A DNA stretch of 34,844 nt, from contig DUOS01000036.1 of assembly GCA_012838745.1 (NCBI GenBank), positions 1-34,844 of the forward strand, in the 5' to 3' direction. Under the pieces are notes generated by a model. That model searched no databases, was not told the DNA's origin, and saw only the letters and a list, made by a program, of their open reading frames with translations. Below are positions 1-34,844 of this stretch, in pieces. The stretch comes from Treponema sp. GTDB taxonomy: Bacteria > Spirochaetota > Spirochaetia > Treponematales > Treponemataceae. Made by a program: the position numbers and the translations under genes. Each line of letters begins with the position of its first letter. The first letter of the stretch is position 1.

Positions 1-217
1 CCTTCTTTCCTCGGCATACAGCAGTGCGGAAAAGCTTAAGGGAACTGCAGATGCAAAAGCCTCCCAAATTTATGCGGAATCATTTAGCAAGGATCCCGAA
101 TTTTACAGTTTTTGGAAATCTATAGAAACATATAGAACAACAATACCCCGCTTTGAAAAAGTGCTTTCAACTGATATGGATTACTTTAAGTATCTGTACT
201 CCCCTAGTGGCAGATAG
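1..217 (+). CDS. hflC: HflC-type protease modulator, C-terminal fragment (5' end outside window)
   Basis: The frame is open from the left edge (codons starting at base 2) to the TAG at 215-217, giving about 71 residues. The peptide contains AEKLKGTADAKASQIYAE followed by KDPEFYSFWKSIETYR and ends near DMDYFKYLYSPSGR. This matches the C-terminal end of HflC band-7/SPFH proteins, where an Ala/Glu-rich helix precedes a KDPEF-YxFxRSLExYR block. HflC normally pairs with HflK in the inner membrane and encloses the FtsH protease; an hflK gene is expected just upstream but is not visible. The stop lies 2 bases before the next ATG at 220, so the two genes are probably translationally coupled. Only the tail is available, so membrane anchor and SPFH core cannot be judged. 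Confidence 0.85.
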   Translation, partial: LLSSAYSSAEKLKGTADAKASQIYAESFSKDPEFYSFWKSIETYRTTIPRFEKVLSTDMDYFKYLYSPSGR

Positions 218-219
218 AA

Positions 220-1809
220 ATGCGTATAGTTTCTCGGACCCAACACGAGGGCCGCACAGTATTAGCTATTTCAACCGGCTTATCCGCCCATGCGGCGGCT
301 AAGTCTCGGTTGCAGCGGGGTAAGCGGCCTCATGGCTACCTCATTACACCTGCAGGAGTAGTTCATCCATGGATACCAGAAGGTACGTTTTGTCGGGATG
401 CCCGGGATGATGCTCGTGTCCAACGGGAAGGTGGGGGCATTCTGCATATATGGGGTCCGGATTTTGACGGCGTATCCCTGCTAGATATTATAACTAATAC
501 TGACACTGAAGCAGCTTGGCTTGCTTTTCATCGTTGCTTTACTATAATTGCACGAGCTGCTTCGGGCGCAGGCCCATTGGGAAGTGCCCTACTCAGCGAA
601 GCGGCCCAATCGGGTCCAGAAGCTATTTTTCGAGCAAAAGATAATTCGGTACTTATCCTTCCCGGTGACACGTATCGGCGTAGCCTCGCTTCACACGGAG
701 TTACCGTAGAACGGGAAAATCGCCTTGAGTGGGTTTTACCAGACAATGATCAGAAATCTCCAGAGCACGGTATAGCTTTTTTGGCGGGTGCATGTGCCTA
801 CCGAATCGTAGGTGGGGTTTCTCCTTTTATGAATACCACCTTCTGGTCTGTTCAAGAAAAGGTTAAAGAAACCGAAGATACCTTTTTAGCTCGTCTTATT
901 AGGTCTGGGTACGTACTACCTCTTAATTTATTACAACCAAAAATAAATAGTTCTCTTTGCAAAAATATAATGAACGCAATTACTATGGCCGAACCCGCAG
1001 CGGTTACGTCAATCTTTGAGTTCGGTGAATCATATTCTAATCTTATAGATTTACAATCTTTACAAACAGACACTCCTCAAGCCTTGTTAGCGAAGAAAAC
1101 AGCATTTGAGCAAAAACAGATGCGTCGGCTTTCTCAATCCACTTTTGTACAGAAAAACACGACAAAATTTCTTGTTATAGGGATTATAGCGGCCTTTGTT
1201 ATTATTTTTGGTGGTATTTTTATAACAGATATGGCGTCAAAACCCACTACAGAAGGGCTTGAGCCCCAAGAAGTTGTTAACGGATTTTATGAAGCAGTTG
1301 ACCTGCTCGATTCAAATACCCTTCAAGCCTATTCTTCAAAAAGTGCTTTTAAAGAGTATTCTGGCTTTTTAACTTCCATGTATATGACTCTCCGCTTTAG
1401 AGAAAACTATGAGGGCGAATCAAAGATTTCGACTCCGATAGAAATTTTTGAAAAGAAACTAGACAATACTCATATTGTTTATGGTATTACAAATTTAACC
1501 TGCCAAGAATTAAACCGAAGCAAAGATTTAATAGAATTCAATATAGGGTTTTATCTTTTTATACCGGAAAATCTTGCTGAACAAAATGAACTGCCGGACA
1601 CTACACACAGGGAAATTGAAGAACCACTAGCCGTGTATTACTACCGTGATACCTGCACGCTTTCATTAAAAAAAGGCCGGTGGATTGTCTCAGATATCCA
1701 GGCTATAGAACGAAGCATTATAGAAAAAAAGGGAACACGTATTTTTGAGGCGATAGCCGAAGGAAGCGGGGCAACCCTGCCCTACGCCCCCTCAGCAAAA
1801 AATCAATGA
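220..1809 (+). CDS. Single-pass membrane protein of unknown function, cytoplasmic N-terminal domain (possible degenerate kinase fold)
   Basis: I do not recognise a named family for this 529-residue protein. It has a soluble region at residues 1-310, one strong transmembrane segment at about 316-336 (FLVIGIIAAFVIIFGGIFI), and a predicted extracytoplasmic domain of about 190 residues. No signal peptide precedes it, so N-in/C-out is the likely topology. The N-terminal part carries scattered echoes of a protein-kinase C-lobe: GIAFLAGACAYRIVGGVSPF at 184-203 resembles the helix F/TG-PF region, and LPLNLLQPKINSSLCKNIMNAI resembles the helix H/I region. I see no HRD, DFG or Lys-Glu pair, so it would be a pseudokinase if the fold is real. 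The start of the outer domain (EVVNGFYEAVDLLD) is vaguely NTF2-like. It follows hflC by 2 bases and its stop overlaps the convergent lepB stop by 7 bases. Being a gene is very likely; its function is unknown. Confidence 0.85.
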   Translation: MRIVSRTQHEGRTVLAISTGLSAHAAAKSRLQRGKRPHGYLITPAGVVHPWIPEGTFCRDARDDARVQREGGGILHIWGPDFDGVSLLDIITNTDTEAAWLAFHRCFTIIARAASGAGPLGSALLSEAAQSGPEAIFRAKDNSVLILPGDTYRRSLASHGVTVERENRLEWVLPDNDQKSPEHGIAFLAGACAYRIVGGVSPFMNTTFWSVQEKVKETEDTFLARLIRSGYVLPLNLLQPKINSSLCKNIMNAITMAEPAAVTSIFEFGESYSNLIDLQSLQTDTPQALLAKKTAFEQKQMRRLSQSTFVQKNTTKFLVIGIIAAFVIIFGGIFITDMASKPTTEGLEPQEVVNGFYEAVDLLDSNTLQAYSSKSAFKEYSGFLTSMYMTLRFRENYEGESKISTPIEIFEKKLDNTHIVYGITNLTCQELNRSKDLIEFNIGFYLFIPENLAEQNELPDTTHREIEEPLAVYYYRDTCTLSLKKGRWIVSDIQAIERSIIEKKGTRIFEAIAEGSGATLPYAPSAKNQ

Positions 1810-3473
1810 GGAACCCCTGCTCTTGCTGGTGGCCAAAACCTAAACAGAGCAGTTCCCATAATGCGCTCTGACGGAACCCATTGAGGATCTAGATTCGAGT
1901 GATATAAAAATGATAGCGGATCTTGGATATCAACCGGCACTAGCGTTACTGTATACGAATGGCGCATATCAAGAGAATTAAGCCGATTATCACCCATCAA
2001 TAAAAATGCATTTTCAGGAATACTCTGATCTGGTGGAAATTCCGCCATATTGCGTTGATCATGAACAGCCATGAAAAAACGGTAGGTATCTGCTTCTGAA
2101 AGAAGCGCACGCCTCTGAGTATCACGAACGAATTCGGAAGCGGTTACATTTGCCGTCATGAGTTCAGCATTTCGAACCACTAACTTTCCAAAAGCAATCT
2201 TTAAAAGTAAATTACAGTTTTGAGATCTTGTTTCAAAAAGATTTTTTGGGGATTCAGATTGAGACCACGCCGTTAAAAAAGAGCGAAACCATGCAGCACC
2301 ACCGTTTGTAGTTAGTAAAACACGGGAAATAGTATCATTCGCTTGAAACAATGATAAAATCTCTCTTTCTTCTTGCGAAACTAGGTCAGGATCAAATCCA
2401 ACAGAGTCTGCAACCGGCTTTAGGTTTTCAAATCGTTTAGCTATTTGAATAAGCTCAGTAAGCGCAGCGTCTGTATTCAGCTCAGCACGCAGTGATTCAA
2501 CCGAAAGAAGAAGATCATACGCTTCTCGAGAAAGGGGAACGTTTCTTACGAGGGAGAGTTGTGAGCGAGGCAGGGAAGCAATATCCCAAGCAGCCCAACG
2601 CGCTTCTTCTTGTACTGGAAGGTATTCATCATCGTTTTCTTGTTTCGAATACAGAACCCCATCTACCATCATGAGTTTCTCACCTGGAAGCCCCACCACA
2701 CGTTTTACCAGAGGATCAGCCTTCACTGCGCCGGACTCATCTCGGTTAATGTTAACAGTGGTAAATGAAAGCATGTACACCAGCTGAGAAACAAAGGATC
2801 TCAACCGTGCCTCACGAGTATCATTATAATGCGGGTTACTGAAAACTACGATATCGCCTCGTTCATAGGTACGCATGCGGGGTATTCCTACCTGGGTAAG
2901 AGGAAACTTAGGGCCAGAGACTGTCTTTACAACAACGACACGGTCCTTAACCATAAACTCAGGTACCATAGATTCTGAAGGAATTTCATACAGCTGAAAA
3001 AAGAAAAGATTAATGAGCAAAACCAAACAGGCCGCCTGTATCAGAGCATCGATCCATTCGAAAGCATGAACTATAATCGGCTTCTTACCTGAAACAGGTT
3101 TTTCTAGTGACGGGTAATAACGGTGCACCCGTTTGTCGCTGAGTCTAAACAGGAGAATAGCAATGGTTACGGTAATAACAAGCCATAAAGAAACTGAAGC
3201 AAGATCAAGTAAAAACCCTGTCTCTGATATACCTGCTCTCCGTGCTACAAGGGCAGCAAAAAGAACGAAAACAAGGTATTCCAATAGTTTCTTTACCACT
3301 GTTAGCTTTTTTCTCGAAGGAGAATGAACAAAGCGAAATACAACGAAATAGAAAACGAGAGAGTATAAGAATGTTACAAGGAATCCAACCAGAGGAACTC
3401 CGCCAGAGAAGGATACACAAGTTAGAGTAAATAGAGCAGTACAAACTGAGCAGAGTACAAATAAAATCGTCAT
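1803..3473 (-). CDS. lepB: Signal peptidase I with extra N-terminal membrane segments and a large insertion
   Basis: This protein removes signal peptides from exported proteins at the outer face of the cytoplasmic membrane. The ATG at 3473 is chosen because GGAGG stands 4 bases upstream; an in-frame start 15 bases earlier (3488) lacks such a site, and residue numbers here count from that earlier codon. The catalytic serine is in SESM (about S173) and the general-base lysine in VKRVVGLPGE (about K262). The conserved GDNRLNSLDMRH block is at about 499-510. Between Lys and GDNR lie about 235 residues, roughly twice the E. coli spacing, so a helical insertion of 110 or more residues is present. 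About five hydrophobic segments precede the catalytic domain, more than the one or two usual in LepB. It is monocistronic and divergent from the fumarase gene, sharing a short promoter region. Confidence 0.93.
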   Translation of the reverse strand: MTILFVLCSVCTALFTLTCVSFSGGVPLVGFLVTFLYSLVFYFVVFRFVHSPSRKKLTVVKKLLEYLVFVLFAALVARRAGISETGFLLDLASVSLWLVITVTIAILLFRLSDKRVHRYYPSLEKPVSGKKPIIVHAFEWIDALIQAACLVLLINLFFFQLYEIPSESMVPEFMVKDRVVVVKTVSGPKFPLTQVGIPRMRTYERGDIVVFSNPHYNDTREARLRSFVSQLVYMLSFTTVNINRDESGAVKADPLVKRVVGLPGEKLMMVDGVLYSKQENDDEYLPVQEEARWAAWDIASLPRSQLSLVRNVPLSREAYDLLLSVESLRAELNTDAALTELIQIAKRFENLKPVADSVGFDPDLVSQEEREILSLFQANDTISRVLLTTNGGAAWFRSFLTAWSQSESPKNLFETRSQNCNLLLKIAFGKLVVRNAELMTANVTASEFVRDTQRRALLSEADTYRFFMAVHDQRNMAEFPPDQSIPENAFLLMGDNRLNSLDMRHSYTVTLVPVDIQDPLSFLYHSNLDPQWVPSERIMGTALFRFWPPARAGVPH

Positions 3474-3498
3474 AAAACCTCCGTACACTAAAAAAGAA

Positions 3499-3507
3499 AG
3501 TATAGCA
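3499..3507 (-). promoter_or_regulatory. Extended -10 promoter element of lepB
   Basis: On the minus strand the sequence reads TGCTATACT, an extended -10 (TGn) with a 5/6 hexamer. It lies 25 bases upstream of the lepB ATG, leaving room for a short leader with GGAGG. No good -35 is visible, which is common when TGn is present. It is back to back with the fumarase -10. Confidence 0.5.
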
Positions 3508-3522
3508 AAAAAGGTGCGGGCA

Positions 3523-3531
3523 GGCTATACT
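3523..3531 (+). promoter_or_regulatory. -10 element directly before the fumarase start
   Basis: TATACT at 3526-3531 ends 9 bases before the ATG at 3541. Transcription starting the usual 7 or so bases downstream would begin within about 3 bases of the start codon, predicting a leaderless or nearly leaderless mRNA. No -35 hexamer or Shine-Dalgarno sequence is evident before this ATG. Confidence 0.4.
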
Positions 3532-3540
3532 TTTATTATC

Positions 3541-5163
3541 ATGAATTTTGATCAACTACCTCTGCCTCCCGATCTTTCAATTAAACTTTCCACGGATGGC
3601 TTTCTTTTAATTCCAGATTTGGCCTTCACTCTACTCGCACAAACCGCCTTTTCTCGTCTCTCCTTTACCTTTACCCGAGAACATCTTGATCATCTTGTTC
3701 ACATTGTTACTGATAAAAAAAACAGTCACAATGATAGATTAATAGCTTCTTATCTCTTAAAAAATGCCTGCATTGCTTCGAAAGGTGTTCTTCCCCTCTG
3801 CCAAGACACCGGCACTGCGCAGGTTTTTGCTTGGAAAGATTACCGTATTCAAACATCTGGAAACGATTCGATAGCTCTTAGCCAGGGTGCCGAAACAGTG
3901 TGGCGCAAAGAAAACTTGCGCTATTCAACGGTAATCCCTGAATCCTTCTTTACTGAACATGATGCTGGGAATAATCTTCCCGCTCAAATACTTATTACTG
4001 CTACGGGAAACACCCAAGGCCAAAAACCTTCTTCGCCCGCATATCGCTTCCTTTTTTGCGCTAAGGGCGGTGGATCTTCTAATAAGACCACTTTTTTTCA
4101 AGCAACAAAGGCTATCCTTACACCGGAAGCCTTTGAGGCTTTTCTAAAAAGAGAAATTGCTTCTTTGGGAACGGCCGCCTGCCCTCCCTACACCATTGCG
4201 GTTGTAGCCGGCGGAATAAGCCCAGAACAAAATCTCCTCGCCTTAAAACTGGCAACCACTGGTTTTTTTGATCGAGAGGTGCCCGGCTTTGATTATCAAA
4301 TAGCAGGAGCCCTACCCCGAAGAGATACTGAGCTGGAACAACTAACTATGAAACTAGCTCAAGAAACTGGTCTTGGCGCCCAGTTTGGTGGAACAGCCTT
4401 GGCTACCAGCGCCATAGTGCTTCGCCTTCCCCGCCACGGTGCGAGCATGCCTCTTTCAATCGGAGTCTCTTGCTCCGCACACCGAAACCTTCATGGAGTT
4501 ATCGATGAAAATGGTATTTGGTTAGAAAAAACAGTACTAGACCCAGCAGCTATACCAGAAATTGCAGAGGGTGCAGCATATTGTGATTTACCCGCCCAAA
4601 AGGCCTTAAGAATATCTCTTGACGACGGTATTCCAGCCGTTTTATCTCGTCTTAAAGACAGTAAACCAGGAACGCCCCTCTTACTCACTGGGGATCTCAT
4701 CCTAGCTCGCGACGCGGCTCATGCTCGATGGAAGGAAGCGATCTCCCAAGGCAAAGCGTTGCCATCGTACACTACGAAGTATCCCATTATGTATGCAGGT
4801 CCGGCGAAAACCCCCAAAGGAGCCTGTTCTGGCAGCCTCGGGCCAACAACAGCAGGGCGAATGGATTCGTATGCAGACGATCTAATGAGCCGCGGGGCGG
4901 CCCTCATTACCCTCGCAAAGGGCAACAGAAGCAATATATGGACACACGCCTGCAAACAGTACGGCGGAGTGTACCTCGGCCTACCTGGAGGGGTTGCAGC
5001 CCTTATTGCCGAACAGTATATCACAGCAAGTTCTGTCCTTGATTACCCAGAGCTTGGTATGGAAGCAGTTCGCCTCGTCAGTGTAAAAAACCTTCCTGTT
5101 TTTTTACTCACTACAGCAAACGGAGAAGATTTTTATAGTAATATTAGGGAGAAAACACTATGA
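3541..5163 (+). CDS. fumA: Fumarate hydratase, class I (iron-sulfur)
   Basis: Class I fumarase interconverts fumarate and malate using an oxygen-labile [4Fe-4S] cluster. Counting from the ATG at 3541 (540 residues, close to E. coli FumA), all three expected cluster cysteines are present: C87 in LCQDTGTA, C214 in GTAACPPY and C311 in GVSCSAHRN. The C-terminal beta domain is included in the same chain (KYPIMYAGPAKTPKGACSG, QYGGVYLGLPGG), so this is the single-polypeptide form, not the split alpha/beta form. An in-frame GTG at 3514 is possible but would lie upstream of the putative -10 box, so the ATG is preferred. The stop overlaps the next gene's start by ATGA (5160-5163), so the HPt protein is probably translationally coupled to it. 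Confidence 0.93.
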   Translation: MNFDQLPLPPDLSIKLSTDGFLLIPDLAFTLLAQTAFSRLSFTFTREHLDHLVHIVTDKKNSHNDRLIASYLLKNACIASKGVLPLCQDTGTAQVFAWKDYRIQTSGNDSIALSQGAETVWRKENLRYSTVIPESFFTEHDAGNNLPAQILITATGNTQGQKPSSPAYRFLFCAKGGGSSNKTTFFQATKAILTPEAFEAFLKREIASLGTAACPPYTIAVVAGGISPEQNLLALKLATTGFFDREVPGFDYQIAGALPRRDTELEQLTMKLAQETGLGAQFGGTALATSAIVLRLPRHGASMPLSIGVSCSAHRNLHGVIDENGIWLEKTVLDPAAIPEIAEGAAYCDLPAQKALRISLDDGIPAVLSRLKDSKPGTPLLLTGDLILARDAAHARWKEAISQGKALPSYTTKYPIMYAGPAKTPKGACSGSLGPTTAGRMDSYADDLMSRGAALITLAKGNRSNIWTHACKQYGGVYLGLPGGVAALIAEQYITASSVLDYPELGMEAVRLVSVKNLPVFLLTTANGEDFYSNIREKTL

Positions 5164-5501
5164 AAGACATAGCCCTCGAATCGGCCCTAGCCCGAATTGA
5201 CAATGACCATGAAATTTATCTTGAACTTATTGCTGTCTTTCTCGAAGATAGCCAAACCGATATAGAGAAGCTTTCCCAAGCAATTAACGAAAACGATACA
5301 AAAAAAGCAATATACCATACTCACAAGCTCAAAGGTGCAGCTCTCACACTCGGAGCAGATAAATTTTCATCTCATGCAGAATCTCTTGAACAAGAACTTA
5401 ACAAAACTGAAGCACGAGAATGTCGAATTCTTTTTGAAAAGGCCGAAACGGCGTATTATGGAGCAATAACTCGACTCAAGGAAATTGAAAAGGAATTATA
5501 A
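5160..5501 (+). CDS. Stand-alone HPt (histidine phosphotransfer) domain protein
   Basis: This 113-residue protein is essentially one HPt four-helix domain. The phospho-accepting motif is HTHKLKGAALTLGA, with H55 as the predicted phosphorylated histidine followed by the standard K-L-K-G-A pattern. HPt domains relay phosphate between hybrid kinase receiver domains and response regulators in the cytoplasm. No histidine kinase or receiver gene is adjacent; the nearest receiver protein is the response regulator at 31679-32401, far away on the other strand. The gene overlaps the fumarase gene by four bases (ATGA) and is very probably co-transcribed with it, an odd pairing. The family call is strong; the partner proteins are unknown. 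Confidence 0.9.
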   Translation: MKDIALESALARIDNDHEIYLELIAVFLEDSQTDIEKLSQAINENDTKKAIYHTHKLKGAALTLGADKFSSHAESLEQELNKTEARECRILFEKAETAYYGAITRLKEIEKEL

Positions 5502-5590
5502 ATACATTCCTAAACGTGAAATTTATTAATAAGTTTATAAGGCTAAAGGTATTTCCTCTAAACCCGAAAATTAAAGAACCGGGAGGTACC

Positions 5591-5806
5591 ATGAAAAGTT
5601 ACTATATCAGAACCTATTCCGGTTCAACAGACTATCTTTCTATCCTCGACGAAACCGCTGAGGGTTTTATGGTTCGTATCTATCGAGATCAGGATGGTTA
5701 CGAAAAGATCATCGACGAGTATATGCCTGCTTCATTATTCGAAAGTTGCATACGCACTGGGTATTTACTAGAAATAGAAAAAAAGGCTGCATCAGCCTCA
5801 GCGTAA
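5591..5806 (+). CDS. Small conserved-looking hypothetical protein (71 aa)
   Basis: The ATG at 5591 is preceded by GGGAGGTACC, a strong Shine-Dalgarno site, so the longer in-frame opening at 5516 is not used here. The protein begins MKSYYIRTYSGSTDYLSILD and is soluble, with alternating aromatic and charged residues that suggest a small beta-rich fold followed by a helix (YMPASLFESCIRTGYLLEIEKK). It ends in a low-complexity AASASA tail. I see no signal peptide, membrane segment or metal motif. It lies 89 bases after the HPt gene in the same orientation and ends 10 bases before the convergent miaA stop. I do not recognise the family. Confidence 0.75.
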   Translation: MKSYYIRTYSGSTDYLSILDETAEGFMVRIYRDQDGYEKIIDEYMPASLFESCIRTGYLLEIEKKAASASA

Positions 5807-5816
5807 AAAAAAAACA

Positions 5817-6716
5817 TTAAAAAAACTGCTCAACTTGAGATACGGCGGCCGAAAGGTTGCCGTTTTCTATCCAAGATACTACAACACCCTTACGTTCCAT
5901 TCCTCGAAACCATGTTTCCTGCCGTTTAGCAAATTGACAAATCATTGTATAAAGGCGATTGGAATATTCTTCTAACGTTGGGATTTTACCCTGCAAATAC
6001 TCAGCAGTTGCTCGATATTCGAGGCCGAGGCGTTCAAGCCGTTCCCAACTAATACCACTAGCATGAATCTGCTCTACTTCTTCTATCAAACCCTCTTCTA
6101 TGCGTGCATCTAAACGAATACGAATTCGTTGGCGAAGTTCACTTCGGGGGAAGCATATACCGAGAACGAGTGGTTTAAAATTAATTGGAGGAAGCTCATC
6201 ACCTTCTGGGCACTCGGCGATTTCAATAGCTCGAACAAGGCGTTCACGATCGTCTAAGTCGGTACGATTATGGATTTCGCGCTTGGATTGTAAAAGCCTA
6301 GCCTGCAAAGCATCACTATCTAAAGGTTCGAGTTCCTTTCGCAAAGATTCATTTCTTGGAACATCTCGAAAACGATATCCTCGTATGATTGAGTCAAGAT
6401 ACATTCCAGTCCCCCCTACCATAATAGGCAAGGCTCCCCGAGATTGCACCTCATTAAAAACACGGTAAAAATCACGTTGATACTGATACACAGAATATTC
6501 ATCGGGTAAAGAAACAATATCCACAAGGTGATACGGAACCTCGCCGTATTCACGTAAATCTTTACCTGAACCAATATCTAAGCCGCGGTACACTTGCCTA
6601 GAATCGGCAGAAAGTATTTCTGCTGAAAATTTACGAGCAAGGGCTACCGCACAAGAAGTTTTTCCTGTCGCAGTAGCTCCAAGAACTACTAATGCATTTC
6701 TATCTTCCGTTACCAT
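5817..6716 (-). CDS. miaA: tRNA dimethylallyltransferase
   Basis: MiaA transfers a dimethylallyl group to N6 of adenosine 37 in tRNAs that read codons starting with U. The P-loop is GATATGKT near the N-terminus, followed by EILSADSRQVYRGLDIGSGK, which contains the conserved DSRQVY catalytic and tRNA-contact block. MVGGTGMYLDSIIRGY is the conserved isoprenyl-transferase motif and LGLEYR is also typical. The C-terminal block ICQFAKRQETWFR matches the family KRQxTWFR motif. About 299 residues from the ATG at 6716, close to E. coli MiaA. An alternative ATG at 6734 adds six residues and lies deeper inside the upstream gene. The start overlaps the 3' end of the rlmI-like gene by 7 bases, so the two RNA-modification genes form a coupled pair. 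Confidence 0.95.
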   Translation of the reverse strand: MVTEDRNALVVLGATATGKTSCAVALARKFSAEILSADSRQVYRGLDIGSGKDLREYGEVPYHLVDIVSLPDEYSVYQYQRDFYRVFNEVQSRGALPIMVGGTGMYLDSIIRGYRFRDVPRNESLRKELEPLDSDALQARLLQSKREIHNRTDLDDRERLVRAIEIAECPEGDELPPINFKPLVLGICFPRSELRQRIRIRLDARIEEGLIEEVEQIHASGISWERLERLGLEYRATAEYLQGKIPTLEEYSNRLYTMICQFAKRQETWFRGMERKGVVVSWIENGNLSAAVSQVEQFF

Positions 6717-7900
6717 ACCCGCATCACGGCACATTTTAAATAGTCGGATTCTGGGTATCCAGAAAGAGACGGATGATCAGAAGAAGGACCATACCTACCA
6801 AGAATCTGCACGGTTTTCTTAGCGTCCATAGCTGAGCTCTTTACCATGTGATAAAACTGTTCATCGCTAAAAAAATGGGAACAAGAACAACTAATTAGGT
6901 ATCCACCGCTTTCAATAATCTTCATTGCTCGCAGGTTAATTTCTTTATATCCGCCATATGCCTTGTTTACCATTTTCGCACTCTTAGTAAACGCAGGCGG
7001 ATCCAAAATAATACAATCATAGCGATCACCAGCTCGATCGGCAGCTTTTAAAAAATCAAATACATCTGCGGTTTGTGCAGTAACAACTGAACCTGCATTA
7101 TTAAGGGCAATGTTCCGTTGTACTGTTTCTACAGCGGTATCAGATATATCAACGGCAAGCACAGAAGCGGCTCCACCCTTCCAAGCATTTAAAGCAAAAG
7201 ACCCCGTATGAGTAAATGCATCAAGCACACGTTTTCCCGCAACTAAGGGAATAATCCGGCGACGGTTTTCTTTTTGATCAAGAAAATAACCCGTCTTTTG
7301 GCCATTTTCCAAATCGACCAACATATCTATGCCATTTTCACAAATAACTATTTCAGAAGTTCCTGCTCTACCTATCCAACCCTTGCGTTCTTCTATGCCC
7401 TCTAGCGCCCGCACGTGTACATCACTTCGTTCAAAAATTCCCACGGCACCAGTATATTCGGTCAGCACGGAAATGATGTCGTCTCTAAAACGGTCAACGC
7501 CGAGCGTTAAAAACTGAACGGAGAGAAATACTTTCCCAGATTTAGTAACAAAGCGGTCACATATAAGCCCGGGGATGAGATCTGCCTCAGCAAAAATTAA
7601 CCGGTACGATTCATCTTTAGAAAACTGTGTTTTTCGTAATTCACACGCGCGCGCAATCCTTCGTTCAAAAAAAGAACGATCAATTTCTTCCTCGCGATCC
7701 CGAGTAAAAATGCGTACAGTAATTTTAGATTGACGGTTGATTATCCCACGTCCCAAAAAAAGTCCCGATTTTGTCATTACTTCAACCGGAGTACCGTCGG
7801 CACAGGGACCTTGAAACTGACCAATCTCGTTATCGAATATCCATGGATGCCCAAGTCGTATTCGATTTTCTTCTTTATGCTTTAAGAATATTCTATCCAT
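6710..7900 (-). CDS. rlmI: RlmI-type 23S rRNA (cytosine-C5) methyltransferase
   Basis: This 396-residue protein matches the length of E. coli RlmI, which methylates C1962 of 23S rRNA. An N-terminal PUA-like region (HKEENRIRLGHPWIFDNEI) precedes a central domain and a class I SAM-binding fold. Motif I is VLDAFTHTGSFALNAWKGG, the acidic SAM contact is VLAVDIS, motif IV is ILDPPAFTKS, and ISCSCSHFF contains the catalytic cysteine region. The homologue RlmK/YccW has the same architecture, so the exact target is inferred. There is no clear Shine-Dalgarno; a TATACT hexamer at 7911-7916 on this strand lies 10 bases before the ATG. It is divergent from the M48-like gene and is the promoter-proximal gene of the rlmI-miaA pair. 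Confidence 0.9.
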   Translation of the reverse strand: MDRIFLKHKEENRIRLGHPWIFDNEIGQFQGPCADGTPVEVMTKSGLFLGRGIINRQSKITVRIFTRDREEEIDRSFFERRIARACELRKTQFSKDESYRLIFAEADLIPGLICDRFVTKSGKVFLSVQFLTLGVDRFRDDIISVLTEYTGAVGIFERSDVHVRALEGIEERKGWIGRAGTSEIVICENGIDMLVDLENGQKTGYFLDQKENRRRIIPLVAGKRVLDAFTHTGSFALNAWKGGAASVLAVDISDTAVETVQRNIALNNAGSVVTAQTADVFDFLKAADRAGDRYDCIILDPPAFTKSAKMVNKAYGGYKEINLRAMKIIESGGYLISCSCSHFFSDEQFYHMVKSSAMDAKKTVQILGRYGPSSDHPSLSGYPESDYLKCAVMRVW

Positions 7901-7925
7901 AATAACGCAGAGTATATCGGTTTTG

Positions 7926-7954
7926 TTGCCTTAAGCATACTGGTGTGTTATTGT
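7926..7954 (+). promoter_or_regulatory. Putative leaderless promoter of the M48-like gene
   Basis: TTGCCT (7926-7931), a 17-base spacer and an extended -10 TGTTATTGT (hexamer TATTGT at 7949-7954) precede the ATG at 7961 by only 6 bases. Transcription would start at or next to the A of the ATG. Hexamer matches are 4/6 each, helped by the TGn, so this is a moderate prediction. Confidence 0.4.
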
Positions 7955-7960
7955 ATTTAT

Positions 7961-9838
7961 ATGAAACGAACACCGTTTTTTTTTGTTATTTCCTGTATTC
8001 TTGCACTCATCTGCCTGCCAGCCCATACGGCAACTGACGCAGAGATCCGCAAAGAATTACATAATGGCGCACGACAAGAACTACTGAGCATTGGAACTAA
8101 AGAAATAGCTCCTGCGAATGTAGGAGACTGGCGCGAAACCATCGATTCAGCACTTTTTATGCTCTTTCGTCGCACTGAACTTTTTCGTGGCCCCCTTCGC
8201 ATTATGATAGTCGAAGATGCCACGGTTTTTTCTCGTATCTATCCAGAAGGAATCATAGTTCTTTCATCTGGCTTGCTCGATTATATTGATCTTCAAGTTT
8301 TTGAACTGACGGTCAACGAACCACGACGTGCGAGGGATCATGCTAATGAGCGAGAGCGCATGCTCGCCCCTTTTCTTGCGTACAACGCTGCTCGGTTTGC
8401 CTTAGATCTCGATTTTCGCTCATTTAAACGCACCGCGAAAGAAATAGGAACATCTCGCGCAGCAGGTAATATTTCTGTTTCTATGTTACCTAGCAATTCT
8501 GAAATTCAACAAACAGATCAGCTCGCTAAAGTACTTATTAAACTAGCAGGCTATAACCCTGAACACTATGACTCTTTATTAAATCATATGCGGAAATTTT
8601 CTCCGATACCAGGAAATAGCCTTTCCTGCTGGTTTGATTCCCCTATAGAACCAAGTGAAAGGCGTATTTTTCTAGAAAAAAATGTAGAAAAAACAAATGA
8701 CCTAACTTCAGCTTTTTCTATAATTTTACAAACCCTTCGAAACGGTAATGCCTATCAGGACGCTATTTCTGCCGTAACAGAACTCCGAGAAACCATGACG
8801 AGTTCAATGTATCTTTCACGGCTCGAAGCCCTTATGCTCCATCACTACTGGCTTTCTACTGTTCAGCCAGAAAAACAAATAATGAAAACTTTTTTTCCTT
8901 TTGCCAGTGTACAAGATCCCTCTCGGGAGTTATTTATTCAGTTAGCAAAAAGCAAGAAAAACCCTACTAGCAGTAAATCAGGAACCCAGCCCCTAAAACC
9001 AGAAGAAGGCCCGTCTACAATTTACAACTCAGCCTTGTTCGCGTATGAAACGTTTCTTTCTGCTCAAGTTGATCCGTCGTTTTCATCAACACAGGCAATG
9101 CTCCTTTTTCAGGGAAGAAAAGATACAAACCGCGCACTAGAAATTGCGGAATCTGCATCCCGTCTTGAATCGCAAGACTTTGTTGCAAAAGCTAATTACG
9201 CTACCTTGCTTTTTTTATCTGGCAAGGATACAACGGAAGCATTACGCATAATGTCTCGGCTCTTGAGTAGTAATCGACTCTTCGAAGACAAAAAAAGAAT
9301 TTCTAATTTGAGCAGCCCGCTTCTCCTTGATATAGGAATACCAGGAGATGAGCGAGACCTTCTCATAAACCATGCTATCATGCTTAATGCTACAAAAAAC
9401 CGCTCAAGTGCAACAAAACTATTAGAAACCCTTGAAAGCTGGGAAGGTAAAAAAGCGCTCAACTCTAAATTACTCCTTCGTGGTATTTCTCTAGGTGACA
9501 CCACGAGTGAACTTATAAATCAATGGGGACACCCTGAGTCAATTGCATATAATTATTATTCAGAAACATGGCAATTCCCAAAACTCGAAGTTGAAGTTTC
9601 TTTAGAACAGCCTGTTGAAGGTAAAGATCCTCGTATAGCTCGTATTACGCTAAACCAAGGTTCCCCTGTTTCTCCTGGAGGAGAAATACGTACGGGAGAT
9701 TCTAGAAATGATTTTGAACAAACATTCGGAAAACCAATGTATCGATCTGGAGATTGCGAAGTGTACAGCGTCGAGGGAACACGCGTAACCGTTCTCTACT
9801 TATTCGAAAGAATACGAAGTATAACGATTAGCAACTAA
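7961..9838 (+). CDS. Secreted M48-like protein lacking HExxH, with C-terminal BamE-like repeats
   Basis: From the ATG at 7961 (625 residues) it opens with a Sec signal peptide, MKRTPFFFVISCILALICLP, with likely cleavage after AHTA; no lipobox is visible. Residues 80-110 (VEDATVFSRIYPEGIIVLSSGLL) match the M48 metalloprotease segment before the active-site helix. Residues 181-200 (EIQQTDQLAKVLIKLAGYNP) match the downstream E-x2-AD-A-x-AGYDP block and SPIEPSERRIFLE the P-x-x-ER block. The active-site helix itself reads LAPFLAYNAARF, with no HExxH, so it is predicted inactive. A helical TPR-like middle follows (about 390-450). The C-terminus has two similar units, ISLGDTTSELINQWGHPES and IRTGDSRNDFEQTFGKPMY, resembling the G-x-x-V-x-x-x-G-x-P core of BamE/SmpA-type domains. 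It is probably a periplasmic scaffold or chaperone; the exact role is unknown. Confidence 0.8.
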   Translation: MKRTPFFFVISCILALICLPAHTATDAEIRKELHNGARQELLSIGTKEIAPANVGDWRETIDSALFMLFRRTELFRGPLRIMIVEDATVFSRIYPEGIIVLSSGLLDYIDLQVFELTVNEPRRARDHANERERMLAPFLAYNAARFALDLDFRSFKRTAKEIGTSRAAGNISVSMLPSNSEIQQTDQLAKVLIKLAGYNPEHYDSLLNHMRKFSPIPGNSLSCWFDSPIEPSERRIFLEKNVEKTNDLTSAFSIILQTLRNGNAYQDAISAVTELRETMTSSMYLSRLEALMLHHYWLSTVQPEKQIMKTFFPFASVQDPSRELFIQLAKSKKNPTSSKSGTQPLKPEEGPSTIYNSALFAYETFLSAQVDPSFSSTQAMLLFQGRKDTNRALEIAESASRLESQDFVAKANYATLLFLSGKDTTEALRIMSRLLSSNRLFEDKKRISNLSSPLLLDIGIPGDERDLLINHAIMLNATKNRSSATKLLETLESWEGKKALNSKLLLRGISLGDTTSELINQWGHPESIAYNYYSETWQFPKLEVEVSLEQPVEGKDPRIARITLNQGSPVSPGGEIRTGDSRNDFEQTFGKPMYRSGDCEVYSVEGTRVTVLYLFERIRSITISN

Positions 9839-9873
9839 TTGCCTCGACGCAATTTAAAGACTTTAAAGAAACC

Positions 9874-10653
9874 CTAGAGTTCGCTAAAAACGTCGTCCAT
9901 GGTAAATACTCCAGCTCGAGGTTTATTATCTAAGCCAGAAGTGGAAAGCCATTCAAGAGCTCGAACGGCACCAAGAGCAAACCCTTCTCGATTTCGAGCG
10001 GTATGGGTAAGCTCAATTGTATCTGCAGGAGAATCAAACCACACGGTATGAGTGCCGGGAACGCTTCCAACACGAACACTTGCCAAGTGAAGTTCATCGC
10101 TCTCGGGCTTGTTTTGGGAACAATTGGTAATCAAGCGCTTTTTCGAGGGCATGTTTTCCAATACCTTTTTTGCTATATCCAATAGTGTTCCCGAAGGGCT
10201 ATCTACCTTTTGATTGTGATGAGACTCAAATAGCCCCGTATCATAGGCATCAAATTGAGAAACAAGACGAGCTGCCTCGGCGACAATACGATAGAAAAGG
10301 TTTACTCCCACGGAAAAATTAGAAGCATGTAACAAAGCCGTTTTATTTTGTTCAACTTGTTCTGTAATTTGAGCAAGATTATCTTTCCATCCAGTTGTTC
10401 CCACTACAAGGGGAAGACGAAGAGGAATAAGAGCAGTAAGATTTGCCATAACCGATGCAGGATGAGAAAACTCAATAATGCCTTCTGCACCAGAATCCTT
10501 AATTGCCTGAACCATTTGCGAAGTATCATTTGTTATGCAGGTGGCGTCTTCAGCAAAAAGATCAACAGTACATACAATAACATGGCCTTTGTCGCGAGCA
10601 GCTTGCTCTATCATATGCCCCATTTTACCATAACCCACTAATGCAATTTTCAT
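9874..10653 (-). CDS. dapB: 4-hydroxy-tetrahydrodipicolinate reductase
   Basis: DapB reduces hydroxy-tetrahydrodipicolinate to tetrahydrodipicolinate with NAD(P)H in the cytoplasm, on the route to diaminopimelate and lysine. The N-terminal Rossmann motif is MKIALVGYGKMGHMIEQ. The catalytic and substrate-binding block SHHNQKVDSPSGT corresponds to the family E-x-H-H-x-x-K-x-D-x-PSGT motif, and ASNFSVGVNLFY is also typical. At 259 residues it is a normal length. Translation starts at 10653 with GGAGG 7 bases upstream, and its ATGA overlaps the stop of lysC, so the two are one translationally coupled unit. Linking aspartokinase to dapB suggests this operon serves diaminopimelate supply. Confidence 0.96.
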   Translation of the reverse strand: MKIALVGYGKMGHMIEQAARDKGHVIVCTVDLFAEDATCITNDTSQMVQAIKDSGAEGIIEFSHPASVMANLTALIPLRLPLVVGTTGWKDNLAQITEQVEQNKTALLHASNFSVGVNLFYRIVAEAARLVSQFDAYDTGLFESHHNQKVDSPSGTLLDIAKKVLENMPSKKRLITNCSQNKPESDELHLASVRVGSVPGTHTVWFDSPADTIELTHTARNREGFALGAVRALEWLSTSGLDNKPRAGVFTMDDVFSEL

Positions 10654-12029
10654 TTTTTTCCTCCGCTAGTATTGGTGAGAACTGTGCTGTCAGAACCAAA
10701 ATATTCTTGATGCAACAACCGTACGACACGAACCGCTTCAGAAGAATTACAGATCATACTGATATTCACTTTAGAGGCACCTTGGCTTATCATTTGAATA
10801 TTAATCTTCTTAAGAGCAAGAACTTTAAAAGTCTGTGCAAGTATTTGGCTTGAACGGCGCACGTCACAAATAATAGTAACGATTGCTTTATCTTTACGAA
10901 TAGTTACCTCTGCAAATTTCGCTAAATCTCGGCGAAGCGAAGAAAGTTCTTCTGTTTTTTCATCAACAGTTAGAGAAACCGAAACTTCTGATGTTGCAAC
11001 AACATCTACACTCACCTCATGAGCTGCAAATATTTCAAATACTTTTGCAAGAAATCCATACTGACCAAGCATTCTAGTTGAAACAATATCAACAAGAGTA
11101 ACATTCTGTTTAGTTGTAATTGCCCGAACAGGGGGAACTTTTTCGGTATGTTTAGTAACGATAATTGAACCAGGTGCCGAAATATTATACGAGTTTTTAA
11201 CACGTACCGGAGTTCCTGTTTGTAAACAAGGCCTCATTGAACGTGGATGAAGTACTTGAGCTCCAAAGTAGGCAAGTTCAGCAACTTCGTCATAGGTTGC
11301 AACAGGAACGGAATGAGCTTCCGGAACAATGCGAGGATCTGCAGTAAGAATACCATCAACATCCTTCCATGTTTGAACTTCTTCTGCACGTAAAGAAGCG
11401 CCAATAACCGTTGCGGTTAAATCGCTTCCGCCCCTACCAAGAGTGGTAATAAACCCCTTTTTGTCCAGTGCAAGAAAACCAGTTACTACAGGAATCGCCT
11501 TACCGTCATCTTTTTTTCCCGATGCATAGGAACCCAACGTTTTACGAATTGTCTCATAGGTTTCAGGAAGTAATTCCGCATTGTTATAATTCGAATCAGA
11601 AATAAAACCGATATCCCAAGAATCTTGAAATTCTGATCTAATATTGATTGTGTTGAGATAAGCAGAAAATATACGAACAGATAATCGTTCACCAAAAGAA
11701 ACGAGATAATCCCGTGAACGGGGAGTAATTTCTTTAAGCATTGAAATACCAGTTAAAAGGGTTCGTAATTCGTTTAAACGGCGAGTTACTTCTTCGTGTG
11801 GAATCTCAAGTGCTTTTACCGTATCTAAATGTAGCTTTTCAATTTTATCAAGGACGACGTGCCCATGAAGTGCCTGTTCTGCGGCTTCAAAAAGGTCATC
11901 GGTAGTATCACCCATTGCAGACAACACCACAACTGGACGGTGATCTCGATATTCACGGACGATTTCGGCAATATGACGGATTCTATCCGCATTAGCCACG
12001 GAGGAACCTCCAAATTTCATAACGATCAT
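10650..12029 (-). CDS. lysC: Aspartate kinase with tandem ACT domains
   Basis: Aspartokinase phosphorylates aspartate, the first step towards lysine/diaminopimelate, threonine and methionine. The start is set at 12029 (MIVMKFGGSSVANADR), with GGAG 9 bases upstream; upstream in-frame starts would add residues before the conserved MKFGGSS motif. The kinase domain shows LSAMGDTTD, TLGRGGSDLTATVIGA and TWKDVDGILTADPR. Two C-terminal ACT domains follow: LGQYGFLAKVFEIFAAHEVS and a second one around ILAQTFKVLALKKINIQMIS, which normally bind the inhibitory amino acid. At about 459 residues with no homoserine dehydrogenase part it is monofunctional. The promoter region is shared with the divergent RNB-family gene. 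The final codons overlap dapB. Which end product inhibits it cannot be told from sequence. Confidence 0.95.
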   Translation of the reverse strand: MIVMKFGGSSVANADRIRHIAEIVREYRDHRPVVVLSAMGDTTDDLFEAAEQALHGHVVLDKIEKLHLDTVKALEIPHEEVTRRLNELRTLLTGISMLKEITPRSRDYLVSFGERLSVRIFSAYLNTINIRSEFQDSWDIGFISDSNYNNAELLPETYETIRKTLGSYASGKKDDGKAIPVVTGFLALDKKGFITTLGRGGSDLTATVIGASLRAEEVQTWKDVDGILTADPRIVPEAHSVPVATYDEVAELAYFGAQVLHPRSMRPCLQTGTPVRVKNSYNISAPGSIIVTKHTEKVPPVRAITTKQNVTLVDIVSTRMLGQYGFLAKVFEIFAAHEVSVDVVATSEVSVSLTVDEKTEELSSLRRDLAKFAEVTIRKDKAIVTIICDVRRSSQILAQTFKVLALKKINIQMISQGASKVNISMICNSSEAVRVVRLLHQEYFGSDSTVLTNTSGGKK

Positions 12030-12086
12030 ACAATGTGCTCCAATATGAATAAAAATACCAAATTTATACATACAACACAAGAGGAC

Positions 12087-12116
12087 TTGAGCCAGCATCA
12101 AGGAAAATGGTAAAAT
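12087..12116 (+). promoter_or_regulatory. Leaderless-type promoter of the RNB-family gene
   Basis: TTGAGC (12087-12092), an 18-base spacer ending in TGG, then TAAAAT (12111-12116). The ATG at 12123 follows after exactly 6 bases, so +1 should coincide with the start codon. No Shine-Dalgarno sequence is placed correctly for this ATG. Confidence 0.5.
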
Positions 12117-12122
12117 CTATTA

Positions 12123-13994
12123 ATGAAATTTGAAAACAACGCATTAGTTCTGTATAAAGGACAGCCCGCTGTAATAATTGCTCAAGATACTGATAAATTT
12201 GAAATCCAACTTAAAACAGGTAAAAAGCGGGTTCGCGAAAAAGACTTTGTATTGCTGAACAAAGGTCCAGTTTCGTCGGTATCTGATGTAATAAAGAAAG
12301 AGGCCCCTGAAGCTGATTTCGCCGAAGCAGCAGATTTTTTCCACGGAGAAACAGTTACATTCGCTGATCTTTCGGCTCTGCTTTGGGATTCATTAGAACC
12401 ATCTTTTTACTGGGCATGCTGGAACGCAGTGAGCACATCCCCTTGGTTTATCTGTACAACACCAGATCAAGAAATTTACATAAGAAATGCTGAGGAAGTT
12501 GCGGCGATTTTTAAGGCAGCTGAAGAAAAAAACGAAGAAGAATCAGCCCGCGAAGCTTTTATAACCCGCTTAAAAAACACCTCTACTGGAAAAGACGGAG
12601 GAATTCTAAGACCAAATGACGACCGTTTTTTACAGGAGATTGAAGCACTTGCATTAGGAACTTCAACAAAATCGAAATCCCTGGCACAGGCAGGCGTTGC
12701 TGAAACATCACAACAAGCGCACCGTATACTCTTAGCCTGTGAGTACTGGCAAGATTCTCGTAACCCGTGGCCAACTCGACACGGGCTTACACTCGCATCG
12801 TCACCCATCCCTATAGATCCGCCAAAAGAAAGTACTACACGAATGGATTTAACGGCTCTTGATTCCTGGGCTATAGACAACGACTGGAGTGCCGATCCTG
12901 ATGACGCTATCAGTCTTGAAAACGATGCATTATGGATTCATGTTGCCGATCCAGCAGAAACTGTTTTACCCGATTCTCCTGCAGACATTGCAGCACGCGC
13001 ACGGGGATCGACCCTCTACGTTCCTGAAGGTGCTTCACGGATGTTATCTGAAGAATCTTTGAAATATTATGCCCTCGGTCTCTCCGACACATCTCTCGCA
13101 TTATCCTTTAAGATTCAATTTACTGAAACAGGAGCTATAGACGAAGTTTCAATTCACCGGACTATCATCAAAGTAACCCAATTAAAATATAGCGAGGTAT
13201 CGCTTCGTGCGAACGATCCTGCATTTTCTCGGTTTTTTGAACTAGCTGAACGTAATAAAGCTCGCCGTGACGCTGCCGGAGGGGTACAAATTAACTTGCC
13301 TGAAGTACATATTTCTGTAGATACAGATAAACCGCCTCAAGAACAAATTTGTATTACACCCATTAAAACAGAACCTGCAGCAGAAATGATTCGAGAAATG
13401 ATGCTCATAGCAGGAGAAGCTACTGCCCGTTTTGCGTTTAAAAATCGTATTCCGTTTCAGTATGTTAGCCAAGATAAACCTGAATTTCCTTCTACACTCC
13501 CAGAAGAACTTGCTGGAGAATATCGAAAACGCCGATCCATGCGAGCAAGAAAAGTAGGAACTATACCGGCAGATCATGCTGGATTGGGTATTGGCATGTA
13601 CGCACAGGTAACAAGCCCTCTTCGCCGATACGGTGACTTAGTAGGCCATCAACAATTACATCGTTTTCTATCTGGAGAACCCCTCATGGATACAGACGAC
13701 ATGCTCATGCGCATTGCAGCAGGCGACGCGGCTGCACGTGAATGCACCCTCTGTGAACGAGAATCAAACTTGCACTGGAAATTGCTCTTCCTCTCTTGTA
13801 ATCAAAAATGGCAAGGAGAAGGCGTTATTGTAGAAAAAAATGATAACAATGCAACTGCAACGGTACTAATACCCGAACTTGCTATGGAATATCGTATCCC
13901 CTGCCCCGCTGAAACCGCTCTTAATGATCGAGTTAAACTTTCCGTTTCTCGCATTTCTATTCCTGATCAAACAGTTTCTTTTATTTTAGCATAA
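12123..13994 (+). CDS. RNB-family (RNase II/R-like) exoribonuclease
   Basis: RNB enzymes degrade single-stranded RNA processively from the 3' end using Mg2+ held by clustered aspartates. The catalytic cluster is visible as AIDNDWSADPDDAISL at about residues 250-265, matching the RNase II D-x5-D-x-DD pattern. The second signature, TSPLRRYGDLVGHQQLHRFL, lies at about 495-515 and contains the RNB arginines. The N-terminus (NALVLYKGQPAVIIAQDTDKF) looks like a small SH3/KOW-like beta barrel, not a cold-shock domain, as in plastid/cyanobacterial-type RNase II proteins. A short S1-like tail follows (GEGVIVEKNDNNATATVLIP). At 623 residues it is near RNase II size. It is divergent from lysC and ends just before a bidirectional terminator. 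Whether its role is general decay or rRNA processing is not decidable here. Confidence 0.88.
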   Translation: MKFENNALVLYKGQPAVIIAQDTDKFEIQLKTGKKRVREKDFVLLNKGPVSSVSDVIKKEAPEADFAEAADFFHGETVTFADLSALLWDSLEPSFYWACWNAVSTSPWFICTTPDQEIYIRNAEEVAAIFKAAEEKNEEESAREAFITRLKNTSTGKDGGILRPNDDRFLQEIEALALGTSTKSKSLAQAGVAETSQQAHRILLACEYWQDSRNPWPTRHGLTLASSPIPIDPPKESTTRMDLTALDSWAIDNDWSADPDDAISLENDALWIHVADPAETVLPDSPADIAARARGSTLYVPEGASRMLSEESLKYYALGLSDTSLALSFKIQFTETGAIDEVSIHRTIIKVTQLKYSEVSLRANDPAFSRFFELAERNKARRDAAGGVQINLPEVHISVDTDKPPQEQICITPIKTEPAAEMIREMMLIAGEATARFAFKNRIPFQYVSQDKPEFPSTLPEELAGEYRKRRSMRARKVGTIPADHAGLGIGMYAQVTSPLRRYGDLVGHQQLHRFLSGEPLMDTDDMLMRIAAGDAAARECTLCERESNLHWKLLFLSCNQKWQGEGVIVEKNDNNATATVLIPELAMEYRIPCPAETALNDRVKLSVSRISIPDQTVSFILA

Positions 13995-14023
13995 AAAAAG
14001 CCACGCCCCTAAGGGACGTGGCT
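13993..14023 (-). terminator. Intrinsic terminator between convergent RNB-family and msmK genes
   Basis: The hairpin at 13999-14023 has the arms AGCCACG and CGTGGCT plus an inner CCC/GGG, a single C/A mismatch and a 3-base loop. On the minus strand it is followed directly by seven U (fwd A-run 13993-13999), ideal for the msmK transcript. On the plus strand a T-run begins only about 13 bases later, so termination of the RNB-family mRNA would be weaker. Confidence 0.8.
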
Positions 14024-14040
14024 AACAGGTACTTACTTTT

Positions 14041-14079
14041 TTTTAATATTTCCCAGCGGTTTCCCACCAGATATTAAAA
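14041..14079. repeat. 9-bp inverted repeat with duplicated TTTCCCA loop, in msmK 3' region
   Basis: TTTTAATAT (14041-14049) and ATATTAAAA (14071-14079) are perfect inverted arms around a 21-base loop. The loop and its edge contain TTTCCCA twice, 11 bases apart. It lies in the 3' untranslated region of msmK, upstream of the terminator. The arms are AT-only, so stability is low and the role is unknown. Confidence 0.4.
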
Positions 14080-14095
14080 TGAACACAGCTCTTGC

Positions 14096-15208
14096 CTATT
14101 CTGCCTTCACATCATCACAAAGACTTATTTCATTTTCTTTATCGAAGAACTTTGCTTTTTCCATAATAGGTTTAAAGTTAATAGTATCACCAATCTGGAA
14201 TTGAACGTCTGGAGAAGTTCGTACAATAATCTGTTGTGTCTTTGTAGCTACAAACAACAGAGTTTCGTTTCCGAGAGGTTCTTTTATCGCTACCTTCATT
14301 TGCATATTGTTCTTAGCAGACGGAGTCTTTACATACTCGAGGTCTTCTGGTCGAATTCCAAAATGCATTTCCTGATTGAGATAGTCTTTGAGGATCTTTT
14401 GCTGAGCAGCAGTCGGAACAAGTTCGAAGGAACCTTCATCAGCAACAATCTGCCCACCTTTCTCTACGATTTTTACCGTAAGGAAGTTCATGGGAGGTGA
14501 TCCAATAAAGCTGGCAACAAATTTATTAACAGGATGGTTATAGAGATACAAGGGAGAACCAATTTGTTGGATTTTTCCGTCTTTCTGTACAACGATTTTA
14601 TCACCCATGGTCATTGCTTCGATCTGGTCGTGGGTAACATAAATCATAGTCGCCTTGAGGCGGTGATGGAGATCAGAAATTTCTGCACGCATTTGAACAC
14701 GAAGTTTTGCGTCAAGGTTGGAAAGGGGTTCGTCGAAAAGGAAAACCTTAGGATTACGAACAATAGCACGACCTACAGCAACACGTTGGCGCTGACCACC
14801 GGAAAGAGCTTTTGGCTTACGATCGAGTAGTTTTTCGATATCAAGGATACGAGCCGCTTCGTTAACACGACGCTCAATTTCCTTTTTATCAAACTTGCGG
14901 ATCTTGAGTCCAAAAGCCATGTTGTCATATACAGACATGTGCGGATACAAAGCATAGTTCTGGAAAACCATCGCTATATTGCGATCCTTTGGAGGAACAT
15001 CATTCATGCGCTCGCCGTCAATGTAAAGATCACCTTCGCTGATTTCTTCAAGTCCAGCAATCATACGAAGTGTAGTGGACTTTCCGCAACCGGAAGGACC
15101 AACAAGAACAACGAATTCACGATCTTCAACAGTAATATTGGCATTATCTACGGCACGAACATTTCCGTCGTAAACTTTGCCTATTCCAATTAGCTCTACT
15201 TTTGCCAT
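14096..15208 (-). CDS. msmK: Sugar ABC transporter ATPase, MsmK/UgpC type
   Basis: This 370-residue ATPase powers CUT1-family carbohydrate importers at the cytoplasmic face of the membrane. All nucleotide-binding motifs are intact: Walker A GPSGCGKST (37-45), Q-loop MVFQNYALYPHM (80-91), signature LSGGQRQR (135-142), Walker B VFLFDEPLSNLDA (155-167) and switch histidine VTHD (H193). The C-terminal 130 residues form the MOP/OB-like regulatory domain of MalK/UgpC proteins, with FGIRPEDLEY. AGGAGG stands upstream of the ATG at 15208. No permease or solute-binding gene is next to it and it has its own terminator, so it is probably a shared ATPase serving several sugar transporters, as MsmK does in streptococci. 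The sugar substrate cannot be inferred. Confidence 0.93.
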   Translation of the reverse strand: MAKVELIGIGKVYDGNVRAVDNANITVEDREFVVLVGPSGCGKSTTLRMIAGLEEISEGDLYIDGERMNDVPPKDRNIAMVFQNYALYPHMSVYDNMAFGLKIRKFDKKEIERRVNEAARILDIEKLLDRKPKALSGGQRQRVAVGRAIVRNPKVFLFDEPLSNLDAKLRVQMRAEISDLHHRLKATMIYVTHDQIEAMTMGDKIVVQKDGKIQQIGSPLYLYNHPVNKFVASFIGSPPMNFLTVKIVEKGGQIVADEGSFELVPTAAQQKILKDYLNQEMHFGIRPEDLEYVKTPSAKNNMQMKVAIKEPLGNETLLFVATKTQQIIVRTSPDVQFQIGDTINFKPIMEKAKFFDKENEISLCDDVKAE

Positions 15209-15266
15209 TTAAGGCCTCCTGAGAATTATTTTATTATATCTATATTATGCGGATTTTCCTATTCTG

Positions 15267-15995
15267 TCAAACAAAAATAGCTACGATACGGAAGAAACAC
15301 GGTTCAAAAAGGACCAAAAGAACACAAATGAGAATTGCTGGTAGGTAATTTGCAGTTTTCAACTTTTTAATTTCAAGTAAATTAATGCCAATCATCACAA
15401 TAAAAGCTCCGCCTAGGCCAGAAATTTCATTAATCATCTGTTCGGAGACAAAAGGTTTGAGAAATCCTGACGAAATAGTAAGCAAGCCTTGATATACTAA
15501 AATTGTTAGCGCAGAAAATGCTGTTCCTATACCCATTGCGGCAGAGAAAACAATAGACATAAAACCGTCGAGTACCGACTTTGTATACAGCAAGGTGTAA
15601 TCACCTTCGGTCCCCGCTTTAAACGATCCAACAATAGCCATTGCTCCCACACAAAAAAGAACGGAGGCGTTAAGAAACGCATAGGCAAAACGAGATTCAG
15701 AAGCGCTAACCGAAGCAGTTGAACCGCCAAATCTCGTTTCTAAAAAGTGGCCAAAGGTAAGAATTAAACCGTCTATATTTAGTACAGTTCCAATAATTCC
15801 ACCAATAATAAGAGCGAGAGTAAGATATATTATATTCTCTGCCTGAAACGCCAAACTAAATCCAATGATTAAGGTTACAACTCCTGCTCCGGAACGAATT
15901 ACAGAAGAAATTTCATTTGTGATACGTTTTGAGAAAAATATGCCTACTAAAGAGCCAAGGATTACTGCCAAACAATTTACGATAGTTCCTAACAT
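15267..15995 (-). CDS. DUF554-family integral membrane protein
   Basis: The opening MLGTIVNCLAVILGSLVGIFF, followed by an alternation of hydrophobic segments across 242 residues, matches the DUF554 (YdfK-like) family of small membrane proteins with about six or seven transmembrane helices. Typical family elements include the GxxLGxxxG-like N-terminus, VVTLIIGFSLAFQAEN, and LSGLGGAFIVMIGINLLEIKK near the end. The function is unestablished; a transporter role is often assumed. The gene has a very good promoter (TTGACA-17-TATTAT at 16002-16030) only 6 bases before its ATG and no Shine-Dalgarno, so it is probably read from a leaderless mRNA. The -35 box overlaps the stop codon of the upstream MFS gene. 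Confidence 0.85.
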   Translation of the reverse strand: MLGTIVNCLAVILGSLVGIFFSKRITNEISSVIRSGAGVVTLIIGFSLAFQAENIIYLTLALIIGGIIGTVLNIDGLILTFGHFLETRFGGSTASVSASESRFAYAFLNASVLFCVGAMAIVGSFKAGTEGDYTLLYTKSVLDGFMSIVFSAAMGIGTAFSALTILVYQGLLTISSGFLKPFVSEQMINEISGLGGAFIVMIGINLLEIKKLKTANYLPAILICVLLVLFEPCFFRIVAIFV

Positions 15996-16001
15996 GACGG
16001 A

Positions 16002-16030
16002 ATAATACGACGATAGCTAGCGAGTGTCAA
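16002..16030 (-). promoter_or_regulatory. Near-consensus leaderless promoter of the DUF554 gene
   Basis: On the minus strand: TTGACA (16025-16030, 6/6), a 17-base spacer and TATTAT (16002-16007, 5/6). The ATG at 15993-15995 begins 6 bases after the hexamer, exactly where +1 is expected. The -35 box overlaps the MFS gene stop (16027-16029). Confidence 0.75.
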
Positions 16031-17268
16031 TTTATAGTTTCTATGCTCTTCTTTTTAAAAATGATATTACGAAAACGGAAAAATGCAGCAATACCAATGA
16101 GCGGGAAAAAACTGAACAGAGTAAACAAAACGCGATATCCATAAAACTCTATTACAAAGCCGCCTATTACATTTCCAATTACCGATGCGAGGCCCATAGA
16201 AAAGGAAGTATATAGTGTTAGTCCTACGGCGAGATATCGGCGCGGCACACGTTCGCTTATGAATACAACGGCTGCTGGATGAAACAAGCCAAAACACACA
16301 GAATGAAATAGTTGACCAGCTACTGCCCCGCCAAAGGTAGGAAACACCGCATAAACTAGATTACGAATTGTGATGGCGGCTAGGGAAACTACAAGAAGCT
16401 TTTCCGTTCCATGTTTGCGTATAAAATACCCAGATAAAAACATAAAAGGAATTTCTGCCGCAGCAGAGAGCGCCCATAGTCCCGCATATGATTCTAGTCC
16501 AAGAAAATCACGCACATACAGAGAAAAGAATCGCTGGGATGGTGTTAGTGCAAAAAACCCGAGGAAAATTAAAAAGATACCAAACCAAAATGCTGGAGAA
16601 AGTTTTTCAAATTGTGTTATATAGCGAGCCGGAAGAGAGCGAAAAAAAAGTACTGCTGCTAAAATTGGATTTACCACAGCTATTTCTTGCGTTTCAGCAA
16701 TTGAACTTGATTTTTCAGATGAGCGCGGAACTACCGTCAACAATCCAGGAATAAACATAATTGAAAGAATAACCAATAGTGCCGGTATAATTATAGCACC
16801 AGCAATTGACGCGGCGGAGTCTGGATTTATAAGACGAGAAAACTGTAATAGAAGGGTTATAAAAACAAAGCCAATGCTTCCCATTACCCGTATTTTACCG
16901 TAATTAGTGTTGTCGCTTCCCATATTCCGAGAAATCATAGCATCAACAAGAGGAACGGTTCCTTTAAAACCGACGGCTAGAAGCCCAAGAAACAATGCAG
17001 ACAGAAAAAAGTTTTGAAACAGTACCAATGGAGGCAAAACAATAATCATCAGTATTGTAAGAAGAATAACCGTTTGACCGTGATTTCCTCGTTTATCAAC
17101 TCGGGAGCTAATAAAAATCGGTATAGAAAGTCCTGCGGCCTCAAAGCACCCCAAGAGCAAGCCTATTTCGCTTACTGAGTAGCCGAGAGAAGACAATAAT
17201 ACGGGAAGATAGGCATTAACAACCCCGTATACTGAAAAAAGAAAGAAGAGCGGTAAGCCTAGTATCAT
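16027..17268 (-). CDS. Major facilitator superfamily transporter (MFS_1-like)
   Basis: This 413-residue protein has about twelve hydrophobic helices in two halves with the charged central loop expected of MFS carriers. The N-terminus (LPLFFLFSVYGVVNAYLPVLLSSLGYSVSEIGLLLG) resembles the LacY/HcaT-like MFS_1-like group, and SSRVDKRGNHG is at the usual loop 2-3 position of the MFS signature. Mid-protein GKIRVMGSIGFV is also typical of that group, which includes nucleoside and phenylpropionate permeases. The substrate is unknown. It starts 3 bases after the ferritin-VIT1 gene stop and no clear Shine-Dalgarno is visible, so it is likely translated by coupling. Its stop overlaps the promoter of the DUF554 gene. 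Confidence 0.85.
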   Translation of the reverse strand: MILGLPLFFLFSVYGVVNAYLPVLLSSLGYSVSEIGLLLGCFEAAGLSIPIFISSRVDKRGNHGQTVILLTILMIIVLPPLVLFQNFFLSALFLGLLAVGFKGTVPLVDAMISRNMGSDNTNYGKIRVMGSIGFVFITLLLQFSRLINPDSAASIAGAIIIPALLVILSIMFIPGLLTVVPRSSEKSSSIAETQEIAVVNPILAAVLFFRSLPARYITQFEKLSPAFWFGIFLIFLGFFALTPSQRFFSLYVRDFLGLESYAGLWALSAAAEIPFMFLSGYFIRKHGTEKLLVVSLAAITIRNLVYAVFPTFGGAVAGQLFHSVCFGLFHPAAVVFISERVPRRYLAVGLTLYTSFSMGLASVIGNVIGGFVIEFYGYRVLFTLFSFFPLIGIAAFFRFRNIIFKKKSIETIN

Positions 17269-17271
17269 AAT

Positions 17272-18156
17272 TTAGAATTCAACTCCCAGGAAATGCTTAA
17301 CCACAATTCCTACACCGAAAGAAATCACCGTTACACTAAGGCTAACTATTAGCATTTCAGTAAAGTGTTTCCAAAGAGGTAATTCTTTTGCAGTACACAG
17401 GTAATAATTAAATCCGAGAATAATGACAACAACCATGGCTAATGTGAGTCCAAGTGCCAAGTAAAAATCTCTCGTAAGAAAGAAAGGGAGTACCAACAGA
17501 ACAACGGTCAGTATATATGCAAGCCCAGTATACAGTGCAGACTTTATTGGAGAGACACTGCCATCTCCCTCAGAGCGTTGAGAAAGGTATTCTGAAGAAG
17601 CCATAGAAAACGACGCAGAAATACCAGTGATAAGACCGGTCATAGCAACAATGCGTGTATTTTGAAACGCGAAAGTGAAACCAGCAAGTGCTCCAGTTAG
17701 CTCAACGAGGGCATCATTTAAACCAAGAACGATTGATCCGGCATATTTAAGGCGTTCCTCGTCTATCATATCAATAAGAAGATTCTCATGGAGAGTTTCT
17801 TCATCAATTATCTTTTTAACTTCAGGAAAATCAGCAAGAACAGTTGCATAGCCGTTTTGAGCTTCACCCTCACCTTTTTCGAGCTTTTTAATTGCAAAGG
17901 TTAGCCCCAAGAAACGTGCTATAAAAAAAAACAGGAAAAGACGAATTCGCGATGGTTTGAGCGTTACGCCCGTAACTTCCTGCCACCGTTGTGCGTGTTT
18001 TTTTTCTTCGTCGGCAATGCGCCCCAAGATTTTAGCGTTGTCCGGATTCGGCAAACGCGTGGAGAGTTTACGGTAAATTGCTTCGTTATTAATTTCATCT
18101 TGTTGAAATCCAAGGATTTTTTTCCGCAATGAAGGTGATAATATTTTTTTTTGCAT
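17272..18156 (-). CDS. Ferritin-like/VIT1 fusion protein (MbfA-type metal exporter)
   Basis: Residues 1-135 form a rubrerythrin/ferritin-like diiron domain with two E-x-x-H motifs, E51-x-x-H54 (DEEKKHAQRW) and E120-x-x-H123 (DEETLHENLL), plus helix glutamates in EINNEAIYRK and KGEGEAQNGY. Residues 140-294 form a VIT1/CCC1 membrane domain that starts with the signature LGLNDALVELTGALAGF and has about five helices. This architecture matches MbfA of alphaproteobacteria, described as a membrane-bound ferritin that exports iron and helps withstand peroxide. Export of iron or manganese is therefore the best guess. GAGGGG precedes the ATG at 18156 by 6-7 bases. It lies between ssb and the MFS gene; a hairpin occupies its 5' leader. 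Confidence 0.9.
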   Translation of the reverse strand: MQKKILSPSLRKKILGFQQDEINNEAIYRKLSTRLPNPDNAKILGRIADEEKKHAQRWQEVTGVTLKPSRIRLFLFFFIARFLGLTFAIKKLEKGEGEAQNGYATVLADFPEVKKIIDEETLHENLLIDMIDEERLKYAGSIVLGLNDALVELTGALAGFTFAFQNTRIVAMTGLITGISASFSMASSEYLSQRSEGDGSVSPIKSALYTGLAYILTVVLLVLPFFLTRDFYLALGLTLAMVVVIILGFNYYLCTAKELPLWKHFTEMLIVSLSVTVISFGVGIVVKHFLGVEF

Positions 18157-18173
18157 GATTCCCCTCGAAGTAA

Positions 18174-18208
18174 AGGGTACTGAATCCGCGGACTGAATTC
18201 AATACCCT
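18174..18208. repeat. Hairpin in the ssb/VIT1 intergenic leader
   Basis: AGGGTACTGAAT (18174-18185) pairs with ATTCAATACCCT (18197-18208) with one C/A mismatch around an 11-base loop. There is no T-run on either side, so it is not a standard terminator. It would lie in the 5' leader of the ferritin-VIT1 message, or stabilise the ssb 3' end. Confidence 0.5.
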
Positions 18209-18227
18209 AAAACCGTAGCTCAGAGTT

Positions 18228-18677
18228 TTAAAATACGGGGACAGGTTCTTCTTGTTTGACTGCTTTATGTACCACGGAATCTTCAACTTGATCTGTTTCA
18301 TCAACAGAGTCTGTCTCTTCAAGTTCCTGGTTTAAAACATTTTTATTTTTGAATTGAGGCTTAAACTCAACATGCTCGGCTACGATCTTTACCTTACTAC
18401 AATTTTTTCCCTCGGGACTGGTCCAACGATCTTGTTTTAGACGACCAACGACACGAATTCCCCGTCCCTTAAGACAGTTTTTCCCACAAACTTCTGCATG
18501 CTTTGCCCAAGTTTCTACTTCTACGAACGAGGTTTCCTGTTCGTAATCATCACCTTGACGATAGTAGCGGTTAGATGCAATTGAAAAGTTACAGACGAGG
18601 GTACCACGAGGCGTTTCCTTAACCACAGCATCCCTAACCACATTTCCTTCAATTAAAATTGAATTGAGAGCATTCAT
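18228..18677 (-). CDS. ssb: Single-stranded DNA-binding protein
   Basis: SSB coats single-stranded DNA during replication, repair and recombination. The OB-fold signatures are present: MNALNSILIEGNVVRD, NFSIASNRYYR, SFVEVETWAKHAEVC, LKGRGIRVVGRLKQDRW and VKIVAEHVEF. An acidic low-complexity tail follows from about residue 115 and ends EEPVPVF, a variant of the usual DDDIPF tip that binds partner proteins. Length is 149 residues. GGAGG lies 7 bases before the ATG at 18677. It is the first gene of a minus-strand cluster that continues with the ferritin-VIT1 fusion and an MFS transporter, so no replication or ribosomal genes are adjacent as in many bacteria. Confidence 0.95.
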   Translation of the reverse strand: MNALNSILIEGNVVRDAVVKETPRGTLVCNFSIASNRYYRQGDDYEQETSFVEVETWAKHAEVCGKNCLKGRGIRVVGRLKQDRWTSPEGKNCSKVKIVAEHVEFKPQFKNKNVLNQELEETDSVDETDQVEDSVVHKAVKQEEPVPVF

Positions 18678-18841
18678 AACTATTCCTCCATACCATTATA
18701 CTGCTCCCCCTGTTCACGACGCGCGCTGTTCGTTTGCAAGGAGGCGGTGTTATGTATGTAGGGTAAAAGTAGTCTTTATGGCTAACTTTTGAATCTTATA
18801 TTTTAATTTTTTAAAACACCTGATAAAACAGTGTAATGGGC

Positions 18842-19666
18842 CTAGGGCGTAGTTACGTGCTCTGTTCGAGAAAATAGGCAAGAAACCGTAACTCCAAAAA
18901 CTAGGGCTACTACGGAAAATAAAATACCGCTTGCTGTAAGTGGTATTCCCGGAAAAACAGGAACGAGGGAACCAACAACCAGCCCAAGGATTACGGAGTA
19001 CACCGTATCTGGCCAACGAGTTAAAAGAGATCGTATGAGGGCGGCGCCAGTTAAAAGCCCAACGACAACACCGAGGGCAATGGGAATCATAATTGGTATA
19101 TTAAAATCTGAAACCGATTGGATTATTGTACGATAGGCTCCAATCAATAAAAAAACAAAGGAACCCGATAGGCCTGGTATAATCATAGCTACGGCTCCAA
19201 TACATCCAGCAAAAAACAAAAAGATAAAGACTGACGGAGTAAGTATTGTAAGTAGTTGTCCCGTTGATTGCTCAGGGCGAAAAAAAACCATAGCAGCCAT
19301 ACCTGCAAGGGCAAAAACAGCCAAAGTAATTTTCATCGCAGAAGATCCAGAACCGCGAGTGCGGCGAGCAATAAAAGAAATGCTTCCGATAATTATTCCC
19401 ATAAAAAACCAAGCCGTAGGTACGGGGTATTTATCAAACAATAGAGTTACTAGACGAGCAAAAAGTACAATGCCCACACCCATACCAGCAACAAGAACAG
19501 CTAAAAATGGTAGGTCCTGGCGTATCCGCTTAAAATCAAGGGATACGAGGGCAACGAGGCGGTCATAAATATTAAATACTACCGCCATAGTTCCACCAGA
19601 AACACCAGGTATAACGTTCGCGATGCCGAGAATAATCCCTATTAGAAAAACTCGTATACTATTCAT
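18842..19666 (-). CDS. DUF368-family membrane protein (PopT-type polyprenyl-phosphate translocase)
   Basis: The N-terminus FLIGIILGIANVIPGVSGGT is the DUF368 signature, and a second repeat of the motif, AVAMIIPGLSGSFVFLLIG, lies mid-protein, giving the internal two-fold symmetry seen in this family. About eight to ten hydrophobic segments fill the 274 residues. DUF368 proteins (PopT) have been shown to recycle undecaprenyl phosphate across the cytoplasmic membrane for cell wall synthesis, so a role in lipid carrier recycling is likely. It begins 62 bases after argD in the same direction, with a hairpin between them and no obvious strong Shine-Dalgarno, so whether it belongs to the arg operon is uncertain. 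Confidence 0.9.
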   Translation of the reverse strand: MNSIRVFLIGIILGIANVIPGVSGGTMAVVFNIYDRLVALVSLDFKRIRQDLPFLAVLVAGMGVGIVLFARLVTLLFDKYPVPTAWFFMGIIIGSISFIARRTRGSGSSAMKITLAVFALAGMAAMVFFRPEQSTGQLLTILTPSVFIFLFFAGCIGAVAMIIPGLSGSFVFLLIGAYRTIIQSVSDFNIPIMIPIALGVVVGLLTGAALIRSLLTRWPDTVYSVILGLVVGSLVPVFPGIPLTASGILFSVVALVFGVTVSCLFSRTEHVTTP

Positions 19667-19695
19667 ATTATTTTGTTGCCTCTTTTTTGGTTTTT

Positions 19696-19720
19696 TATCA
19701 TCTACCGCCCGCCGATGATA
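19696..19720. repeat. Perfect 7-bp hairpin downstream of argD
   Basis: TATCATC (19696-19702) and GATGATA (19714-19720) flank an 11-base GC-rich loop. On the minus strand it follows argD but is succeeded by A residues rather than T, so it does not look like a Rho-independent terminator of the arg operon. It could stabilise the argD 3' end or be a processing site. Confidence 0.5.
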
Positions 19721-19728
19721 GTGTAATC

Positions 19729-20946
19729 CTACAAGGGATTCTTATTTGTTAGCACCGTGTGCATAATTTCGAGGCCAGTATCAATTTGTTCTCGGTTGAT
19801 AATAAGCGGTGGAAGGAACCGAACTGTTTGGGGTCCTGCAGTAGTAACACATAATCCGGTAAAATCACCGATACCAGTTTCAAGGCAGGCGCGCTGAACA
19901 TGACCTGCAGTTGCCGGGCCTCCGGCGGTTCCGATAATGTCAAATCCAATCATAAGCCCCTTGCCCCGGATACTCGTAATAAACGGAAGATTCCATTCAC
20001 CAATTTTATTTCTTATGTAATCTCCGTTTTTAGTTACTGTTTCGAGAAATCCCGGTTTATTCATTTCTTTGAGTACAGCCATACCAGCGGCGCAAGCAAG
20101 AGGATTGCCACCAAAGGTTGATTGGTGATCTCCGGCAATAAATACTGGAGTAGCCTCTCCACGTGCAAGACAGGCTCCTGTAGGTACCCCTCCGGCGATT
20201 CCCTTGGCGAGTGTTACTACATCGGGAGTAATACCAAGCGTTTCTACCGCAAGTAGAGTGCCGGTCCTACCCATACCAGTTTGTACTTCATCGACTATAA
20301 GAAGCGCTCCCGCTTTTTTCGCGGCTTTGCAGGCAGCTTGTATCCATTTTGGATCAAGCAAGTTTACCCCACCCTCTCCTTGTACACACTCAAACATAAA
20401 AGCACAGACGGTTTCGTCAAATATAGTTTCAAATGAATCATAATCGTTTGCGGCAATGGTGCGAAAACCAGGTAGATACGGCGCGAACGCTTCGGGATGG
20501 AACTTATCTTGAGCAGTAGCTGCAAGAGTTGCGAGGGTTCTTCCATGAAAAGATTTTTCAATTGTTACAATAGTTTTCTTTTCTGCCTTACCTGTTTTTT
20601 GTGATTCTGTGTGCCCATACTTTCTTGCAAGTTTTATCGCAGCTTCGTTTGCTTCTGCACCTGAGTTGCAAAAGAAAACTCTATCCATACTGGTTAATTT
20701 AAGTAGTTCATTAGAAAAAGCAAGGCCAACATCAGAATTATAGTAATTGGAAATATGGATTTGTTTGGCCACTTGTTCGGTAAGGGCTGCAACAAGGGCG
20801 GGATGATTATGCCCTAAACAGTTCACGCCAATTCCGCTTACAAAATCGAGATATTTCTTTCCCGATATATCCGTAAGAACCGAGCCGTTACCCTGTGAAA
20901 ACACAATAGGTAAGCTCCCGTAGTTATTTATAATTTTTCCAGTCAT
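19729..20946 (-). CDS. argD: Acetylornithine aminotransferase
   Basis: ArgD is a PLP enzyme that converts N-acetylglutamate semialdehyde to N-acetylornithine with glutamate as donor. Class III aminotransferase features are present: SGIGVNCLGHNHP, FCNSGAEANEAAIKLARKYG, the PLP-pyrimidine contact LIVDEVQTGMGRTG, and the Schiff-base lysine in TLAKGIAGGVPTGA. STFGGNPLACAAG follows as expected. Length 405 residues is typical. AGGAG precedes the ATG at 20946, which lies 12 bases after the argB stop. It is the last clear arg gene of the argJ-argB-argD series. Because succinyl-diaminopimelate aminotransferase activity is known for some ArgD proteins, a dual lysine role is possible but not shown. Confidence 0.94.
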   Translation of the reverse strand: MTGKIINNYGSLPIVFSQGNGSVLTDISGKKYLDFVSGIGVNCLGHNHPALVAALTEQVAKQIHISNYYNSDVGLAFSNELLKLTSMDRVFFCNSGAEANEAAIKLARKYGHTESQKTGKAEKKTIVTIEKSFHGRTLATLAATAQDKFHPEAFAPYLPGFRTIAANDYDSFETIFDETVCAFMFECVQGEGGVNLLDPKWIQAACKAAKKAGALLIVDEVQTGMGRTGTLLAVETLGITPDVVTLAKGIAGGVPTGACLARGEATPVFIAGDHQSTFGGNPLACAAGMAVLKEMNKPGFLETVTKNGDYIRNKIGEWNLPFITSIRGKGLMIGFDIIGTAGGPATAGHVQRACLETGIGDFTGLCVTTAGPQTVRFLPPLIINREQIDTGLEIMHTVLTNKNPL

Positions 20947-20958
20947 TGGGTTCTCCTG

Positions 20959-21831
20959 TTAGATTAACATGGTTCCGATACCGCGATCGGAAAACATTTC
21001 GATTAGTAGCGCATGCGGAACCCGACCATCAATAATATGAGTTCGCGGAACACCGCCCTTAAGCGCTTCCACGCAACATTCAATTTTTGGAATCATACCA
21101 GAAGAAATTACTCCCGTGGCAATCATAGATGGAATTGCAACATGATCAATGCGCTTAATAAGACTCGAAGGATCATTGATATCTCGCAAAACACCGGGTA
21201 CATTGGTTAGCTGCACGAACTTTTCTGCCTTGAGGGCTACGGCGATTTTAGCCGCGGCAGTATCTGCATTGATATTGTAGCGATTCGTATCACCTGGCTC
21301 ACCAAGTGCAACCGTGGAAACAACGGGTATATATCCCTGGCTCATAAGTGAGGTAAGGATTTCTGGCTCTACAGAAGTTATATCTCCCACAAAGCCTAAA
21401 TCGACGCCATCCTTGTTCATTTTTTTTGCACGAAGCAAGCCACCATCAACTCCACTTACCCCAACAGCTTGGCCTCCAGCTTGTAAGAGGAGACCGACAA
21501 TGTCTTTATTAAGCTTGCCGGTGAGTACCATCTGAACAATTTCCATGGTCTCTGCATCCGTATACCGCAACCCATTTACAAAGCGAGACTCTTTCCCGGT
21601 TTTTTCCAGCATGGCATTAATTTCTGGCCCTCCACCGTGAACTAACACCGTGTTAATACCAATAGTACTCAAAAGAACAATATCCTGCATCACGGCCGAT
21701 TTTAGATTTTCGTTGAGCATAGCATTACCACCGTATTTAACGACGATAGTTTGTCCTACATATTGTTTAAAGTATGGAAGCGCTTCAATGAGCAGCGTTG
21801 CCCATTCTTCGTTTCCCAGTTGATTGATCAT
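20959..21831 (-). CDS. argB: Acetylglutamate kinase
   Basis: ArgB phosphorylates N-acetylglutamate, the second step of arginine synthesis. The amino acid kinase fold shows [47 protein letters not shown] and [10 protein letters not shown]. The C-terminal ATP-binding portion contains [19 protein letters not shown] and [21 protein letters not shown]. The N-terminus ([19 protein letters not shown]) is longer than the shortest ArgB proteins and resembles the arginine-sensitive class, where an N-terminal helix helps form the inhibited hexamer, so feedback inhibition is plausible. The ATG at 21831 overlaps the argJ stop by ATGA, and GGAG lies upstream, which indicates translational coupling to argJ. 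Confidence 0.96.
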
Positions 21832-23045
21832 GTTCGGTAATCTCCATTTATCTTTACATATTCATAGGTTAAATCGCAGCCCCAGGCGGTGCCGGTTCCG
21901 ACCCCGTCTTCAATAACAATTTTAATAATCACCGTTCCTTCAGAAAGGATAATGCGTGCCCTCTCCTCGTCAAAATTTAAGGGGACACCCTTTTCAAATA
22001 CTGCAACCTCTCCAGAACCGCTATTAAAAAACACGCTCGCTTTTTCTGGATTAAAACATTCACCGGAATATCCCATGGCGCACAAGATTCTACCCCAGTT
22101 AGCGTCTTTACCAAAGAAAGCTGCTTTTACGAGACTAGAGGAAATGACACTCTTTGCCAAAGCTCTTGCAGAGCGGTCGTTTTTTGCGCCAATAACCGTA
22201 CATTCTAAAAGATGTTCTGCGCCTTCACCGTCTCCAGCAATTTTCCGCGCCATCTCGGTGTTAATAGTATTAAGCGCATCCACGAACACCCGATAGTTGG
22301 CGTTTTTGCGTGAAATAAGCGGATTGCCGGAAAGGCCATTGGCAAGAATTATTAGGGTATCATTAGTACTCGTATCACCGTCTACACTGACGCAGTTATA
22401 GGTTTTCTCTACACTTTCACGCAGTGCAGCATTGAGCATTCGGGGAGTTATAGAACAATCGGTAGTTATTACAGAAAGCATTGTCCCCATGTTAATATGA
22501 ATCATACCAGAGCCCTTGGCCATGGTACCGAGTTTTACAGCTTTACCACCGATTGTAGTTTCGATCGCAGTTTCTTTGTGTTGGGTATCAGTAGTCAATA
22601 TTGCTTTGCGTGCGAGAACGTTTCCCGTTTTCGATAGTCCTGCACAGAGTTCTGGTATCCCAGACTCTATGGCGTCAATATTAATTTGTTGGCCTATTAC
22701 CCCGGTTGAACAAATAAGAACATCTTGTTCAGGTAACCCGAGCTCAACGGCTGCGGCATTTGCCATTCTTCGCGCTGCTTGATAGCCTTGTTCGCCAGTA
22801 CATGCATTTGCATTTCCCGCATTCAAAACCACCGCTTGGGCTCGACCGTTTGAGATATGTTTTTTAGTAAGTTTAACCGGCTCTGCCTTTACAAGATTTT
22901 TGGTAAAGACTGCGGCCGCACTACAAGGAACTTCTGATTCTACTAAGGCGAGATCTTCAGTACTGCGGCCTTTCTTAATGCCACAATGTATTCCGTTTGC
23001 GGTAAATCCTGCGGGAGCACATACCCCGCCATCAATAATTTGCAT
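21828..23045 (-). CDS. argJ: Bifunctional glutamate N-acetyltransferase / ornithine acetyltransferase
   Basis: ArgJ recycles the acetyl group from acetylornithine to glutamate, and some members also use acetyl-CoA. It is made as a precursor that self-cleaves before a threonine; the site is visible as GDTSTNDT. Other signatures are [45 protein letters not shown] and [18 protein letters not shown]. The start is set at 23045 (MQIIDGG), with AGGAG 6 bases upstream; upstream in-frame codons are not preceded by such a site. It is the first structural gene of argJ-argB-argD. The 5' leader has an ARG box, a promoter and a candidate Arg-codon leader peptide. argC is missing from the cluster, so it must lie elsewhere. 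Confidence 0.95.
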
Positions 23046-23088
23046 AATTGCTCCTATGAATAGAGGAACTGAAAGATTCATTGCATCA

Positions 23089-23108
23089 TGTATTCCTACA
23101 CGGATACA
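23089..23108 (-). repeat. Second leader hairpin upstream of argJ
   Basis: On the minus strand TGTATCC and GGAATACA pair with one bulge around GTGTA. It sits about 45 bases before the argJ ATG and has no T-run, so alone it is not an intrinsic terminator. It could be part of the leader-folding switch described for 23139-23166. Confidence 0.4.
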
Positions 23109-23138
23109 GGATGTCAGAAAATCAGCTGGATTTCAATA

Positions 23139-23166
23139 CCGTTCTACAGGGAACGGGTCGTTGTAG
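23139..23166 (-). promoter_or_regulatory. Mutually exclusive stems after the arg leader peptide (attenuator-like)
   Basis: In the minus-strand transcript CTACA (23162-23166) can pair with TGTAG (23144-23148), or CCGTTC (23151-23156) can pair with GAACGG (23139-23144). The pairings interlock, so only one can form at a time. The first begins about 17 bases after the leader stop codon, within reach of a ribosome paused on the Arg codons. There is no T-run, so any switch may act through translation or Rho instead of intrinsic termination. Confidence 0.4.
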
Positions 23167-23182
23167 AGGAAATTTGGTACGC

Positions 23183-23242
23183 CTAACGGCGATAGCGAGA
23201 AAGGAGAAGATTTAAATCGAAAAGAATAGTTGTTTTTGTCAT
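23183..23242 (-). CDS. Candidate arginine leader peptide (19 aa, ends R-Y-R-R)
   Basis: On the minus strand ATG at 23242 opens a 19-codon frame, MTKTTILFDLNLLLSRYRR, ended by TAG at 23183-23185. Three of its last four codons are arginine (CGC TAT CGC CGT). AAGGA stands 9 bases before the ATG, and the predicted transcription start (near 23268) gives a 5' leader of about 26 bases, as in known amino-acid leader peptides. It lies about 140 bases upstream of argJ, the first gene of the arginine operon. Family knowledge: ribosome stalling on codons of the pathway's own amino acid controls trp, his and leu operons, while arginine operons are usually described as ArgR-controlled. That the ORF is translated is an inference. 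Confidence 0.5.
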   Translation of the reverse strand: MTKTTILFDLNLLLSRYRR

Positions 23243-23274
23243 ACTTGTTTATCCTTTTTACTGCGGATAAGGTT

Positions 23275-23304
23275 ATTGTAGCGACTGTGTATAAATAAGG
23301 TCAA
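23275..23304 (-). promoter_or_regulatory. Promoter of the argJBD operon
   Basis: On the minus strand: TTGACC (23299-23304, 5/6), an 18-base spacer and TACAAT (23275-23280, 5/6). Transcription would start near 23268, giving a leader of roughly 220 bases before argJ that includes the candidate leader peptide. Confidence 0.6.
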
Positions 23305-23311
23305 GTATAAC

Positions 23312-23328
23312 CATGCATAAAAATGCAG
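23312..23328. promoter_or_regulatory. ARG box (ArgR/AhrC-type operator)
   Basis: CATGCATAAAAATGCAG contains a perfect palindrome, TGCAT-AAAA-ATGCA, and agrees with the Bacillus AhrC box consensus CATGAATAAAAATKCAA at about 15 of 17 positions. It lies 7 bases upstream of the -35 hexamer of the argJ promoter. An ArgR-family protein must be encoded elsewhere. A single box is visible; ArgR usually binds paired boxes. Confidence 0.6.
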
Positions 23329-23354
23329 TTTTGTGGTTTTTTCTGTATATTTCT

Positions 23355-24509
23355 TCAAAATTCCATAGGACGCTTGTTATCTGCAAGACGACGGGAAAGA
23401 TATTTCTTATCGAGATCTAAGCGTTCAACTAAGGTTCTGGTTTGTTCAGCAGAAAGAAGATTTTGCTCGGCAAAAAGGTAGACAACGGCACGTTCAGCAA
23501 GTAGTGGTACCTTGAGTGCATTCATATGTTCAAGGGATGGTACGGGTCCTTCAAGATAGGTTGAGCGAAAGAGACGAAAGAGTTCCGAAGATTGTGGTTC
23601 ATACCGCATATTCCTCAATTCCTTTTCAAGTGGACTTAAATCGCCGACACTAGCGCGCTGCCCGAGTGGTTTGAGGGTAAAGTATGTATACTCTTTACCT
23701 GGCAAGTAATGATGTGAATCACACCGCGTACAGTAATTTGGTTCTAATGGATCATTGGCATCCCGGTCTCCACCCACTATTATCAGCGGATCAAAAAACA
23801 AGGCGGGGCATTCCTCCCCGTCTACTACATAATACCGGTAGGTGTTGTGTGCATTTTCTAAGCATTCTTGATGTTCGCAATAGGCTGATAAAGGATAAAT
23901 ATCCGTAGATGTTTCCATAAGCAAGCGCGCGGTTGCATTGAATATTTCGCCGCGAAAATTGAGCAAGAGGGTGGGCATAACAAAAACGAGGCCACGAAGT
24001 TCTGCCTCTCTTTTAACAAGATACGCCAACCGCTCATCGTAAAAAGCAGCCTCGTCCAATATCCACGTACCCACATAGGGATTATCTCGTATAAGATCTT
24101 CTAAATCGAAGGAATTACTAATGGTAGCAATATTTTTTCCACAGCGTTCAAATCCGCCTCGAAAAGCTAGCGCATCTTCGGGATAATCAGGAAATCTTTT
24201 AGAATCAAGGGAGTAACGTACAAAAAAAGTATTACGACGGTCTGCAGTACCAATACCACTTTCCGATTCAAACAATTCCTTTTGACTGCCTCCACCGCTC
24301 GTAAGCCATGAAAGAGATGGACCTTTTCTGCGAGCAACTTCTGCATCACGCCATAACCGTGCGGCATATTCAGTCTTTCCCGATCCCATCGGGCCAATAA
24401 CCAAAACAGTGCGGGCAGGTTCAATAAAATCGAAATGAGCATTCTCTTCGTGAATAGCTACAGAAGGAAATCCGAGACTTTTATATAGGGAGCCGGTATG
24501 GGTATTCAT
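23355..24509 (-). CDS. tdk: Divergent thymidine kinase (TK1-like) with C-terminal extension
   Basis: TK1-type kinases phosphorylate thymidine for the salvage route to dTMP. Walker A is GPMGSGKT (39-46) and Walker B is ILDEAAFYD (150-158). FVMPTLLLNFRGEIFNATARL (about 176-196) corresponds to the family D-FRG-x-F segment that precedes the lasso region. LSAYCEHQEC, NAHNTYRYY, IIVGGDRD and YCTRCDSHH supply the zinc-lasso elements, with cysteines C211, C216, C260 and C263; the first pair is C-x4-C rather than the usual C-x2-C. At 384 residues it is about twice a normal TK1, with a 35-residue N-terminal extension and over 100 extra C-terminal residues. It follows clpB but has its own extended -10 eight bases before the ATG. 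Thymidine is the best guess for the substrate, but the enzyme could be altered. Confidence 0.75.
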   Translation of the reverse strand: MNTHTGSLYKSLGFPSVAIHEENAHFDFIEPARTVLVIGPMGSGKTEYAARLWRDAEVARRKGPSLSWLTSGGGSQKELFESESGIGTADRRNTFFVRYSLDSKRFPDYPEDALAFRGGFERCGKNIATISNSFDLEDLIRDNPYVGTWILDEAAFYDERLAYLVKREAELRGLVFVMPTLLLNFRGEIFNATARLLMETSTDIYPLSAYCEHQECLENAHNTYRYYVVDGEECPALFFDPLIIVGGDRDANDPLEPNYCTRCDSHHYLPGKEYTYFTLKPLGQRASVGDLSPLEKELRNMRYEPQSSELFRLFRSTYLEGPVPSLEHMNALKVPLLAERAVVYLFAEQNLLSAEQTRTLVERLDLDKKYLSRRLADNKRPMEF

Positions 24510-24517
24510 ACCAGCTC

Positions 24518-24526
24518 AGTATAGCA
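24518..24526 (-). promoter_or_regulatory. Extended -10 element before the thymidine kinase gene
   Basis: The minus strand reads TGCTATACT (hexamer at 24518-24523), ending 8 bases before the ATG at 24509, with no Shine-Dalgarno in between. It predicts a leaderless or near-leaderless mRNA separate from clpB. No -35 hexamer is recognisable. Confidence 0.45.
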
Positions 24527-24564
24527 TATTTTTTAAAATCAGGGGTGATATACACTAAAAAAAC

Positions 24565-27144
24565 TTAATTCGAAAACGATAGCCCCGTTGCTTTAGGTTC
24601 TTTTGTTACCCGTATTGTTGAGCCATCAGGGTACTTCCCTGCTAGCACCTCGCGTGCAAGGGGGTTTTCTAGCTCAGACTGTATAGCCCTTTTTAATGGA
24701 CGAGCACCATACTGGGGATCAAAGCCCACCTCAGCAAGAAACTTTTTGGCTTCTGGAGAAACTTCGAGGGAGAGTCTACGCCCTTCGAGTCTTTTTCCAA
24801 CAATTTCAAGCTGAATATCCGTAATCTTTACTATGTTCTCCATGCTAAGACGGTCAAAGGTAAGTATTTCATCAATACGATTCAAGAGTTCAGGACGGAA
24901 GTTCTGTTTTAGAAGCTCTTTTATTTGAGGTTCAATTTCTTCTATGGTTTTGGCCGTCAGAATATATTCGGAACCTATATTACTCGTCATTATAATGATA
25001 GTATTGCGGAAATCCACCACACGCCCCTGTCCGTCAGTAAGGCGTCCTTCATCAAGAATTTGCAGTAAGACATTGAATACATCAGGATGAGCTTTTTCAA
25101 TTTCATCAAAGAGCACCACAGAATAGGGTCTGCGCCGAACCGCTTCGGTAAGTTGCCCGCCTTCGTCATAGCCAACATATCCAGGAGGTGCTCCAATGAG
25201 CCTGCTCACCGAGTGCTTTTCCATGTACTCACTCATATCGATACGAGTGAGGGCTTTTTGGTCATTGAATAAAAAGTCTGCAAGGGTACGAGCGAGCTCA
25301 GTTTTCCCTACTCCAGTAGGTCCAACACATAAAAAACTTCCTAAAGGACGATTGAGGTCTGAAAGACCTGCCTTATTTCTCCGTATAGCATCGGATACTG
25401 CAACTACTGCGCGCTCCTGCCCCACTACACGTTTTTCAAGAACTGATTCAAGGTTAAGGTATTTCTGTATTTCACTTGCTAACATTTTTGAAACAGGTAT
25501 TCCTGTCCACACTGAAACAACTTGAGCGATGTCTTCCTCCGAAACTTCTTCACGTAGAAGCCGATTGGAATTATCTTTTGCACTACCTTTCCCGGTAATT
25601 TCAGCTATTTTATGCTCTAACTCAGGAATTTTACCATATTTAATTTCTGCAGCTTTATTGAGGTTTCCTTCGCGAGTAAAGTGAGTTTCTTCAATTCTGA
25701 GCTGTTCGAGCTGTTCTTTAAACTTGCGTGATTCGTCAATACGTTCTTTTTCATTCGTCCACTGAAGCTTCATAGCATCTCTACGGGTAGAGAGATCAGC
25801 AAGTTCATTTTCTAACTTTTCAAGACGTTCAAGAGACGCGGGATCTTTTTCTTTGGAAAGAGAAACCTTCTCAATATTGAGTTGTAGTATTTTTCGTTCA
25901 ACCTGATCAAGCTCGATTGGCTGGCTTTCTATTTCCATTTTGAGTTGGCTCGCTGCTTCATCCATTAAGTCAATTGCTTTATCTGGAAGAAACCGGCTCG
26001 TGATATATCTATCAGAAAGGGTTGCCGCAGCTATGAGAGCGTCGTCTCTAATGCGTACACCGTGATGTACTTCATATTTTTCTTTTAACCCACGCAAGAT
26101 AGCTATAGTGTCCTCAACATTTGGTTCAGGGCAATACACCTGCTGGAACCTACGTTCGAGGGCCGCGTCCTTTTCTATATATTTGCGATATTCGTTCAGC
26201 GTAGTTGCACCTATGGCTCTAAGCTCCCCACGAGCTAATGCCGGTTTTAAAAGATTAGATGCATCCATCGAACCCTCGCTTGCACCAGCGCCAACGAGGG
26301 TATGTAATTCATCGATAAATAATATTATTTTCCCTTCTGCTTCTTGAACTTCGTGTATTACCGCTTTAAGGCGTTCTTCAAATTCCCCACGAAATTTAGC
26401 TCCTGCAACTAGGGAACCTAAATCAAGAGAAAGGAGCTTTTTACCTTTGAGGCTATCAGGTACATCACCAGAAACTATGCGCCGCGCAAGACCTTCGACG
26501 ATAGCTGTTTTTCCTACACCCGGCTCACCAATAAGCACTGGGTTATTTTTAGTACGCCGAGAAAGGACTTGCATTACTCGACGAATTTCTTCGTCTCGCC
26601 CAATTACTGGATCAATTTTTTCTTGACGAGCCAAAGCTGTGAGATCTCTACAATATTTTTCTAGACTTTGGAAGGTAGCTTCTGGATCTTCATTCGTTAC
26701 CCGCTGCCCTCCGCGTATATCTTTAAGGACAGCAAGAACATCATTTTTAGTAATTCCCTTTGAGCGAAGCAATTCGCCTACAGTATCAGTTCCTTGGCAC
26801 ATTGCCAAAAATAAATGCTCTGTAGAAACAAAATCATCTTTGAGATTGGTAGCTTCTTGTTCCGCCCGAGCCATCATTTTCCCCGCAATAGGTGAAAAAT
26901 ACAGCTGAGCAGAATCTCCTTTAACACGAGGTTTGCGTTGCATTCGATCGTCGAGTTCGTCTCGCAGTTCATCCAAGGATGCACCAATGCGGTTAATGAG
27001 TGGGGGAATAATTCCACCATCTTGGGTTACGAGGGTATAAAGAATATGATCGATTTCTACCTGGGCATGATCTAAGCGCTGCGCTACAGATGTAGCCTCT
27101 TGGAGAGCCTCTCGGGTTTTTAAGGTATATTTATCTAAATTCAT
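24565..27144 (-). CDS. clpB: ClpB disaggregase
   Basis: ClpB is the hexameric AAA+ chaperone that, with DnaK, threads polypeptides out of aggregates in the cytoplasm. The order is an N-terminal double-Clp repeat ([20 protein letters not shown]), AAA-1 with Walker A GEPGVGKT and Walker [15 protein letters not shown], a long coiled-coil middle domain (about 400-520, rich in Lys/Glu/Leu), and AAA-2 with Walker [20 protein letters not shown] and [14 protein letters not shown]. The C-terminal sensor-2 block [10 protein letters not shown] is present. 859 residues matches E. coli ClpB. There is no ClpP-binding IGF/L loop apparent, consistent with ClpB rather than ClpA/C. A TATATT hexamer ends 6 bases before the ATG and no CIRCE operator is visible upstream. 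Confidence 0.97.
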
Positions 27145-27198
27145 ATACTAAATATAATCAACGACTAGGGCTTTCGTCCATAGATTCAGTTTGTTTTA

Positions 27199-27402
27199 TT
27201 AAAATTTAGGAAACTTACCTGGTTTCTTGTCGTTAGGAAAGTTCTTGTCTATATATTCAAGACACTCAATTGCAACTACTTGGGCATGTTCGTACCAAAT
27301 CTTGTACAGCTCATTTTCGATAACATTTGGGTAAGGCGCGCCTTGAACATCAGAAACAAGTTGCTTCAATATCTTATATCCCTCACGATCTATTTTTTTC
27401 AT
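27199..27402 (-). CDS. Small hypothetical protein (67 aa)
   Basis: A 67-residue soluble protein beginning MKKIDREGYKILKQLVSDVQ, with a strong AGGAGG 9 bases before the ATG at 27402. The middle is helical (ENELYKIWYEHAQVVAIECLEYIDKN) and the end is a basic, Lys/Pro-rich tail (DKKPGKFPKF). It carries no signal peptide, membrane segment or known motif. It lies between the M16C protease gene (30 bases downstream of its stop) and clpB (54 bases upstream of its start), so it may be the middle member of that stretch of minus-strand genes. Good translation signal makes it a likely real gene; I do not recognise the family. Confidence 0.65.
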   Translation of the reverse strand: MKKIDREGYKILKQLVSDVQGAPYPNVIENELYKIWYEHAQVVAIECLEYIDKNFPNDKKPGKFPKF

Positions 27403-27432
27403 GGTGTCCGCCTCCTAGAGCTATGTTTCCAA

Positions 27433-30432
27433 TTATAAGATGATTTTATGAATTTTTCCAGTGCCAGTTACACTTTTGTTTTCTTCAAAGTACTTTTTAC
27501 CAGCAAAAATGCAGTGTCGACTTTGATTTAATCGTTCTAAAAGTGCAGTAGCTGTACGCATAAGATCTTCTGGTGTAACAGAAAGAAGACCTTCAATTTT
27601 TTCCGTACGTAGAGCATCGGTAATGCCGTACAAAAGACGGACAAAGGAAATAAAACCCTTATCTGACGGTGAACGCGGCTGCACTTCTCGACTGTAACAA
27701 CCTATAATAATTTTTTCAAGTGAGGGTGTATCAAGTGGTGTTTTCGCAGCTTCGGAAAGAGCCGTATAATATACGTCGATCGAAGCTAGTGGAGAAGGAT
27801 CTCTATACGATGAAAAAATAAAGAGGCCTTCGAGTGCATCTGGATAGCAAAAAGCACCATAGGCGCCGCCAGTCATTCGAATCCTTTCCCAAAGCGGACC
27901 ACTCGCGAGTAAATGCCCGAGAACGATTTCCACTGGATGATCAGGTTCCCCAAGGCGACTGGATGGTTGCACGGTTGCGGCAAACCCAACCTGGAGAGTA
28001 GCTTCCACAAGAAGCCGTTCCGATTCAGCAACTCCATCAATAATCAAGGAAAAAAGTTCCTCTGCTGAAGTTGCTTTTTTAACACTAGGCGCAGAAAAGC
28101 GAGAAACATGGGGTAAAAGAGCTTTTTGTACTTGGGTCAAAATTGATTCCGTACCCGTTAGCGAAACGAGCATACCGGATGAATGAATTTTCTCTCGAAT
28201 ACTAACAAGGCGGTCGGAAATAGTACGAAGACCTGCTTTTTCGCGCGAAGTTTTATAGAGTGTTCTAACGTATTTAAGTTGGGTAATACCGCTCCATAGT
28301 TCATCTACTGCCTTTGAACGACCGGTAAGCGCACTTGCTAGCGAAAGTGCATAATGGTTCCCAGCTGGTGCGATAGAAGCTTCAAGATCATTGCGGTATT
28401 CTGCAAGCAAATCATTTAGACGATCAATATCGGTAAAATCTGCATTTTCAATAAAACGAAAAGTAAGATCAATAGCTGGTTCTATCAAGGTTTCAAGCAT
28501 TTTTAACCGTATAATCAGATAATCCCTGCCAGCAACACCGTTTCCTAGAACTTTGGGAGGTGTATAATCTGGAACACTCGAACAGGTAAAGAGCATGGTT
28601 CCTAATCCACCAGTACAACGAGCCGATTGCGCAGAGGCTTCAACCCACGATACGCCATCAAACCCAGTAGAAGTAAGAACAGTCGAAAACAGTGGCAAGA
28701 GCAAGTATTCTTCTGGACTTAAAGTGTCCACAGGAAAGGCAATATCCACGTATGCTATGCCGTTCGTTGGTTGTTCGTGCTGTATTAGAGGAACCGAATT
28801 TATAGAACCGATATCTGAAGGAATAGGTTCAGTTAACAAGGGTAAGTCGCTACGAGCCAAATGAGGAATAAGGGAAAGCTCTTCGGGAGTACTCAGTTTT
28901 TGCTGCTGTTGAAGCAGGGCTTGCTTTTCCAGTTTAAGTCGTTTTTTATCGTCCTCAGTTCGTGTAGCTTTTTCAACGATTATTTTAAGCTGTTCATCTA
29001 CACGCAGTTCATAATCTGGATCTGGATATATGGTAACAAGAACACGATGAGTATTATCTAAAAACCATTTTTTTATTAAGCCGGTAATATACTCAGGATC
29101 TTTTTCTAACCGTTCTTTTACCGTTTCAAAAGCCGGTATGTATCGAAGCGTACACTCAGGACCTAATCCGTGAATCCAACCACGAAGGGAGCGGCGCATA
29201 TGGTTAAGTGCAAACGGACCACCAGCTCTACGGATTTCTCGATTTGCAAAATCTATTGAGTGAACTGCTGCTTCTATCTCTTCTTGAGGAATCCCTGTTT
29301 CAGCAATCGAACGGAGAGTAGCCATAACAAGATTTCCAACCGTTTCTGCATTCTCATGTTTTACCCCTCGTAGTCCCGCACTGTAACACAGGTATTGCAA
29401 TTCAGTTTCAAGACCACTCGATGGTGCTACGTCTTCGCCCAACTCCGAACAAAGCAATGCTCGATTTAAAAGAGCCCCGTCGTGGCCAAGGAGGATTTCA
29501 GAGACTAAGCTTGCTTCCATGATAGATACCGCATCGGTAACTTCGGGTAATAGCCAGTTCATGTGCACAGTAACAAGGGAAAGATCGTCCTCAGCTTGGG
29601 CTGGAGCAGGAACCGAAAGCGTACGCGGACCTTTATACGGAACTACTGCTGAAATTTTAGGGCAAGCAGGAGCGGCTGAGAAATTCGAAAGAAATTTTCT
29701 TGTTAAAAATTCGAGTTGTTTTGCGGTAGGAATATTCCCGTACAGAAAAATACGGCAATTAACCGGATGATAGTAGGTACGATGAAATTCCTTAAATTGT
29801 TCATAGGTGAGATCAGAAATACATAAAGGATCACCGCCAGAATCGTATGCGTACGGAGTACCCTCAAGAATAGAGCGTATAGTCCAGCTACCCGCAATCC
29901 GTTCAAAGGATGAATAGTTTCCACGCATTTCGTTAAAAACAACGCCTTGAACTGAAAAAGTGCCGTCTGCGGCGGGTTCAATACGGTGCCCCTCCTGACG
30001 AAAAATCCAAGGTTCTAGCAATGGAAAAAAAACAGCATCTCCGTATACAGACATAAGATTAAAATAGTCTGCTTCTACCATAGAGCTTGCCGGATATACC
30101 GTTTTATCTGGAAAAGTCATAGCATTCAAAAAGGTCTTTACACTCTGTTTAGCAAGGAGGAGAAAAGGATCCTTGAGGGGATAATTTTTTGATCCACAAA
30201 GAACTGAATGTTCTAGAATATGTGCCACTCCGGTCGAATCAGCAGGAGGAGTCATAAACGAATACGAGAAAAGATTTTCTTCGTCTTCGTTGACCATGTG
30301 ATACACCTCGCATCCAGTTTCTCGGTGGCGAGCAAATACTCCCTTTGATTCTAATTCTGGTAAATCTTGCACAGAAATAATATCAAAGCCATGGAGGGAA
30401 TCTCCAGCAGTAACAGTTTTAGTTGTATTCAT
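27433..30432 (-). CDS. M16C metalloprotease, presequence protease (PreP) type
   Basis: This 999-residue protein is a single-chain M16C zinc peptidase of the PreP/pitrilysin clan, which degrades short peptides inside a closed chamber. The inverted zinc motif is HILEH at residues 71-75 (ADSTGVAHILEHSVLCGSKNYP), and VFNEMRGNYSS supplies the downstream glutamate block. The remaining length fits four half-domain repeats with a central linker (about 480-520 with many Lys/Glu/Gln). There is no signal peptide, so a cytoplasmic location is likely. The start at 30432 is chosen since the ATG at 30450 lies inside the preceding FliG1-like gene; only a weak GGTGG stands upstream, with 5 bases separating the genes, suggesting co-translation. 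Confidence 0.93.
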   Translation of the reverse strand: MNTTKTVTAGDSLHGFDIISVQDLPELESKGVFARHRETGCEVYHMVNEDEENLFSYSFMTPPADSTGVAHILEHSVLCGSKNYPLKDPFLLLAKQSVKTFLNAMTFPDKTVYPASSMVEADYFNLMSVYGDAVFFPLLEPWIFRQEGHRIEPAADGTFSVQGVVFNEMRGNYSSFERIAGSWTIRSILEGTPYAYDSGGDPLCISDLTYEQFKEFHRTYYHPVNCRIFLYGNIPTAKQLEFLTRKFLSNFSAAPACPKISAVVPYKGPRTLSVPAPAQAEDDLSLVTVHMNWLLPEVTDAVSIMEASLVSEILLGHDGALLNRALLCSELGEDVAPSSGLETELQYLCYSAGLRGVKHENAETVGNLVMATLRSIAETGIPQEEIEAAVHSIDFANREIRRAGGPFALNHMRRSLRGWIHGLGPECTLRYIPAFETVKERLEKDPEYITGLIKKWFLDNTHRVLVTIYPDPDYELRVDEQLKIIVEKATRTEDDKKRLKLEKQALLQQQQKLSTPEELSLIPHLARSDLPLLTEPIPSDIGSINSVPLIQHEQPTNGIAYVDIAFPVDTLSPEEYLLLPLFSTVLTSTGFDGVSWVEASAQSARCTGGLGTMLFTCSSVPDYTPPKVLGNGVAGRDYLIIRLKMLETLIEPAIDLTFRFIENADFTDIDRLNDLLAEYRNDLEASIAPAGNHYALSLASALTGRSKAVDELWSGITQLKYVRTLYKTSREKAGLRTISDRLVSIREKIHSSGMLVSLTGTESILTQVQKALLPHVSRFSAPSVKKATSAEELFSLIIDGVAESERLLVEATLQVGFAATVQPSSRLGEPDHPVEIVLGHLLASGPLWERIRMTGGAYGAFCYPDALEGLFIFSSYRDPSPLASIDVYYTALSEAAKTPLDTPSLEKIIIGCYSREVQPRSPSDKGFISFVRLLYGITDALRTEKIEGLLSVTPEDLMRTATALLERLNQSRHCIFAGKKYFEENKSVTGTGKIHKIIL

Positions 30433-30437
30433 TTTTT

Positions 30438-31601
30438 TTAGTCCACCCATTCGTCATTTTCAAGATCATCAGAAAGTCGAAATTTACCATCTTCCCAAGC
30501 AGTTCGTACCACCTGATAAAATGATTCTGTAACTTGACGCGACTCTTGCCTTGTTAGTGGCACAATTAATTTTTCTTCCTCAAGAACTTCATTTCGTCGA
30601 TTTTTCGAAACATTTGAAAGAAGTTTTGATCGAAGTGCGTCAGATTTTCCCGTAATCAACACTGCAAAATCGTGATCAGAAAGAGTTCTGAGTACGCCCT
30701 GCAAATATACATCGTCGGCTCGAATAATATCATCATACGTAAAAAGACGATCTCGTATATCGCGTCCAAGCTCTGGGTCAGTATTTTCAAGACGGTTAAG
30801 AATACTTTTTTCCGACTGTCCGTCCATTTTTTTTAAAATAGAAGCCAGAGCAGAACGCCCATCTATAGTATCTTCAGAAGGCATATCGATTGCCTCAACT
30901 TTTTCTCGCATTGTCTCATCAACACGGCGAAGCACCTCGGGAGATACAGATCCCATACGTGCAAGACGGAACACTGTTTCTTTTTTTTCGTCGTCATCCA
31001 TAAGTTTTATAACCTGTGCAGCTATTTCTGGCTTTGTCTGCGACAAAACCAAAGCCTTTGCCGAGGAAAGTTCACCCTTGATAAGCCGGTATAATTTCTC
31101 ACCGTTAATGTTTTGTAAATAGTCAAAGGGTTTACCATGAAGAGTTGGAACCGCTTTTTCAAGCATTTCTGCAGCACGTTCTTTACCAAAAGCCCCTTCC
31201 AAAATACTTCGTGCAGTTCCCACTCCACCTAAAGGCTCTCGAGCCTGTTTAAGAAGCGATTCAAATTCGGCTAGAATAACGGTAGATTCATCCTTGGGAA
31301 CACTGCGTATAGTGGATAATTCCAACATAACTTTTTCAACTTGATTTTCATCAAGACGAGAGACGATTTGTGCCGCTTCGTCGATTCCTATTAAAAGTAA
31401 AAATTTAGCAACACGACGGTATGAGCTTTCACGCCCATCCTTTCTAGGAATCTTTAGGAGTCCAGAAGAATCCTTCAATGGAGATTCAGGAGAACTACGA
31501 AGAGGACTATCGGTAGTAGTTACCTTCTGTGCAGGCGAGGGAATTTTTCCATTCTGCATTGTTTTCTGGTAGGCTCCAAGGCGTTTGTCGTTTGAATTCA
31601 T
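30438..31601 (-). CDS. fliG: FliG1-like flagellar motor switch protein with a degenerate FliM-binding motif
   Basis: FliG is the rotor protein that contacts the stator and FliM. From the ATG at 31601 (387 residues), a Ser/Pro-rich N-terminal stretch of about 60 residues precedes the FliG N domain (RVAKFLLLIGIDEAAQIVSRL), the middle domain and the C-terminal domain (FTYDDIIRADDVYLQGVLRTL). Two deviations are visible: the canonical GEHPQ FliM-binding motif in the middle domain reads GELSS, and the DDR of the C-terminal torque helix reads DDV. Spirochaetes commonly encode two FliG proteins, and FliG1 is the divergent one, so this is likely FliG1. It has a TTGACC-18-TATGAT promoter ending 6 bases before its ATG, so a leaderless mRNA is likely. 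The M16C protease gene follows 5 bases downstream. Confidence 0.87.
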   Translation of the reverse strand: MNSNDKRLGAYQKTMQNGKIPSPAQKVTTTDSPLRSSPESPLKDSSGLLKIPRKDGRESSYRRVAKFLLLIGIDEAAQIVSRLDENQVEKVMLELSTIRSVPKDESTVILAEFESLLKQAREPLGGVGTARSILEGAFGKERAAEMLEKAVPTLHGKPFDYLQNINGEKLYRLIKGELSSAKALVLSQTKPEIAAQVIKLMDDDEKKETVFRLARMGSVSPEVLRRVDETMREKVEAIDMPSEDTIDGRSALASILKKMDGQSEKSILNRLENTDPELGRDIRDRLFTYDDIIRADDVYLQGVLRTLSDHDFAVLITGKSDALRSKLLSNVSKNRRNEVLEEEKLIVPLTRQESRQVTESFYQVVRTAWEDGKFRLSDDLENDEWVD

Positions 31602-31607
31602 ATTAAT

Positions 31608-31637
31608 ATCATACCAGCTCGTGTTTCGCGGGGTCAA
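31608..31637 (-). promoter_or_regulatory. Leaderless promoter of the FliG1-like gene
   Basis: On the minus strand: TTGACC (31632-31637, 5/6), an 18-base spacer ending in TGG, and TATGAT (31608-31613, 5/6), an extended -10. The ATG at 31601 begins 6 bases downstream. No Shine-Dalgarno is possible within that gap. A TTG start at 31637 would be inside the -35 box and is rejected. Confidence 0.7.
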
Positions 31638-31678
31638 CTGATTTGGAAACCCAAATTGAAATTTGAGCAGGCATTTGG

Positions 31679-32401
31679 TTACTGTTTCTCTTTAGTAAGC
31701 GGTATTAACATTCCAGATACACTGCACGATACTTCATCTCGCACCGCGCAAACACAATACGATTGATGAGACACCGTTTCGGTAATTACATCAGTAAACC
31801 AGTTTTTTTCTTTTTTTAACAGGGATTCAATGTGTGAAATTATGTTTTTAGTTATTGGATTTTCAGGCAACATCTCGTGTATTGTAACGCCATCGGTGGT
31901 AGTAAAAACCCATTCATAGGCGGCATCATGCTCGGTAAAGAACTTTAACAAAGAACACGTTTTTTCTAACTTACGGTACCGTTCTTCTGCTAACTCAGCT
32001 CGCTTTTCAAGGTTATATTTATATAATACTGTATCTAGGGTGGTGGAAAGACTATCTGGATTAATCGGTTTTAACAAATAGCCTGCATAGGATATTTGCT
32101 TTGTACGCATAAGAGAAGATAAATCTGGGGTAGAAATACAGAATACAATGGGAACCGAACTAAACTCATGTATTTTTCGGGCAACTTCTATCCCATCAAG
32201 CTCGCCGGCAATTGCAATGTCGAGCAATATAATATCGGGAACAAACCGTTTTGCGGCGGCAACGGCAGCGGTACCGTTATCCACAGAAGCAACCACATCA
32301 TAACCGAGACGAGTAACCATACCCTGAAGATCAAGGGCTACAATAGCTTCGTCTTCTGCAATAAGGACCTTGGTTTTAGCTTCACTGATGAGATCGGACA
32401 T
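31679..32401 (-). CDS. Response regulator: receiver domain plus unrecognised C-terminal domain
   Basis: Residues 1-125 are a CheY-like receiver with the acidic pair E16/D17, phospho-acceptor D61 (IILLDIAIAGELDG), S90 switch position and conserved K111 (YLLKPINPDSL). A short coiled coil (LEKRAELAEERYRKLEKTC) links it to about 90 residues that I cannot assign; YEWVFTTTDGVTIHEMLPE and SVSGMLIPLTKEKQ suggest a mixed alpha/beta domain, perhaps a degenerate sensory fold, and there is no helix-turn-helix, GGDEF, EAL or HD motif. The family of receiver domain resembles those in two-component hybrids with a linker to PAS domains. The ATG at 32401 has GGAGAAG upstream and its own promoter with a palindrome, so it is probably separate from the FliG1-like gene. 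No cognate kinase is nearby. Confidence 0.85.
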   Translation of the reverse strand: MSDLISEAKTKVLIAEDEAIVALDLQGMVTRLGYDVVASVDNGTAAVAAAKRFVPDIILLDIAIAGELDGIEVARKIHEFSSVPIVFCISTPDLSSLMRTKQISYAGYLLKPINPDSLSTTLDTVLYKYNLEKRAELAEERYRKLEKTCSLLKFFTEHDAAYEWVFTTTDGVTIHEMLPENPITKNIISHIESLLKKEKNWFTDVITETVSHQSYCVCAVRDEVSCSVSGMLIPLTKEKQ

Positions 32402-32421
32402 GTGAGTTCTTCTCCGGTTAT

Positions 32422-32452
32422 GTTATAGCATCGACCGGCTTTTAAACCGGTC
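32422..32452 (-). promoter_or_regulatory. Promoter -10 and overlapping palindrome of the response regulator gene
   Basis: On the minus strand the extended -10 TGCTATAAC has its hexamer at 32422-32427, about 20 bases before the ATG. Just upstream lies the perfect inverted repeat GACCGG-N8-CCGGTC (32433-32452), in the spacer and near the expected -35. This placement suits an operator for a repressor or autoregulation. Confidence 0.45.
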
Positions 32453-32512
32453 CCACAATTAGGATTGTAGTGCCTTTTGTAGATTCGTTCAAGGAAGGAA
32501 TAAGTCCTGCTA

Positions 32513-32529
32513 AACTGATGAAATCAGTT
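32513..32529. repeat. Perfect 7-3-7 inverted repeat upstream of the thioredoxin-like gene
   Basis: AACTGAT (32513-32519), GAA, ATCAGTT (32523-32529). It sits between the response regulator and the thioredoxin-permease promoter, 35 bases upstream of the latter's -35. It could be a regulator site or a small hairpin. No T-run follows immediately. Confidence 0.5.
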
Positions 32530-32564
32530 CAAATAATTAAAAATTTCTTTTCCTAGTAAAACAC

Positions 32565-32593
32565 TTGACTTTGCTAACAATATTTAAAATAAT
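32565..32593 (+). promoter_or_regulatory. Promoter of the thioredoxin-like/permease operon
   Basis: TTGACT (32565-32570, 5/6), a 17-base spacer and AATAAT (32588-32593, 5/6). The imperfect palindrome ACAAT-N10-ATTGT (32577-32596) covers the -10, an arrangement used by metal- or redox-sensing repressors such as ArsR-type proteins. AGGAGG follows 7 bases before the ATG at 32616, so this gene is not leaderless. Confidence 0.55.
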
Positions 32594-32615
32594 TGTAATG
32601 AATTAGGAGGTACAT

Positions 32616-32843
32616 ATGCTTATTCAAATACTCGGGGCAGGATGCCCAAAGTGTAAAAAACTGGAGGCAAATACCCGTGAAGCGCTAGCAAAGAAAAAAA
32701 TTGACGCAGATGTAGTTAAGGTAACTGATAGTGAAGAAATCATGGGAATGGGTGTTATTATGACACCGGCTCTCGTTATCGACGGAGAAGTTAAAAGTGT
32801 GGGAAAGGTATTAACCGTAGACCAGATAGCTTCACAGTTTTAG
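32616..32843 (+). CDS. Small thioredoxin-like protein (redox-active disulfide type)
   Basis: This 75-residue protein is a minimal thioredoxin fold with the active-site motif GCPKCKK at residues 10-15 and the family cis-proline segment MTPALVIDGE. It resembles the short thioredoxin-family proteins that are often encoded beside permeases of the ArsP/DUF318 type. AGGAGG precedes the ATG. It is followed after 11 bases by the permease gene, and they almost certainly form one operon. A likely role is reduction of a metalloid or a cysteine on the permease; the actual redox partner is not known. No signal peptide, so cytoplasmic. Confidence 0.9.
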   Translation: MLIQILGAGCPKCKKLEANTREALAKKKIDADVVKVTDSEEIMGMGVIMTPALVIDGEVKSVGKVLTVDQIASQF

Positions 32844-32854
32844 GAGCAGTAATT

Positions 32855-34039
32855 ATGTCGAAAAAAGAATATAACCCCAACTTTATTCTGTTTGCATTAT
32901 CCATTGCATTTGCAGCAATCTATTTTATCCCCTGGGAAACGCCTCTGATAGGCAAAGCAATTCTCGAAGGGTTTATGATGCTCGGAGATTATGCACGTGA
33001 ACATGTTCTTTTATGCCTCATTCCAGCTCTTTTTATCGCTGGAGCTATGGGAGTGTTTCTCAATCAACAGTCAGTTATAAAATATCTCGGGCCAAAGGCT
33101 CCAAAGCTAGTAGCGTACGGAGTCGCATCTGTTTCAGGTGCAATTCTTGCAGTATGTTCCTGTACAGTCCTCCCTCTTTTTAAGGGAATCTACAAGAAAG
33201 GAGCAGGACTCGGCCCAGCTATAGGGTTTCTCTATTCAGGACCCGCAATCAATATTATCGCAATAACCTTATCTTTTAAAGTTTTCGGTTGGGAGCTTGG
33301 GCTTGCAAGAACAGTTGGAGCTATTGTCTTTTCAGTGATAATTGGTCTTTTAATGCAGCTTTTTTTTCGGAAAGAAGACGAAGCACGCATAACCGATGAA
33401 GGTATGTTTACTGCGTTCCCTGATAATAGTGAACGTACGCTTTGGAAAACAGCCATATACATTGGTTCTATGATCGGTTTTCTTATTTTTATAAATTGGG
33501 CAAACTCAGGTGGTTCATCTACTATATGGGATGTAATCTATCAAGCAAAATACATACTATCCGGCACTTTTATCTTTGTTCTTTTTGTAAGTATTTTCCT
33601 TTGGTTTAAAAAAGATGAAGTGTTTGAATGGTTTATCGCAACGCGTACATTCGCAATCCAAATAATACCCTTGTTATTTGCTGGTGTTCTCGTTTCAGGT
33701 TTTCTTCTTGGTAGACCTGGGCATGAAGGAATAATTCCTAGTAGGATGATTGCAAACCTCGTTGGAGGAAACTCTTTTTTTGCGAACGTTATTGCGTCTT
33801 TATCGGGAGCACTAATGTATTTTGCAACACTAACTGAAATACCTATTTTGCAGGGACTTCTTGGTGCAGGAATGGGCAAGGGCCCCGCCCTAGCGCTTCT
33901 TCTTGCGGGTCCAAGCTTGTCCCTTCCTTCGATGCTTGTAATTGGAAGTGAGATTGGCCCCAAAAAGACATTAGTTTACGTTAGCTTAGTTGTTGTAATG
34001 TCGTCTATAGCAGGATTTATCTTTGGGTTTTTCGTATAA
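32855..34039 (+). CDS. ArsP/DUF318-type permease (PF03773-like)
   Basis: This 394-residue membrane protein has about eight to ten transmembrane segments. The family cysteine motif is in the third hydrophobic region (AVCSCTVLPLFKGIYKKGAG) and is followed by FLYSGPAINI. A later second half repeats the pattern with LAGPSLSLPSMLVIG near the C-terminus. ArsP members have been shown to export methylarsenite and trivalent aromatic arsenicals; other DUF318 (YraQ) members are less defined, so the metalloid role is inferred. The gene follows the thioredoxin-like gene by 11 bases, with GGAG 8 bases before the ATG. The terminal region overlaps nothing and the convergent acidic-repeat gene ends 12 bases further on. 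Confidence 0.88.
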   Translation: MSKKEYNPNFILFALSIAFAAIYFIPWETPLIGKAILEGFMMLGDYAREHVLLCLIPALFIAGAMGVFLNQQSVIKYLGPKAPKLVAYGVASVSGAILAVCSCTVLPLFKGIYKKGAGLGPAIGFLYSGPAINIIAITLSFKVFGWELGLARTVGAIVFSVIIGLLMQLFFRKEDEARITDEGMFTAFPDNSERTLWKTAIYIGSMIGFLIFINWANSGGSSTIWDVIYQAKYILSGTFIFVLFVSIFLWFKKDEVFEWFIATRTFAIQIIPLLFAGVLVSGFLLGRPGHEGIIPSRMIANLVGGNSFFANVIASLSGALMYFATLTEIPILQGLLGAGMGKGPALALLLAGPSLSLPSMLVIGSEIGPKKTLVYVSLVVVMSSIAGFIFGFFV

Positions 34040-34051
34040 AACCGTTACTAC

Positions 34052-34844
34052 TTATGAAGTGGGCACAAAGTTACTTTTAATTCGATCCATCCTGTTTTTC
34101 ATAGTTATGGCAAAACCCTGGTCTGGCAAATCATCAAGGAGATTTTCTAAGTAATTAAAAGATCCCCAGAGATTTGCTACCGGTTGTTCGGATATTCCGA
34201 GTTCTTCTCGAATACGGCGGACTCGTGAAAGATCCCGAATACCAGGTTTTCCGGCTAAACGATCAATGAGATACTCAAGTTGTACACGTTCATTGCTGAG
34301 GAGGTAGTCGGCAAGAATATCTTGAGGTAATTCCATGGTTATAGACTTCAAATATGAAAAAAGTCGAAGCAAACTAATGCCTGTCATCTCTTGAAGGATT
34401 TGATCTAAATAAGGAGTACCTACCACTGCGCGACCGAGAGGAAAGCCAAACTGATCAAACAAGTTTTTTCTTAGAGCTTCGGACTCAAGATCATCATTAT
34501 CTAATTCGGACGAGGGCTCGGTATTTTCAATAACGTCGATATCTTCGGGTTCTAACTCGATTTTTTCGGGTTCAAGCTCGAAAGTTTCTGTCTCTGGTTC
34601 AGATGGCACAAAAGCGGGCTCAGATGGAGCTTCCGGTTCAGGTGCGTACTCTTCTGGCGCAAGCTCGATTTCTTCGGGTTCAAGCTCGAGAGTTTCTGTC
34701 TCTGGTTCAGATGGCACAAAAGCGGGCTCAGATGGAGCTTCCGGTTCAGGTGCGTATTCTTCTGGCGCAAGCTCGATTTCTTCGGGTTCAAGCTCGAGAG
34801 TTTCTGTCTCTGGTTCAGATGGCACAAAAGCGGGCTCAGATGGA
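34052..34844 (-). CDS. Acidic-repeat protein, 5' end beyond the window
   Basis: The frame stays open to the right edge on the minus strand, so the N-terminus is missing. The visible N-terminal part consists of 36-residue units, PSEPETETLELEPEE followed by IELAPEEYAPEPEAPSEPAF, nearly all Pro, Glu, Ala and Thr/Ser. Two complete copies differ by almost nothing and a third has partly diverged (FELEPEKIELEPEDID). The last 150 residues form an ordered, helical domain (NLFDQFGFPLGRAVVGTPYL, LLRLFSYLKSITMELPQD) with no motif I recognise. It lacks a visible membrane segment here. A secreted or surface linker, or a cytoplasmic scaffold, would both be possible. The gene is convergent with the ArsP-type permease. 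It is not possible to judge signal peptide or full length. Confidence 0.8.
   Translation of the reverse strand, partial: PSEPAFVPSEPETETLELEPEEIELAPEEYAPEPEAPSEPAFVPSEPETETLELEPEEIELAPEEYAPEPEAPSEPAFVPSEPETETFELEPEKIELEPEDIDVIENTEPSSELDNDDLESEALRKNLFDQFGFPLGRAVVGTPYLDQILQEMTGISLLRLFSYLKSITMELPQDILADYLLSNERVQLEYLIDRLAGKPGIRDLSRVRRIREELGISEQPVANLWGSFNYLENLLDDLPDQGFAITMKNRMDRIKSNFVPTS
34591..34844. repeat. 108-bp tandem repeat array inside the acidic-repeat gene
   Basis: Copies begin at about 34591, 34699 and 34807 and continue past the window edge, each 108 bases (36 codons). The first two full copies differ by one base (34658 region, GCGTACTC versus GCGTATTC). A diverged partial copy precedes them. 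The near identity implies recent duplication or gene conversion, so copy number may vary between strains. Confidence 0.85.

Follow-up and report, generated by a model that had tools for sequence, protein, structure and literature searches.

What does a protein do that has kept the surroundings of an M48 metalloprotease active site and lost the active site itself? This question is raised by an open reading frame on the forward strand of the window, the whole stretch of 34,844 nucleotides of Treponema sp. DNA that was analysed. The initial annotation had described its product as an M48-like protein in which HExxH was erased and two C-terminal units resembling BamE/SmpA were gained, and had linked it to outer-membrane assembly through BepA, an active periplasmic protease of Gram-negative bacteria.

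The gene and its surroundings

The frame is open at positions 7943-9838 (+) from a GTG (631 codons) and has 625 codons from the ATG at 7961, the start given in the initial annotation (7961-9838), which fits a promoter-like element ending 6 bases ahead of it. The predicted product of 625 amino acids comprises an M48 domain without zinc site, a TPR domain and, at the C-terminus, a domain made up of a pair of alpha-beta4 units. The promoter-like element (7924..7954, +), which is conserved between rlmI and the M48-like gene, is shared by an alignment of 12 members from the same genus, most of them about 30% identical in protein sequence, and from its letters (TTGCC ... TATTGT) it looks like a sigma70-type promoter. 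The rlmI/M48-like intergenic region (window 7905-7960) is far better conserved in the genus than the protein (GTATA...TTTCGTTGCC...GTGTTATTGT, 12 sequences), and within its own genome the pattern occurs with fewer than 3 mismatches at one place only, 7924..7954. Since the promoter-like sequence ends so close to the ATG, the message may be nearly leaderless. No Rfam family matched in the window at the gathering score.

Read by eye, residues 1-24 (7961..8032, +) resemble a signal peptide, with a basic start, a hydrophobic run and PAHTA, and the leaders of aligned family members are similar; the protein is apparently Sec-exported. No signal-peptide cysteine is conserved in the family, the closest homologue (L002) having none.

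Upstream of the gene lies the divergent pair rlmI-miaA and downstream the convergent pair dapB-lysC, followed in the window by an RNase II-like gene. Among 16 loci (L001-L016), rlmI was adjacent in 13 and dapB in 14, and in two other genera (eight genomes) an RNase II-like gene stands directly 3' of the M48-like gene. No bam gene was found adjacent to the M48-like gene in the neighbourhood comparison. The RNase II-like protein itself (window 12123-13994) has a clear RNB domain match that lies far under every NCBIfam equivalog cut-off. Elsewhere in the window, positions 1803-3488 encode an unusually long Signal peptidase I-like protein (561 aa) with its S26 match split into two stretches, and positions 220-1809 hold a 529-aa open reading frame to which neither Pfam nor NCBIfam gave a match at E<=0.1.

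Relationship to M48 proteases

The M48 flanking blocks quoted in the initial annotation are present in the open reading frame. Curated models, however, did not recognise the window protein: it had no match to PF01435 at E<=0.1, nothing over cut-off in NCBIfam, and in Pfam a sub-threshold TPR match alone (TPR_19, E 0.02), so that the first reading of the motifs went beyond what these collections show. Likewise, a phmmer search against PDB sequences returned nothing useful (best E 0.56). PF01435 was reached by one of 16 family members (E 9e-4). Although Pfam misses the window protein, the M48 relation was recovered by profile searches. A profile of these 16 members (alignment A1), run over 394 genomes of the class, picked up ordinary M48 proteases over residues ~72-247, the best at about E 1e-7 (the figure for one genome), and in one genome (G014) the match fell at the same place that PF01435 finds. 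When A1 was scanned against whole genomes, none of its patterns proved sufficiently conserved. Moreover, hhalign of the family against M48 gave a probability of 98.5% over 150 columns, with an E-value, for this single comparison, of 2.1e-15.

The AlphaFold2 model of the window protein (mean pLDDT 85.7, pTM 0.86) points in the same direction. All nine Foldseek matches at E<=0.001 were chains of BepA or the M48 protease 3c37, and the top solved match in VIA-align was BepA (6ait_C, Z 14.6, rmsd 3.9, 190 aligned residues, model residues 28-248), followed by 3c37_B (Z 13.9), while unrelated TPR proteins scored 12.4 and lower, mostly over the TPR range up to residue 495. Because helical models give a high background of Z scores, this evidence was weighed jointly with that of the profiles. 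On this basis residues 28-248 (8042..8704, +) are assigned to an M48 pseudoprotease domain and residues 249-495 (8705..9445, +) to a TPR-type helical solenoid, the latter suggested by helix pairs in the model and by the many TPR structures in the VIA list, besides the weak TPR_19 match. Within the M48 part, DSSP assigns a predicted beta-strand to residues 91-94 (8231..8242, +), at the position of the substrate-binding edge strand of BepA as matched by alignment columns rather than by superposition; where active relatives read NAF, the window protein reads differently at these residues.

Loss of the zinc site

Columns were counted in three sets of rows: 23 inactive members with an open frame, among them L015, which a contig end cuts short; 11 active relatives; and 15 M48 proteases, with which the far row L085 was grouped. 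The presence of HExxH in 15 of 15 M48 rows is true by construction, since these rows were picked for having it. The 11 active rows, which come from other spirochaete families, were not chosen by the motif; all 10 that are readable there carry it, and the eleventh is without that stretch.

As claimed at the outset, HExxH is erased in the window protein, where the aligned residues 141-145 (8381..8395, +) read YNAAR, and an intact motif was found in none of the 23 inactive members. The first His is kept in 3 of 23 inactive rows, the catalytic Glu in 11 and the second His in 2, never alongside the first, compared with 10 of 10 active rows in each case. The third zinc ligand, a Glu in 11/11 active and 15/15 M48 rows, is absent from all 23 inactive ones and has become Ile182 (8504..8506, +) in the window protein. 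The His of the active-site plug motif HPx4R, as this is defined in an earlier study (PMC7950410), is replaced by Pro228 (8642..8644, +) with Arg234 kept; at this column the inactive rows have His in 0/22, with one gap, and Pro in 11/22, against His in 11/11 active rows. The Asp of ExxAD and the Arg of HPx4R, by comparison, are retained in 23/23 inactive rows.

Residues found at the first-His column of inactive members include Y, F, A, H, I, V, P, Q, R, N and D, and since the ligand positions vary freely nothing indicates that another metal site has taken over. That the protein might still be an active metalloprotease with a rebuilt site is therefore very improbable: the Glu of HExxH persists in about half of the rows and one of the two His in 5 of 23, but all four ligand positions drift, both His occur together in no row and the Glu ligand in none. 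We conclude that the protein is almost certainly a pseudoprotease of M48 origin.

The C-terminal tandem domain

Modelled alone, residues 496-625 (pLDDT 92.3) are predicted to form two alpha-beta4 units, unit 1 at residues 505-564 (9473..9652, +) and unit 2 at residues 574-625 (9680..9835, +). An hhalign comparison of the two gave E 3.8e-4 with a probability of just 36%, so that the case for a duplication is carried mainly by the fold. The best solved matches of this model, over 112-117 residues, were 4ifa (Z 11.5), 4h0a (Z 11.0) and the DUF4309 protein YjgB (4ygt, Z 10.7), followed by 9j9w (Z 10.2) and YfeY (2qzb, Z 8.7), compared with 7.1, 5.1 and 3.9 for the BamE structures 7txx, 5wam and 2km7 and at most 4.4 for BLIP. 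Both 4ifa and 4h0a are secreted proteins with an SCP/CAP domain, matched in their N-terminal part, which we take to be the CAP-associated domain (PF14504). Sub-threshold sequence matches go in the same direction, to DUF4309 at E 0.0037 in one of 16 members and to CAP_assoc_N at E 0.0051 in an active relative (L059).

The BamE family PF04355, on the other hand, was missing from the 15 families to which one or more of the 16 members gave a match at E<=1, had no match in the own genome at E<=0.1, and, in a search with this one model, was over cut-off in 0 of 40 relatives, which fits an absence of BamE in treponemes. The predicted units thus appear to share the broad BLIP/BamE-like fold and to stand closer to CAP-associated/DUF4309 domains than to BamE; the initial annotation was right about two repeated units of this general kind but not about their family.

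Distribution and origin of the family

Homologues were found in 16 of 59 relatives, among them all 12 genomes of the genus, the own genome included. Members of the inactive clade all belong to the window's family, which is Treponemataceae by the taxonomy entry of Brucepastera, and three of them bear species names (Brucepastera parasyntrophica, Treponema vincentii and T. putidum). The class search with profile A1 also found, in other families, three proteins (L059, L060 and L061, of which L060 is cut by a contig end) that carry HELGHYYNRH, the Glu ligand and the HPx4R plug. When 392 genomes of the phylum were searched with a profile built from these three, additional active forms appeared in six further genomes (L079-L083, L102, L103 and the truncated L084), and the window protein was recovered at E 9.2e-24. 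Two of the active forms (L102, L103) are paralogues with about 100 additional amino acids at the N-terminus, and this profile had three matches in one genome (G508) and two in another (G568); the third copy of the former (C148) was given no locus and stands outside the counts. In the sampled genomes no active long-form paralogue was found in the window's family.

Aligned with each other by hhalign, the inactive and active families match over 592 columns at E 2e-53, the C-terminal domain included, and by this measure they are one spirochaete M48-TPR-tandem family. In a tree of 46 of 49 rows (excluded were L084_act, truncated, L090_m48, with a long frame, and L051_psi, a near-copy), the inactive clade had a support of 100/100 and the active clade of 100/99, while the split of the M48 outgroup from these two was weakly supported (81/55). 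The simplest history, with the order of events taken from the tree, would be a single loss of the zinc site on the stem of the inactive clade. Since the sister proteins with HExxH share the whole architecture, the difference is best read as one ancestral loss; the gain of C-terminal units by the inactive protein, proposed initially, is rejected because the active sister family carries them.

Pseudoproteases as such are well known. A literature search, largely of open-access work and at title and abstract level, recognised no description of the inactive family, and no family name was found for the active spirochaete proteins.

Selection and decay

Pairwise Nei-Gojobori estimates for six pairs gave dN/dS values of 0.069, 0.116, 0.110, 0.128, 0.148 and 0.088; the last of these had a dS of 2.3 and is near saturation, and a seventh pair was fully saturated. 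For the M48 part alone, dS was usable in five pairs, which gave values of 0.03-0.22, and thus the dead domain is constrained like the rest of the protein; in six of the seven pairs, dN was lower for the M48 part than for the TPR part. Purifying selection on the protein is clear, and its gene neighbourhood persists as well. The dN/dS values contradict the idea of a decaying gene on its way out, as does a frame that is open in 23 genomes, and this explanation is scarcely credible, even if the rapid divergence between species (~30% identity) and one broken copy speak for it. In that copy, the orthologue L058 (G208, genus g15), the frame is broken by in-frame stops and its pieces lie in separate frames; moreover, many genomes of the window's family had no detectable copy in the searches of 59 relatives and of the class. 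Since the gene is broken in one species and found in 16 of 59 relatives, it is dispensable in places.

Proposed function and alternative explanations

Because the zinc site is lost in all intact copies examined and yet selection preserves the protein, it probably has a non-cutting role as a chaperone or scaffold. In E. coli, as described in parts of two studies, the edge strand beside the active site of BepA binds LptD at the BAM complex and also serves a chaperone-like function, in which secondary structure matters more than residues (PMC8423444), and residues of the BepA TPR contact BamA, BamC, BamD and LptD (PMC7950410). The initial view of an inactive BepA-type M48 homologue is supported by our results, as the zinc site is lost and BepA is the best solved match; the own genome carries an Omp85/BamA homologue (E 1.4e-30). 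Neither of the two findings that the initial annotation had named as refuting it was made: an M48 fold is predicted, and HExxH is intact in none of the 23 open-frame members, the sister family outside Treponemataceae being the one that retains it. A periplasmic factor that holds without cutting is the simplest inference, given the predicted strand 91-94, the TPR solenoid and the presence of the Omp85 homologue, and the protein could plausibly take part in the assembly of outer-membrane proteins without proteolysis, though this is unproven.

A BepA-type mechanism of holding without cutting, possibly on the BamA machine, is put forward tentatively, as the likeliest of the explanations considered, although slightly more open to doubt than to belief. 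The ancestor would have been a BepA-like M48-TPR protease, still active and equipped with a tandem BLIP/BamE-like domain at its C-terminus, the form that other spirochaetes still have, and the zinc site would have been lost in one ancestor of the sampled Treponemataceae members, the rest being kept by selection since. The present product would be a periplasmic pseudoprotease keeping the non-cutting half of the BepA job, in which the TPR solenoid and the tandem domain might anchor the protein to a partner, perhaps the BamA machine, with the old protease groove and its edge strand serving to hold unfolded outer-membrane protein clients uncut. Against a mechanism linked to BAM stand the neighbourhood without bam genes and the behaviour of protease-dead BepA in E. 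coli, which passages of the same studies describe as weakly chaperone-active in the case of E137Q (PMC8423444) and as dominant negative and not complementing (PMC7950410). The dispensability of the gene in places and a TPR packing that seems unlike that of BepA also count against it.

Searches for partners of this machinery added little. LptD was detected by PF19838 in 0 of 37 relatives and 0 of 23 chosen genomes, and by PF04453 in 0 of 25 relatives, and neither model found it in the own genome; PF04453 matched in 3 of the 23 chosen genomes, one over cut-off, namely the 1.1-Mb genome G030, in which the M48-like gene was not found. As these models miss LptD in nearly all spirochaetes tried, its non-detection in the own genome is uninformative, and since the genomes with active forms were negative too, the models are too insensitive to judge a loss of catalysis against a loss of LptD. 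Matches to BamD (PF13525) lay near the cut-off, may be generic TPR matches and were not used as evidence. Borrelia is described, in part of a published account, as being without BamC and BamE (PMC13382580).

An envelope scaffold apart from outer-membrane protein assembly is a somewhat unlikely alternative, in which the TPR and tandem BLIP-like domains would hold together a different complex of the periplasm, one concerned with lipoprotein sorting, peptidoglycan or periplasmic flagella, while the role of the M48 domain would be structural only. The lack of bam neighbours agrees with it, and so do the closest C-terminal folds, which come from Gram-positive secreted CAP-associated/DUF4309 proteins and not from BamE; a mere spacer, however, would not need the stronger constraint on dN seen in the M48 part relative to the TPR part. 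Decoy activity and regulation are common roles of pseudoproteases, and the dead domain could accordingly bind substrates and shield them from an active periplasmic protease, or regulate such a protease directly. Some carriers indeed have an active M48 protein as well (G015), but a PF01435 match is missing in 8 of the 12 genomes of the genus, the own genome included, in which the regulated enzyme would therefore be of another family, and no active long-form paralogue is at hand in the sampled genomes of the window's family; we regard a decoy as unlikely.

A more far-reaching version of the holding mechanism, and likewise an improbable one, is that treponemes swapped a proteolytic BepA for an obligate pseudoprotease that brings along a BamE-like module and serves, in this lineage specifically, as a non-cutting subunit or chaperone of an otherwise reduced spirochaete BAM machine. 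If true, evolution would have pulled apart two roles of BepA, holding and cutting, for which laboratory mutants gave no clean separation. As the chaperone-like and proteolytic roles of BepA are entangled in E. coli, a natural lineage that gave up cutting and still kept the protein under selection offers a ready test of the non-proteolytic half. The protein, which Pfam and NCBIfam overlook in the window, gives treponemes (T. vincentii and T. putidum among them) a candidate envelope-assembly factor. With it, a spirochaete M48-TPR-tandem family is defined in which some branches are active and others inactive.

Comparison with known systems

Among solved proteins, the stand-alone M48 protease 3c37 (Geobacter Q74D82) shares the M48 fold with the window protein but is without TPR and C-terminal domain. 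The N-terminal CAP-associated domain (PF14504; 4ifa, 4h0a) and DUF4309/YjgB (PF14172; 4ygt) resemble the C-terminal part in having two alpha-beta4 units side by side; these proteins differ in being Gram-positive secreted proteins without a protease or TPR part, and the sequence link to them is weak (E 0.004-0.005, one member each). BamE/SmpA (PF04355; 7txx, 5wam, 2km7) has the general alpha-beta unit in common with it, whereas BamE is a lipoprotein with a single unit and the family described here has no Pfam PF04355 match.

With the periplasmic M48 metalloprotease BepA (YfgC) of E. coli (6ait, 6sar), the window protein is predicted to share an M48 fold followed by TPR, and export. In contrast to BepA, to which it is about 12% identical, the window protein is without zinc ligands and has the extra C-terminal tandem domain, and its TPR packing against the M48 domain seems different (6sar over 28-435, rmsd 14.2). 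A likeness extending over the whole-length architecture (E 2e-53) is seen to the active spirochaete M48-TPR-BLIP-like proteins (L059, L060, L061, L079-L083, L102 and L103), which, unlike the window protein, keep HExxH, the Glu and HPx4R and occur in other families of the phylum.

Follow-up and report, generated by a model that had tools for sequence, protein, structure and literature searches.

The argJBD operon in the window (the whole 34,844-nucleotide stretch of DNA analysed here) is preceded by a short ORF that ends in a cluster of Arg codons, and related spirochaetes carry counterparts of it. We consider it probable, if some way from certain, that this ORF encodes an arginine leader peptide whose Arg codons would stall ribosomes and so work a Rho-dependent, non-classical attenuator of argJBD, and that the leader is inherited within this spirochaete order, the operon being argJBD here and argCJBD in relatives (Table 1). 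The 19 codons, the upstream AAGGA and the Arg-Tyr-Arg-Arg-stop ending (CGC TAT CGC CGT TAG) reported in the initial annotation are all present, as is the 26-nt gap between a predicted transcription start near position 23268 and the ATG at 23242. The ORF is Shine-Dalgarno (SD)-led and lies between the promoter and the first structural gene, and its cluster of codons for the pathway's own amino acid is conserved in orthologues, which are the broad marks of a leader peptide. By itself, the ORF is not beyond chance within the window, where 3 of 27 SD-led ATG ORFs of 11–50 codons have Arg-Arg or at least three Arg in the last five codons; its significance comes from conservation in relatives, not from window statistics.

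Table 1. The arginine operon, its leader and the neighbouring control elements (positions in the window)
Feature	Position	Strand	Remarks
Thymidine-kinase-like gene	23355-24509	-	Weak Pfam TK match; upstream neighbour of the arg leader
ArgR operator (ARG box), TGCATTTTTATGCA	23314..23327	-	No mismatches to TGNATWWWWATNCA
Sigma-70-type promoter, TTGACC-N18-TACAAT	23275..23304	-	-35 at 23304-23299, -10 at 23280-23275; not above chance alone
SD of leader ORF, AAGGA	23256-23252	-	9 nt before ATG 23242; read from sequence
Arginine leader peptide ORF (candidate)	23242..23183	-	19 codons, MTKTTILFDLNLLLSRYRR and stop; from sequence and counterparts in relatives
C-rich, G-poor stretch, proposed rut	23143..23242	-	C minus G = +0.17; putative role
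P1 hairpin, CGCC-GUUA-GGCG	23180..23191	-	Last Arg codons, stop codon and next bases
P2 hairpin, CCGUUC-ccugua-GAACGG	23139..23156	-	RNAalifold consensus; no U-tract after
Third hairpin, CAUCCUGUA..	23084..23113	-	Among relatives recognisable in G003 only; no T-run
argJ, first gene of argJBD (probable start)	21828..23045	-	Pfam ArgJ, 488 bits
argB (acetylglutamate kinase)	20959..21831	-	Pfam AA_kinase; after argJ in relatives too
argD (class III aminotransferase)	19729..20946	-	Pfam Aminotran_3; after argB in relatives too

The longest argJ ORF, with its ATG at 23081, opens 12 codons too early. Because most homologues align from residues 12–13 of this longer ORF, homology beginning at about Met13, and because the ATG at 23045 has an AGGAG SD, the latter is probably the true start. 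With this start the leader would be 36 nt longer than the initial annotation had assumed, and its account of the ORF and the hairpins stands. A canonical argC is missing from the window operon, and an argC-like gene of ~30% identity lies on another contig (L110). Of the nine genus members that have the operon, eight keep the thymidine-kinase-like gene on its upstream side; no such gene was detected in G011.

Twelve genomes of the genus were compared, nine of which carry the arg operon. All nine have, at a fixed position, an SD-led ORF with a terminal Arg cluster, located in front of argC, or of argJ in genomes with a relocated argC; no member kept the operon while lacking the ORF or its Arg codons, the outcome that had been named in advance as counting against a leader. 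The endings directly before the stop codon are RRRQA, RRRRA, RRR, RLRRQAY and RYRR, and the leaders of the eight other members have an AGGAG-type SD at the equivalent place. In the nearest relative (G003), argJ is the first gene and the leader before it reads MKNTHSIISRINLLRLRRQAY; in the members with argC before argJ, the leaders precede argC and read MTDQCCETFSALCLSGFHLFRALRRRQA, MNLASTVTAYPSFLLLRRRQA, MHHDSSHLHTLNPFSLSSLRRR, MTMLVWNKNVSIIQSPLSLLPSLRRRRA, MNMHGSPDYICITQSKLNLLRTLRRRQA, MLSRHADISLVSRDGFSPRFRTLRRRQA and MVMYLSAVLSVISQSSSPSSALLRRRRA, each followed by a stop codon. The window leader is among the most diverged of the leaders compared. A covariance model of the leader region, searched against the 274-genome family of the window organism, identified exactly one site in each operon-carrying genome of the genus. 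Weak matches of the same model (E 5e-4 to 7e-3) occurred at L126–L129 in four genomes of other genera (G045, G140, G238 and G059). The leaders of relatives strongly support the central proposal of the initial annotation, that an arginine leader peptide would control the arg operon.

We located argC in 394 genomes of the order and read the upstream DNA for ~60 of them. Arg-ended leaders, most of them with an Arg pair or triplet, were found before argC in three other families, f2, f3 and f5, where leaders were picked by their Arg ends and the Arg counts are thus not blind. Family f2 had such a leader at its one locus. In family f3, with named records such as Spirochaetaceae bacterium UBA6076 and Spiro_12, 13 of 18 loci have a leader ending in RR, RRR or LRRP and two more one ending in Arg-Lys, and two or three of the 18 argC upstream regions had no leader. 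In family f5, the leader was present at 7 of 29 informative loci and lacking from ~22 of the 29 argC upstream regions. Other genera of the window organism's own family, Treponema included, had no leader, and ARG boxes alone were seen there. In other orders and classes, ~49 argC upstream regions showed no convincing Arg-ended leader, and none was found in the upstream regions of argF, argG and argH, where gene starts or orientation were assigned crudely in some cases.

The terminal enrichment of Arg was pronounced. Arg-Arg occurred in the last five codons of 28 of 32 leaders compared to 19 of 504 other SD-led ORFs, and at least three Arg in the last five codons of 23 of 32 leaders compared to 6 of 504, counts that come from related genomes and, beyond the genus, from leaders chosen for this very feature. 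All six Arg codons (CGT, CGC, CGA, CGG, AGA and AGG) are used at the ends of the leaders, in contexts that otherwise differ in sequence (CGTCGTCGTTAA, CGTCGACGTTGA, CGCGTTCGTAGATAA and TATCGTAGGTAA). That Arg is written with different codons across families, with no convincing leader seen elsewhere, indicates that Arg coding itself was selected. It also bears on the idea that the ORF is incidental, with ArgR alone in control and the conserved nucleotides serving as an RNA element. For that idea speak the perfect ARG box with an argR gene, and the RNA-level conservation of CGCCGTNRGGCGTA, which holds also in leaders with a shifted stop codon; but Arg is kept across families despite different codons and RNA sequence, the SD and ATG are kept in frame, and length differences are whole codons, so we regard it as very improbable.

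Arginine synthesis is classically described as being under ArgR control. The general statement in the initial annotation that arginine operons are usually under ArgR still holds here: the promoter has an ARG box, ~10 nt upstream of the -35 element, and an argR gene is present in the window's genome and in eight other genomes of the genus, the two marks of an ArgR regulon. The features of the earlier promoter and leader picture were confirmed, but this perfect operator was missing from it. Among the leaders, 27 of 32 have an ARG box with at most one mismatch within 130 nt 5' of the ORF, compared to 103 of 4020 random 130-nt windows. Two overlapping ARG boxes are found in G003. ArgR accounts for transcription initiation only and leaves the leader ORF unexplained. 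With the promoter ARG box and the argR gene both in place, the leader would therefore be a second layer on ArgR, not a substitute for it, and leader and repressor would act together.

In most relatives TTGAC lies ~53–65 nt 5' of the leader ATG, and in an apparently leaderless group it lies 35–39 nt 5' of it. At four f5 loci (L170, L177, L182 and L188), all without an SD, the distance from the first base of TTGACA to the leader ATG is exactly 35 nt; the leader peptide there would thus come from a leaderless mRNA.

We examined the RNA structures 3' of the Arg codons. The interlocking stems some 17 bases past the stop codon and the further hairpin before argJ are all present as described earlier, and no T-run was found after them, again as described. 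P1 is invariant in all nine genus members and, never varying, gives no covariation. P2, conserved in the genus as CCGUUCC/GGAACGG, has three pairs changed on both sides in the genus alignment, with 2 of 500 shuffles scoring as high. A CTACA (23166–23162)/TGTAG (23148–23144) stem starts 16 nt past the leader stop and overlaps the CCGTTC (23156–23151)/GAACGG (23144–23139) stem; it is unique to the window genome. The alignment of related leaders that the initial annotation had called for bore out the terminal Arg codons and the compensatory changes in P2, but not the CTACA/TGTAG stem. Family f3 has a counterpart pair, GGCG-NNGAC-CGCC directly after the stop codon together with another hairpin that shows compensatory changes. 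Seven f3 leaders (L137, L138, L139, L141, L146, L149 and L152) have a conserved GGCGNNGACCGCC hairpin directly 3' of the stop and largely share the N-terminus of the peptide (for example MKRSYPLYLP, MRPSFPYYLP).

A choice between the stems as the switch, which had also been proposed, did not survive. The CTACA/TGTAG stem is absent from G003 and the other relatives, and in most genus leaders P2 is predicted to persist without a ribosome as well as with one parked on the first Arg codon or on the stop codon. A classical trp/his-type attenuator, in which Arg stalling would pick an antiterminator over an intrinsic terminator via interlocking stems, is in our judgement improbable. Conservation of the P1 and P2 hairpins would suit it, and so would the 3' region of the G003 leader, where a GCCGG..CCGGC stem followed by CATTTTTTT (seven T) is terminator-like and competes with P2; but a T-run of this kind after P2 is missing in the other genus members, and a hairpin with a T-run was found in only 3 of the 32 leaders, two of these inside argC and none in the window leader. 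A conserved intrinsic terminator is absent from the leaders, and we rejected both an intrinsic terminator as the switch and a classical attenuator with an exclusive stem pair, there being a single conserved interlocking stem whose predicted folding barely depends on the ribosome.

Control at translation, with ribosome position refolding the RNA to free or hide the argC/argJ ribosome-binding site and no premature termination, also appears unlikely. The lack of an intrinsic terminator agrees with it, as do CCTCC/GGAGG pairing around the argC SD in some f3 relatives and the precedent of Salmonella speF, which pairs an Arg-codon uORF with sequestration of the ribosome-binding site (PMC6386406). 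However, predicted access to the argJ/argC SD was near-constant across ribosome positions in nine of eleven folded leaders, shifting modestly in G003 and G011 only, and no f3-type SD hairpin was found in the genus of the window organism. For want of a consistent change in predicted access, sequestration of the argC/argJ SD was rejected for the genus. Pairing of the leader SD with the CU-rich end of the ORF, striking at first sight, was likewise dropped, as it did not exceed what shuffled ORFs give (mean z of -0.64 within the genus and of -0.46 overall).

The base composition of the leaders pointed to Rho. Across the final 60 nt of the ORF plus the 40 nt that follow, C minus G was +0.193 in leaders (positive in 32 of 32) compared to -0.027 in upstream regions that have no leader (p about 2e-16 by a Mann-Whitney test, a value that overstates independence as the compared genomes are related) and 0.00 ± 0.08 in random stretches, the C-richness being in part a consequence of Leu, Ser, Pro and Arg codons. 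Rut sites are C-rich, G-poor, unstructured RNA (PMC7815308), and a mapping study has documented Rho termination in a spirochaete (PMC10319736). The rho gene (TIGR00767) was found in all 12 genomes of the genus, so that both a putative loading region, C-rich and G-poor, and Rho itself, as in a Rho attenuator, are present. The initial annotation had suggested a switch acting on translation or through Rho rather than on an intrinsic terminator; the Rho arm fits the data best and the translational arm is less favoured. With no terminator, no consistent RNA switch and an excess of C over G, Arg stalling that shields a rut region is therefore the favoured reading.

According to this model, the transcript is under ArgR control, and the leader ORF would be translated first on it. 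If charged tRNA-Arg runs short, ribosomes would stall at the terminal Arg codons, and stalled or queued ribosomes would cover the C-rich stretch and let RNA polymerase pass. When arginine is plentiful, ribosomes would finish the leader and leave; once they are off, Rho would gain the spacer and the C-rich end of the ORF as an entry site and terminate transcription before argC/argJ. Arginine sensing by the leader is likely, judging from the sequences compared, and since the arrangement recurs in dozens of relatives the cell probably gauges arginine by ribosome stalling. Translation of the leader, stalling and the direction of control are as we infer them, and the Rho step would be the putative last link.

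The signal could be either uncharged tRNA-Arg or arginine acting on the nascent chain. Fungal AAP, TnaC and SpeFL are models for nascent-peptide arrest, in which an Arg-rich C-terminus inside the ribosome tunnel would respond to free arginine, or to some related metabolite, and not to tRNA-Arg charging. Arg abuts the stop directly in 20 of the 32 leaders, an N-terminal motif resembling M-x-R-S-[FY]-P-x-Y-L-P is retained in one f3 group, and the two f3 leaders ending Arg-Lys favour a peptide effect, as charge is kept there rather than codon. However, the last Arg can stand anywhere from 0 to 3 codons ahead of the stop, and the genus shows no conservation in the remainder of the peptide, which favours the codon model. 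A Pfam scan of the eight leaders of at least 21 residues (the window's 19-residue peptide fell outside it) gave no match to PF10940 (DUF2618) or any other family, and NCBIfam gave no leader-peptide match. We therefore think arrest by the peptide itself rather doubtful, and stalling on Arg codons remains the preferred reading.

The closest known system is speF ORF34 of Salmonella and E. coli (SpeFL, PF10940). In Salmonella, two consecutive Arg codons of this short leader ORF sense arginine, Rho terminates transcription in the leader as proposed here, and a hairpin lies just 3' of the leader stop codon (PMC6386406). It differs in controlling ornithine decarboxylase, the window leader preceding arginine synthesis genes; in having its Arg pair internal (codons 12–13) and its stop-adjacent Arg dispensable; and in a peptide unrelated in sequence. 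The trp, his, leu, thr, phe and ilv attenuators likewise have a leader ORF first on the transcript, rich in the product's own codons, but unlike them the leaders described here have no conserved terminator/antiterminator pair or U-tract. In leaders of the MgtL and TnaC type, the position of the ribosome on the leader ORF decides whether Rho can reach a rut region. They respond to proline decoding/Mg2+ or to free Trp, whereas tRNA-Arg is the signal proposed here, with a putative Rho step. The proline-codon work on MgtL is cited in PMC7815308. Arginine T-boxes also sense arginine supply at the RNA level (PMC1262725), but the window leader encodes a peptide, and Rfam covariance models, T-box included, gave no match in the leader region.

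Two surveys (PMC1262725, PMC2965389) do not include arginine among the amino acids for which they describe ribosome-mediated attenuators. The actinobacterial one saw no conserved RNA element in front of arginine operons (PMC1262725), and the 2010 terminator survey reported no arginine case, with leader-peptide systems confined to Proteobacteria, Actinobacteria and, as a new addition, Firmicutes (PMC2965389). The initial annotation knew of no such peptide in spirochaetes; in the openly licensed literature, where an older description could be missed, we likewise found neither an arginine leader peptide of an arg operon nor an amino-acid leader peptide of a spirochaete. Within that literature, leader-peptide control would be new for an arginine operon and for spirochaetes.

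In the window organism itself, argF is present, and neither argG nor argH was found in its assembly, which is 95.6% complete; argH was not found in the sister genome G003 either. The arginine pathway of the two may be truncated, or the assemblies incomplete. The diverged leader together with the lack of argG and argH from the assembly means that control could be decaying here, and it may be retuned or decaying in the window organism, being clearest in sister species. For the order as a whole, we offer as a tentative reading, possible but short of probable, that the leader family is a second layer sensing tRNA-Arg or arginine over ArgR by way of Rho, and leaderless in one branch; the Arg codons abut the stop, and in that branch the leader ATG lies where transcription should start. 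The arginine operon here combines an ArgR operator with a conserved arginine leader peptide. The ~30 natural variants offer a means to test the control of an operon by stop-adjacent Arg codons without an intrinsic terminator, and the same set also lets the reliance of such leaders on Rho be tested.
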